A stretch of DNA of 64,000 nt, from contig JAJTUQ010000005.1 in NCBI GenBank assembly GCA_021399445.1, forward strand, positions 2,790,001 to 2,854,000, given 5' to 3'. The position numbers were made by a program, and so were the translations under genes. The notes beneath the pieces are model-generated. The model saw nothing but the letters and a program-made list of their open reading frames with translations. It did not search any database and was not told the DNA's origin. Shown here one piece after another: positions 1 through 64,000 of the stretch (positions are counted from its first letter, which is position 1; each line of letters starts with the position of its first letter). The stretch comes from Xylogone sp. PMI_703 (Eukaryota; Ascomycota; Leotiomycetes).

Positions 1-1
1 C

Positions 2-844
2 CGCCGCGAAGACGCTGCTGCTGTGACAGAGGCTATAATTTCAAATCCTATCATTCGCAAAGTCGAGTTTATTGGGAGCGCCGCGGTAGGTAGGCTTATT
101 GGACAGGTATCTGCCAAATACTTGAAACCTGTATTGTTGGAGCTGGGTGGAAAGGCACCATCTATCATCTTAAAGGATGCAGACATCATAGATGCGGCAA
201 GGAAGGTAGCTGATGGCGCGACATTGTATCATGGTCAAATATGCATGTCCACTGATCGAATCATCGTTGTTGAGGAAGTGGCTCAGCCATTCATTGAAGA
301 ACTGAAAAGATATACTTCAAGCAAGTATGCAGACGGGGCAGGCTGGGCTGTTACGCAGAACCATGCAAAGCGCGCACATGACTTGTTTGATGAAGCTCAT
401 AAATCTGGGGCATCTTTTATCGTTGGAAATAACGAATGGCGAGATGCAAGTAAAAGTGGACTACGACCAACTATTATCACTGGCATAAAGAAGACTGACG
501 CTATATTCCATGAGGAACTGTTTTGTCCAGGAGCGATTTTGACCGTCGTAAAGGATGAAGAGGAAGCCATTGAGGTTGCCAACGACACGGTCTATGGCCT
601 AAGTGCAAGTGTCCACAGCAAAGACTTAGTAGCAGCTTTACGTGTTGCCAGGCAAATCGAATCAGGTCAGGTATACATCAATAATTTGACCACATATGAT
701 CAGCCGACTATCCCACTTGGTGGGGTAAAGGGTAGTGGTTGGGGAAGAACTAACGGGAAGTATATATTGAACGAGTTTCTGGTCGATAAGACGGTTATTT
801 TCCAAGATCCAACACAAGTTGGGAAAGATGACTTTGGTAAGTGA
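2..844 (+). CDS. Aldehyde dehydrogenase, C-terminal part (5' end outside window)
   Basis: This is the C-terminal 280 or so residues of an NAD(P)+-dependent aldehyde dehydrogenase that oxidises an aldehyde to its acid. The frame is open to the first bases of the window, so the N-terminal half lies upstream. Visible family motifs are the FIGSAAVGR segment of the cofactor fold, LELGGKAP with the general-base Glu, and GQICMSTDR with the catalytic Cys. The C-terminal part has GGVKGSGWGRTNG, matching the usual 'GG.K.SG.GR' motif. It resembles salicylaldehyde/vanillin-type ALDHs and is a paralogue of the complete ALDH at 29.7-31.4 kb, but lacks the introns that gene has in the matching part. It is convergent with the DHBD-like gene downstream. 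The aromatic substrate is inferred from family resemblance and context. Confidence 0.9.
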   Translation, partial: RREDAAAVTEAIISNPIIRKVEFIGSAAVGRLIGQVSAKYLKPVLLELGGKAPSIILKDADIIDAARKVADGATLYHGQICMSTDRIIVVEEVAQPFIEELKRYTSSKYADGAGWAVTQNHAKRAHDLFDEAHKSGASFIVGNNEWRDASKSGLRPTIITGIKKTDAIFHEELFCPGAILTVVKDEEEAIEVANDTVYGLSASVHSKDLVAALRVARQIESGQVYINNLTTYDQPTIPLGGVKGSGWGRTNGKYILNEFLVDKTVIFQDPTQVGKDDFGK

Positions 845-1458
845 AACAAACAGGAATTGGGGTCCTCGGCAGTGCATACAGGATATAGTTAAGTAGTATA
901 ACAATTTATAGGCGAATTTGTTGTTTGAGCATTTTCGGGACAAAATAGTTTCTATTGATTCAATAAACAGTTTTCACAAAAGCCATATATTAGTTTTCAG
1001 CAATATATTTGTAGCAATAGCTGTAGTAAACTCGAACCAAATCTACACATGTAAATCCTATAGCTTTGGGTATGAATGTCTCAAGAAGCATTTGATCAAA
1101 ATTGGCTCAATCAATGTAGGCTGGAATAGCTTGTTTGGGTTGAGATAAACATCTATTTTAATTATATTGTCCGAATGATCTCTTGTAAAATGATCGGCTA
1201 AAATACTGGTCAGTTTAAGTGTAAAAGTAAATTCGCTTGAGGCTTCCATTTCGGTTGCACTCTGGTGGCGAGTATATTGATATAATCAAGACCTCGTACT
1301 GAGTACGTTAATAATCAACAAGCTCAATGGCAACAAATACAGACTCTGATATCATTAGTTTCTCCAATCAATTTTGATATCATTGAATTTTAAGTGATGT
1401 TCTTGAAGTTCTCTAAATTTACATATCAGATCCAGTTCCTTCCCATGTTTGCACCTGT
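845..1458. other. Convergent intergenic region
   Basis: AT-rich spacer between the 3' ends of the ALDH and the DHBD-like gene. I see no gene, RNA or repeat in it; short ORFs here have no recognisable content. Confidence 0.5.
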
Positions 1459-2523
1459 CTATGGCAAATTCAACAACGCCTTTGCATTCTCTGAAGCGAT
1501 ATTTCTCCTAGTATTCGCATTTAAATGCAAACTATCAAACCAATCGGCCGACACTTCATTGCTATCAAATGGATAATCGACGCTGTATAGCACCTTGTTC
1601 TCTCCCATTTCCTCAATCGTGTTCCGTACGGTACTTTCCCGTCTGATCCCGGCCATTGTCGCATAAAAGTTTTGCTGAAGGTACTCCATCATAGTCTTCT
1701 TGTGAGGTCCAGTAATTCCTGGTGGAGCAGTTATCATCTTATGGTCAATGCGGTGAATATAAAAAGACAACCCCTCAGCGCAGTGGCCCAGAATGATTTT
1801 GATATTGGGATATCGATCAAGGATACCCGAACACATGATTCGAAGCACATGGCCAGCAGTTTCAACACTGAAACCCATGCATGCATGAGCAAGAATTGGG
1901 TAGTTCTGGTATACGCGCTGCTGGCTCATCGGTGGATTGCGCGGGTGGAGATACAATGGTACGTTGAGCTCAGCTAGCTTTGCCCAGAAAGGCTCACATG
2001 CGGGATCGTCTAAGTAACGAATATTGTCCATGTCTTCCGACAAATTGGTGAAACCGTTGATTAAGACACCTTTGGCGCCTAACACCTTCACAGCCCTCTC
2101 AAGCTCTGCCGCAGCTTCTTCAGGCTTCTGGATGGCGACACAGGCAAAGAAGCCAAATCGATCTGGATAGGCCTTAACATATCTCTGATACGTGTCATCG
2201 TTGGTCTTCCTAGCAAAGTCCACGGCGATGTTGGGATCCAAGATGCCTTGAATCCCAGGAGAAGTAAGTGATACAACGGCATAGCTAATGCCAGCGTTAT
2301 CCATTGATTTCAAACGCTTGCCAACATCGTTGAGACGGTCTTGGCAATCGTTATAATATTCCGTGTTAAAGGGTAATTCATCTTTAAGGCCGATGAGTTG
2401 AGGTTTGGGTGGATACGTCTGATTTGCTGGCCAGCAAGGACTGCCCACGGCTTCTTCAATGGCAATCTTCCCCTGAGTTCGGTTCACCTTAAGTGTTCCG
2501 TTAGATGTTCTTGGGACAGACAT
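1459..2523 (-). CDS. DHBD-type amidohydrolase: aromatic acid (reversible) decarboxylase
   Basis: Intronless 354-residue member of the ACMSD/2,3-dihydroxybenzoate decarboxylase branch of the metal-dependent hydrolases. Characterised relatives (2,3-dihydroxybenzoate, gamma-resorcylate and salicylate decarboxylases) remove CO2 non-oxidatively and reversibly from hydroxybenzoates. The metal ligands are visible: Glu23 in KIAIEEA, His193 in LYLHPR and Asp316 in YSVDYP. The HCAEGLSFYIHRID segment around His247 is also present. Length is slightly above the usual ~325-350, with a short N-terminal extension. The ATG at 2521-2523 is preceded by an AT-rich leader. Neighbours are an ALDH and homogentisate dioxygenase, which fits aromatic catabolism. 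The exact hydroxybenzoate cannot be read from sequence. Confidence 0.88.
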   Translation of the reverse strand: MSVPRTSNGTLKVNRTQGKIAIEEAVGSPCWPANQTYPPKPQLIGLKDELPFNTEYYNDCQDRLNDVGKRLKSMDNAGISYAVVSLTSPGIQGILDPNIAVDFARKTNDDTYQRYVKAYPDRFGFFACVAIQKPEEAAAELERAVKVLGAKGVLINGFTNLSEDMDNIRYLDDPACEPFWAKLAELNVPLYLHPRNPPMSQQRVYQNYPILAHACMGFSVETAGHVLRIMCSGILDRYPNIKIILGHCAEGLSFYIHRIDHKMITAPPGITGPHKKTMMEYLQQNFYATMAGIRRESTVRNTIEEMGENKVLYSVDYPFDSNEVSADWFDSLHLNANTRRNIASENAKALLNLP

Positions 2524-4008
2524 GTTTTTGCGAGGTGAAATCTGGAGAAAATTGTTTAAATGTGTATAATCGGTTGTTTGAAAAGTGAAGCCACATAAGG
2601 TGCCATGCAGATGTGAATATATTCACTTTATCTACAAGAGCGGTACAAGAGCGGAGTTTAGGACAGTAAGAAACAATTGTGTATTACTAAAGCTAATTAT
2701 GTTTTACCTAATGGCCTGACTAACTGAAAAATATCACTAATTATCTACCATATTCAAATTCATGGTGCTTAGAGTTTCTGTGTTGGAGTTTCTGGACGGA
2801 ATCCCCCGCAGACTTTCTACGCCGGGGTTCCTATCCGGGGCTTCTTTGTGGAAGTCGAGCTAGTCATCAGCCGATCTCTTATGCGGCCTTAGTCGGGAGA
2901 AGCGGATGTAAATCCTTTATTGATTTTTGCTACGGAATTGAACACAAATCAAGTGATACATAAGATCATCTAGTATATGTTGCAGGCGCCGTGGTAGCTA
3001 CACCAGCCAAGCCGTTCTATTCTCCCATCCTACAAAACCCTAACTCGTTTTGGTTAGTCGTCGTTTAGCCTCTCTTCTCGGATCCAAGCGGGCTCCAAGC
3101 GGGGTAGTACCGCACTAGCAGGGGACAGCAAGCTTATCTGTATCTAGTAATAACTAATTCCGGTTAAGTCAACATAAAATTTCTGAATATTATGAAATAA
3201 CTGGAAAGTTATTACCCAATAAAGGTAAGTGAGGCTCTCCCCTACTAATGCTGTGCAAATACTTAACCGCTGGACGTCTGTACAGTAATAATGTTGAGTT
3301 GATACAATAAGCAATGCAATTAGATTATGTGAGGTGTGTATCTTGAACGTCTAACGTATTCATTACTTGTTATGGAAACAAGCTAAACCACTTTCATAAT
3401 GCATCCTCCTCCCTAAGCTTGAGCTTGCGGACTCCGCCATGTCCGCTTTCTTCCGCTCAATAAGGCGTACTCTATAGCTCTGCGGAATACTCTGTCTGCA
3501 GAGCTAGGATTAAGTTCTCTGAGGCTGATGATGCTGTTGCAACCGTCCATAGCTTTTGAATTAGGCAGAGTTTGTGGGAGTAAAGTTCTCTTACGGCTCT
3601 AACAAGTGCTTTTCAATAGCACGAAGGGAAGTGTTTAACAGATTTGGGTGGATTATAACAGTGTCGTTTAAAGGTAGTCAACGATGCAGTTAGTCTAAAC
3701 ATAGGAGTTGGCAGCGTAAAGCGTATGATATTCTATAGAAATATTTAATCATCCACCAATGCCAGTGCGCATGATTGGATCTCGAACATTCAAGTAAGGC
3801 CAACAGCAAATACAGTCAAAGTTCTAGCTAGAAACCTCTCTTATTCATACAAATTGCATTTTATGTACTTCAACTATGTTAACATAACAAACTAATCTTT
3901 TGGTTTAAGAAATAGCAGGGAAACAATAGCAACTCATAGGCCTCCCCCGGTTTCTTCGACCCGCTGTGGGGGAGCTACCCCTCGCAGTAATCCTCACAGT
4001 AATCTTCA
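2524..4008. other. Intergenic region, possible degraded repeat DNA
   Basis: No open frame of interest. The parts around 2790-3130 and 3400-3600 are more GC-rich than the surrounding AT-rich DNA and contain imperfect short repeats (for example two 'ccggggttcc/ccggggcttc' runs near 2820-2850). This could be an old mobile-element remnant, but I cannot name one. Confidence 0.3.
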
Positions 4009-5491
4009 CTACTGAACAAGATGACTATTTACTACCTTGTCTTTAGGCATATTCCAGTATGACTTGAGATTACCCCAGCTCTCTTCGGTGTAACGACGCT
4101 GAATCTTCTTGCACGTCCTCAAGCCCCACTCAGTTACGCCCATCATAAGACTACTCTCAAACATGAAAGCAAGGTTATCCCCACCGGTCCAAGCCGGCTT
4201 TAGCTCAGCTTCGCGCGCATTTTCAGTGCTTTCTGCATCGGCTCCGTGTGCACTCATAACGTTGTGAAGATTCGCACCTCCGGGGACAAAGCCGCTGTGT
4301 CCGCCGCTACGAGCATCAAAGTCTCCCACAATGATTCCCATGAACTCGCTCATTATATTGCGGTGGAAGAAAGCAGGGCGGAAGGTATCTTCGCCGACGA
4401 GCCACCTGGGTGGGAAGAGGACGAAGTCAACGACTGCGGTGCCTGGTTGGTGGGACGGAGCCGTGAGACAGGTGAAAATGGAGGGATCGGGGTGGTCGTA
4501 GGAGACAGTTCCAATAGTGTTAAAACGGCCCAAATCGTACTTGTACGGGTAATATGTACCCTGCCAGGCGACCACATCGAAAGGCGTATGCGCTTGCTCT
4601 GCGACGAAGAAGTTATGGTTAAACTTGCTGATGACCTTATACACGTTCTTCCCTTGATCAGCTGTGGGCCCAAAGTCTTCGCTGAAATTCGCTACTGGAA
4701 CTTGGAAGTCGCGAGCATTAGCCAGTGCGTGGGATCCAATGACACCCAGCGGCGGAAGCTCGAAATGGTTCTGGTAGAGTTCAAGAGCGTACCCTCGGGC
4801 TGGTCCCGACGGGAGGAAGACCTGGTACTTGATACCGCGTGGAATGACGCAGATCTCCCTGGGTCGAACTAACAACCAACCTAGCTCGGTTCGAATATCA
4901 AGTTCACCCTCCTGAGGTACGATCAAAAAATCGCCGTCGCCTGAGTAGTAGGATGTCTTCTCGTCCATACTCCTTCCGGCAGCGTAGATGAACATACCAC
5001 ATCCCTCCTTAATAGTAGCGTCACCGGAACCTGCAAGCATCTTTAAGCCCGAAGGAAAGTCGAGGTTTTTGGACTGGTCATGGTCAAAAGGATCCCATTG
5101 TAGTTGGTTTGGGAGGAAATGGAGTTTCTCCTGAGTCTTAGCCGTGTCTCCATTGATTCCTCCGGATCCGTCGGTGAGGTGATAGGGATTGTGCGTACAA
5201 GAGGGTAGAATCCGGTAGACCCAGGTCTGCTTGTTCTCACGCCTTGGGGCCATAAAGGAAGTCCCGGACAATTTCTCATTGTATAGACCGTACGAGGCCT
5301 TCTGAGGAGAGTTTTGAGCGATAGGCAGGGCGCCATCAACTGCCTCGGTTCTGAGATTAAAAAATAGCAGTTAATTTTTCTGGGGCGTGCTGATAAGCTC
5401 TAGGGCTGACAAGAAATACATACTCTAGGTGGGAGTCAAAGCCGGCTAGATACCGGTACTTCTCCTTTGTGCTAAACTGGCTGACAGGCAT
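4009..5491 (-). CDS. hmgA: Homogentisate 1,2-dioxygenase
   Basis: This enzyme opens the homogentisate ring to maleylacetoacetate, the key step of phenylalanine/tyrosine degradation. The model has two exons, 5491-5424 and 5350-4009, with a 73-bp intron (GTATGT..CTCAG). It gives 469 residues starting [18 protein letters not shown]. The iron-binding set is intact: His (~352) and Glu (~358) in [11 protein letters not shown] and His (~391) in MSAHGAD. Family motifs such as WVYRILPS and [20 protein letters not shown] are clear, and length is normal for fungal HmgA. In Aspergillus the gene is clustered with fumarylacetoacetase and maleylacetoacetate isomerase; neither is in this window, so it stands alone here. 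Confidence 0.97.
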
Positions 5492-7347
5492 GATGTCGTT
5501 AGTCTTCGTAGTGGTTTGGTGTTAGTGCGTTGAAATAGTTGAATCTAAAGTACAGAAGTGCCTAGAGGGACGGCCCTTTATTATACAAGTCCATGACCAA
5601 GGTAAACCATAAAGCTGGTGACGCTGGGCCACAATGTGATGCTACTGTAATCTGGTCATTGTGTTCACATCCCATTGTGACGGGGGGTAGTGGATCGGAG
5701 CGTCGTACCTGCAAAATGCAACAAGTGCTCCGAACTGCCCACGGGGATTTGAAATCTTTAGATAAGAGCCCCGTAAGCGTCAGTCTTAGAAAAGAATTAG
5801 CAAGCCAACTGCTTGTCAAGCATGATCCTGTATCTCCAGCATACACTCCCTTGCTTGCCACTGGCTTACCTCTTCTGCATTGTACAATGCAGTGACCCAC
5901 ATTTGGCTGACTTTAGGGGAAGAGACAGGACTCTGACCAGGGAAAAGAAATGTGGTGGGGAAATCAGATGTCTTAGTAAAAGATCTGTAAGAATAGTAAT
6001 GAAGCAGGTGGCTTCTCCCTCAAGTTGGGCCGCCTTCATTGGTCGGAAGAAAATCCCATTCGGCAATCTCTCCTTCTACCCAGTAGAGTACCATACGAGA
6101 CCGTTTATTATTGTCAGGCGAGCAGGAAAATATTAACGTCATGTTCCTTGACTCACTCCCTCGTGAGTGCGAGTTAACATAGTTCAAATGGCCCACCTCT
6201 ATTCCGATGGGCGAGAAGTGCTTTCTCACTTTTAAAGACAGCAGTGCTTCGGGGGCTATGAATTCTATCATCTTCATTATAGAAACAGACTGCATCTCCA
6301 CGTCTAAATGATGGTCTTGTAACCGTCTCAACCTTTCGAGAACGTTGCTTAAACTTGATCGACTTGATCGGGGCACAATGAAAGAGGGCATCACAAACCT
6401 CATAAGGAATACTTGTACCAATTCCGGAGAGAATAGGGGATTCGGTCAAATCGTTTCCCTAGCCCCCAAGACAATTTAAGGAGTAAGATACGGAGTAATT
6501 TAATCAATTCTTGTATCATCCAATCTACCGTACTTGAACTTTGATTCTAGTTGATATGCTGAGAGACTCAAATTCGAAGCTAAGTGATGCAGTGCGAATC
6601 ACATGTTAGTGATACTAGCTGTTTCTGTCAGAAATACCCGTGTGTAATTATCCGGGATCGATGAGAGCCACATAATTTAAGTATTTCAATTATTTCACTT
6701 TTCCAGAGCATCATCTGCATTACCGTGTTAGCAATCAATGGACCCTTCTCATATTCTGTATGTACGCTTGCTCAGGTCCAAGCCGAGACCGCAGGTAATT
6801 TTCACCCTAACCCATCCTCCGTAGTAATGCCCGCTCAAGCCCCGTCAATTAAAACCCGCGGGGGAAACCCCGCTAAAGAAACTGCGTATACAAGCTCCGG
6901 TACAAACACTCTAGAAGCACAAATCAAATCAAAGATCTCCAAGTCTGTAAGGCTGCAAGATAATTTGCAGCTACATCAATCTGTCCAACCCGATTATTGA
7001 GCTCATCATCCATATCGGACTTATCCGGCATGGTAGGTACTCCTAATGATGAATAGACGTAATCTGGATCACGTGATAAGAACACATGATTCTTCCCATC
7101 AACTGGCTGATGATCTTAGGCCTTCATCATCCCTGTTAGGCTATTACTTCTCTTGATAATGGCTGATTGTGCATTTTGATATGATCTATGAATAACTATG
7201 GTTGAAGTGTTTGCTTACATCTGGATAACCATACGAACCTGACCGTGCCGGGGGCGCTGAAGAGGTTATACATTCCCGGCCCCCATAATCTAATGTATCA
7301 AAGCATCGCATTGAGATATACGCTTGCGCTTGACCAAAAGTTTCGTA
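5492..7347. other. Intergenic region between HGD and carboxylesterase
   Basis: Several overlapping ORFs on both strands (about 5560-6450 and 6725-7000) show no recognisable domain and no consistent splice structure. A perfect 14-bp palindrome, gcattgtacaatgc, lies at 5877-5890, roughly 390 bp upstream of the HGD start. Nothing else stands out. Confidence 0.4.
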
Positions 7348-9096
7348 TTAGTTACTCAGACTGATTCGACCAAATCCTAAACTATAGTACACTGCAGAGA
7401 GCTCCATAGGATCACAACTTTGAAGCAGCTTGAAATGTGCCACTCTCCTACGTAAGCTGTACTCGTTGTTGTCAATCTCTTTGCACTCTCCAAGTGGCCC
7501 AAAGGCATATATCTTGTCACTCTGCCATGGTGATCTTCCATTGATAAATGAAATCCACTTTGCTCTCATCTGTCTTCCCACTTCTTCCGCAGCTGGATCA
7601 AACGATAGGTCGTAGCCACCAAAGAGTAGAGGCAATTCGACACCATGGTGGGCCCTACTAGAATGTTGCCATGGATTTGCCTGATCAACTACATACTGAT
7701 ACACAGCTCTCTGTCCCTCCCTCCATTTTGCTGCGATATCGGCGACCGGCTTCGCAAAACGATAGTCGTTAAGGAAGTCTAGAGATCCTACCTTTGCAGA
7801 TTGTGGTCGATCTGCATATACACCATATTGTTCAGCAAGTTTATCACACCACTCAGGAGCCATTTTGAAGGAAGAAAGGATCGTATCAACGGTCAGTAAA
7901 TCGAAAGCACTTCTCCAGAGATTAGACTAGTAAAAATAAGCACTATCGACCAGATGTGTTACAGACAGCAGGGACAAGTATACCTCATATTCACAATCTC
8001 CGAGCATTAATTCGTCCACTCTTTCCTCTCCGATAGCCCAGTCGGTCAGTGTACCTTCTTTCTGCAACCACATACTCGCCCACCCAAGCTCGCGGACATA
8101 GTTTACAAGGGATTCAGCCGGAGTTTCCATCAGAGACGCATGACCATCAGCGTTTGATTTCTGCAGTACACTAGCTAGACGTTTCTGGCCAATTTCTCTG
8201 GATAAAGGAGGCGACAAAGGTAGGTGACCGGATTGCATGATCGCCCGCTTGACAGATACACCAGTAAAGAGGTGGGCGTGAGTATAGACACCACCAGCAC
8301 TCTCGCCAGCAAGGGTAATATTGTCCTGTAGATATTAGCCTCTTTAGACCAACAGCTTGTCGGAATTGAAAGATAATTTACCTTATCTCCACCAAAAATC
8401 GAGATGTTTTCCTTCACCCAATCAATCCCCTGCCGCTGGTCTTTCAATGCAAGATTGATGTTGCTATTCCCATCTCCAAATGCAAAGATACTGAGACGGT
8501 AGTTCAGAGAGACAACAATAATCGGCTGGCCATGTGAGATGGATGCGGCAACTAAAGGTCGCATATCACAGATTCGGGAGGCAGGTGACGGAAGAGATAT
8601 TGCTTGGGAACCACCTAAATTTGCGTCTCAGCTTCGATCACACATAATTACGTCAAGGATCTTAAAAGCGGAATCAGGATACCATGGATCCAAATCAAGA
8701 CAGGCAGTTTCCGTATATCCATCTTTACCTCGGTTTCTGACGGCATGGTCACCGTTAGGTTGCAACATTCGAACTCATCGAATGGTTCAAGCTCGTCTGT
8801 TAATCCAGCTGGGATTCGGAGAAGTATTCTTGGATCAATCCAAGCTTGGGGACATATAGGACTTCAAAATTAACCAGCAGTCTACGGCGAGGCCTGGAAA
8901 TCCGTACATACCCGAACTTAGTACAATCTAAGGTCCCTTCTTTGGGCAAGGGCACTGGTGTCGATAGAGCCCAGCGTGAAGGTACATTCGCATACTTAAT
9001 GCCCCTAAACTGCGTTACATTCTTAAAATTGTGCCTGGACTGCATGCCAGTCAATGCGGCCTGAGGACCCGTCTTCAAAGTTGAAAGTGAAGACAT
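7348..9096 (-). CDS. Type-B carboxylesterase (alpha/beta hydrolase)
   Basis: Serine esterase of the cholinesterase/lipase-like type-B family. The ORF looks broken but five exons restore one frame: 9096-8912, 8861-8683, 8614-8382, 8325-7984 and 7926-7348, with introns of 50-68 bp. The product is 505 residues. The N-terminus has the family's FRGIKYA and G-PICPQ motifs, followed by LPVLIWIHGG (oxyanion loop) and VVSLNYRL. The nucleophile elbow GESAGG has Ser208. Likely acid and base are Glu313 in GDCEYES and His407 in AHHGVELP. No signal peptide is evident, so it is probably intracellular. It could hydrolyse aromatic or plant-derived esters given the neighbours, but the substrate is not readable. 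The ATG at 9096 gives the best N-terminal family match; an in-frame upstream extension exists. Confidence 0.85.
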
Positions 9097-10543
9097 AATT
9101 GTAATATCATTGAACGAGAGCAAACCAAAGTACAAGAAGACGTAAGAGGGTGCATCTGCCCTTATAATTAGTACATGTCTCCACAACTCAGTCAGTACTT
9201 CAGGCACTATTCTAATTGGGAAGTTTACGCACACAGAGAGCTCTTGTCTCCTTTGGATTATCTGTTCTCCTATACCGGGGTGTGGCAATAGCCTTAGCAT
9301 GACATATCATGACAAAGAACGCATGGTAAGATTTTACCCCGGCTTTATCCGTCAAAATACTGTATTTCTCAGTCGGATGGAGAACTAATCCACACCACTA
9401 GCGATGACTGCTTGCCAGGATCCATTCAAATGCGTCACTGAGGCCCGCCTCTGCCACGGATAGTACACGGATAGTAGTGAGTATACGACTTCCGCTCTCG
9501 GGGTCCCGTACCATTTGCTGCTCGGCATACTGCCCCATTGTCGACGGAGTAACAACTGGACAAATATTACTATGTACACCAGGGAAAGGCTAAAGAAAGA
9601 GTACTGATGGCGAGGCGCAAAAATATAACACAATGGGGCCTCCCTTCACAGTTTGGATAACTTCACAAAACTTAAGAGCTACTAGAATACTCCCATATTC
9701 ATCAGCCAGATGTTCTAGCTTCGTATGAAGTCTGAGAGGTGTTCGAAATCATCGCTACCTCGGGAGAGCACCGAGGTAAGCCACTACATTATGTCATCAT
9801 CATCATCAGGTTTTACTTTGGTCGGACTTGGAAGAAGGAAATTGCACCGTACAGCCTTAATGATGTATTGAACGGGACTACCGAAGATGGTACTGCTTGT
9901 GAATGGCATTTTTAAAATTAGTAATCTATGTAATTAGAGGCACATTTGAAATCTGACTGATATTTTCAGAGTTTACTGAATTCTCGCTGTTGCTGAATTA
10001 TTTATCATGCTTGATTGCTTGGTGAGAATATTTTGAATCATTCTAACGTCGATATCGCTCAACTGATGGGAGACATAATTGGTTATATAACCATCTCCTA
10101 CTGATGAATAAGGTAACTGCAGGCTCGGTCAACGCCCGAGGTCGAAAGCCTGCCAGACCAGTGTCCGGCTGCGGCGGGGTGGTAGGGACGGCAGTCACCA
10201 TACAGCTGACTACCGGGCCTATATAGCTATAAAGACGGTGGCTCCCACTTGTCATTATGGAGTTCAGAGATCGTTCTGCTTTGGATCTTGGTTCTCAGTT
10301 GTTCGCTATACACCGTGTATTCGCTGTGGCTCCACTCTCAATTCTCAGTTGCGGTATTCTAGCTATTACCCAATCTGCTTCCACTTCGTGCAGCCCAACG
10401 CTTTGACAAACCCTCTACTGATCAACCAAATTATTTGTCGTTGATGACCATTTCCTCTTCAATCGCAATCACTTGGATTACCGACCTTCAATTAATTCAA
10501 TTAATCACATAGAAGTACAACAGTTCAAATTCCACAAGAAAAA
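9097..10543. other. Intergenic region upstream of the flavin-reductase-like gene
   Basis: No supported gene. The 3' part (10200-10540) is a CT-rich leader with a TATA-like 'tatatagctataaag' near 10218 and probably holds the promoter and 5' UTR of the next gene. A short microsatellite 'catcatcatcatca' lies near 9795. Confidence 0.4.
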
Positions 10544-11371
10544 ATGTCCCGTCATCCACCATTCAAAGACGTGGAAGCCTCACGGCCCCCGTGGCACGAG
10601 GATGTCGGCCCTACTTTCACTCGCACACGCAAGCCTGACTGGAAACCGGGTGGAGGCGCCAATGACCATTCCTTCGACGGCAAGAAACATGTCGAAATCG
10701 ATCCTTACGCCCCTGGTCGCAATCCCAACCTAAACTATAAACTGCTCATCAGTGCCATTGTTCCTCGACCCATCGGGTTCATGTCCACGCTCTCTAAGGA
10801 TGGCCTAACTGCCAATCTCTCACCATTCTCTTTCTTTCAGATGTTCTCCTATGATCCTCCACTATTCGTTTTTGGGATCGTAGGCAATAAGCTCGGTGTC
10901 CATGCTGATCAACCAAATTCCAAGGACTCTCTGCGGAATGTGCTTGATACAGGGGAATGCGTGATCAATATTATCTCGGAACATTTTCTGGAGGCAGCCA
11001 ATTTCACTTGTATCAATGCGCCATATGGTGTGTCGGAATTTGATATCTCTGGCTTGCATCAGGCGCCTTCAGTGGTCGTCCGGGCTCCTCGTGTCAAAGA
11101 AGCTGTTTTCAGCATCGAGGCGAAGCTTGTTGAGAAGAGAGAGTATCAAGCGAAACTTGATCCGACCCACACGACGGCCACTATGCTGGTAGTGGAGGGA
11201 GTCAGGTTTTGGGCGAGAGAAGATGCGGTCGATGATCAAGGGAGTCTTATTGATATCGATAAATTGAGACCGATTGCTAGATTAGGGGGGATTACATATG
11301 CGCGTGTGACTGAGTTAATCGAGTTACCGCGGCCGGAGTGGGAGATCGTTAGGAATGGAGAACCCAGTTGA
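10544..11371 (+). CDS. Flavin reductase-like, FMN-binding split-barrel protein
   Basis: Intronless 275-residue protein of the flavin_reductase-like/DUF447 split-barrel group. The core begins at about residue 65 with LLISAIVPRPIGFMSTLSKDGLTANLSPFSFF, the family's FMN-binding hallmark (PRPI..V.T....G..N.AP.S.F). The middle has GECVINIIS and the C-terminus IARLGGITYARV. Relatives bind FMN and act as reductases, oxygenase partners or proteins of unknown reaction. The ATG at 10544 follows a purine-rich 'caagaaaaaatg' context. No partner oxygenase is adjacent. A link with aromatic hydroxylation would be speculative. Confidence 0.85.
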   Translation: MSRHPPFKDVEASRPPWHEDVGPTFTRTRKPDWKPGGGANDHSFDGKKHVEIDPYAPGRNPNLNYKLLISAIVPRPIGFMSTLSKDGLTANLSPFSFFQMFSYDPPLFVFGIVGNKLGVHADQPNSKDSLRNVLDTGECVINIISEHFLEAANFTCINAPYGVSEFDISGLHQAPSVVVRAPRVKEAVFSIEAKLVEKREYQAKLDPTHTTATMLVVEGVRFWAREDAVDDQGSLIDIDKLRPIARLGGITYARVTELIELPRPEWEIVRNGEPS

Positions 11372-11817
11372 GTAAATCTCAAGATAGGAGTTATTAAGGT
11401 GCAATTGTATAAACGATGGATGTCTGATGTACACGGATAGAAGGGTTCGCATAAATTCCGATAACAAATGTTTACACAATAGAAGATTAGACGCATTGAA
11501 GTAGGAGTCAAACCGTGGTATGTTATTAAATAACGGTAATATATCTAGTTGATAGACCAAAAGTCAATTATCTATCCTACAATATGACCACAGTACAATT
11601 TATAGATGAGCTGGTACTCTAAGACATTCTATAGGAGATATCTCCATGGTCTGTGGTCATTGAGTTGATTTGCAAGCTCCATGGGTGATTGTATCTGAAG
11701 TATCACTGTACTATGTAAGTTGCAACTTAGTCTAAGTCATAGAAAAGAGATCTCAACTTAAACTTCGGCCTTTTTCTATGCCTGAAGAAATAGGAATAGC
11801 TCGGCCTGGTAGAAATA

Positions 11818-12044
11818 CTATCCCCCCCCCCCATAATACTTGTCACCCAATCCACAGGCCCCTGGTCTGACACTCTCATTTGCTCAGACTCCGGTATACG
11901 AGGGTCAAAAAAATCATCAGAATTACCCAATTCGGATTATAAGGTCCTTGCGTGCCTTGTCCAAATCTTACACGGAGCCCTTGCTGAAGTTGCAATATTC
12001 TCCAGTTTTCCCCTTGTGGGTGACAAGTATTATGGGGGGGATAG
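11818..12044. mobile_element. 227-bp MITE with ~30-bp terminal inverted repeats and TA target site
   Basis: The ends are near-perfect inverted repeats: left 11818-11849 (CTAT, 11 C, then ATAATACTTGTCACCCA), right 12017-12044, its reverse complement with only 7 C. Direct TA dinucleotides flank both ends (11816-11817 and 12045-12046), the target duplication of Tc1/mariner elements. The 165-bp interior has no coding potential, so this is a non-autonomous element. I cannot check for other copies in the genome. The homopolymer difference may be real or a sequencing error. Confidence 0.85.
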
Positions 12045-13080
12045 TAAAGTATTTTATCATGTAACCAGAGTTAAAACGATTCAATGAGTAACCAGAGACA
12101 ATCATATTTATATTTATGGCGAGTGCTCAAATAAAGCAATCATAGAGCAAAAGCTGCTGACATTGCTGTATCGTAGGACAACTAATGACTTGCATTTGTT
12201 TACTCTTAACTTCCAAATATTATGACTCGGAATCGTATATTCTGCGCCCTAATTGGATGATTTCAACCTCGCCTGACGAATCAGAGATTGCCATATTTCT
12301 GCACCAAGCTATCAACTATACTTTTGAACTAGTCAACGCCCTATGATGTATCTCTCCATTCAAACTAAATAGTCCGTTGTCACCATAGGCATCTGCTACC
12401 CTAGCATTCTGAGAAGTATCAAATGTAGTTTAAAGGCGCATATAAATCGGCACCAGACTTGGCAAAATCGCCGTCAAATTTGCACATGTCCTCGGAACCT
12501 CCAGCGCAGCCACCAGCTTTAGTTGCAGCTTTCATAGAGTAGATAGTTAATATATCCACATCTCCGCCATACAACACACCATCGTGCTCTGTTTTTATTA
12601 ACTCGTCGGTATTGCAGGGATATTCAGCAAGCCTTCAGCTTGCATGTGAAACATGATATTTATATTGCTTGTGGTTTCTAGCCCCTCCACCTGTAATTGT
12701 GCGAACCCTTCAAGGTAATAAGGTTATGACTCGGCAATACAGATTATGCAAACAGTTCTCTTTGTTTTATCTTCTGTATATCTATAGGTTGTTTTCGTTT
12801 TGTGAGCGCACCCGTTGAGACCCTCCTAGATTGAAGCGGCTGGTCTTGAATTCTACTCGTCAACGGATGTGGAAAGTGGGGAGGTGCATTGCAGCTCAGC
12901 TTTCAGCTTGCAGCCGTCTGCATAAAGTTATAATATCTCCAGCAGCTATTTCACATTGGATGTGATTGATGTACACATGAGGCTTCGTTGTGTTCCGCTG
13001 AATGAAAGTATGGTCTGCAGTATGTTACTTGTGGAAAGGATCAGAATATGTGGTGACAGCAACTCATGTAGGAAGACGTG

Positions 13081-13088
13081 TATATAAG
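13081..13088 (+). promoter_or_regulatory. TATA box of the tyrosinase gene
   Basis: The sequence tatataag lies 118 bp upstream of the tyrosinase ATG and is followed by an A/C-rich leader (aacattacaacagacaaaca), typical of a fungal 5' UTR. Confidence 0.55.
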
Positions 13089-13198
13089 TTGCTAAGGCAT
13101 CGCACTTTAGATCAACAGATTAACATTACAACAGACAAACATCCTAGATAATATACAAAACTCAAGTAGCATAATTTGCTCAATCAACAGACATCATC

Positions 13199-14815
13199 AT
13201 GCCAAGAATCCGTAGATCTCTTCAGGAAATCCAGGCCAAGTATGACTCGGGAGAGGATAAATCAGAACTGGAAAACCTCGTTAGAGCTTTTCGTGGAATT
13301 CAGGAATTAGATCCATCCAATCCAAATTCATTTTTCACAATCGGTGGCTACCATGGATTGCCATTCCGCGAGGAGCAGCCGGTTGACGATCCTGATGACT
13401 GGTGGGGAGGTTACTGTAACCATGGTAATGTCCTGTTTCCAACCTGGCACCGTGCATATCTCTATAATCTTGAGGAAGCACTTAGAAGCATTCCGGGCTG
13501 TGAAAATGTCACACTTCCATTTTGGGACGAATGTTTGGACTACAAGACCGATACGCCAATCCCATCCATCCTCACTAGCCCAACATTTTCTCTCGATGGA
13601 AACGATTATAATCCTTTCTATTCCTACAAGCTACAAGAGAAACTGGTTCATCAAGTTAAGGGGCAGAACGAACGTTATAGCAAGCCTGTTGGATATGAGA
13701 CAGTACGCTATCCACAATCTGGCTTGGTTGGAAATGATGAAGACAAACATGCTACGGAGATTCACAATGCTACTTATAACGACCCGGTCGCAAATGCACA
13801 GCTTTTGAATGCGAACGTTGCAAACTGGTTGTCAGGCACAGTGGAAATCACGCCTGATGGAGATGACACTCATGATGATAGTCGCATGCCTGATACTTAT
13901 TCTGTCTATAGCAGATTCAAGTTATGTCTTAGGGCACCGGATTATACCATTTTTTCCAATAAGACCTCTCAGGACAACTGGATCAGGGAGAACGGTGGTG
14001 ATCCCGACAAGGATCATTACGTCGTTTGCCTCGAGAGTCCTCACAATGCTATTCATCTCGCCGTGGGTGGGTTCTACCAGAAGGGGCAGTACAATGCTGA
14101 CAATATACCGGGAGCAAATGGAGACATGGGTGATAATGAAACGGCTGGCTTTGACCCGATATTCTACTTCCATCACTGCTTCATTGACTACGTTTTCTGG
14201 ACCTGGCAAAAATACCATGGCTCCACTAAGCTTTTGGTAATCGATCCAAATGCCCCAGGAAGTAAGAGTGGTGAAGCCTTGCCGAATATCCCACTAGGCA
14301 CTCCACTTGATATCAATACTCCCCTCTACCCGTTCAAGAAAGCTGATGGGACTTTGTTTACTTCTGCCGATGTCACGAATATTGCTGAACAGTTGGGTTA
14401 TGAGTATGGTGTTGGATCTCTCGATATTAGATATCCAGAACCATCCTTCGGCACGCCGGACACTGTGTCAATTGTGAAGATAAAGAGGATCCACAATATC
14501 AATCGTGCTCAATATCCCGGTTCGTTCGTTATCAGGACTTTCGCCATCGACTCTTCCGGCAGGAAAGTTGAGATCGGTCGAGATGCAATCTTGAGTCGTT
14601 GGAATACTGCTGGGTGTGCTAACTGCCAAGATAAACTCAATGCTGAGTCGTACGTTCCAATTGATGCTATCATGCTCGGGGCACTACAGGGAAAAGACGG
14701 GGCAAATGCGGATATCCAATACGGGGTGGAAATCCAAACCCACTCAAGGGTGCTGACTGGTGCGCCTGATGCTCCTTTCCTTGGTGAAGAGCCTATCATA
14801 GATGATCTTTTTTGA
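13199..14815 (+). CDS. Tyrosinase (type-3 copper, melB-like, no signal peptide)
   Basis: Intronless 538-residue tyrosinase, oxidising monophenols and o-diphenols to quinones. The CuA site shows His52 in GGYHG, His75 in CNHGN (Cys73-x-His75, the position of the Cys-His thioether) and His84 in TWHRAYL. The CuB site shows His282 and His286 in HNAIH and His~325 in DPIFYFHH. The C-terminal part has a CxxC pair (CANC, near residue 472), the copper-uptake motif known from Aspergillus oryzae melB. As in melB there is no signal peptide, so it should be intracellular. It lies some 25 kb from the peptide-precursor locus and is separated from it by unrelated genes, so a role there is possible but unsupported. 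Melanin formation or phenol oxidation are alternatives. Confidence 0.95.
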   Translation: MPRIRRSLQEIQAKYDSGEDKSELENLVRAFRGIQELDPSNPNSFFTIGGYHGLPFREEQPVDDPDDWWGGYCNHGNVLFPTWHRAYLYNLEEALRSIPGCENVTLPFWDECLDYKTDTPIPSILTSPTFSLDGNDYNPFYSYKLQEKLVHQVKGQNERYSKPVGYETVRYPQSGLVGNDEDKHATEIHNATYNDPVANAQLLNANVANWLSGTVEITPDGDDTHDDSRMPDTYSVYSRFKLCLRAPDYTIFSNKTSQDNWIRENGGDPDKDHYVVCLESPHNAIHLAVGGFYQKGQYNADNIPGANGDMGDNETAGFDPIFYFHHCFIDYVFWTWQKYHGSTKLLVIDPNAPGSKSGEALPNIPLGTPLDINTPLYPFKKADGTLFTSADVTNIAEQLGYEYGVGSLDIRYPEPSFGTPDTVSIVKIKRIHNINRAQYPGSFVIRTFAIDSSGRKVEIGRDAILSRWNTAGCANCQDKLNAESYVPIDAIMLGALQGKDGANADIQYGVEIQTHSRVLTGAPDAPFLGEEPIIDDLF

Positions 14816-16374
14816 AAGAATAGGCGAAGCTTTCATCAGTATTTGAAGATTACCATTGTGTTGTTGGGGCCGGAGTCACCCATAGCTAAGTAGAAGAATA
14901 ATCATGAACTATTTATGAACCACAATAGTAAGCCCAAAGATCCCATGGACCAGAGATTCTATTCATTGCTTAATGTACGGTACATAGGGTAAACCGGGAA
15001 ACTCTTCACTTACATCTAGACTAGCCATTATCTCCTACGGCTATAATTGGCTAACATGAATTACATAGGCAATACCTCTGACAGGATACTCCATCACAGT
15101 AAGCATGTCTCGGTAAGTGAATCCTACATTGTCTAAATAATAAAAAGATACGGGCGTCATTATGCTTATCTTTCATGTGAGGGACACCTTCTCCGCATTC
15201 ATGTGAATATACAATCTAGGTTATCGCCACCGATATGATTTACTCTCGGCTACCGGATTCACTGTAACGTACTCTTCAGATCGCAGTCATAAACTTATAG
15301 GAAAATAATTATTAAAGTAGAAAAAGCCTAAGATAGACTACATACATCCAAATAGCCGGCTTACAAGAGCCTGATTTTGGTACTGCTTCGTAGGTCTCGA
15401 GAACTAAAACCGAGACTCAAAGTAGCTTGGCCGGCTGGGATTTGCCAATCTTGGGTAGTGGTGTTCCAAAATCTCAGATCCGCACCAAATCAAGTATTTG
15501 GGTCATTTCGGAAAGGGGAGCTGAAGCTGTTTTTATAGAACACGTTTCTCAACTCCGGAAAGTGGATTCTGGTAGCTTAGAGGGTATGCAATCTATGAGA
15601 GTATGAAAGCTGCCAGCAATTTTGTTTCGCGGGTTCTTTCAGTTAAAAGTTTTAGACTTCGTATACTTCGTACTCCGTACCGATCGTCACCACCGTCAGC
15701 GATCCTCCTTGTTCTAATTGAGGGTTAAATTCAGAGAATATGATAAGAGACTGGACTAATCACGGCCGCTATAAGCGTCTCACCTCCGCAACCCCCAAGG
15801 CACGCGAGTCGGGTGTGGGAGAGTCTTGTGCCTATGGTGCTTACAAGAACCTCATGGGGTAAATGACGTTTGATAGTTGCAGTACTTATCAGCCTGGTGG
15901 AATTGCGAGCGCTGATACGAATCGATCATGGTGTAGTTAATGCTCACGCCTTTTCAGTTCTCCACAATAATACATAACAAGCCTACAAATACAATTGCTA
16001 CTTTCTATAAATATTTCTGCGTCGATAACTCCAAAAGAACAAGCCATGAAGTAATTTCTGTCGCCACGTAGGACTGACCCGCGCCTGAAGTGTGAAGCTC
16101 ACTTTAGACAGCTAGACTAGAAAGTCTAGAGAAGAGAGCCCCTTCCACGAACCAGAACGCTTCCACTACGTCTTACATACCTTCAATGTGAGTTATCGGG
16201 ATAAATGGTTGCCCCGAGACAATGCTGCAAAGGGGACGTTGTGGAAGAACAGATGCGTTCTCCAATATCACCCAAGGTGACGGAACCTTTGGCTACGACA
16301 ACCCACTGTGAATGTAGAGTCCCACGTATTACATCACGATGCTCATGGATGAATTATTTGGCTGGTAGGACTGA
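14816..16374. other. Intergenic region, nothing recognised
   Basis: AT-rich spacer between the tyrosinase and the convergent Zn2Cys6 gene. No coding frame, RNA or repeat found by eye. Confidence 0.4.
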
Positions 16375-17817
16375 TTACTGCACACTTCTCGAGTAGTGAT
16401 TCTTGAACTCGCAGAGCACAAGATCCTGGAGCGGCCAACTAATCCAGTTCTCCCATTCCGTCCCTAGCGCGCGATGGATTTCCTGCAGTAGGTGTCTGCT
16501 CATGCCACGAATCCACCAGAAATCCTCCACCTTGTTGAGCAGCAAACAATAGTGTGCAAGCAATACAAGAGCTTCTGGTTGCTTCCTGTTCGCCATTAGG
16601 AGAAAAAGCTCAGGGATTTGAACCGGCCAAGACAGCGCGTCCGAGGCAGCATCGATCTTGTCGTTGGGTCTCGATATCATGGTGTACAATATCTTCAGCC
16701 ATCTGAGAGCCTCCTTCAATGCATCTACCTCAATAGTGTCGAACGGAACAGGCGCTGCGTCCCATAGCTGCTCGAGGGCTGTGAATCTATCGCAGTGTTC
16801 AGGGTTTGCTTCCGCTGAGCGTTCCGCAGCATTGTCCCATTGACTAATTGGTCCCAGTGGGCCTTGGATGATTTCTTGATAGTAACAGTTAATGAGACTA
16901 CCAGCCCCACGTAGCAGTTGAACCCACTCTACGGTATCGGCCTCAGCTTGGTCTGCTGTGTCGGCAAAGAACAAGTCGCCCGCATCCTTGACAGAAGCCC
17001 ACTTATACACCACGACAAGCATGGAAAAAGCAGCACAAGCATGGCAATTTTGTGAATCAATGCTCGATAAAGCTGATCTAAACATTGGCAAAGCAGTGGT
17101 GTGATACATTGACGCGTCAGCGGTTAGGGCGTCCTTTCTATCAGGTGTTAATCGTGCCAAGTGCGATGCCGAAATGGCAAGGAGGCCATAGAGAAGGAAA
17201 CTGTGGGGGAAAGCAATCTTAGGAACGACGTGCTGCCACACATGCTGCCTCTCTGGTATAAGACTGAAAGTCAAACAAGTTGATACAGTGTAGAAGTGGA
17301 AGAGCTCGAGGTCTTTCGTGCTCCACTCTCCACGAATGGCAATTGGGGTATGGACAGGCGTTGAGGCTGCGGTTGACGATGATTCAGGCAATGGGAGGCT
17401 TTCTTGCCTCAATGCTTCCGAACACGGGGGTAGAGATCTTGGGTTTGCTGAACGATAAATGCATTCGTACGAGCGTTTCGTGCAATATCGGCACGATGGC
17501 TTGAGTTCATCGCACTAGGAGGTTAAATGTTAGTGAACGGAAAAGAGTACAGGCACTGAGAGAGGATTGTAGATGCAAGGAAAGTGTCCATTTTGTCTGT
17601 CTACGCGCAGCATCAGGGAACTGGAACTGCTAGGGACATCATCGGAGAGATCGGAGAAGCATTTCCTCACGAATCTCTATGATCTAGCTCTGATCGACCC
17701 ATACGTATAAGGTCCAGCAGAACCAATACTGTAAAGTATACGCACCTTGATTCTTCTCTGCTTACATGAGATGCACCCAGTGCGAGTTTTCTGGTGTGGT
17801 CTCCGGCTCCCCGGCAT
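16375..17817 (-). CDS. Zn2Cys6 transcription factor with fungal-specific C-terminal domain
   Basis: A regulator whose zinc cluster is split by an intron. Exon 1 (17817-17746) encodes MPGSRRPHQKTRTGCISCK.. and ends after RRIK. Exon 2 (17514-16375) resumes at CDELKPSCRYCTKRSYECIY. Together they form the canonical C-x2-C-x6-C-x6-C-x2-C-x6-C DNA-binding knuckle, in a 403-residue protein. The intron is 231 bp, unusually long here, with branch site CACTAAC and acceptor CTAG. The rest (STKDLELFHFYTVSTCLTF..., WQHVVPKIAF) is the sterol-uptake-control-like family of fungal regulators. It is a paralogue of the regulator at 32.0-33.3 kb and shares its intron position exactly. Its targets are unknown; tyrosinase and the RTA1 pair are the nearest genes. 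Confidence 0.88.
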
Positions 17818-20558
17818 AGTGCGACAAGGGAGCTAGCGGGAGACGCAAAGTACGAGGTAGATGTGGCGGGATCAGAGGGTAGCATACACTTCAGAATAAG
17901 AGAATTGCCTTCCTCTGCGGTTCTTGCTCTCATATGACTGCTTTCTATGGACGAAAAGTACGGAAACGAAGTACGCAGTGCGAGAGACGCTTAATATGGC
18001 TGGCCAAGAGACTAGTAGACTAGCACTATACACAGTACAGCCCCCTACCCCTTCAATCCGTATAGGGGCCCGACTGGGTTACGAAACCTTTAAACGAATA
18101 CGCATTCTCAAGCTCAGGGGTGCACTTAGGCCAGTCAGGTCCTAGCTCCAACTGCTCTTCAAATCGAAACCAGTGAACACCTCGGGGGTGGTGACGATAT
18201 GCTAAACGACTAGAAATATGCCTTGCCACCACGGTGGAGACGTACGCAGAAACGCACTTCGAATCTGTAGTAGAACTCCATCATAGCTTCTTACTGGCTC
18301 TACTGCACTTAGAGCATTGTACTTCCGTAAGATACCAGCTGGACCTTTGGTGTGGATATATGGCGAAGGTTTGCCCCTATCTGCACAAGGTAGCTGTCGA
18401 CAGCTCTGTCGGTCACTTAACAATACCTCCTGATATCTTTTATCACATTAATCGACCGCCATCCGGCCCAAAGAGAACACTGCATATTAACGACGCCCGT
18501 GGTGTCAACTCGTCTCTCCGCGCACAGAGCTTGTAAGTTTGCGATTCAAGAATTCCAGATAGAATTGAGGCTCGAGGTTGAAAACGAAAAGTTAGGCCAA
18601 GACTAGGTGACTCCATAGAAACCACTGCATCTAAGGACATTAGGGACTGTAATGGAAGGAGCGCACTGCCATAGAGTGGCAATGAGGACGGCGGAGCCAC
18701 AAGATGGCAAGACGACGTACGTTCTCGCTCGGGCGACGCTCCTTACGGGTGTGCAAAGAATTTTCACCTTAGAGCCCCAGCTCCTCTTGCAGCTTCAAGA
18801 ACTGTCATATCAGACACGCCCATTGCCGGTTATTGACGTCCTGACTTCGAATAATTTCACCCACGGGCTATCCCAGAAATCCACACTCATGGGCGAGAGA
18901 AGGAAGACGCAGCGAGGCAGAGAAATCCTGGTTCTCAAGAGTGAAGACTACAACTAATCTGACGATCTTTGCCCTGACAAAGGTTCTAGAGAGGCACTGG
19001 CTATGATTGTCGAGTTAGATAGAGGTGGCGGAGAGGCTGAAATATACCTAGCTGGTGGTTCCGACTGGAAGGCCACTCGGCTCTCGAATGGATCCTTTGA
19101 ATTCACGACAGAGAATCAAGACCCAAACAAGCCTTCGATTGCGCAGTGGAGGCCGGTGATACTAGCAGGTCATGATAGAGAATCCGCTCAAAGATCAGGC
19201 GGTGATGGGAGCGTTTCGCTTGAGGAAGAGTACAGGTTCAACGTTGTTCATCCACAGCTTCGTCGACGGCCTGTCCTTGCATCGCTTACACGAAGCCGAT
19301 TAGATATTACTAATAGGTGTAAGCCTTTTACGAGGAGCTTTGTTTCGCCCGGTGACGAGTTGCCAGATACATCTAAAAGGCACTATGCCCCAACGAAGGA
19401 AGATGGCAATCTCGAGATACTCATAAAAACTACCAGAATATGGGTCTCGTTATGCTTCACATGATGTGATGGTTATAAGTTTAGCCACGGATTTAGTGTT
19501 CAAATACATATGGCAATGTTTCGTTGTAAGCAATGCCCTTTTCTCGTAGTTATTCGCACAAAGCGGCACCAATAACAATGTATACTCGGGTGGGTCTTGG
19601 CTGAACCATCCCCACTGCACCATCTTCCTCCCTTTCATGTCAGGCTAAATGCTATTCTGGCTCTGGTTACGGGAGTCTGCATTCTCTTGCGAGAGCATAG
19701 ATTGGAATTAAGAGTTACGTTCTGTCCAAGATGTCGTTATTGACGGAGATGTACAGAGGTGTTTGAGGTTGTATTGTACTAAGTGGGACACTATTCGAAT
19801 TCAAAATTACTGGTTACCACTTCGTCCGTGATATCCAAGACAGAATAAGCCGAACATGTAGAGTCTTTTGAATCCATCTTCTCCTCAGCACCTTTGGCTT
19901 CCAATTTTTATTCTGCGCTCTGAAACTGTGCTTGTAATGCTTTCAAGTCTCCTACCATCTCTAGGAAAGCATAAGGTATATCAATCTTATGCTGAATGCA
20001 TCCCAGTATCTTCGCGATGTCGTGGATTATAGGCTGCCCCCAAACAGGACGAACTTGGCGCCTTATCGCGAGCAAAACAAGGTGTCCTAATTACAGTAAC
20101 GATCCCCCTGCCCAAGAAATTGAAGTTCCAAGCCAATCCTAATACTGTACTTTCCAGTCTCAGAATGCACCGCCCCTGACTCCGTACAAGGCGGATTAAT
20201 CCATTTTCCTATCTGAGCGCAACGCTGAGCCTTCCACTAAAAGCTTAAATCTTGGGAAGCCAGGGTTTTGACCAATAAAAACGACGGGATGGGGGCCTCC
20301 GCCAGGTGTGGATAGATCCACATAGTACGAAGTACGAAATATACGAAAGTACGAAGCTTAACTACGATGCTGAAGTACGGTATTGGCAACCAAAGAAGTG
20401 GAGATGCTTTTGCCATTTGAGTCCCATAGTACCTTCCTATAGAATATAGCCTGGAACACAGTAAACGGGAGCGATTTCAAAATTTCTAGTCTCTAAGTTT
20501 TGATTTTGCTATTCTAAAGAATTATTTTTCTGGAATCGCAATATTTTACCACTTAGAG
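17818..20558. other. Long intergenic stretch with unrecognised ORFs
   Basis: Apart from the interrupted frame at 18652-19464 (separate entry), I find no gene. Near 20320-20390 there is a cluster of 'tacgaa'/'agtacg' hexamer repeats (tagtacgaagtacgaaatatacgaaagtacgaag), a simple repeat with no evident function. Confidence 0.35.
18652..19464 (+). pseudogene. Unrecognised, interrupted reading frame
   Basis: One frame is open from 18652 to 18954, has a TAA at 18955-18957, and continues open in the same frame to 19464. The downstream part (153 residues from the ATG at 19003) has ordinary protein-like composition, e.g. EEEYRFNVVHPQLRRRP and LIKTTRIWVSL. I do not recognise the family. I found no splice pair that cleanly removes the stop, so it is either a decayed gene, a gene with an intron I missed, or a chance frame. 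Confidence 0.3.
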
Positions 20559-21625
20559 ATGTCTAATTCTACGTCGCATCCTAGCATCGACGACCCTGAT
20601 GCTTTCGTGTTTTATAGGTGATGCATCCTCCTTTCCTGGCCTGAGAATACGGCTAACATTGTACAAGATATTCTCCTTCTCTCGCAGGCGCCATCGTCTT
20701 CATCATCTGCTTCTTCACCACGACGCTGCTCCACGTATGTCAGCTCGTCAAGTATCGAACTTACTACTTTATACCGCTTATTATTGGAGGCTGTTGTAGG
20801 TTTCTGACATCTGAAATCAAACCAACTAGCTAGTTGACCTGCTATCTTAGTTGAATGGGTTGGATACATCGGTCGGGTCCTATCATCCCATGACCAATGG
20901 GCTCTGGGACCGTATATTATGCAAACCCTCCTTCTTCTCGTGGCCCCTGCCCTTTTTGCTGCTTCGATATATATGATACTTGGAAGAATAATCATCCTCG
21001 TCGATGGAGAAGCGCACTCTTTGATCAAAAAGAAATGGCTCACCAAGTTTTTTGTTTCTGGCGATATTCTGTCCTTCGTTCTTCAAGGAGCTGGTACGCT
21101 TTCCCTATTTTCAAAAAGACAAGTAGGAAGCGTCAGAGCTAATATATGAGTTCGTGCTCAACAGGCGGTGGCATTATGGCTAGTGGTTCGCTTCAAGCTA
21201 TGCGCACCGGCGAACATATCATTGTAACTGGTCTCTCTATACAGATCATCTTTTTTACCTTCTTTATAATTGTAGCCACCCTCTTCCACTATCGTATTTG
21301 CACTGTGCATACAGCCGCCTCTTCCGCACCCGGTCTTCAATGGCAGAAACGCCTTTTCATACTTTACGCTGCATCCCTTCTCATCCTCATACGCTCAGTT
21401 TTCAGGGTCGTTGAGTACGTAATGGGCAATGATGGGTTTATATTGCGACATGAGATATTCCTATATATCTTCGATGCCTTGCTGATGTTCGTTGTTTTGG
21501 TCTTGTTCAATGTAGTATACCCTGGACAGATCACAAGATCGGAGAGGGAAAAGGATCACACAATGACGAGCATAGAAAGCAGCACCAGAGTTTCTACAAT
21601 CAGGGAGGTGGGCAGGAACCTGTAG
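20559..21625 (+). pseudogene. RTA1-like membrane protein, upstream copy with broken 5' part
   Basis: Paralogue of the RTA1-family protein 0.9 kb downstream. Exon pieces: 20559-20617 (MSNSTSHPSIDDPDAFVFY), 20688-20795, 20851-21093 and 21165-21625. Exons 2-4 join in phase and encode several membrane spans, with EWVGYIGR, LVAPALFAASIYM and FRVVEYVMGNDG matching the sister gene. The first junction (GTGATG..CTAAC..CGCAG) leaves exon 1 one base out of phase with exon 2. The segment equal to YHPSMGA in the sister is missing or shifted. So the 5' part appears damaged and the copy is probably non-functional, unless an unusual splice or sequence error explains it. Confidence 0.65.
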
Positions 21626-22552
21626 CGAGTTAAGAGACCAAATGAAAATTGCGGGACAGCTGTGCTACTTGGGCATTTCTGAAGCTGGATTTGAGGTTGG
21701 TAGGGGCTAGAATCGTGCGCTTGTCTTTCCTACTCTACGGACACGTTGTCCTTTAAAAATCGGCAAAGAGAGTAACAAGCGATATTCGAATATAGAATCT
21801 TGTATACAGGAACATAGATATAGAGAACATGTTGTTACCATGTTATTTACCTGCTCTCTAACCCGTGCAACGATATCACGATTGTATATGAGGCTAACCA
21901 TGTGCTTATTCTACCTAGATGATCACACCAACAGGTCAAACCATGCTGCTTGTCAATGCTAGGGATAAGCCCGTGAATTTGATCTGCCTAACAGCAGAAG
22001 GACGGACGTATCAGCTGTGCTCCCTGGTTCTAAATTGTTTCAGAGCCGGCCGATATCTTGCGCTGGTAGGAAATGCGTAACCTGGACACAGCTAACGCGC
22101 GGCTACATGCAACAACTCAGCTCGCAATAATGTGTCGAGACAGGGGATTCCGAGATGCTTTGCTAGCTTTCCTAACTCGCGTACCCTGGAAGTCCCTTGC
22201 GTCACTACGATGTTTCGAGTGAGAGGTTGTATATATACAAGGTGCCATGTTGCCGTATCTCCCTCTCGTACTATACGAAGAATGAGAAACTCGGCTGGAG
22301 AAGCCGAGCCATGGGCTCTCAATGGTGGCTTGGTACCTCCACTCGATAATATAAACATTAGCCATTACCTCCTTACAAGATAGAAAAAACCAAAGCTCGC
22401 CTCGTTCTTATATCGCTACTTAGATATTAATTAAATAATATATTTCGCTTCTGCTCATTAGACAACGTCTTCCTTTCTATCCACCTCAAAGACAACATTG
22501 TGGAGCTCACCAACAAACGCCTTTCTCTCGGTTGATTGATTTCCCCAGCAGA
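21626..22552. other. Spacer between the two RTA1 copies
   Basis: No gene seen. The last ~150 bp (C/T and A-rich) probably hold the promoter and leader of the downstream RTA1 gene. Confidence 0.4.
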
Positions 22553-23509
22553 ATGTCGAATTCCACCGGACCCCATCCAGCCCTAGATGACCCCAATGCG
22601 TTCGTCTTCTATAGATACCATCCCTCTATGGGAGCGGCTGTTATATTTGCGATCTTGTTCATGGGCTGCACTATCGTCCATATGTGTCAAATGTGCAAGA
22701 CAAAAGCCTGGTACTATACGCCCTTCATTATCGGAGGCGTTCGTAGGTTCCCCAACTTCGCTTGTATATATCTATTTCTGTCTAACTTCACGACAGTAGA
22801 AACTATTGGTTACATTGGCCGTGCAGCTTCGTCGAAAGACCAATGGAACCTGAGCCCTTACTTGGTCCAAACCCTCTGCCTGCTCGTGGCCCCAGCATTC
22901 TTTGCGGCATCTATTTACATGGTCCTAGGGCGTATAATTCTTCTTGTGCAAGGCGAGCGTTGCTCTCTGATCCGTAAGAAATGGATGACGAAAATTTTCG
23001 TTACTGGAGACATTCTATCATTCCTCCTCCAAGCCGGTGGTGGGGGTATTATGTCAAGTGGAAGCCTTTCAGCGATGCATACAGGAGAACATATCGTCAT
23101 CGTGGGATTGTTTGTGCAATTTGTCTTCTTTGGATTCTTTTTGGTCGTGGCGACAACTTTCCACAGGCGGATCCGGAAGGCGCCTACAGCTTTGAGTTCT
23201 CCGGTTTCGGAGATAGGCACGACCTGGGAGAAGTATCTGGTAATGCTTTATGTTGTTTCTCTACTTATCATGGTTAGGAGTATATTTCGAGTGGTCGAGT
23301 ATATCGGGGGTAACGATGGCTCCATCATGCGACATGAAGTTTTTGTATATGTCTTCGACGCTACTCTCATGGTTTCCGTTATGCTTCTCTTCAATATCAG
23401 GCATCCCGGGAATCTAACTGTATTGGAAAAGGGATTGGGAGGGAGCGAGCTGGATAGATTAACGTTTGACAGAGGGCAGGTGCAGGGAGGCTTGGCGTGG
23501 AAGAATTGA
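22553..23509 (+). CDS. RTA1-like multi-span membrane protein
   Basis: Member of the fungal RTA1/RTM1 family of about seven-span membrane proteins, known for lipid-translocating or stress-resistance roles (RTA1: aminocholesterol resistance; RSB1: sphingoid-base export). Exons 22553-22742 and 22797-23509 join to 300 residues. The 54-bp intron (GTAGGT..TCTAAC..ACAG) joins IIGGV to LETIGYIGRA, restoring the family motif GG..E.iGY.gR; reading through it gives a non-family insert. Other hallmarks are SPYLVQTLCLLVAPAFFAAS, GDILSFLLQAGGGG and FRVVEYIGGNDG. The upstream copy at 20.6 kb shares the MSNST start and intron position, showing tandem duplication. The substrate is unknown. Confidence 0.9.
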   Translation: MSNSTGPHPALDDPNAFVFYRYHPSMGAAVIFAILFMGCTIVHMCQMCKTKAWYYTPFIIGGVRRFPNFACIYLFLSNFTTVETIGYIGRAASSKDQWNLSPYLVQTLCLLVAPAFFAASIYMVLGRIILLVQGERCSLIRKKWMTKIFVTGDILSFLLQAGGGGIMSSGSLSAMHTGEHIVIVGLFVQFVFFGFFLVVATTFHRRIRKAPTALSSPVSEIGTTWEKYLVMLYVVSLLIMVRSIFRVVEYIGGNDGSIMRHEVFVYVFDATLMVSVMLLFNIRHPGNLTVLEKGLGGSELDRLTFDRGQVQGGLAWKN

Positions 23510-25108
23510 CCTGAGGAGTTCCAAGGGAGCTAAGGTTAGGCTGAAGAACCTGCAAATGTAGAAGTGGTAAAGAATAAGGTAGAGCGTGAATTGGAGTTAG
23601 AATTGTATATTAAGGGACTTGTTCCATACGGATACTGTAGGTTATAGAGCAACATTAGACTTCTCTTTTGGCATAGACTATTTGGGTTCACTCTAATCCC
23701 TTCAAGTAACAACGCTCTATATTTTGATGTCTATAAATATATTTATTAAAGAAATAGAAATGACAAAAATAAATATAACATAATGTTAAAATGATCTAGT
23801 ATCAAATCACCTCTTGTATTTGTTCTGACCCATACGCAAATACAAATACATCAATTGCTATTATCAATCCAACCACCAATGATTAAAGATTCTGTGTTTC
23901 CTAAATCCAAGTTTTGCGGAGTTGGCCAATTGGGTTCAAAGACCATAAGTTCGCTAAGCTTTTAGAAGCAGTCTCACCGCGCATATTCCACTTAAGCTTC
24001 TACTCCTTCCAGCTGCCTGAATCTGATCTTAGATTAGTAAGAAGTCTGCTGTGAGAAGGATGCATCATCCACAATCTATGGCGATGCTTTGTGGGTAAGT
24101 TTTACACACATATCGTAGTATATGTGTAATAAAAGCGACCCAAATGCGTCCATACAGTTAATCTAAGGGTACTGGCTCTGCAGCTCCTCCCAATTGCCTG
24201 GATTACATTTACTCTGCTCCAGATCATCATCATCCGTCATGTTGCTTGTATTTGCGATATAGCATGGGGAGCGTGTGGTAAATTTGAGAGGCTACGATTG
24301 GTTGTAGTTATTATGTAATCATTAGATACCTCATGCAATGCCAAAAACCTGAGGATAGAGGGAATAGGGCAAAGATTATGGCGGGAAAGAAGTTTGCATA
24401 TGGTCAAGTTGCTACAGTACAAGTCCTGTGGAAGTGACAACTTCGCTGAATAATACTGTATTGGGGAGCCCTTGATGACATCCTATTCGCCTTGCGCGTT
24501 TAGTTCCCCAAAACGGCTGTCGCTAAAATCGACGCTAGCAAATACGTGGCGCTTCTGCCCGAGGCACTAGGATCTGATTGGTGGTTAGATCTACAGAGAG
24601 GCACGATGCAGATGATACGCACAGAGGAAAGAGATGGTTCTGTACTCAGTTACCAGTAACTAAACATCCGATCCGCTCTCTGTTCCGACATTATATTCCG
24701 TTCTCATCCGCTCCGACCCGCCTTGGATGAATACTGGGATAATCTCTTAAAGCTGGTGGTTGAATATCGAGATGCTGACATACCGTGATATTTGTCATCA
24801 GCATACAAAACGGTTTTGATTCCGCACTTCTCCAAAGCTGTGACGTAGCGAATATCCTGGCACTAACTATTGTAAATTTAGAAGGATGGAGTAAATGCCA
24901 TTGAACCTAAGTACTGGCTGGATTTGGAAATATTATCAAGACAAACCGAAGCAAACCGAAGCAAACCGAAGCAGATCATAGAATACAAATAATCTTATGC
25001 GAGAATAAGAGCGGATGCTATTAACATTACAGAGTACAATGTACTTGAATGGCAGCCACATGATAAATTCTGAAAATTGATCATACATATATTGGGGGGC
25101 AAGGTAGA
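23510..25108. other. Intergenic region with a short tandem repeat
   Basis: No gene seen. Contains three copies of a 10-bp unit (gcaaaccgaa-like) at 24941-24970. Confidence 0.4.
24941..24970. repeat. Three 10-bp tandem repeats
   Basis: Units acaaaccgaa, gcaaaccgaa, gcaaaccgaa lie head to tail, followed by a partial gcag. Probably a simple minisatellite. Confidence 0.8.
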
Positions 25109-26370
25109 TTAACTCGCATTAGGCCACAAAAGGACAGCTTTGACACAACCTCCGGCTTTCAGGTCTTTTTCTACTTTCTCAATCTCGCTGTATGCGTAAG
25201 TTTTCACAAGCGTATCTATTGGAAACCGACCACTCTTCCAATATTCTATGAGAATAGGAATGAACTGGAGAAATAAGAGTTAGTACCTTTAAAGGCTTAA
25301 ATGCAATTGCGCTTACCTTGCGCGGGTCTGCTGAGCCTTGATGAACCCCAACATAGCTCACTCCCCGCTGAAGCCAGTTCAAAGGCTTAATTTCAATTGC
25401 TGCGTCTGGGCCAGGTGCACCAACAGTGGCAACCTTGGAGTTGGGCCCTCCGCATGCAAGCATGTCTTGAATAACTTTGATGTTTCCAGTCGCATCAAAG
25501 GCGCCATCTACACCGAATCCCCCAGTAAGTCTCTGTATTTCGCTCACTACATCTTGCTTCATAGAGTTAATTGTGTGTGTCGCGCCTAATTTGAGTGCAA
25601 GCTCAAGTTTTGAGTCAAGAATGTCAACGGCTATAATCTTTGTTGCGGGAGTAAGATTGGCTGCCATGATGCCACTCAATCCCACTGAGCCGACGCCAAA
25701 CACTACCACGGCAGCCCCAGGTGCAGGCTTGAGGACGTTCAAAACTGTGCCAGCACCAGTTTGAATTCCACACCCAAGAGCACAAAGTATATCCAAAGGT
25801 AGGTCCTTATCTACCTTGACTACCGATACTCCTCGAACTATGGCCTTATGTGCAAAGCTAGACTGTCCAAAAAAGTGCGACGATACTTGTTGGCCATCTT
25901 CAAGAGTAAATCCTTTTGTACCATCTAACCTACATCCGCTGAAATTCAGGGATACCGCCTCGATGCAGTACGCAGGCATTCCACTCCTACATGGCGCGCA
26001 TTTTTCGCAGTAACTGAAACTGAGGAGGACGTGATCTCCAACTTCGACGTGTTTAATCTCTGAGCCAATGCACTCTACAACTCCAGCACCTTCGTGGCCG
26101 CCCACCAGAGGTAATCGTACGGGAATAGTTCCCTATATAATTAGTTAGCGAATCTCTCCGTGGTGATTCAGATAAATAGGCGGTCTTGTTTACATTGATC
26201 ACTGAGAAATCTGTGTGACAAACACCTGTCGCAACCATACGGACAATTACTTCGTCGGCCCTCATCTCTCCGAGAGATATTTTTTTGATCTCATAATTTC
26301 CATTGAGGCTGCTACACACGAGAGCGTCAACAAGCTCGCGAGATATGCTTCTCTCCGAAACTGTTACCAT
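25109..26370 (-). CDS. Zinc-dependent aryl/benzyl-alcohol-type dehydrogenase
   Basis: Medium-chain Zn alcohol dehydrogenase, most like aryl-alcohol dehydrogenases that interconvert aromatic alcohols and aldehydes with NAD(P). Three exons (26370-26194, 26132-25317, 25264-25109), introns 61 and 52 bp, product 382 residues. The catalytic zinc ligand Cys51 sits in GVCHTD, GGHEGAG (residues 70-76) follows, and the four structural-zinc cysteines lie in YCEKCAPCRSGMPAYC. The Rossmann motif is VVVFGVGSVG. The C-terminus has the family's PLNWLQRGVSYVGVHQGSADPRK. It starts a compact group with an MFS transporter, an ALDH and a Zn2Cys6 regulator, consistent with stepwise oxidation of an imported aromatic alcohol. 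The substrate is inferred. Confidence 0.92.
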
Positions 26371-27005
26371 TTTAAGAACTTAGAAGTAGCGTTCCAAATT
26401 CGACGCCAATTGCAATATTTAAGGTATATATCTGAGAGGATATCTTGCAAAATATGACTGATCTGAGCTGATATCCCTCCCCTCTGGCAGGAGATTTCGA
26501 TTATGAGGACAATGGAGTGCTAGTTAATCAGATGACAAAGCACATTATAGAAGCTGAGGTCTGCAAGCCGCAAATTAGAAAAGAGCTTGGAGAAAGGAGA
26601 TGCAGAAATTACTAATCAGTAATGTTATTAAAGCTCCAACTCATCCAAGCACACGCCGCACCACCCAGCCGCAGCTTCTGGGTCGGAAGCTGAGCGAGCG
26701 GCCCGCCGCCAAGACGAGCTTCCGATGCATCAATTCCAGGAGGCCATCTCTATGCAGAGCTGAAACCGGTATGGGACAATACGATCGGCTAACATCTTGT
26801 ATTCCGGGGTACGGGGTATGGGGTTATCGAAATCTTAATAATGCTCAACAATGGATATTAGTATGTCTCATTGACCAGATTACTCTTCTTCTACACCGAC
26901 TTCACTGATGTGAATTGAGCCCTTTTTAGTCTTCTCATTATCTATTCTTACTCAAATCATTTGGTGTCGCGCGCGAGCAATAATACTTACTAGTAGTTGT
27001 TCAAT
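26371..27005. other. Divergent promoter region of ADH and MFS genes
   Basis: 635 bp between two divergently transcribed genes of the same presumed cluster; it should hold both promoters. No gene seen. A Zn2Cys6 site could lie here, but I could not single one out. Confidence 0.45.
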
Positions 27006-28998
27006 ATGGACATGAATATAGATGAACAGGTATGTGAACCATTCTTTCGGTCCCAGAGGTGTCATTGCTAAATATTAATTACGTTATAGACGATTCACCG
27101 AGTACGCGCTCTATTGAACTAGCCCGCTAAGTATGGCTTTACTGACCTGTTGTTAATGTAGCTGGAGGAGGAGCTTCATGTCAAAATCTATCCTGGGACC
27201 GAGATCATGGCCGACGTAGGTGAGGCACGCTTCGTTCACTCCGGCAACTCGAGCGAGAGCGTCCTTGTACCGCAACCGAGCAATGACCCTCATGATCCCC
27301 TTGTACGTTATAGTCATTAGAAGTTTCCGGATATGTTCCTCAACGTACTGACATTTCTTGAAAGAACTGGAATAGGAAATGGAAATTTACGGCAATGTTT
27401 CTTGCAACACTGGCAACCTTCACACAAGCAATGGGCCCCCTGGCTATTGCCCCACAGTTCCCCGCGCTCATGGAAAGCTTTGACAGATCTCTAGCAGATG
27501 TTGTTGACTTCTCCGGCATCTGTATTCTTGTATTGGGCTTTAGTAACTTTTTCTGGTAGATAAACTAATTTTGAAGTACTGCAGCCTTTTGTCTAACAAG
27601 TCCTATAGGGTTCCCATGCAGACCGCTTTCGGAAGAAGACCTGTTCTTATCTTTTCAACTCTCGGCTGTGTGGCTGCTAGTATCTGGAAGGCGAAAGCTA
27701 AATCATATGCTAGTTTCATGGGGGCATCTGTCCTTCATGGCTTTGCTGCCGGTCCTGGAGAGGTACGTTTCTCCTTAGAGGCGTTTCCTAATGCTAATGG
27801 TATATATAGAGTATTCAACCGACGATTGTTACGGATATCATGTTCTTGCATGAGAGAGGGATCTATAATACGCTATACTTTTTCTCATATTTTGGTGGAG
27901 TGACAATTGGACCTGTCCTTGCTGGCCCAATGACAGAGCACGTTGACTGGCAAAGCTTCTGGTGGCTTAATGTTGCGCTCTATGCAGCAATTTGTGTAGC
28001 CGCCCTGGTATTTTTCCCTGAGACACTGTGGCACAGGCAAAATACGAAATCTATGGGCAGTGGACTTGGTCTAGAAGCGAAAGGCTCCTCAGAAAATGGG
28101 TTGACTGATTCCGTGAAGGAGACGCCTGCGGATGTAAGGGAGCCAACCACAGCACACGAAGAAAATTCGGTACTCGATCCGTATCTCGGCAGAGGAAACC
28201 CATCCAAGCAACAATTCAAGTTCCTCCAAGCCAATTCCCATCCTTTCAAGAGCATGCTCCGAGAATTCTGGGTCCCCTGGAAACTTTTCGCTTTCCCCAT
28301 TGTGGAATTTGCAGCATTTGCAGTCTCATGGAGCGCAAGTGTCTTCTTGACTCTCAATTTGACACAGTCCCAGATCTTCTCCGATGCGCCTTATAATCTT
28401 TCTCCACAGACAGTTGGCCTCTTCAATCTCGCAACACTCGTTGGTGCTGCAATAGGACTGGCAACATGTGGCCCTTTGTCAGACTGGGTATCAATGAGGT
28501 CCACTCGCCGCAGTAATGGTATCCGAGAACCTGAAATGAGGCTTCCTACCTTGATCCCGTATATGGTTTTAATGGTTATTGGTAATTTTATCGTGGCATT
28601 TGGTTACCAGTATAAGTGGGCTTGGGAGGTATGCTATTCAGTAACCCGTGGCTTATGCAAGTACAAGACTGATCATGCTATAGATAATTGTACTCATTGG
28701 TTACACTCTTGGAGGACTTCAAGTTGCAGCAATTCCCTCTATCATAGCTACATATGCTGTTGATAGCTATAAACCAGTTACAGGATCCATCTTCATAGCC
28801 ATTACGGTTAACAAAAACGTTTGGGGCTATGGCTTCAGCAAATTCATCTCCACCTGGATCGCGTCAGATGGAGCGGTCAAGCCTATCATGCTCAACATGT
28901 GTCTTACATTTTTATTCTGCAGTATAGGTATTGTATTTTACATCTGGGGAAAGACATTCAGGAAATGGACGAGAAACTCCAAGGTTCACAGTATGTGA
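27006..28998 (+). CDS. MFS transporter (DHA1/HOL1-like)
   Basis: Twelve-span major facilitator protein, 547 residues over six exons: 27006-27029, 27162-27302, 27365-27555, 27609-27762, 27810-28628 and 28684-28998. All junctions are in phase; the first intron is 132 bp, the others 47-62. The N-terminal tail ends in DPLNWNRKWKFTAMF, the usual entry to span 1 of this branch. The loop after span 2 has the MFS motif A form FGRRPVLIFSTLG. A large cytoplasmic loop (about residues 250-325) separates the two halves. The last exon contains VLIGYTLGGLQVAAIPSIIATYAVDSY. It lies between the aryl-ADH and the ALDH, so it probably imports the aromatic substrate or exports a product. Confidence 0.9.
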
Positions 28999-29741
28999 AA
29001 GCATTTAGGCGATACCGCGTACATGCATAACATGATGGAGGCAGTTACGGATTGCTAGCTATTGATATTTGACTCTTATGTATAAATCTTTCTACGAAAG
29101 TTTAAGCTAGTACTATCTATCAAAGTTAGCTACCTTTCAAATGAGTTCAAGGATACGTAATTATCCAACTATTTACTACTGCACCCAGGTCTGCTCGCCA
29201 AGTTGTAAATATACTCATCGATAGGAACTTATTTCAGCTTTTCAGGTATGCCAAAATAACCAAACTATTAGCATCCTTCGTAGATGCTAGACTTGATAGA
29301 ACATATGAGCAGATAGCTGGTCCATCGGCATGTAGTGCTCTCCACGTACGGCTCACCCGAGATTCCAGCTTGGAAACAGATCTTCAACTATACCGCCTCC
29401 TTACACGGGGCCCGAATAGCCCATGCCAAGATTCGACAACGCTTCGAGACACACGTCTTGGAGCATCTGAGTATTAGGGTCGGCTATGCGGAGCGGCTGT
29501 GCTCCAGGGAGCTGAAGTCTCTATCCGCACAACAGAGGTCCACGCGGAGGGTACTTTCCGCCCAGCACACTGGATTAGCCACAAGTCACTATTATGCGCT
29601 TATGCCACTATTTGAAAGCCTCTGAAGCTCATGGTGTAGTATTTAAGTGAGCACGGAATTTCAAGGGCGAGAATAGAGGGAGGACCTGCATGCCAGCAAC
29701 AGCTATATCTAATATCCAGCACCAGAACGCTAGTAATCAAA
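28999..29741. other. Intergenic region MFS-ALDH
   Basis: The ORF at 29335-29625 has no recognisable content. Otherwise the stretch probably holds the MFS 3' UTR and the ALDH promoter. Confidence 0.4.
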
Positions 29742-31376
29742 ATGACTGCGGGTACTATATCAACGGCCAATGTTGACTCGCAGGTACCACTTATCATAAA
29801 TGGTCGACAGGTGACCACCGAGATGTCTTTTGAGGTACAAAATCCATCCACAGGTAGAATTCTTTGGAAGTCAAGCGCAGCATCTGTCCATGATGCAACG
29901 GTGGCTGTGGATTCCGCACACTCCGCCTTCCAGGCGTGGTCTAAGACAAAACCTGCATATCGACGTGACCTATTCCTCCGTGCGGCAAATATATTTGAGA
30001 AGCGGAAAGAGGAGCTTGGGAGATATATGACGGAAGAGACAGGCGCGGAAGACCGCTTTGTCGATTTCAACCTTATATCTTGCATTGAAATGTTGAGGGA
30101 TCTGGCTGGAAGAATCTCATCGATTGCAGGCAGCATGCCAACTCTTTCGGAGGAAGGTGCACATGGCCTCATTTATATGGAACCGTATGGCGTCGTGCTT
30201 GGGATTGCCCCATGGTAAGACCTTCTGTCCTTGATTTTAAACAGCAGTGAAACTGAATACTCGCCAAATAGGAACTCCCCATTTCCACTTGGTGTGCGCG
30301 CATTTGCATTTGCATTAGCAGCTGGTAATACGGTTGTTCTTAAGGGATCAGAGTTTGCTCCTCGGACTTTCTTCGAGATTGTCAATGTATTCTACGAGGC
30401 ATCCCTTCCAGCTGGCTGCGTTAATTTAATCGTTCATGCCCCCAAGTCCGCAGCGGAAGTTACGACTGCATTAGTCACTCACCCACTAGTCAAGAAAATC
30501 AACTTCACAGGGAGTACACGAATAGGGAAAATCATTGCTTCGCTTGCAGGACAGTATCTGAAACCTGTATTAATGGAGCTCGGCGGGAAAGCAAGCGCAA
30601 TTATTATGAATGATGCCAACTTAGAAAATGCGGCTCTGCAATGTACATTGGGCTCTTTCATACATGTAAGAGTACCCCATTCATACTGACATAATTTTAA
30701 CTTTGAAGTGAACGGGAATCTAACCGTTGTCTAGAGTGGACAAGTTTGTATGTCCACAGAGAGGGTGGTAGTGCACAAAGACGTCGCCGAGGCGTTCATT
30801 CAAGAGTTCAAAAAAGCCACGAACCGAATCTATGGTCCATCAAGCCCGACTCCTGTTCTAGTTTCTTCTGCAGGTGTCTCCAAGAACAAAAGACTTATCT
30901 CAGATGCTATGAATAAGGGGGCCACAGTCATCCTAGGGAGTCCCGAGGCAAAAGAGTCACTGGACACGCACCTGCGACCAACTATTCTCTGTGGGGTCAA
31001 AAATGATATGGATCTATACTATGAGGAAAGTTTTGGTCCAACCGTCTCAGTTTTTGTAGTTAATTCGGAAGAAGAAGCTCTCGAACTTGCCAATGATACT
31101 GAATACGGCTTAGTAGGGGCAGTTTTCACGGAAAACTTAGCAACGGGGCTACGAATCGCTGAGAAATATGAGGCAGGGTAAGTCAACATACTTAGTATTA
31201 TTGATTTTATCAACTGATTGCTGTGAGCTAGGGCTATTCATATAAATAGTATGACGGTGCATGATGAACCCGTCTTGCCCCATGGTGGTATGAAGCAGAG
31301 TGGATTCGGTCGCTTCAATGGCATGGCTGGCCTGCAGGAATTTCTGCGTACCAAGACAGTTACCTGGCATGACTAA
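29742..31376 (+). CDS. Aldehyde dehydrogenase (salicylaldehyde/vanillin DH-like)
   Basis: Complete NAD(P)+-dependent ALDH, 484 residues in four exons: 29742-30214, 30272-30665, 30735-31177 and 31232-31376, all junctions in phase. PYGVVLGIAPWNSPFPL, FTGSTRIGK (cofactor fold), MELGGKAS with Glu260 and GQVCMSTER with Cys294 are the family's active-site blocks; the Glu-Cys spacing of 34 is normal. The C-terminal AIHINSMTVHDEPVLPHGG and SGFGRFNG match aromatic-aldehyde dehydrogenases. It lies in the ADH-MFS-ALDH-regulator group and would oxidise the aldehyde made by the ADH to the acid. It is paralogous to the partial ALDH at the window start. Confidence 0.95.
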
Positions 31377-31996
31377 ATTATACCGATGTGCATCTGGGCC
31401 TAGTGTAATCACTAATTGGATATCGGCAATGGTTGTGGGTAATTGTGAGTTTGAAGTCTCAAAGTATGGTATTTTGTCTGATAGCTACGCATAACTCCGA
31501 ATAATTCGATATAATTATCAATAAATTTTTCATATGGAAGGGATACGTTGTATTTGCATAGTATAGTCTATACATCTCCGAATAAGCGCTATTAGGATAT
31601 TTGAGATAGCTAATTGAGCTTACACTGCTTATCAGGAGTGGCTATTTAGAATAGTACGTCTCAGCTGAAACTTAACCGGATCTTAGTGCGCTAAAAGAGC
31701 CATATACGTAACCTCACTCGAGGTCGTTAGTCATCCTCTCTCCAATGATTGGTTCCAGTTTACGTGTATTCACTCAGCTGTCATCAGCTAAGGCATTCAC
31801 ATTGCACCTTTACGCCTCTATTACACAATCTTGTGTTGTTCAAATCCAAGAGTCCTCAACGATTCCTCTTTTCTCATAGGATCAACACATCCTGAAGTCA
31901 CGTTTTTTTCAGATCCAGTATAAAAGTAGCAAAGTGGCTGGAGCAATCACTTTGTTGGAATAGCCTCTTACCGCTTCAACCCCGTCTGGTTGTGTG
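31377..31996. other. Intergenic region upstream of the second Zn2Cys6 gene
   Basis: AT-rich; no gene seen. Probably the ALDH terminator and the regulator's promoter. Confidence 0.4.
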
Positions 31997-33286
31997 ATGA
32001 TTAGCATAGCAAGGAATTCCACAAAGAGGCGATACCGCAAATCAACCAAAGGCTGTTTAACTTGTAAAACAAGGAGAGTGAAGGTATATTCCCTCAGATC
32101 ATAATACGATGATTGTCCAGAACTAGTACGCTGATCGATATAGTGCGATGAGGTCCGCCCTATTTGTGGCAACTGCCGGAAATATTTTGTTCGCGTAGAT
32201 CGCTGTGAATACCCTCAATCTGGACACCGATCTTATGGAGAGACTCGCGCTATAAAAATTGCTCCAAAATACACCATACGACAGACAATTTTGAAAGAGC
32301 TTGATACTGCTGCTTCTGGAGCGAGCAATTCTCGGATACATATTCTAGAGCGCCGCTTGATACACCACTATGCGCAATCCACCTGCATCCAAAATTTAGA
32401 CAAGTCTGCGCTTCCGATATGCGCCAAGTTTGTGTGGCAAGTTGCTATACCTCAATTCGCTTTCTCATCCCAAGTCGTCAGAAACGCGATGATAGCGATA
32501 TCCGGCCTTCATCTGTTCTCCCTTACACCGGAAGACCAGTCCCTATTGTTTGCCTCAAGGGTATATCTTGACAGAGCAATTGCACACCATAGGTCTAGTA
32601 TAGATAACATAGATAGGCAGAATTCCGAGCTAATCGTTGTTACCGGGATGTTGATCGCCCATTACACTTGGCTGGTTGACTGTCTTTTCCAGCCTGGGGA
32701 ACCATTTACACTAGGCCTCCGAACCTATTATATCTGCAAAGGAACTCGATCCTTGCTTGAAAAAACAGATCCAATGCTCCAAGGAAACTTTTTCGAGCCC
32801 CTTCCTAAGTTTCAATATCACGACCCACCACCCAGTGCAGGCAAAGTATTCCTTAAAAGCGCACTGGAGGATATGGCTGCCATCAAGAAATGTTTCAACA
32901 AATCCAACAAAAGTCTTGCAATTCTACAAGTTTACGAATTGGCAGCTAACGAAGTCGTGGCTATCTACCATCTGGTGGCCTATATAACAGTAAACGATGT
33001 CCCGATAGAGCAAGAGATTGTTACCATTCTACATAAAATGCCACCAATATTCATCGATCTTTTAAAGCAGCTTGATCCCATTGCAATGGCTCTGTTGGCA
33101 CGCTGCTTTGTATTATTAAGCTTATTCAAGAATTCGATTGCCTGGTGGTTTCAGGGCACTGGAGAATTCAGAGCAGGGACAAGGTCTGTTGAAGGTATTC
33201 AAAAGTTGATGCCCGATGAATGGCTTTGGATAATGGAGTGGCCTCGGAAAGTGGCGAAAGGAGAGATAAATTTGGAGCTGGTTTAG
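31997..33286 (+). CDS. Zn2Cys6 transcription factor, presumed regulator of the ADH-MFS-ALDH group
   Basis: Two exons, 31997-32083 and 32144-33286 (60-bp intron), giving 409 residues. The zinc cluster is split by the intron: GCLTCKTRRVK ends exon 1 and CDEVRPICGNCRKYF starts exon 2. The pattern is C-x2-C-x6-C-x6-C-x2-C-x9-C, the last loop being longer than usual (FVRVDR before the final Cys). The C-terminal two thirds are the fungal regulator domain (FVWQVAIPQFAFSSQVVRNAMIAISGLHL), paralogous to the regulator at 16.4-17.8 kb. Its position next to the ALDH suggests it is the pathway-specific regulator of the 25-31 kb group; this is inference from clustering. Confidence 0.9.
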
Positions 33287-34677
33287 TCATTTTTGTATAG
33301 CACTTCTGTAATTTTAGTATTAAAATTTGATATCAGAGTAGTAGTGTCAGAGTATGAGTACGAATACGAGCGGAAATCGGTTTTACCGGCAAAGCTACAG
33401 CCGTATTAGGTAAGGTATGAAGCGTAGTAAAACCGGTGGTAAAACAGGTGGTGAAACTCCTTCAATGTAGGGGTATTTTCCTGGTAATCCGGTAATGCAC
33501 TAGCCACTATAAATTGTATAGTAATTGCACCGTAGGATAGTTAATTCAAAAAATTCTTTGCTTCTAGCCACGTTCGGAACGTACAAGGTTCCGACAAGTA
33601 GTACAATGCCAATGAAGAGAAAATGAAATCCAACTAAATATTATCTTGTTCATATTTCGTTTATTTTATTGATGGTTTGCAACTTGTGGCATAGATAGAT
33701 CTTGATTAGAGAGTCCTATAAAAGTATACAGTTTAATAAAAAAGAACACAACGTAGGTTTGTGAATTGAATGGAAAAGCGGGAAAAGATATGAACGAATT
33801 CGGGCTCGTATTCGCTTGAGAGAGGGTCGAGAATGGTGCCAATCAACTTCCGCCGCTGCCACTTACGTTAGCACGCGCAGTCGTATAGAATACGGGTTAC
33901 GAACTACGAAATTTCCACTCCTGGTTGTTTTTGCTTGAACTGCCGTTCCCTACGCTACTGAAGGCGATCAATATTATTAAGTATTTAATTTTTATAAGGT
34001 GATATTAACAGAATACTACGAGACATCATGTATAGAAGTTGAGTGAATGCCAGGGCTTAAGATAAGAGAAGTAAAAAAACTATCACGGAAAATATTTAAG
34101 CATACATAGAGAGAAGCTTAATGCTACCATTCATCCGAAATAGCCATACCAGGCGCCGGTTCGGCCCTCTTACCCATGACCCCCATTCGTAACACTTATT
34201 CTCTTAGCAACCTGAGGAAGTGTCGATAGACTGATGGTGCTCGAAAATTACAGTAAGAGTCTTAACTGTTCGGGCCGAACTGTTTAGTATGTCTGTAATA
34301 GGTTATTGGACGGGGTGCGGAGAGTGATGTGAGGTCAGAGTAATGATCAATCAAAGCTTTACTGTGCTGTGAGGGATCGGAGAAAAAGTAGGGGTCTTCT
34401 TTATTTCAAAGTTGGTATACGTATGCTGCACTTTGTGATAATTTTGCGGAAGTGTTGAAGCGTGCGAGGATAAAATTCTATTTATGGTAACCTATACTCT
34501 TGGCCCTCGAGTGGATTTGCTGCTGCGTGACGAGGATAATCATGGCACATGAGCACCGCAACTGTTCAAATATACTCATCTATGCCCATCTATTAGCCAA
34601 TGCCCCATCTCTTAAATCGTCTCTTGCTTCTAAACTAGCATTCGTCTACATCAACGTCGACGATAGCGGAGCAACTA
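33287..34677. other. AT-rich intergenic region
   Basis: No gene seen. Around 33370-33480 there are repeated 'aaaaccgg/ccggtaat' words in both orientations, too irregular to call a transposon end. Confidence 0.4.
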
Positions 34678-36778
34678 ATGATGGAAGGATGGAATTCACA
34701 TTCTCATGATAATCGTAGGGATCACCTCGAGCTTTCCTTGTCTCCTGTTTCCCCGCCCGATTACGCGGTCTCAAGGAAACCACTTGCGCAGTCAAAAACC
34801 AGCGAGTCTGAAATCCCTTTGATTCGTCTCTCGGAAAACAACATAAACGATCAAGATCAGCCATACAGTAAGGATTTTAAATTAAACAACAGCTATGCAC
34901 TCGACCCCAGCCACCCTCTTCATGGAGATGGGCATCAAAAGGAGTCTAGATACAGAGGCCGCCTCCTAGATTTAATGTCTCCCACGGCTAACTGGTGGTT
35001 TTACGAGGTTGCGGCAGCCTTGCTTTCTTTGGCAGGAATGGTTGCACTTCTCATTTTGCTACATCGTTTTGACGGAAAATCGCTGGAATCCTGGCCGCTG
35101 AAAATCTCGTTGAACGGTTTAGTTGCTGGTCTTACTATTCTAATAAGGATATCTTGCATGGTCGGCGTTGGATCAGTAATCAGTCAAACTAAATGGGTTT
35201 GGTTCTACTCTTCAATAGGGAACAAAAGGAAGAGAAGATTAGAAGATCTCGCCATATTTGAGGATGCTTCAAGAGGCCCCTTTGGAAGCTTGTTGCTCCT
35301 TTGGAGAACGAAGGCTGGGTATGTTGCAGTCCTTCAAACGTGAGTTATGAGCTTTTACTAATGTGTGACAGATCCTTGGTTTGCTTAGGTGCCCTTCTGA
35401 CAATTGGTTCTCTCGCGTTTGATATTTTCGCACAGGAAGTCCTATCGTTGAGGACTCACTGGGTAATAGTAGAGGATATCGAACATGGGAATAATTCACT
35501 CACCTATGCTAAACCTATGCCAAGAGCTGATTTTTATTCAAATTATGAGCATGGGGAGAGCCTTACTAGTGAGCTTGCTGTACAAGATGTCCTAAATACA
35601 CTAGACTAATATGGCATCTAGTTCAGGAAGCAGTTCCTTCTATGAAAGCCGCCATCTATAATGGCATCATGACAAAAGATATAACTCCAGTACCAGCAAC
35701 TTGCGCAACAAGTAATCGCACCTGGCCAGTGACCCCAACATTAGGTACGTAGAATTGGTTTTGGTCATCTCCAGTCATAGTTATTTACAAACTTCCAGCT
35801 GTATGTGGTAGTTGTACTCAACTCAAGGTTACAACGAGCTGTAGCACACCGAGAGACGATCCTTTAGGATCTTGCAATTACACCCTTCCTGACAATACAA
35901 CTGCCACTGGGGGGACTGGGCTTCGGAATGCTCTTCTTCTTCAACTCTCTCCCGCTCCCGACTGGGATGCTCAAGATAGTACTAGATATCTCTATAAGTT
36001 TGATCTCATCTCGAATGAGGAAGACACCATTGGCGCACAGTGTGAGCTCCATCTCTTTATTCAAGCTTTCGGTAACGTCACCGTGATCAATGGCACACAG
36101 TCCAAGCCAACTATTCGAACATGGAGCGAAGTCCTCCCGATACCAGAAGAAAAGTTCTCCAATGCAGATACGATCTTCACTAATATACCCGACTCATTCA
36201 ACATCGTCTCAAACTCTACATACGGCATTGATTGGCTTGCCCTGTCTGGGATCAGAAGCCAGCTTGCACCTATATTGGATGGAACCGCCTATATGTTGGA
36301 CATAGGCGAGTATAATTATTCTTCAGACTTTATAGAAGCTATATATGGCCTCTCTTGGACTATGGACTCCTTAGATGAATGGATCGTCAACCTAGCTACC
36401 TCTATGACTAACGAGATCCGGCAGGATGGAAACACTAACCTGACAAGCAATCCAGCAGCCGCCCGCTACACTGGCACAGCATACACCACGGAGATTTATG
36501 TTCATGTAAGATGGAGCTGGCTGGCGTTTCCAGCTTTGATGGTCATTCTTGCGGTGACGTTTTTACTCGCGAGTATATTGCAGTCCAGGATAAGGGGCAT
36601 TCAAGCATGGAAAGATGACCCATTAGCACTATTGTTCATGAGCGTTGATGAGAGATTAATGGAGAGGACTGTTGGAGTGGTGGATAAAAATAAATCGTTA
36701 GATGATCTTGTTGGGACGGCGGAGGTGGTCCTGCAGAGGAAAGAGGAAGGCGACTGGAAATTTCAATTAGCGTCGTAG
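34678..36778 (+). CDS. DUF3176 family membrane protein
   Basis: Fungal membrane protein of unknown function. Four exons (34678-35318, 35372-35579, 35627-35744, 35799-36778) give about 648 residues. The N-terminal ~95 residues are polar. The DUF3176 core then begins with NWWFYEVAAALLSLAGMVALLILL, followed by a second span, SQTKWVWF and a third span (SLVCLGALLTIGSLAFDIFAQ). A long extracellular part with several N-glycosylation-type sites and Cys pairs follows, and a last span (WLAFPALMVILAVTFLLASIL) precedes a short cytoplasmic tail with WKDDPLALLF. This layout is typical of the family. The second intron could use either of two donors (GTACAA at 35580 or GTCCTA nearby) without changing phase. 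No link to neighbours. Confidence 0.85.
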
Positions 36779-37167
36779 CGGTTCCTACTCTATCAAAAAC
36801 AGATCGAGAAGGCTATAGTTGGCTACTTTGTCAACACCGAAACAGATCAATTAGAACGCCTGGCACACTCCATCTAAAGTTTTGTCTAGCCACAAACGGA
36901 TGCTTAGACACATGTCACTCCAGCCACCTGCATACCATGCCACAAAACATTCATGCTATCCAGGGATGCTAGGGATCTTCATACTGAAATATGTAGCAGA
37001 GATATTGAAATAGTATAGATGGCTTTGGCCGGTCGATGACAAGTTGATCAAATCTCAATTATACTTGGTGCATAGTCAGCCTTAGCAGCTATAGATTTAG
37101 TTTTGTTAAATCAAATTTACAGCTAACTTCATATCATACGCTTCGTAAGCTACCCGCCAATCTCTTA
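36779..37167. other. Short convergent intergenic region
   Basis: 389 bp between the 3' ends of the DUF3176 and histidinol-dehydrogenase-like genes; nothing seen. Confidence 0.5.
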
Positions 37168-38659
37168 TTACAACTTAGGCTGTATAGTGACATTGGCACC
37201 TTCAATCCACTCGTGTCTATCGTTCAAATAATTACTCGCTCTAAGGTCGCCTGAACGTGCATGTGCCTCAAAAGTCTCAGCACGAGAAGCTCGACCACAG
37301 AGTCGCCCAAGTTGGCCACTAGCCTCTGATGACTTTACTTCTTGGTACGTCACTGTTCGTAGATATTTACCAACCCATAGTCCGCCAGTATACCGAGCGG
37401 CCTTCCTGGTTGGCAGGACATGGTTGGTGCCAATACACTATCAAATCTATTAAACTCTGAGTCTTGAATGGGGGTTGAAAACTAACCTTGTCGCCATATG
37501 AGACACATGTTTTCTCGCCGAGGAACAGCGCGCCATAGTTCTTCATCTTTACCAGAGCTTCTCTTGGATTCTGAGTTAGAATCTGCACATGCTCGAAAGC
37601 ATACTCATCTGCTAGGGCATAAGCTTCATCCATATTTGAGACTACTATCACTTCTCCAAAGTCATTCCAAGAAGTACTAGCAAGGTCTACAGTTGAAAGT
37701 TTCGAATCTTCCAAAAGATATCTGATATGCTCAATAGTCTTTCTGCCAACAGTCTCCGACGTCGTGATCAAAACTGCCGGAGTGTCTGGACCATGCTCGG
37801 CTTGGGATATAAGGTCCGTAGCACAGGTGAATGGATCAGCATGATTATCTATAAGTATTAGCCATATAACCCGAGAGTGGTATCCATAGCCTACCCGCCA
37901 CAATCAAAACCTCCGTCGGGCCAGCGAAGAGGTCAATCCCAACCTCACCGAAGAGCTGTCTCTTTGCTTCAGCAACATATGCATTACCCGGTCCTGCAAG
38001 GAAATCCACCCGATGGATTGTCTCTGTCCCTACTGCCATTGCAGCTACGGCTTGCACGCCACCGAGAATGAATATCTCATCAGCACCGGCATAATACATA
38101 GCTGCTACAGTAGCATTGGGAATTTTGCCTGCAATTGGAGGCGTGCATGCAATTACATTAGAAACCCCGGCAACTTTGGCCGTGAGAATTGTCATGTGTG
38201 CGGACGCTAACAGAGGATACCGACCACCTGGTATGTAACTTGATATTGCAGATGAATTAATATAGACGACAGGGAAGCAAGAACCTCGGTTAATGCTCAC
38301 CAGCCTACACGATCCACTGGATTATTCTTCTGTCCTAAGAAGACGCCAGGCTGTATCTCAATCTCAAAGTCTTTGATCGAGTTGCGCTGTGCATTGGCAA
38401 ATGCTCGAATATTAGCTTGCACCTCCTTGATATCTTTGATAATCTGCTCTGGAACCGAAGCAATGATGCGTTCAATATCTGCTTGAGAAAGCTTGAAAGA
38501 ATCCGGTGTCCATTTGTCAAACTTCGCCGAATACTCTCTTACAGCAGCATCGCCTTTCGTTCTGATGGACTCGATAACCCCGCTCACCACGGAGGTGACA
38601 TTCGTTTGTGAACTACCGCCGCCGGTAGCACTAGCCTTCGTCTTAAGATATTGAGGCAT
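37168..38659 (-). CDS. Stand-alone histidinol dehydrogenase homologue
   Basis: Single-domain HisD-type protein, 444 residues, four exons: 38659-38301, 38238-37895, 37848-37487 and 37437-37168 (introns 62, 46, 49 bp). All catalytic features of bacterial HisD are present: zinc-ligand Gln and His in SQAEHGPD, the acid-base Glu-His pair in YAFEHVQ, the Asp ligand in SYGDK and the C-terminal His in [27 protein letters not shown] and [15 protein letters not shown] are also typical. Fungal histidine synthesis normally uses the fused HIS4 protein, so this separate copy probably acts in another pathway, perhaps oxidising a different amino alcohol. Bacterial-type stand-alone homologues exist in many ascomycetes; transfer is possible but not shown here. 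Confidence 0.92.
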
Positions 38660-39922
38660 TTGGATATTATGCACTAGGTAACTGAGCCTATAATGATAAT
38701 ACTAGATTTCCTATGAGTACGGCAAGTACAGAAAATTATTTATATCACAGTATGTTTCAATGAGTGAAAACATTAGCTAATCGTGCCCCACTCTCGTGAG
38801 GGGCGACTGTTGGAGAAGCTTGCTGCCGAAATTTTACTCCACGGCAACAAATGCGGAGAATAACCCGCGGTAAACATGTACACAAAAGTAGTATCTAACA
38901 AGGTCCAAAATCTATAAACCCTCAAGAAAGTTTATCAGATAATACTCGTAGTCAAAGCTAGAGCTGTGATGTAATTCTAAGTATATCTAGAATGGAGATA
39001 TTCAATGGATATTGAGTTTATACCGGCTTTCGTATTTTGAACAGGATCATTCTCATAGAAGGTAATAATTTCCTACGCCACACATGAGATGCATCAAGCT
39101 TGAAGTTTCATGAAGATCAATTAAAGGAGACGGGTTTGCAAGATATGTGAAAGGGCGACTCATTTACATTCTATGGGCTGGTTGAATGCTTGATTCTCGC
39201 TGTTCATGTTCAGACGAAGTTATATGAGGATAACTAATGATCCGTTAATTAGATAATTGTTAACATTGTGAATGGATGAATATTATGCACATCGAACTAA
39301 GGTATGTTCTAGTCTACTTGAATTCTATGTATTCTGGTCCTTTAAAATTAGCCTTTCTCTAAACCAAGCGCCATAGAAAATAGGAAAGAAACTCGTACAT
39401 TCATTATACTCTTATATGTATACATTTAGTAGTTCGGCAACAGCCCTTTTATGAAGTCTTGCAGCTGATAGCCTCAATCAATACCTCTCTTCCAAACTCG
39501 AAAAATGCAAGCCTTGTTCCGAAAAGAGCACCAACTGGCTGAGTGCCTTTGACTAAGATCCAGTACTATTCATTCTTAGACCCCAAAATTGCACTACAGT
39601 TCCCTAGTAGATCGAACGCGGCATACTTCATCTTTGATTGGTCATTATTTTAGTAAGCTACAATTAAAAGATGTCTTCTACAACCATTATTTCCCACCAT
39701 TATTACTGTTATATCAGAAAGAAGCCGTATACTTGAAAAAGAAACATATCCATATCTTAGGTAGACCACTCAAGTATAATATCACAGATATAGTGGACAG
39801 TTGGGATTGTTGTGCACCAAGCATCATTTAGAAATATAAGCTATATTGCAAAATAAAGTGTACTACAACACTCCAGATTATCAGAGGCTTTTACAACAAT
39901 GTAGCTAATAGTATTCCACCAT
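38660..39922. other. AT-rich intergenic region
   Basis: 1.26 kb with no recognisable gene. The ORF at 39589-39831 has no recognisable content. Confidence 0.4.
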
Positions 39923-40225
39923 CTAGAAATCCGTATTTCTGAATTGGGGCTCAGCCTCCCGCTTGAAATCAGTATTTCTGAATTGAGCCTCACGCTTGAA
40001 GTCGGTGTTGCGGAATTGGGGCTCGGCCTCACGTTTGAAGTCGGTGTTTCTGAACTGAGGTTCTGCTTCGCGCTTGAAATCAGTGTTTCTGAACTGAGGT
40101 TCGGCTTCACGCTTAAAATCGGTATTTCTGAACTGAGGCTCCGCGTCACGCTTGAAGTTGGTGTTTCTGAATTGAGCCTCACGCTTAAAGTCAGTGTTGC
40201 GGAATTGAGGCTTAGCCTCACGTTT
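39923..40225 (-). repeat. Eight 33- or 39-bp tandem repeats encoding KR-spacer-QFRNTDF
   Basis: Six units are 39 bp and two (units 2 and 7) are 33 bp, the difference being one encoded dipeptide. Units differ mostly at silent positions (Arg AGA/CGC, Asp GAC/GAT, Lys AAA/AAG), so the peptide is better conserved than the DNA. Confidence 0.92.
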
Positions 40226-40388
40226 TGCAGCACTCTGCGTCCTATAGTCAGAATACGGGGGGTTTGAATGGGGGAGAACAGGAATGATCAGGTGTTGTAC
40301 TGACCAAGGCGACTGTATCAGTTGGTGCTGCCAGAATAGCATTGGCAAGCAAGGCTGTTGCCACGATGCCGTACTCGAAAAACTTCAT
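39923..40388 (-). CDS. Secreted Kex2-processed repeat peptide precursor (dikaritin/KEP-like)
   Basis: Two exons, 40388-40305 and 40234-39923, separated by a 70-bp intron (GTCAGT..CTGAC..GCAG), encode 131 residues. Residues 1-20 (MKFFEYGIVATALLANAILA) are a signal peptide. After a short pro-segment (APTDTVALSAA) come eight head-to-tail repeats, each starting with the Kex2 site KR. Spacers are EAKP, EA, DAEP, EAEP, EAEP, EAEP, EA, EAEP, i.e. one or two X-Ala/X-Pro dipeptides of the kind removed by Ste13-type dipeptidyl peptidases. Each spacer is followed by QFRNTDF (repeat 2: QFRNTNF). The last copy ends directly at the stop codon. This architecture is that of fungal KEP/dikaritin RiPP precursors and yeast alpha-factor. 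With UstYa-type genes 3-8 kb away, a cyclic RiPP is the leading idea; a linear secreted peptide is the alternative. Confidence 0.9.
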
Positions 40389-40476
40389 AGCTGTTGATTA
40401 CTGGATGAGGTTGAATTGACCGAATGGCTCAACTGTGTGTGAATTGAATGTTCTAAAAATTGGGATAATAAGAAGC

Positions 40477-40484
40477 ATTTATAT
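40477..40484 (-). promoter_or_regulatory. TATA-like box of the peptide precursor gene
   Basis: On the minus strand the sequence reads atataaat, about 90 bp upstream of the precursor ATG. This is a reasonable core-promoter position for a fungal gene. Confidence 0.4.
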
Positions 40485-42636
40485 CATACATCATGTTCCT
40501 CTTGTCATAGAACTTATTTTCTCACCCATTGTGTTCCGTCTCAGAAGGCATCTTACGCGTGGTCTTACTTGCTAGAAGGCGTTAGTTTCTCAGGGTCTAA
40601 CGGAGATGGGTTTGATCCCGCTATAACCTATTCATCCAATGCGGTATAGGAGAGGCATAACTCCTGGGGGCCTCCGGATTACGCCGGTCCTGCTATAGTA
40701 TGGTTGAATAAACCGGACAATAGATGATTAACAAAACGGAATGGATGGAAAGAGCCATTCATCCAATGGCAAAAGTACCGCATGGCTAATATTCAAAGAA
40801 GAAGACAGATTAATGCTGTCTCCTTATTACAGTAGAATCATTGTGAGGGGGTGAATACCATGTATCACACAAGTTCCAACAGCCCATACCTCCACACTCC
40901 TAAGCACAACTACATATCATATTCTACGGCGTATTTTCTCATTACAGTATAAATTGGGGCCTCAATTCCTACAGGCTCCTATGGGTGTGCATACCGTATA
41001 GCTTCACGAGGTCAGATAACGAGCTAGAGAGAGAATGTAATGCTAGACAGTGCGTATCATCAACACTAGGAAGGTAAATCACTCGGCAAATATATCATAG
41101 AGCGTAATACAGGGGGCTTAGCCCGTTATCCGACCTTGTGAGTGAATACGGTATATGTGAAGTCATGGTTTAGAATTGTAGTATATGACCGAAGGAGACA
41201 CCTAATTTATCTGTGGGTCTGTAAATACTGCAGATCAAAAATCATCCCCTAATATGGTCCTCTTGACACTAAGACCGGAGCCATTGCCTTCTCTGTATAA
41301 TGGTAGTTTTCAATCTCTATCCTTCAGAGCGGTTTATTACTAAATATGTGGATACCAGAGGTTGTTGGATATGCGCAGCACACTAGTAGAGTAGTTACTC
41401 TTGGTCGGGATATTTACTGTAGAAGGAAAAGTACCAGCATACCTATCGCTTCTGACAGAAGTTTTTGGTAAATTATATTACTGGAGCCAAGAATGTTGAG
41501 CCCGTGAGGGTAGGAAGGATCTATCCTTAGCTGCAAATAAGATAAATTCATCTCACGCGGTCCGAATAAACTACATAATTTGCTTCTATGGAGATGTTTG
41601 CTCTTTACTTACCAATAAGATTCGGGTTTCTCCTCCCGTCCAGTCAGAAGACCTAGCTGAGAGTGAAAGCGCAGGTACTGTCCCACCATGAATTGATAAC
41701 CTAGAGTCGCATTTATTATACATTCTTATATCTAAATCAGCCCTTCCCCTGGTCCATAACTCTTGGCGGCGGATCCAGTTCACATAATCTGACCCCCCTC
41801 CCCTAGATCCCAGTAAACGGACGGGATTATTCGACAACTTGCCCGTGATCTAAGCAGCCAAAAAAGCATGCTCGCTGAGAACCGAGGCGAGCGTAGCGAC
41901 CGCTGAGTGAAGCTCACCATTTTGGCGTTTGGTTGTTGGCCATAGTTATTCTGAAGGAACCCGCATTTACTGCTGTATATGGAGGGAGCACGACTGAATT
42001 CCTTAAACTCTTGGCAAACACAGCCAATACACATCCAAAGTCACAACTTGCTGTTTTAACCCTGCCACCGCGAAACTTCGGAGAAATTTGGCGCGCAATT
42101 TTGTGTGAGTGATAGCCCTTACTGTATTATTGGAGTTAGCTTGCTAAAATAACCGCTTTTAGTTTCCTTGCGGGGCTAATGTGTTCGCCAATTTGATCCA
42201 CCTAGACAGTAGTGATAGCCTAAGACAGCATAGAGGATTATATTAGGAGATGTCTCTAAACCCACTTCAATTTACTTATTAGTAAGAATTTTCAAAACTT
42301 CAGGTATAAGCTTATAACCGATTAACCGTAATTGGGATTTGATGTACTTATAAATATTGTACACTTAATAAAACACCATAACTGCAATCTCGATTGACTT
42401 TGAAATGCGTTTACTTGAATTCTTGACAATTAATATACTGAAAAATCTCAAATTCAAACAAATGAAAAGTAAATTGAAGTTCTCAGTACGTTGTCGTACT
42501 CAAAAGTAACATGCCAAGTGGATCTAGACAAGTGCTCAGGCGGATTTAGACATCCCGTTACGTTAAATTCAGTGGAGTTTGGAGACTCGCTGGGTCGCCA
42601 GAACGAAGCTAGTGTAACGCCGTACCTCTGTACTCC

Positions 42637-42858
42637 CTAATAACGCGGCACCTTCCACGTTGCGCCAAGAATGTTGTGCGGGCATTCCTTGTTAGTAGCC
42701 GCGTGGAGGTTGCACTTTTCGGCATACCATAAGAAACGGAAGAACGGTTGCGGCGCGTATTGCTCCGTAGAGGCTTTACGCCCTTGGTAGCCCGTGCTAA
42801 CCGGAATAGCCCAATAATACTTCGCACGAGTATGGGATACTAGCCCTACTCTACAGGT
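42637..42858 (-). pseudogene. Unrecognised protein-like open segment without start
   Basis: One minus-strand frame is open for about 73 codons between two stops, with no ATG. It has locally high GC and protein-like composition (YYWAIPVSTGYQGRK, FLWYAEKCNLHAATNKECPH). It ends with a TAG at 42637. I do not recognise the family. It may be an exon or gene fragment left by decay, or a mobile-element remnant. Confidence 0.25.
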
Positions 42859-43091
42859 TTAGCCAAGACAATAGCACTTTTAGCTGAGTAGTGTCTCTTG
42901 AGAATGCACACGAGACCGTATTACAGTATCATGGAGCAGCGTAAATGATCGCATATAGTCACTCTACTCTATATTACTTCATTGTACTTATGGCCGTAAA
43001 TGTCTTTTAGAACGGCACGTCCTTACTCCATAACGACCCGGTAAGCCTCCTCAAATTTTTTCTAGCTTTTGAACACAGACAGACAGCAGAA

Positions 43092-43373
43092 ATGCGCTGG
43101 AAATGGCGACACTTCCCCTGCCCTTCCAAAATCACCTGCAATGCCGAAGCAGGGCAGCCTATCATAGCTTCACCAGGCTCTGCTCCTTGGAATCACAGAA
43201 AGAGACATAGTATGATTTTGAAAACCCTTGGGTTACTGTTTTGTACGCTTCTTCTCTTTCTGGTTGGTCTTATCATCCTGAGTTCCACTCAGATTTTCAA
43301 GTTTGGAACGTATGAGAGGACCTTCACTACAGAACTTTGGTATGTCTTTGACAGTGAACCACCGTTTATCTGA
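43092..43373 (+). pseudogene. N-terminal remnant of a UstYa-type (DUF3328) gene
   Basis: 93 codons with a single membrane span (LKTLGLLFCTLLLFLVGLII) followed by FGTYERTFTTEL, which aligns with the YEHGFTSDL segment that follows the span in the intact UstYa gene 1 kb downstream. As in that gene, a GTATGT donor sits directly after the EL codons. No exon with the expected downstream motifs (YxGxPS..AW, HxxHC) could be found before 44.3 kb; the best acceptor leads quickly to a stop. So this looks like a truncated paralogue. The match is short, so confidence is moderate. Confidence 0.45.
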
Positions 43374-44305
43374 CATGGACCTCTCTAACGAGTTTTCTCA
43401 ACTCTTCAAGGGCCCGGAAGACATTTTCCTGAGACGCGGTAATGTTTCACCGGCATAATATAGAGAGACATAGTAGGGACTCCAACGCAAGCGAGGCAGG
43501 GTAAACCATGGAATGCAGGAAAAGCAATCAAGTTTAAAAATAAGCTTGAGGAATCCGATAATGGATAATTTAGTACTATTGTAACTTATTTGATTTTATG
43601 AACTTCTTTCTCGGTATATATCACCGGATGCACATATACTGCCTAATATGGGATTTTATGGGGACCATACAATGAACTCCCGGGATGTGGTGCGATATAA
43701 CGGCTAAATTATACTATCATATAGTCTTACATCAGAATGCCATGGAAAATTTATCATGCAATCGGTGATTTTCAAATACCGACTGCGTTTGTGTGATTGT
43801 TTAGTAATATTTTCTCTCCTTACTAGTTACTTCCGGCCAGAACTCTCCCATCGGTCTGATGACTCACCAGTATGGCGAATACCTTGAGGCGCAGTTGCCT
43901 GGTATCGTCCGTAAGCGCTGCCCACTATATCCACTATTCCTACACTACTACTGTACAACGGAAAACTCGTTGAGGGAGATGTTCTTCAGACAGCTAACTG
44001 AATAAAGCAAGTAAGGTCTACATAGCTAATGTTACAAGATCGGCGTGAACTGCCCTCTTCCGATTCTAATTCCAACTTCCCGGTATCGCCGTCATCTATA
44101 CACCTCTGCTGCAATAACCTCTTTTGCTTTCTCTAATAGCTAGGCTGACCAATATGGCAGGACCACGCTAAATGACCAGTCAGGTAAGCAGATTATTATT
44201 CAAGATGTTGCTGACTGCTGGGATAGGCATATCGGATATTGACCAAAGCTGTCTTGATCCCGTCAAGGACGGTTCTGCTGTCGGTTATCCTCTCACTCAG
44301 TCGCT
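43374..44305. other. Spacer between UstYa remnant and UstYa gene
   Basis: No supported exon. It should hold the promoter of the UstYa gene. A weak PE..SP.W-like string near 43830-43880 is too short to call a UstYa exon. Confidence 0.35.
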
Positions 44306-45343
44306 ATGTCTCATGTCTCATACAATAACAACAATATGGGAGAAGAAGAAAAGGAAAATCTTCTCGGAGCTACTGAGATGGCAATTCACCCGCCAAGCGG
44401 AGACCAAAAGTTCTTGCGTTTCTTTCTCATTATTTCTGTTTCACTTAATATCTTTTTAATAACTTTTGGCCTATTTACCTCTTTGACCTATAGACGAGAA
44501 TCAGATGTTGAGACATCCTACGAACATGGTTTTACTTCAGACTTAGGTACGTACATACAATGCGGCACTTCAATAGTGAGACTTTGTATGAAACTGACCT
44601 TATTTCTGTAGAACCTATCAAAAGTGAAATCGAACTAGTTAAGAAGAAATTCTATGGGGGTGTCGAATTAAATGGCGAAGGTAGCTTCGTTGCAGATGAG
44701 ACGGGACACGAATACGTTGGACCACCCTCACCAGCAGTAGACAAGGCATGGGGGAAGCTCATGGATGGTCAGGCTCCAGAGTATGGTTGAAATGAAGAAT
44801 TCTCACGATCATTTAGGCTTGAATCTCGACTTAGATAAAAGTGAAGCAGACCTGTCCAATTCAACGTTCCAGTGGCCAGATACAGGCCTCTATTTCACCG
44901 GCCTAGAAATGTATCATTCACTCCATTGTTTGGTACACATAGCGTTCTCTCTATCTTACTATTTCAGGGACGTCACAGCTGATAGTACTTACAGAACCGT
45001 CTCCGCCAAGCTCTATACCCCGATTACTATAAAAAAGTCTTCAGCGGGCCCTCAGATCCATCCCGTGAACATCATATAGGTTTGTTTCACGTATATTTCC
45101 GGTACACCCAGTGATCTGTAGCTAATTATGGTAGGCCATTGCATTAACCATATCCGACAGGCAATCCAGTGCCATGCAGATTTGACGCCCATGGAGTGGT
45201 TGCTTGATGGGACAAAAATCATATTAAAAACAGACACTCTCCATACTTGTAGAAATTTCGACAGAATCCATGCTTGGGCAACTTCTCACATGACCGTATT
45301 CGACGAAAGCGTGCTCAATGGAAGCATTACCATTGTGGATTAG
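44306..45343 (+). CDS. UstYa-family (DUF3328) oxidase-like membrane protein
   Basis: UstYa-type proteins install cyclising bonds in fungal ribosomal peptides (ustiloxin, phomopsin, asperipin). The frame looks broken but five exons restore it: 44306-44546, 44612-44767, 44817-44932, 44995-45079 and 45135-45343, total 268 residues. Introns are 49-65 bp. Order: cytoplasmic N-terminus, single span at about 37-59, YEHGFTSDLEP, EYVGPPSPAVDKAWGKL, then the two signature HxxHC motifs HSLHC (166-170) and HIGHC (198-202), with CHADLTPMEWL after them. The joins give textbook family sequence (HCLNRLRQALYPDYY), so the gene appears intact. It lies 3.9 kb from the repeat-peptide precursor, which points to a role in maturing that peptide. 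Confidence 0.92.
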
Positions 45344-47637
45344 GGATGTGATAATGAAAGGTCTCCAAATCCGTTGGCCAGCTTCCTTTGATGAGTTAGG
45401 AATAAATACGGATATCACTTAAGATTGCGAATAAATGTGACGGTCAGGCGATATACGGAGTATCTCAACGTCCACTCGTAATCACAAGTTTACAGTATGA
45501 GTTAGCCGCAGGACCTGCATGATCAGATTAAGAGCGATGCGATGCTTGAGAGTATGAGGTAACGCATTGATTGCGATTGTTCGCTGTTATTTTCCAACAA
45601 TGATTAGCTAGAATTTAGCTCCTTCTAGATGTAATTTAGAGCTGTCAGGGCTACTGGGGTTTATTGGAGTTAGGCTGAGTTTGTCAGCATATAGAGAGCT
45701 CTGGTGGAAGGGGTGACACCAACTTGACGTAACCTGTGCTGGAGGTTTTCTAGTGACGTTGGGTGCTACTTCTCCATATTACCATTGCTAGTTATTGCTT
45801 ATGCTCTGGATTTAGACTCGCCATGAATAGAGGTATGTTTACAGTTACCGTCAGATGCAATCCAATACGAAACACATACCAAATAAGAAGAAATCCGGGA
45901 CAAGGACAGTATTCAGACTTTTACTGTGCATCCTAGTACAGTGGATTTATATTTGGCCTTATGCGTATGATACCGGCCTGCCAAGCTTTCTTACAAAGAA
46001 TTCACCCGATCTCCAAAACCATCACTGGTTTTCCTAAGCCTAATAACCCTTACCGCCTACTAGTCAGGAACCCTTCTACCGGCCCTATGTGAACATCGGA
46101 ATGCCGTGCCTCTAAATAAATAGACGGAGTAATAGATCCATAATACGCGTTTATTCAGCCGGTAAGACCGGCATTATATTGACCCACATCTGCGTAACAT
46201 GGCAAGGTACTGTACGTACTTTGTTACCGGCATACACATGCTCGAGACATGATAGCTGTCGGCTCGGTGGTTGGCGAGCGATTTCAGAGCAACCGAGCGA
46301 CGATTAGACTTTGACTTTCCCTGGTCCGGAGACTCGGGTGTCATAACCAAAGATAGCAATAAAGTCATCACCGAATATTAACCCAACCTGGCTAAGGGCG
46401 GATTTATTTAAACAATAAGACGATTACGCATAAGTAATTCCAACGTTTTTACATGCCTCTGTGCTTCTCAGCAGCATGACTCAAGTGATGCCGTACTAAT
46501 TACAGTGCCAGAACATAGGTCCGATTATCACAGTAAGATGCAGAGAATTAACTGAACTAGCTATCCTACTATGCAGTTACAATACAATATAGTACGATTT
46601 GTAGTGGAGGTAGCACTAGTGGGTTGCTAATCGAATAGCCTCTCAGCAGAGTTTACGCTGAGGCTATAGGTATTTATTATATGCGTAACCGTAATTGCTC
46701 CGACATCGGTCATATTCTAAATAAGGGCACTATGTACACAGTAGGCGCGGTAAGGCAAGAAAAAATTGGCAAGTATAGCAAGCTACGGCAGTGAAGTATC
46801 GTGCAGCAACAGCCAGAGGTACCACGCTGGTCCCTATCAGACAGGCTACTTTTAAGAAATGTTCAACAAATAATAGCGATCTCTTGTGATTAATTATGGG
46901 TAAGGGTATACCGTAAGTAACATTCATCGTCAAATACCTATACTTGGGATATACCGGAGTTTTGTGAGCTTACACTTAGTCGATGGTATAGAGTAGGAAG
47001 TAGTATCAGGCGTCATTCCTTCTTTCGCCCAACATGTATCAAGGGCTGTGAGCACTGAGTTGCAGCCTCATATTGATGGTTGACACAATGACAGCCCTTC
47101 TTCCAGTGAAAATGGCTACGGTTATGCAAAATTTGCAATCATGCTATTGTCTGGTGGCTCCAATTGGTCGGTGCGTAACCATTCTATGCGTGGGCAATCT
47201 ATGAAACGGCCTTTTGGCTAATGTCCACTTACCGTGAGATTATACGATGTGGAGTGAGCATCTCGTGCTAGCGTATTTGTAGGCACTCAGATAACTACTG
47301 TATACAGTATACTGGAGTTGAGCTAATGCATGACTGATGCCGCATTTCGTCTATTTGCCTATGTAATAAGTATAGCTTCAGCCACAACTGCTACATTTAC
47401 AAACGTTCTCTTGCTCAACTAGGGTGTCAGCTTACTCGACAGAGATTATCAACTATGCATTAGCTCCACTTATTATATTCAATTCATACGATAAAACTGC
47501 GTGGCCTTTGAACGGTAATTCTTACGGGCTTACGTCGCCCATATCTGGTCTCTCAACAGCCAAACGAACAGCTGGAATTGGAGTATCACAAAAAAGCCGG
47601 CGTCACTTGAAGCCTATCCATAATTCATACAACGATC
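45344..47637. other. Gene-poor region between UstYa and the second HxxHC gene
   Basis: 2.3 kb. The ORF at 45855-46037 (60 codons) has one hydrophobic stretch (FRLLLCILVQWIYIW) but no family motif and may be chance. The ORF at 47424-47660 overlaps the next start in another frame and is not supported. Nothing else seen. Confidence 0.35.
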
Positions 47638-48270
47638 ATGGCACACTATTCGCCGCTTGAATCGGACGACAAGAGCGAAGATAATCACAAAACCAACCGT
47701 GAATCCAGAAGCTCAAGCTTCATTCGTTCAATCCTGAAAATAATCGTGGTTTGCCTCGCGTTATACGGCTTTATCGACCTCGGAAAGAAGGCCTGGTTGT
47801 CTTTGAATGACCGAAGTTCTTGTTCGTGTGGTCAATCACCTGCTGAAGCAATTACTCGAGGCTGTAAATTCGACCCATATGCAGCTGCTTGGTTACCAGA
47901 TCATTGCCGCGACGATGACCAGATTCGGGAATTTGGAGAGATGGAGGCACTTACGAACAGTTCTTGGAATTTCTACGATAATTCTACTAAGGCCAAACTT
48001 ACAATTGAAGAAGTCTCGATGAGGGCTGGCGTGGTTGGTCGTCATGATGATAGATCTAAGGTTTTAACCACATCAAATTGGCATCATATGCATTGTCTTT
48101 ATGTTTTGCTAAAGTCATTTCGGTCAAAGAGAACAGGATTAGCAATGGAGCCAAGATATGCGAAAGAACATCATGCTACACACTGTGCCAAAAGCATCTA
48201 CGGTTGGATTAGTGCACAACCTGCTGCACATATAGTAGCTAGCGTGTCTGAAATCGATATATATGCATAA
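47638..48270 (+). CDS. UstYa-related single-span protein with two HxxHC motifs
   Basis: Intronless, 210 residues. A polar N-terminus is followed by one span (about 30-48). A Cys-rich segment comes next, CSCGQSPAEAITRGCKFDPYAAAWLPDHC (about 62-90), and two HxxHC motifs follow: HHMHC (149-153) and HATHC (179-183). The paired HxxHC motifs after a single N-terminal span are the signature of UstYa enzymes, but the CxCG..GC.FD..A.WLP..C block is not in classical UstYa. It belongs to a distinct family that I recall as often found beside phomopsin/dikaritin-type genes. It may be a second cyclase/oxidase or partner protein. It lies 7.3 kb from the precursor and 2.3 kb from the UstYa gene, same strand as the latter. 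Confidence 0.8.
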   Translation: MAHYSPLESDDKSEDNHKTNRESRSSSFIRSILKIIVVCLALYGFIDLGKKAWLSLNDRSSCSCGQSPAEAITRGCKFDPYAAAWLPDHCRDDDQIREFGEMEALTNSSWNFYDNSTKAKLTIEEVSMRAGVVGRHDDRSKVLTTSNWHHMHCLYVLLKSFRSKRTGLAMEPRYAKEHHATHCAKSIYGWISAQPAAHIVASVSEIDIYA

Positions 48271-49398
48271 TGATATTATAGACAGCTATTAGCTATGCGG
48301 AGAAATATGTTATAATACAACCCTTTTCAATCTCTTTTCCCAATTACCCTTCGGACTTTCCTAAACTACGTATATATGAGCTCATTCGGCATGCCAACTT
48401 TCTGTATCCTATGTATCAAAATTTAGTGTAAAGTGATTAATGCTCAAAATGATGCGTATTTCTACTTCTCTGTGCTCTAGGCCCTCACAGCCTGAACACA
48501 TTCGCTAGTAAAATGGAGCCACTATACTTATTACTACTAGAGGTGCAGGGTAGTTCCGTGCTTCACAAGCTCATAAGTCCCTCCAAGATCCAGATTTCTG
48601 AAATACCCGGATCCGGATATTATGGGACAGAACAACGATAAACCTCTCCAAAGATATAATGCTTTATTAATAATTCAGGTTCAGAAGTCATTCCTGAGAT
48701 TCGCTGTTTCATGTGAGATTCTTCAGAATAAATATTATTCTCATGCTTGAGTTAAAGATACTCGGTATCTGTAAGTAAATTTCACTTAAGACTCAAACTT
48801 ATCTACAAGATGAAGATATCGGAATTCAATGTATCCGTATCATCAATATTCATTCACCTAAGTTTCATCAAAGTTTTTGGATTCTTTTGTTCTGACGGTT
48901 CAGCTCATAGCCCCCTTCTCGCCTTATTGAAGATACAAATGTGGGGTGATTAGCCCTAACACATAATGAGTCGTGAGAGCCACGTAATTATTGGTAGCTC
49001 TAATTTTTCATGAGCAGCCTTGTAAGGCAAGTTGATGTCGGTCAAGTGATGTCGTCTGCAAAAATTGATAGCCTGTCTTATGATGTCTCACAGTAAGTTA
49101 GGAAACCCATTGTACGGCTCTTTAAGTTCATACTCAATTTACAAATGCGTTGGGCAGAAGTACTGCCCATAATAAGCGTTTAATTGGTTGTATTGATGCT
49201 GCGCCCCATTTTATGCATGTTCACACTTCAGCTGCCATGGAGTGATCGCGGCGTCAACGTCCTCCTACTTCCATAGCTCGTAGCCTCACTCAAAAAAAAA
49301 TCCTTCTTTTTATGCTGCTCCTTGCGCAGTTTAGCATTCAGTCGGGAGATTTTAGTCCAGAGAGGTTTTGTTTATCGCCGGTTTAGCTGATAGTAGCA
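48271..49398. other. AT-rich intergenic region
   Basis: 1.1 kb with no gene, RNA or repeat recognised. Confidence 0.4.
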
Positions 49399-50411
49399 AT
49401 GGCAAAGTTCAGCGTGTCATGGAGAAGTATTTCTAGCCTATCCGCGGCTATAATGCTTAAGCTGATTCAAGCTTTACAGGATTTATACCATTTCTTGGGT
49501 ACCACCACGTGCTTATGATATTAGCCTTGATAGGGACGATCTTGTTATGTACTATACTCTTCAGTGCAAAAGCCTTTACCTCCATGTGCTAATACTGTCC
49601 TTACAGCTATCCTAATAGCTGGCTGCACATCTAATGGTCTCAAGAATGTTTATTTGCTCTCATTTCAGTATGCCGATAAGACCCACTCTCCAACCAAACC
49701 GGATCCAGTACAAGTCAATCCAAACATCTCGAGTACATTTAGCGATATTGTGAAAGCTGGTGCAGCATCTTTAGAGATACGCGTGGGGTACTTGGGGTTG
49801 TGTATGAGTCAAGAAGCAGGGGAATGGGTGTGTTCTAGCAGCGCACACTCCTTGGCAAGATTGCTGAAGCCAGAGGATGATCCTCTGAATTTAGTCTGGA
49901 CCGCAGGAAAATTCAAAGACCAAATTGTTTTTGATGGACTACTGTATGTGGCTATATTTATTCTAAGCTATATTTTGAAAAATCCTTCGAGCATGTTCTT
50001 CTTAATTGACACTGATTTAGATTTACCGCGCTTCCTTTGCAGTTTCTTAATATTCTACTACTTATGACTTTCCCTGGCTGGCATGAAGAAGTCTCTGATG
50101 ATGGTAGCGATATGGAAGTGAGACCTTTCCCATCTAGGCCAGTCTCCCAAGCAGCCTTGGGGCTAGCTACCATTGCCGCCGTTTTCGCTTTTATTACAGG
50201 CTTTTTACAACACATAGCTAGCGCAACCGGTTCAACTATGGTGCATTCATTATCATATGGCACGGTGAATGGTCATGTAGGAACCGCAGCAATGATTCTC
50301 GGGTGGGCAGGCATTTTGCTCTATCTTGTAGTTATGGTTGGAATACTCCTGATGATTTTGTCAATTAGGGTACTTGCTGCTATGACAGATACGGGACCGG
50401 AAGAGCCATGA
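49399..50411 (+). CDS. Fig1-domain membrane protein
   Basis: Fig1 proteins are four-span membrane proteins of the low-affinity calcium uptake system used in mating, fusion and polarised growth. Four exons, 49399-49426, 49480-49563, 49607-49947 and 50043-50411 (introns 53, 43, 95 bp), give 273 residues in one frame. Span 1 follows FIPFLGYHHVL. The extracellular loop has the Fig1 hallmark GYLGLCMSQEAGEWVC (family G-[FY]-x-G-[IL]-C..W.C). TFPGWHEE, RPFPSRPVSQAALGLA and HVGTAAMILGW mark spans 2-4. The first exon is short and chosen because it alone gives the right phase at a GTATTT donor; intron 2 is only 43 bp. Convergent with the CorA-like gene. Involvement in the neighbouring peptide locus is not indicated. 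Confidence 0.85.
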
Positions 50412-50573
50412 TATATGATTTCTTCTGATGCTGAGATACCATCAAATGTGCGCTAGATCTACGCTTCCATACAGTTTGATATTGAAATACATGCATGCAT
50501 AGGGTAGTGATTAGTTATGGTTACTATTCTTCTAGCGACATTTTTTTCAAACCTTTCTAATATTAACTCCACG

Positions 50574-53500
50574 TTATTCACTGCTTCCACTCGAGCTGCT
50601 CCAGGTGCTTTCATCTGAATCTTCAAGCTCTTCAACATTATACCCTTGAGCCAATGATACTAATTTGTAAATACCATATGAGATCAAAGATAGCACAACG
50701 ATCAACACAAATGCGGTGGTAATAGCTGCCCTAACTCCGGCCGATGTAGGCTTAGTCCATAGAACAGCCAAAGGCACGACAAACGCGCCAATAGGTACAA
50801 TCCACTTAAGGAAAGAGAATAATCTTGAGTTATTCGTATTAACACTTGCAAATTCTCGCGTTATCAATCTTGGAAGAGTCGACCTAACCTCCGGGTTTAC
50901 CAATCTCCAGCATACGGTAATGGCCAAAGCGGAACTAGTAGCAAGCAATGCCAGAGTAACAGGAACTTGAATTCCGGGTTCCATATGTCGAGACCATAGG
51001 AGAGCGAGGGGTATGATACAAATAATGGAGATAGACAGAATGATATACATGATGAATTTGAAAGGATCTAAAAGAAACGAAAGGATGGCGAGAAGTAACC
51101 GTAGAGAAGCCCCTGTCACTCTCAAGAGAGTGCTTGACGATTTTACAAACCACTGCAATGTCACATGAGACATCCACTTGAGGAATAATGAGCTAGATAT
51201 GCTGCCTTTCTGTATGTGTTGTCGATTCCGGTCGGCGTATAATTTAATACTCTCTTTCATTCTGTGCGTCATCAGGCGGAGCCATGTGCTCCGAAGGATC
51301 AATCGAACCGAGTAAGATAGCGCAGTAAAAAGCACGCCCAACCCGATGAAAATTGACAGAGGTGCTCTATTTTCGAATTGCTCGATCTGCATGCCGAAGA
51401 GCGTCGCTGCAAAAGTGAGTGGGATATAGAAAAATGCTAATTCCGTAAGTTTCGTAACTGATTGAGCTTCGGCAATGGACCTTCGACTGTCTAGAAGGGC
51501 CATGTTGGAAGTCAAAGAGGAAGATACTATATTGAGCCTTCGCAACATGTTGTCAATTTGCTCAGAGAGATCTTTAAAATCGTTTGAGGCACCATTAACC
51601 TGATCATTCTCTCTAGTGACTGTGCCTTGATCTCCAAGAGAAGAAAAGAAGTTCACAAGCGATTGTTGGAGTTCTGGGAGCTCTAACTGAGCCCGCGTAA
51701 TAAGCTTGCGCCAAATTGCTAGTCGATCCTCCATGGTAATGTCGTCGAGAATCTCGAGATTGATCCCTTCCAAAACGTCGTTCAGACGCCTTAAAAATTC
51801 TATGATATCTCGTCTAACAATTTCAAAGAGTGGCTTTAGTACTCCAAAATGACCGGAGTTACCTTCTATAAGATTATGTTGTTCGATATACATGCGAAAG
51901 TTATCTACTGTTGCCTGCGTGTTGAATAACCGGCTTCTCAGTTGTTGCAATAGTTCTGGAGATTGGAAGGTGGCATCTAAATCAGTATGGACCGGGACTC
52001 GCGATGTTGTCTGTTCGATGATAGATTTCGACTCTATTAGCTCAAGTTTCTTTTCGGTGGATCCCTTGCTAGTTTTGTTTTCGCCATATAGGTACCTTCG
52101 GACCAGTCGTCTGAAAGCTTCACGCCGTGAACGCCGGCTGTGGCGCTCTACGCGGCGAGTTATTTGTTCTTCAATATCAACTGTACTCATATCACTGTCC
52201 GTGAAACTTTCAGGCAAGTGTAGACGATACAACTCCTCTTCATTCGTGGAAGATTCGCTGCTGGTAGCAGATATTTGAACGACCCGCTCGATGCTTTTGC
52301 TCAAAACAGGTAGAGGGTCGAGGAGCAAGATAACTAGACGCAATTAGAAGAAACCTCCTGACTAAAAATGTTACGTAGAATACCAATTTTATAGTTCCTT
52401 TCTGGATATGTCTTACTCCAGACAGATGCACGTTCCTCCCAACCACAGAGTCTTCTCATTCTTGGAGTTGTTCGAGGATCTGTCCAGAGCTCCCACTCGG
52501 ATCGAAATATATTGACTTTTGTTTCGTAGACTCTAACATGGCCGGATTTGCCAGAGGTATACTCCAAGCGACCAAGGCCTATGTCCACATCGAGTAGGTC
52601 TTCTAGGTCCTGCTTTGAGAATGGAGGCATAGGCATTCGCCAAGCTGGTCGATACCACTTCAAAGAAGTATACGATTTCTTCATACCAGATGTCATCCAT
52701 GAATTTGCAGAGGCATCATCGTACTGAGCCCTCCCATATCCAGAGTTTAATAAGTGCTCTTCGAAAAACTCTGGATTAATGCCTAGACATGTCCCAAAGC
52801 AATCGATCGTAGCCCAATCGAGATCCTCCACGACAAACAATCGCTGCGTGACACCTGCTGGGACATTTTGGATTAAGCTAGAGATATCGTCTTGATCATT
52901 TACACGGACCATACCAGATGTTGAAGACGCTGTGTAATCTATATAATTTATATTAATGTTTCGATGTGGGACGTCTGCAAGGACTCGTGCGTTTGCTAGG
53001 TGATCAAAGATTCTAGCCGCCTCCGTAATTGAATTATGATAGACCGACCGACGGACATTGGTATCCGAATCGGTTGATCGACGTCTTTCTCGTGATACAA
53101 ACGGTGACTGGTGTGACGAAGTAGTCTGCGTGATGTTGTTCACCACCGGCCTTGGAGGCGCCTTAGGTAGAGGGATATCTCCAGCTGGTGGGGAAGGTTT
53201 ACTGGATTCTCCTCTCAGATTGGATGAAGGTGATGGTATAGGTTGAGAACTTGCACTGGGCGGGAAGTCCTTAATGGGTATAATTCCTTCAGGTAATACC
53301 TGCGCTGATATCTCGGACGTTGAATGTGTTGGTGGGACAGAATCTGCTGGCCTACCTACAGGTATTGGTGGGCGATTCTGCAGGGTACTTTCTCTAGGAG
53401 GTAGGCTGGATTCAGCCACTGAACGTGTCTGAACAGGAGGAATGATTGATACAGAAACTGCTGCGGGCTCAGGTGGAATGCTTGGGTGATGAGAATGATC

Positions 53501-53674
53501 CGCCCTTCCAGTATCCCGATCGGTAGTTCGTTCTGAATTAACTGGCTGTGAAGTTGGCATAGATTGTTGTATGGTATTAAGTTCGATACCATCCTGAATG
53601 CCCCTGTGCACTTCTGGGGATATCCCATCCTGTATCTCGGGGCTGTCTTCCTTGAGGGATAATGTTGGAGACAT
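50574..53674 (-). CDS. Large CorA-like Mg2+ transporter family protein
   Basis: 1016-residue protein in two exons (53674-52384, 52333-50574; 50-bp intron GTATTC..CTAG) whose join reads YKIVILLLDPLPVL. The N-terminal ~220 residues are low-complexity and rich in Pro, Ser and charged residues, probably disordered. A middle domain (ATIDCFGTCLGINPEFFEEHL, ...SYTSLKWYRPAW) and a long helical region match fungal CorA-like proteins. The two-span CorA core is around IPLTFAATLFGMQIEQF, where the usual GMN selectivity motif reads GMQ. Further hydrophobic spans follow (FIMYIILSISIICIIPLALL and three more). It ends 162 bp from the convergent Fig1 gene. The GMQ motif leaves ion specificity open. Confidence 0.85.
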
Positions 53675-54659
53675 TTAAGCCTATCGCTCTCCAAATGAGA
53701 TTCCTAGTTTTGTAGTTATCTAAAAAGCTTCCTTTGAGCGATATTTTAACGTGAAAGGATCGGGATGCTGGATCGTATTAGAGGCTTGGATTGATACCAG
53801 CTTAACCCGGCGTAAAGCCTTAACCTAGAGATATATCTATACTCTGAAAGATAAACCCTGTTCTATTCCATAATTGTGGGGCGTAAAACTATATCTTAAG
53901 AGTAAAGATCGCGAGGCTGGGTGATTTCGCAAGAATTGAGGCGCCAACTGGCAATCACGTGCGGCTGTAAATGCCTTCAGCTTTGCCTGTCTCCGTTAAA
54001 AGCCTGCTGAGGTTCCTTAATACCGTTCCAATAAATTTCTTCAATTAGTATTAGACCTATAATCTTTGTTTCATAGATATACCATCGCTTGGATCTCCTA
54101 CAAGCAACTAAGAAAATTTGTCATTTTTAGAGTAACACAATCATTAGCTTTTGCTGCTTAGCGTCTCACACCTAAGGTTGCTTCTCAGTTAATGGATTCT
54201 AAATATCAAATTTCCGAGGAGAAATGGACTCATGTCGTTTGGGCTCCGGTTAAAGTAATAGTAGCAGTATCAACTGAGCAGAGGCCGGAGGTGTCCATAT
54301 ACTTGGGGAGATGTTCAATTGCCAGTCCTAAGAAGCCTATGGAATCAATACATATCTCTTACTCCTCAATCTAGCCCCTTCAACCTTATTGTCAATGACA
54401 CCTATATGAGCACCTTTAAAGTTCCACTATGCACTTTCTATTTTATATTTATGTATAGGCCTGAGCCTATGTATATCTACGCTACAATACAAAAATAGCT
54501 ACTCTACTACTCAGCTATTAGTCACAGATCCTCTACCGGCTCTTAAGCATTTCTCTTAGAAGCAGCTCCACAGAGAAGCTTCAGACTAGCTGGGGCATCT
54601 TCTCTTGGCATATGTAGCTCCACAAACTAGAAATGAAGCGAAATTAGCACATTTATATC
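53675..54659. other. Intergenic region CorA-like to decarboxylase
   Basis: 985 bp, no gene supported; contains the promoter of the CorA-like gene and the 3' end region of the decarboxylase. Confidence 0.4.
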
Positions 54660-56357
54660 TTAACAATATATTTCGAGGGCAAAACTCGCCTTCATGCCTA
54701 TAGGGTTCTGAAACTCATCAGATGCCCACAGTGCCTCTAGCTCCGCTGTGGTACTGATATTAAACGATTTGACTGTCTCTTCAGTTCCTCCCATTGCCCT
54801 CGGTAGGTCCGTATACCTCCATTGGGCTATATCGTTATATTTTGCATCCATGCCATGGACCCACCTCTCAATTGTATATCCCTCATTGTTGATTAGAAAT
54901 ATGATGATATTAAGTTTGTGGGCAAGCATGGTTCCAATGGCTTGCGCTGTAAGCTGAGCACTACCATCTCCTTCAAATAGAATCACTCTGCCAGCATGTT
55001 TCAGTTCGCTAGCAGCAAGTGCCGCTCCTTGAGCTGCAGGAAGTGTATATCCGATGGACGACCACAGTGTTTGACTAATAGCAGTAACACCGTGAGGTAA
55101 CTTGGTGTCCCAAACACCCAAGCATGCAGTACCCATTTCTGTTAGAAGAATGTCATTGGGTTTGAGCCATTCTGCAAGTTTGACCCATAGATAGTCATGT
55201 GTTACTGTCCCAGTTGGGTGTGGCTTGGTGGTGAGCGGTAAAGGTATGTTAAGTGATAGGATACTGGTATCAACAACCTTGAACTTATTTACATCCAAAG
55301 ATTCGGTCAGCCCATTGATAACCTCACTAAATGGAAGATTGTAACAAGCGTATCCTATATGAGTTGAATCAGGATATATATCAACTGTATTTTGAGTGGG
55401 CAGTTGATGCGTGTACCCCGTGGTGTTGTAATCCGACTTCAGAGGCCCAAGAAATAAAACCAGGTCACTAGTTTCCACATACTTTCTAATAGTATCTTTC
55501 GATGCTATACCGGCGTACATACCATGGTAATTGAGTAGTGATTCATTAACACATGATTTTCCCATTGGTGTAACAAAGGTTGGAATGTTGGACTTGCGAA
55601 TTAGCTCGTCTACTTTCGATTCCATTTTATAACGGTTGATGAGACAATCAACCAGAAGTACTGGTTGTTGAGCCTGGTATAGACGCTCTAGGATTGTCGA
55701 TACGACAAATTGTTGTTGTTGGCCATCCAGAGTTGTAAGAAAGAGGTCAATGGATCTCTCTAATGGTGCGGCATCAACCATGACAGTAACCATATTTGTA
55801 GGCAGCTCAATGTAGACGGGTTTCCGTTTAATTAGGCACTCACGCAAGGTTGAATCAATGAGTGTTGTGGCAATCATTACGTCGTGAAGTCTCGCTTGAG
55901 CCACAGTAACTCTGCGATAGATATCCGCAAAGACACTGAAGTCGCCATCCCCGAGAGTGTGATGAAGTAGCAACTTCTTCTTCTGGGAAATTGTGGAGGG
56001 TGATCCCGCAATATGCACAACTGGTATATTCTCGGCGTATGATCCAGCTATCGCATTTATTGCAGAGAGCTCACCAACGCCGAAAGTTGTTATGATTGCA
56101 CCTATTCCCTTGATTCGGGCATATCCGTCGGCGGCGTATCCTACACTAATATCAGAACAAAGTGTTATGAGGAGAATACTACGTTATGGCATACCTGCAT
56201 TGAGTTCATTTGCATCTCCGATCCATTTGAGGCCAGCAGGTTCCAGATGATCCAGTGCGATAAGATTGAAATCTCCAGGTACTCCATGTACAGACTCGAT
56301 GCCTAACTGACGTAGCCGGGTGAAGAGATAATGTACAAGAGGTACCATCGGAGACAT
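54660..56357 (-). CDS. ThDP-dependent 2-keto acid decarboxylase (pyruvate/phenylpyruvate/indolepyruvate type)
   Basis: 547 residues in two exons (56357-56195, 56140-54660; 54-bp intron). Active-site residues match pyruvate decarboxylase: Asp29 in HGVPGDFNL, Glu51 in [17 protein letters not shown], the His-His pair in [12 protein letters not shown], and the cofactor motif [19 protein letters not shown]. This family yields the aldehyde one carbon shorter from a 2-keto acid. Members range from Pdc1 to Aro10 and indolepyruvate decarboxylases; the sequence alone does not settle the substrate. The aromatic-metabolism setting and divergent neighbour (D-lactate dehydrogenase) favour an aromatic or branched keto acid, as inference. 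The start ATG at 56357 gives the canonical N-terminus; another Met lies 9 bases downstream. Confidence 0.92.
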
Positions 56358-57016
56358 TTTCTTAGGAAGTTGACACTTCTTGTATACTTTTTTTGAAAGT
56401 TTGGATCTTGCTTTGAGTGATACGAATATATCTTTTTGATATTAACGTGCCTCCTTTCGCCTTTTGGAATCTGATAGAGAATCTCCATCTTCATATAACC
56501 AAGTGTGTTTATATACTGAATATTACTTTGATGGTTCCGATTCCGAATATATCTAGCCACGACGAGCGGTTATCCATGGAATTACTACTAAATGACAGTA
56601 AACATATACTTAACTAGAGGGGCCAAAACCATAAGGAAGACAGCTTGATCGTGTGAAGCGGTTGGCTTCGAAGTTTGGGGAAGTACCTTGAACAGCGGAA
56701 TTGTGCCGCTGCACTGTTTATGGTTTAGTTAAATTGCTTAACGCCGATGTTTCTGCGACTCTATTTCTCCTTCTCCTAACTTCGGTCTGTATCGGCACAG
56801 CCAGCTTATGAGTTCCGCTTCATCTAAGAACAGAGTTCTGATGCATCGGATGACTCCTGGATCGAGGACAACGGCTTGAGTGTGTGTTTCACAAACCATC
56901 CGCAAAGGATCGATTATCAGGCGACGGGTCGTTAACAGTATGTTGGTATAAAATCCTCGTATTGTAAATTATTGCTGGAAGCAAAGGGCGAAGTTAATTA
57001 TTGACGTATATAGTTT
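56358..57016. other. Divergent promoter region decarboxylase / D-lactate dehydrogenase
   Basis: 659 bp shared upstream region between two divergent genes acting on 2-keto or 2-hydroxy acids. No gene seen. Confidence 0.45.
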
Positions 57017-58922
57017 GTGAATTCAATTATGCAGAGAGCACCAGGAGTGAGATCCTCATTGCCACTATTTAGATTCTGTGGTATTTTAGTCAGTCATCAG
57101 GCGCCCAACTCTGCATCGCGTTACCGACTTTTGTTTGTCAAAAGATGCTTCTCATCACGTCAATATCATAGCTCTTCCTATTCACAATCTACACCAAGCA
57201 ACTGGAAGCTATGGACAGCATTACCAACCATCGGTATGTTCTTGGGTTATGGTCTTGCGGGATCTTCTTTCCGGACCGGATCCGCAGAGGTCAACCCGGG
57301 CGCCACAGTCTCGAATTCTAAATCCACAGTTACTCTCTCGGAAATGCCGACGGCTGTATACGATTTATCCTCAAAAAACATCGATGAATTAATCAAGCAG
57401 ATGATAACAATCCTTGGTACCGATAGAGTGAGCACACACTTGGGATCCAGAGTTGCGCACTCCAGTACTGACTGGTCGGCTGCTCCAGATGCAGAGAAGG
57501 ATATTCCTTCCATGATTATCTTTCCAAGAACAACAGAAGAAGTATCGAAAATTGCAAAAGCATGCCACAAACGTCGAGTCCCAATGATTGCCTTCTCTGG
57601 TGGAACAAGCCTTGAAGGTACTCTGGCAATGACTACTAGAGGCGGAGTATGTATTGATTTTAATTTGATGGACAAAGTTGTTGCGCTTCATAAGAATGAT
57701 ATGGATATAGTAGTTCAACCCGGTGTAGACTATGTTGAATTGAATAAGCAGCTGGCTTCTGAGGGGTTATTCTTTCCTCCCGACCCAGGCCCCGGAGCGA
57801 AAATTGGAGGCATGATTTCACAGGGCTGCTCGGGTACAAATGCATATCGCTATGGCACAGTGAAAGATTGGGTACTTGGTTTGACAATTGTCCTCGCCGA
57901 CGGTACAATCGTTAAGACAAGACATCGACCGAGGAAGTCCAGCGCAGGATACAACCTCACACAGGTAATCTGCCTAGCTTTCTCCCGTTATCGCCTCATA
58001 ATATATAAGTACAGAGCACTAATTGTCAACTATAACTAGCTCATGGTAGGGTCGGAAGGAACATTAGGAATCATCACTGAAGCGACCCTCAAGCTCACCA
58101 GTAAACCGGAAAATGTTCAAGTGGCGGTCATCTCCTTTCCTACAACCCACAAAGCGGTTAACACAGCAGTTAAAGTAGTACAAGCAGATATGCCGGTTGC
58201 AGCAATGGAACTTCTAGATGGATTCACTATGAAAGCAGTGAAAGAGTCTGGATACACCGACAAAGACTATGCGGAACTTCCCACGCTATTTATGAAGTTC
58301 TCCGGAACCAAAACTGCAACCCAGGAACAAATTGCTCTTGTAAAGAATTTCGCTCAAAGCAACCAGTGTCAGTCATTTGTGTTCTCTGCTAGCGACGAAG
58401 AAGCAGAATCATTGTGGCAGGCACGAAAAACGGCTCTATGGAGCTTATTGGCAATGAGAGATAATCCGAGTGATCAATTTATGAGCGCCGACTCAGCGGT
58501 CCCGATATCAAGAGTGGCTGATGCTGTAGAGGAAGTTATGGCTAGTTTAAAAGCAAGCGGCTTAAAAGGCTCTATCCTAGGTCATGTTGGTGATGGTTCG
58601 TACAAATATATTGCTCAAAAACATTTGCTCCGCATACTTACATTCCTTCAAAGGAAATTTCCATACGACCGTGCTCTATAGTCTAAAACACGAAGCTAAA
58701 GCACGGAAAATTATTGCTGATGTCCAGAAACGTGCAATTAAAATGGAAGGCACCATTACTGGCGAGCATGGAATCGGGTTGCAAAATCGAGACATGCTGT
58801 GTGATGAGCTTGGACCGGGATATATTGATCTAATGCGACAGATAAAAATGGCCATGGATCCCTTGTGTTTACTGAACCCAGATAAGATTTTTAGAATTAA
58901 TTTTGCAACTAAGACAGGGTGA
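57017..58922 (+). CDS. D-lactate dehydrogenase (cytochrome), mitochondrial FAD enzyme
   Basis: Oxidises D-lactate or a related D-2-hydroxy acid to the keto acid, passing electrons to cytochrome c. Three exons (57017-57964, 58040-58595, 58654-58922; introns 75 and 58 bp) give 590 residues. The N-terminus is Arg/Ser-rich and hydrophobic to about residue 85, as expected for a mitochondrial presequence plus inner-membrane anchor. The FAD-binding PCMH domain shows IAFSGGTSLEGT, PPDPGPGAKIGGMISQGCSGTNAYRYG and GSEGTLGIITEATLKL. The C-terminal domain has GHVGDGNFHTTVLY, restored by the second intron, and GEHGIGLQN, both FAD-oxidase C-terminal hallmarks. It is divergent from the keto-acid decarboxylase, suggesting linked substrates. 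Confidence 0.93.
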
Positions 58923-59293
58923 CTGAATACAAGACTGTTAACTTTGTATTACAATGTCGATGTCGAAATTACGCGTTCTTTATGGGTGGTGGTTATCGAT
59001 CGAGCCAATTACAGTAGTCAACACGATACATAATGCTATTTTTTTAGCTACGGTTACTCTAAGTTCGGATCAATGACTTAATCATACAGTTTTCCCTGTT
59101 CGACAACAAAAATCACTTTTAGGTGTATTTTATGACAAAATATTCCGAGTAATTCATTATATATGGAGAAGTGAGTCTAAGTCTATCCCTCTATTCTATT
59201 ATCACAAGTATAATACTGAAGATTAATAACCCCTTAGTACTCCATAATTTCAATATTTATCTAAGCTAATCAGCAAGAAGGAATACTTTTGCT
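58923..59293. other. Convergent intergenic region
   Basis: 371 bp AT-rich spacer between D-LDH and FMP52; nothing seen. Confidence 0.5.
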
Positions 59294-60106
59294 TCATTTC
59301 TGCCATTCCGTCTGGCCTAAGCGGATAATCTCTGCTTGCCGTACTCTCCGTACCTCGCCGACTTGTGCTTGCTGTTCCAAGCACTTCATGCCCGCACTAA
59401 CTGCTGCCCTGGCAATTACTTCTGCATCTTGTGACCAACCGTTCGTAAGTGCGCCGCCACTAATCATCCCGACAAACTTTGCGATGCCTAGAACAAAGTT
59501 AGATGATTCAGAGAGTACACCTATGGATGTTGACTTGCGTACCTCTCATCGTTGCTTCAGCAGGCCTGCTGTCCTCTCTTGCTCCCACGATCAAACCGGG
59601 GTTAATAAAGACTGTGTGCTCAAACTTGAGCCCTTCAATTGCTTCTTCCAGCTCTCCCTTCATTCGGCTATATTCAGATCGAGACTTAGAATTCGGATTC
59701 GCACTAGAAATGAGTACGTAGACTTTAATACCGGAATCTTTGGCTGCCTTTGCTAAGGCAAGATTCAGATCATAGTCAACTTTCCTTCGACCTGCTGAGC
59801 CGCCAGCTTGGGCTGGGGTTGTGCCGAGAGCCGAAAAGAATATCGAAGGAACTTCGCCGAGGGTAGATATTTGGCCATTCCATTTTAGAGAGTCGGGCTC
59901 GATTATCGTGCGAAGCTTGGGGCTATCTGCGACTTTTGGTGCACGACGTGCAAACATGGAGATCCGCGAGACGGTAGGTAGGGTGGTGAGTGTTGACAAG
60001 ATATAAGAGCCCTGAGGGAAGGACATTAGAGTCAAATGCCGGGGATATTGATCAAGAAACTCACTACCAAACCGGTCCCCCCAACTAAAAGAGCGGTGTT
60101 ACTCAT
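59294..60106 (-). CDS. FMP52: FMP52-like NAD(P)-binding protein of mitochondria
   Basis: Short-chain-dehydrogenase-fold protein related to yeast Fmp52 and human HTATIP2. Three exons, 60106-60065, 60011-59543 and 59487-59294 (introns 53 and 55 bp), give 234 residues. Joining exons 1 and 2 completes the nucleotide-binding motif LLVGGTGLVGSYIL. The centre contains FFSALGTTPAQAGGSAGRRKVDYDL and SSANPNSKSRSEYSRMKGELE, the family's Ser..Tyr-x3-Lys-like block, and PGLIVGARE. The second junction (MRG to IAKFVGMISGG) removes an in-frame stop. Function in yeast is unknown (outer mitochondrial membrane). Divergent from the CHID1-like gene. Confidence 0.92.
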
Positions 60107-60676
60107 TGGGAATTCTTCTATGTCTTTTAACCTCAGCTGCTGGATACGATATGGAATTGATATCACTATCGTCGAGGTAAATTATTGGTGGATAGAAGCT
60201 ACCTAAATTAACTCTTCACGAATGAGTTTCTGAAATAAGATATATCGAATTTATTCTACCTTTAAGCTCCTTTTAAGCTCCTGTGGTAGATATAAAGTCT
60301 TGAGCCCGGTCACAAAGCTAAGCCGATATAAGTTTTATGTGCCGAGCTGGGTCGTAGCTATACCGCGGTGGCTTCAGTTAAGGTTAAGCTAGAAACACCG
60401 GACTGAGCACAGCACCCGGAGTGGCAGGTAATGGCGAAAATTGACCCGGAGAACAAACAGTTGACCATGACATGTTGCAATTGCATTTAACGAAAACCGC
60501 TAAAGTGACAGTTTATAAGATCGAGTATTTCGAATCGTTTACATTTCTTCACAGATTAATTTTTGGCCATGGGACCTATTGCGGACTTATTAACTGAAGA
60601 GTTGCTAACTTACTGTACGGGAACTTAGCAGGGTGGCAAGAGGAGAGGCTGACTAAGCACATTATCAGGCATCGAA
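60107..60676. other. Divergent promoter region FMP52 / CHID1-like gene
   Basis: 570 bp; no gene seen. Confidence 0.45.
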
Positions 60677-61957
60677 ATGCAATCTGTCAGAATCATCAAT
60701 CTGAGTCCAGCCGCAGTCGAAAATGATAAACGCCTGTATACGTTACCAATGTTGCTCGTTCAAATATTGTTTAACTTAATCTCTCTTTGCGTAACACTTA
60801 TCCATGCCTTCTCCTTCTCGCTTGACTCCCAGGTATGCTATTTACCTTCCTCTCTCCAAGCCCTCCACGTCCAAAACCCATCTACAAAAGCCATCCTCGA
60901 TGCGATAAGGATACCAGGAAATAGTCAGGTAACACCACCACCAAAGCCAGCATCAATAAGACTAGGCTATATAACCCCGTGGAATGGCCGCGGCTACGAC
61001 TTTGCCAAATGGCATACCTCAAAGTTTACCCACATCTCGCCCGTATGGTATCAGCTCTCCGTAGAGCATAACCAGAATCCGCAATTAAACGGTCGGCACG
61101 ACGTAGATGAGTCTTGGTTGAAAGAAATAAGGGGTACCTATAGGCCTCCAAAGATTGTTCCCAGAGTACAGATACAGTTCTCTCAGAAAGCAGCCGAATC
61201 AATCCTGTATTATCCTCGCGGAGAAACTACTGCCATCACAGAGATTCTACTTCAGGAAGTAGAACGATTCGGATATGATGGGCTAACACTGGAGTTACCG
61301 CATCCGCATATTTTCAAGGCATTAGTGGAGATGATCGGCGATGAGCTCCATGAGATTGGTAAGGAGCTTATTCTGGTTGTTCCGCCGGTTCATAAGCCTG
61401 AGCAGGCGGGCACGGCCTTTGAAGCTGAGCATGTGAGAGAGTTGGAGGATGCGGTGGATTACATTTCTGTCATGACTTATGATCACTCTGTGTCTCTGGG
61501 TGTGGAGGGTCCGAACGCTCCGTTGCAATGGATGAAGCAGGTGGTGGAAGGGTTACATGATGAGAATGAATATGATGACGACGACGGCTCATGGGAAGAC
61601 GATGAACTTGATGAGACTACGGAAAGGTTGACATCGAAAGAGAGTAAGGGTTCTAAAATACTACTGGGTCTACCGTTTTATGGTTACAAGTATTCGAGGT
61701 CAAAAGGGGTAGAAGCCTATACAGCTTCGAATTATGTAGACTTCCTAAAAGAGCATCACAATCTTGCTTGGCAGTGGGATGAGGTATCAAAAGAGCATCG
61801 GATAATTGTTAATGCTGGCAAAGATAGCATTTCTATCTTGTGGTATCCCTCACTGTTGAGCTTATTGTATAGGTTGCAGCTAGCTGAAGAAATAGGGGCT
61901 GGGATTGCTATTTGGGAACTCGGACAAGGACTTGATCAATTCATTGATGTACTGTAG
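60677..61957 (+). CDS. Chitinase domain-containing protein 1 (CHID1)-like GH18 protein
   Basis: Intronless, 426 residues. After a hydrophobic segment near residues 25-45 that could be a signal peptide or anchor, the CHID1 signature appears: LGYITPWNGRGYDFAKW, KFTHISPVWYQL, GRHDVDESWLKEIR and KIVPRVQIQ. Later blocks are VDYISVMTYDHS, LGLPFYGYKY and GIAIWELGQGLDQF. The strand that carries DxxDxDxE in active chitinases reads FGYDGLTLELP, so the catalytic Asp/Glu set is lost, as in CHID1 relatives; it is likely a saccharide-binding protein rather than a chitinase. An acidic low-complexity insert (ENEYDDDDGSWEDDELDE) lies at about 296-313. The start is uncertain; an internal Met at about residue 25 would directly begin the hydrophobic segment. 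Confidence 0.9.
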   Translation: MQSVRIINLSPAAVENDKRLYTLPMLLVQILFNLISLCVTLIHAFSFSLDSQVCYLPSSLQALHVQNPSTKAILDAIRIPGNSQVTPPPKPASIRLGYITPWNGRGYDFAKWHTSKFTHISPVWYQLSVEHNQNPQLNGRHDVDESWLKEIRGTYRPPKIVPRVQIQFSQKAAESILYYPRGETTAITEILLQEVERFGYDGLTLELPHPHIFKALVEMIGDELHEIGKELILVVPPVHKPEQAGTAFEAEHVRELEDAVDYISVMTYDHSVSLGVEGPNAPLQWMKQVVEGLHDENEYDDDDGSWEDDELDETTERLTSKESKGSKILLGLPFYGYKYSRSKGVEAYTASNYVDFLKEHHNLAWQWDEVSKEHRIIVNAGKDSISILWYPSLLSLLYRLQLAEEIGAGIAIWELGQGLDQFIDVL

Positions 61958-63176
61958 TTATATTAGAAGGATTATCCTACTCTGTAGCTACTATATAAGG
62001 CTCTTGGTGTCTAAACTGTATATACTTCGTATCCGTTATGATATGAAGCAAGCATGCACATATTATATGGAGTAGAATATTCTCTATTATACAACCACAA
62101 CCCGCAATTACTGCCTGATCTGGTCTCCGTCCATCGTCATTTTACAGCCATCGTAAATTTCCATCGCCGAGCCAATGTATACCTTTTACGGAGCTTGTCG
62201 CTAATGAGACGGAAGTTGCCTATATCAACGACGGTCGATTCCGTTTGTGGCTTCTCTAGATTCCTATAAATTATGTCCATTAGGCTGTTGTAAGTTGCCT
62301 CGAATACTGTAGCATTATCAACTCCCGGCTGTGATACTTTGTCGATAATGACGTCATCAACTATGTACATCCTCTAGAAGAAATAGGTAACCCTACCCGA
62401 CCTGAGGTCGAGTTTAGCATAGAGGAGTAGATTAAGTAATATAAGCTATGAAGAGTTGGTCCCGATTATCGCATTCAAAGCTAAAGCCTCATTAGTTCGT
62501 ATAAACGTAGCGGTCACGGTAGCTCATGACAACTAGCACGGTCCATATCTCTTATTTGAAAATACTTAAATTCTGGTCGTTGTTATTTTTCTCTCTCTTT
62601 CTCTTTCTTATACTTTCTTGTATATATATGTTTGAACATGCGTTTGATATAATTGAAGGGTAAAAAATTGAATTGAATCAGCCATCCTACGGTGCGATTA
62701 CAGCATAGTTCATAGTGAGGATTGCACTAAAGGGCAACGAAGTGAATGCCTCTGCAATAGTGGGCAGTTATGATTCTAATTCTGGTGATGTAGTATCTTA
62801 CGGCCCACATATACGTATACAATGAATATGCGATGTATCGGTAGTGTTCTGACAGTAGAGCTCTCGAAATGTTGGATAAGCCCTATGGGACTTTTACATA
62901 AGCTAGATTTTGACCTTGTATCAGTATTAAGGATCTTGGCAAAACTAAGGTTATTGTAGAAATTTAAGCATATCACGTTGATATTAAGCTTAAGTTAATA
63001 AACTTTGTACTTTAGTACCTCAACAATGCAGATAAATGTAAATATTTATTTATAGATTTCCAATTAGTAGATGCTGTCAAGTTTCTATAGTTTAAATCGC
63101 ACGTTAAAGGTTGAGTAAATCAGCCTTATTTGTATGATAAGTATAGAATAGAAGCTTGTATCTCACTTTCGATAAA
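61958..63176. other. AT-rich intergenic region
   Basis: 1.2 kb. The minus-strand ORF at 62137-62370 (77 codons) has no recognisable motif. A pyrimidine run (tttttctctctctttctctttct) lies near 62585-62610. No gene called. Confidence 0.4.
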
Positions 63177-64000
63177 CTAGCCAGAAAGGGGAGAGTTCAT
63201 CTCCCTCATGTCTTCCCGGAGTTGCTGAAGTCCCGAAACAACGTCCTCCAAGAACTTGCGCTGCAAATCTTCATTATCCAAGTCCGTCTCACCAAGCCCA
63301 AAGTCACAGCCTAGGCACTTCTTCACGATCTTCGAGTACGTTACACCCATCTGGTTGATCAAAAGCTGGGCTAGCTTCTCTGCCGTCCTGTAATCTGACA
63401 GTCCCTCTCCCATAGCCACAATCGACTTTGATACACTCTTTTTCAATACATGCCAAGGCTGGCAAAAGCCAATCTCAAGTAGGAGAATGCCGAAGTTGAA
63501 TAGGAGCTTGTTTCTTGCACCTGCAAAATCCACCTTAGGGGTGGCTCCTTGCCTGGATGTCTCGGCGTCGAATTCGTGCGGACCCACCGCCTTAATTTTC
63601 CCCTTGGCTTTAGCCCGATCGACTCTTGCGATGAAGTAAGGCCCTTTCAGCTGGGTTGAGGCCGCTGATGGATCAGAGGGATAGAAGATCCTCACATTCT
63701 GGCCTAAGTTGCCGTTGGAGAGCCATGGTGTAGAATAGACTTGCATGATTCCCTCGGCTAGGTTGCCAGCAAGCTCGACTAGGAGAGGGCGTGGGAGTGA
63801 TCTCATGACGGGCTCTTCTGCGATCCAAGCCACCATCTCCGAGAGTGACTGAGATGTGCCGAGTGGGATTGTTTGGGGAGGCGGGAGATAGAACAATTGG
63901 GTATAGTGCCCTTTCAACAGTCCCAGCAACGATCGGCCAAGAGAGATGTTCATCTGAACTTCGTGAAAGGCCTTGCAAAAATCCTCTACAAGCCTTAGGT
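63177..64000 (-). CDS. DUF7580-type fungal protein, C-terminal part (5' end outside window)
   Basis: The frame is open to the last base of the window, so this is the C-terminal ~273 residues of a longer protein. It has the features of the DUF7580/prion-inhibition-like fungal family: SLPRPLLVELAGNLAEGIMQVYSTPWL, a short conserved LLFNFGILLLEIGFCQPW segment reminiscent of a degenerate kinase C-lobe, and the C-terminal VKKCLGCDFGLGETDLDNEDLQRKFLEDVVSGLQQL. These proteins are often near or fused to heterokaryon-incompatibility-type domains; their function is not established. No intron is visible in this part. Confidence 0.75.
   Translation of the reverse strand, partial: LRLVEDFCKAFHEVQMNISLGRSLLGLLKGHYTQLFYLPPPQTIPLGTSQSLSEMVAWIAEEPVMRSLPRPLLVELAGNLAEGIMQVYSTPWLSNGNLGQNVRIFYPSDPSAASTQLKGPYFIARVDRAKAKGKIKAVGPHEFDAETSRQGATPKVDFAGARNKLLFNFGILLLEIGFCQPWHVLKKSVSKSIVAMGEGLSDYRTAEKLAQLLINQMGVTYSKIVKKCLGCDFGLGETDLDNEDLQRKFLEDVVSGLQQLREDMREMNSPLSG

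Follow-up and report, generated by a model that had tools for sequence, protein, structure and literature searches.

Xylogone sp. PMI_703 (Leotiomycetes) has a genome of 50.1 Mb in 25 contigs. The window analysed here is a 64,000-nucleotide stretch of this genome, and its minus strand carries a small gene for a leader followed by eight near-identical heptapeptides. The locus raises the question of which peptide such a precursor would yield, which enzymes would act on it, and what the product would be for.

Structure of the precursor gene

The gene is composed of two exons separated by a phase-0 intron (Table 1). Exon 1 encodes a hydrophobic N-terminal leader, judged by eye to resemble a signal peptide and kept in three paralogues. 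Exon 2 encodes eight units, each consisting of a KR site, a spacer and a core, and the protein ends directly at the last core, with no tail. The repeated Kex2 sites expected of a KEX2-processed repeat protein (KEP) are present, with eight KR sites and eight core copies. A sequence-only reading of this DNA, which did not give the strand, had described eight KR-delimited repeats, seven of QFRNTDF and one of QFRNTNF, and the gene reads the same here. The spacers are, in order, EAKP, EA, DAEP, EAEP, EAEP, EAEP, EA and EAEP, exactly as given there. The 70-bp intron that it proposed is matched by a phase-0 intron at the equal position in two paralogues.

Table 1. Features of the precursor locus and of other repeat precursors in the genome. 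Positions are those of the window unless a C number is given.
Feature	Position	Strand	Remarks
Repeat-peptide precursor gene	40388..39923	−	131 aa; ATG at 40388, stop at 39923
Exon 1, signal-peptide-like leader MKFFEYGIVATALLANAILAAPTDTVAL	40305..40388	−	judged by eye; leader common to two paralogues
Intron	40304-40235	−	70 bp, GTCAGT...GCAG, phase 0
Exon 2	40234-39923	−	stop included
Eight units of KR + X-Ala/X-Pro spacer + core	39926..40222	−	QFRNTDF x7, QFRNTNF x1
Putative remnant of a third UstY gene (first exon)	43092..43337	+	first exon of a C1-cluster UstY gene matched with 44.7% identity (E 3.8e-10)
UstY-1, DUF3328/UstYa family	44306..45343	+	268 aa, five exons, model by eye
UstY-1 exons	44306-44546, 44612-44767, 44817-44932, 44995-45079, 45135-45343	+	
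UstY-2, UstYa-like	47638..48270	+	210 aa, single exon
C3 paralogue	C3:236232-236622		QFSNKDW x6
C1 paralogue	C1:8783333-8783742		QYRNADW x6
C19 precursor	C19:6463496-6463999		YKITVGQ x12; separator QR, not KR; 4.8 kb from UstYa match
C20 precursor	C20:1610558-1610776		KR-DEDGIRAGDF x7; 1.3 kb from UstYa match

The window gene codes for protein, and its cores are under constraint. The codon pattern of QFRNTDF has seven matches in the whole genome, all inside this gene. Among its eight core copies pS is 0.93 and pN is 0.039, the latter raised in part by Arg codon paths; the peptide is thus kept while the DNA drifts. The core copies of the C1 paralogue give a pS of 0.99 and a pN of 0. The six cores of the C3 paralogue are identical at the DNA level and therefore uninformative on pS and pN.

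Tandem Repeats Finder reports three rows in the window. Two correspond to the precursor array (scores 258 and 298), and the third spans 32 bases in units of 10 bases. A simple-repeat artefact was rejected on the synonymous drift among the core copies, and a structural repeat protein on the KR sites and the dipeptide register of the spacers.

UstY genes beside the precursor

The sequence-only reading took the precursor for a lone gene and cited dikaritins as a contrast only. The gene is instead one of three paralogues and adjoins UstY/DUF3328 genes, a setting absent from that reading. The starts of UstY-1 and UstY-2 lie 3.9 and 7.3 kb from the precursor, and both genes are transcribed divergently from it. 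A UstY/DUF3328 gene near a repeat precursor is described as the class-defining context of dikaritins (PMC12048977), and UstY-1 provides it here.

UstY-1 scores 144.8 bits against the Pfam UstYa profile, which has a cut-off of 25, and contains the motifs HSLHC and HIGHC. UstY-2 scores 20.5 bits, under the cut-off. Its motifs, HHMHC and HATHC, are both invariant in four of four aligned sequences, and one aligned relative is an Aspergillus alliaceus protein assigned to PF11807. Both window proteins therefore carry two HxxHC motifs, as looked for in dikaritin UstY proteins. CctR, which acts by C-H hydroxylation, is a copper enzyme that needs the motif pair HxxHC(x)nHxxHC; copper dependence is also described for the cyclase AprY (PMC12435403). 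The AlphaFold model of UstY-2 has a mean pLDDT of 54.9, too poor for testing a copper site; comparison of UstY-1 with solved structures gave a single match at chance level (E 0.14).

UstY genes are also located near each of the C3 and C1 paralogues. The copies of UstY-2 in these clusters are 74% and 69% identical to it, respectively, and also fall under the Pfam cut-off (23.2 and 18.7 bits). The C3 copy of UstY-1 is 80% identical, with a dN/dS of about 0.12. No close copy of UstY-1 matched in the C1 cluster, which has another UstY type. A possible remnant of the first exon of that type lies between the precursor and UstY-1; none of its later exons matched nearby. Across the paralogous clusters the UstY copies give dN/dS values of 0.11–0.15 at dS 1.0–1.6, suggesting old duplicates in which the enzymes were held while the cores changed. 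Transposase-like frames of the Tc5/DDE_1 type (C3:237327-239497) separate the C3 precursor from the UstY-2 copy of its cluster.

Paralogues and other repeat precursors in the genome

A genome protein search with one KREAEP-rich query returned six loci with E values of 10 or less, a list that is not exhaustive. Identity to the window protein is 69% for the C3 precursor and 70% for the C1 precursor. All three have a common leader, with a phase-0 intron right behind it, and all three proteins stop right at the last core. The three-gene core consensus is Q[FY][RS]N[TKA]D[FW].

The spacers are whole numbers of X-Ala/X-Pro dipeptides, as the sequence-only reading had noted for the window gene. The register is kept in all eight window spacers and in six of six in each of the two paralogues, with lengths of 2, 4 or 6 residues, and in none of 20,000 shuffles of residues within spacers. 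The Ste13 signature, X-Ala or X-Pro after each Kex2 site, is therefore found in 20 of 20 cases across the family. The first cleavage site is QR in the C3 paralogue and ER in the C1 paralogue, not KR, a small point that would speak against strict dibasic cleavage in these two proteins.

Cores that vary at random between constant spacers had been named in advance as a pattern that would count against a peptide precursor. The paralogues show the opposite. Their cores retain Q1, N4 and D6 (with N in place of D6 in a single copy of the window gene) and have aromatic residues at positions 2 and 7, and their spacers vary in length by whole dipeptides.

The C19 precursor has a different core type, and 11 of its 11 spacers are also whole X-Ala/X-Pro dipeptides. 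The spacers of the C20 precursor lack Ste13-type dipeptides. The sixth locus (C12:2949515, E 0.176) was excluded, as its sequence has neither a leader nor KR repeats.

The five precursors from this one query were placed against the UstYa matches of the genome, which number at least 108 at exon level and fall into 57 loci by a 6-kb rule; UstY-2-like proteins under the Pfam cut-off would enlarge this already large set of DUF3328 genes. Each of the five has a UstYa match within 5 kb, the nearest being 1.3–4.8 kb away. The baseline for this count is the 1.3% of the genome that lies equally close to such a match. Three of the five loci are duplicates, leaving about three independent cases. The orientation to the nearest UstYa match is divergent in each of the five. 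At C19, weaker UstY-2-like frames (22–26% identity) are found on both sides, one of them nearer and on the strand of the precursor.

Relatives in other fungi

With the window protein as query, a protein search yielded a single match, P0001, with QHRTTGGG repeats and the spacers DP (once) and EAEP (four times). A three-sequence profile, scored against only the 7993 candidates with the most shared words, gave at least 22 proteins at E up to 1. The best profile match, P0006, contains four copies of YRNKDW and one of YRNQDW, and judged by these repeats it is an independent sign of core conservation. Its spacers are EAKA, TPEAEV, TAEAEV, EAEPV and TAEAEV. Four of the five end in Val, so that X-Ala/X-Pro trimming would give no single uniform peptide. 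This counts against a general rule of Ste13 trimming across the wider family. The earlier claim of a Kex2-type repeat precursor with Ste13-fitting spacers thus stands for the spacers of the three Xylogone genes, but as a uniform rule it is weakened by P0006 and by the first sites of the C3 and C1 paralogues.

Among the profile matches listed, DW precedes a KR/RR site or the protein end in 13 of 22, and the organisms named (Pleurotus, Sanghuangporus, Termitomyces, Panaeolus) are all mushroom-forming. None of the three Xylogone precursors is among the matches listed in either search. A protein search for UstY-2 relatives returned two UstY-2 proteins of Xylogone sp. PMI_703, and the three precursors therefore probably lack annotation.

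Comparison with known peptide systems

The dikaritins (ustiloxin, phomopsin, asperipin-2a, victorin and epichloecyclin) resemble the window locus in having a Kex2-site repeat precursor near UstY/DUF3328 genes. The window precursor differs from them in its Ste13-type spacers and its Tyr-less core, and no tyrosinase gene was recognised within 25 kb of it. Passages of Le Marquer et al. (PMC6339444) describe the Ste13 signature as absent from ascomycete cyclic-peptide precursors, ustiloxin/phomopsin and epichloecyclin. Tyr, which is cyclised in ustiloxin, phomopsin and asperipin (PMC7329392), is common in dikaritin cores, not universal, and does not occur in QFRNTDF. Among KEPs with DUF3328 neighbours, 65.6% of repeats contain Tyr (PMC7329392); about a third do not, and a Tyr-less core is thus not unprecedented.

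Basidiomycota KEPs with a Ste13 signature and cores ending in -DW or -W share with the window precursor the order of KR, X-Ala/X-Pro spacer and short aromatic-ended core. The window precursor differs in being ascomycete, and the mushroom peptides are reported as linear. The peptides nearest in core were seen by mass spectrometry, in mushrooms and in linear form, and expression of Coprinopsis KEP 490115 in Pichia yielded, by Ste13-type trimming, the Q-initial heptapeptide QYKAPSW together with its pyroglutamate form (PMC9769878). By analogy, KEP 490115 would be a close precedent for the trimming of the window precursor.

Ascomycete alpha-pheromone precursors are similar in their signal-peptide-like leader, KR sites, Ste13 dipeptides and repeated core. 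The window family differs from them in its lack of cysteines, an unrelated core, its UstY neighbours and paralogues with differing cores. In the survey of Umemura (PMC7329392), DUF3328 neighbours are given for 22% of 7878 KEPs and for 3 of 216 fungal-pheromone KEPs. They are also given there for 17 of 76 homologues of six putative basidiomycete pheromones, so that at the level of counts the combination is not without precedent.

A letter search of the open-licence PMC literature for the window core or the paralogue cores found no fungal paper, in line with the earlier statement that QFRNTDF is not known to match dikaritin cores or ascomycete alpha-pheromones; the supplements of PMC6339444 and PMC7329392 lie outside this scope and may list the core. 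The main text of PMC7329392 makes no mention of Xylogone. Among the papers listed by a concept search, STE13 occurs together with DUF3328 only in PMC7329392, with UstY in PMC6339444 and with dikaritin in PMC9769878; no description of a Ste13 signature together with DUF3328 for a named ascomycete gene was found in the portions available from this literature. The Ste13 and cyclic-peptide (UstY) signatures meet here in one gene family, and again in the C19 precursor of the same genome. In Umemura's proposal, linear peptides such as mating factors gave rise to the modified cyclic ones (PMC7329392), and mixed genes like the window family are what this linear-to-cyclic idea predicts.

Proposed maturation and alternative readings

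The reading we prefer, and regard as fairly probable from the gene sequences and their setting, is that the eight-heptapeptide precursor would be processed by Kex2/Kex1 and Ste13-type trimming and then oxidised by UstY enzymes, giving a dikaritin-like peptide. The precursor would enter the secretory path, Kex2/Kex1 would cut at KR, and a Ste13-type aminopeptidase would strip the X-Ala/X-Pro spacers to leave QFRNTDF. The genome contains a single DPPIV_N gene and a single gene with a kexin P-domain. The N-terminal Gln may convert to pyroglutamate. The heptapeptide would then likely be oxidised, and probably cross-linked, by the UstY copper enzymes. The aromatic positions 2 and 7 are conserved candidates for UstY action, and a bond might join them, as Phe/Phe here and as Phe/Trp and Tyr/Trp in the paralogues; which residues are touched is a guess. 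Points against this reading are the sub-cut-off scores of UstY-2 and its copies, the absence of Tyr from the core, the duplicate origin of three of the five UstY-associated loci, the spacers of P0006, the link drawn by Le Marquer et al. between Ste13 signatures and hormones, and the linear form of the mushroom peptides with the nearest cores.

A broader proposal is more tentative, and we put its chances somewhat below even. The pheromone route (Kex2-Kex1-Ste13) would be joined to UstY binuclear copper oxidases in a Tyr-independent dikaritin subclass, (pyro)Q-Ar-x-N-x-D-Ar bridged at its aromatic ends, that diversified within this lineage of Leotiomycetes into a small set of paralogues. With three naturally occurring cores, two of them Tyr-less, and matched UstY genes for each, the family lends itself to testing what the copper enzymes accept. 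As to role, the differing cores of the paralogues lead us to favour a metabolite acting on other organisms rather than a mating signal.

The most serious alternative, in our judgement an unlikely one, is a linear, hormone-like (pyro)QFRNTDF freed by Kex2 and a Ste13-type enzyme, with UstY serving another substrate or being a mere neighbour. The perfect Ste13 register agrees with it, and Le Marquer et al. interpreted Ste13 signatures as indicative of hormones (PMC6339444). The DW ending shared by 13 of the 22 profile matches listed, four of them from named mushroom-forming fungi, also fits, as mushroom KEP peptides of this shape were detected in linear form, some as pyroglutamate (PMC9769878). 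Against a mere neighbour stand the UstY genes beside all five repeat precursors, and the copies of UstY-1 and UstY-2 held with the precursor in the duplicated clusters.

Improbable is a reading in which the spacers would escape Ste13 and serve as a recognition sequence for UstY on the uncut precursor, so that mature peptides retain part of the spacer. P0006, which keeps YRN[KQ]DW beside mostly Val-ended spacers, is consistent with this, as are the known dikaritins, in which cleavage by Kex2 is followed by peptidases encoded in the respective cluster (PMC9233826). However, no peptidase gene was recognised adjoining the precursor, and a fixed recognition site would not need lengths of 2, 4 or 6 residues within one protein.

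That the gene encodes the alpha mating pheromone of Xylogone sp. PMI_703 is very improbable, despite the similar precursor architecture and a Fig1-family gene 9 kb away. The pattern CxxPGQxC has 14 matches in the genome, all far apart, against five for the reversed pattern; none of the six inspected looks like a KR-flanked precursor, so that no canonical pheromone precursor was recognised among these. However, Leotiomycete pheromones carry two conserved cysteines according to the relevant passages of PMC6339444 and QFRNTDF has none, the three paralogues have differing cores, and in the counts of PMC7329392 pheromone genes hardly ever have UstY neighbours. That the locus is a remnant, decaying or silent and without product, as the possible truncated third UstY exon and the one altered copy (QFRNTNF) might suggest, is scarcely credible against an open precursor frame with cores near-invariant despite synonymous drift, and open UstY-1 and UstY-2 frames with constrained copies.

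Other genes around the precursor

Between 39 and 49 kb, open reading frames of at least 120 aa comprise those over the precursor, one at 43.0 kb and UstY-2, in a scan that may miss small or multi-exon genes. A tyrosinase frame of 546 aa (13175-14815, plus strand) lies about 25 kb off, and a role in the precursor cluster seems unlikely. A histidinol-dehydrogenase-like gene in three frames (37367-38701, minus strand) is situated 1.2 kb past the 3′ end of the precursor, on the same strand. Just past UstY-2, a gene for a Fig1-family membrane protein (49534-50411, plus strand) matches in two frames with 63 and 88.6 bits; Fig1 is a mating-response protein of yeast.
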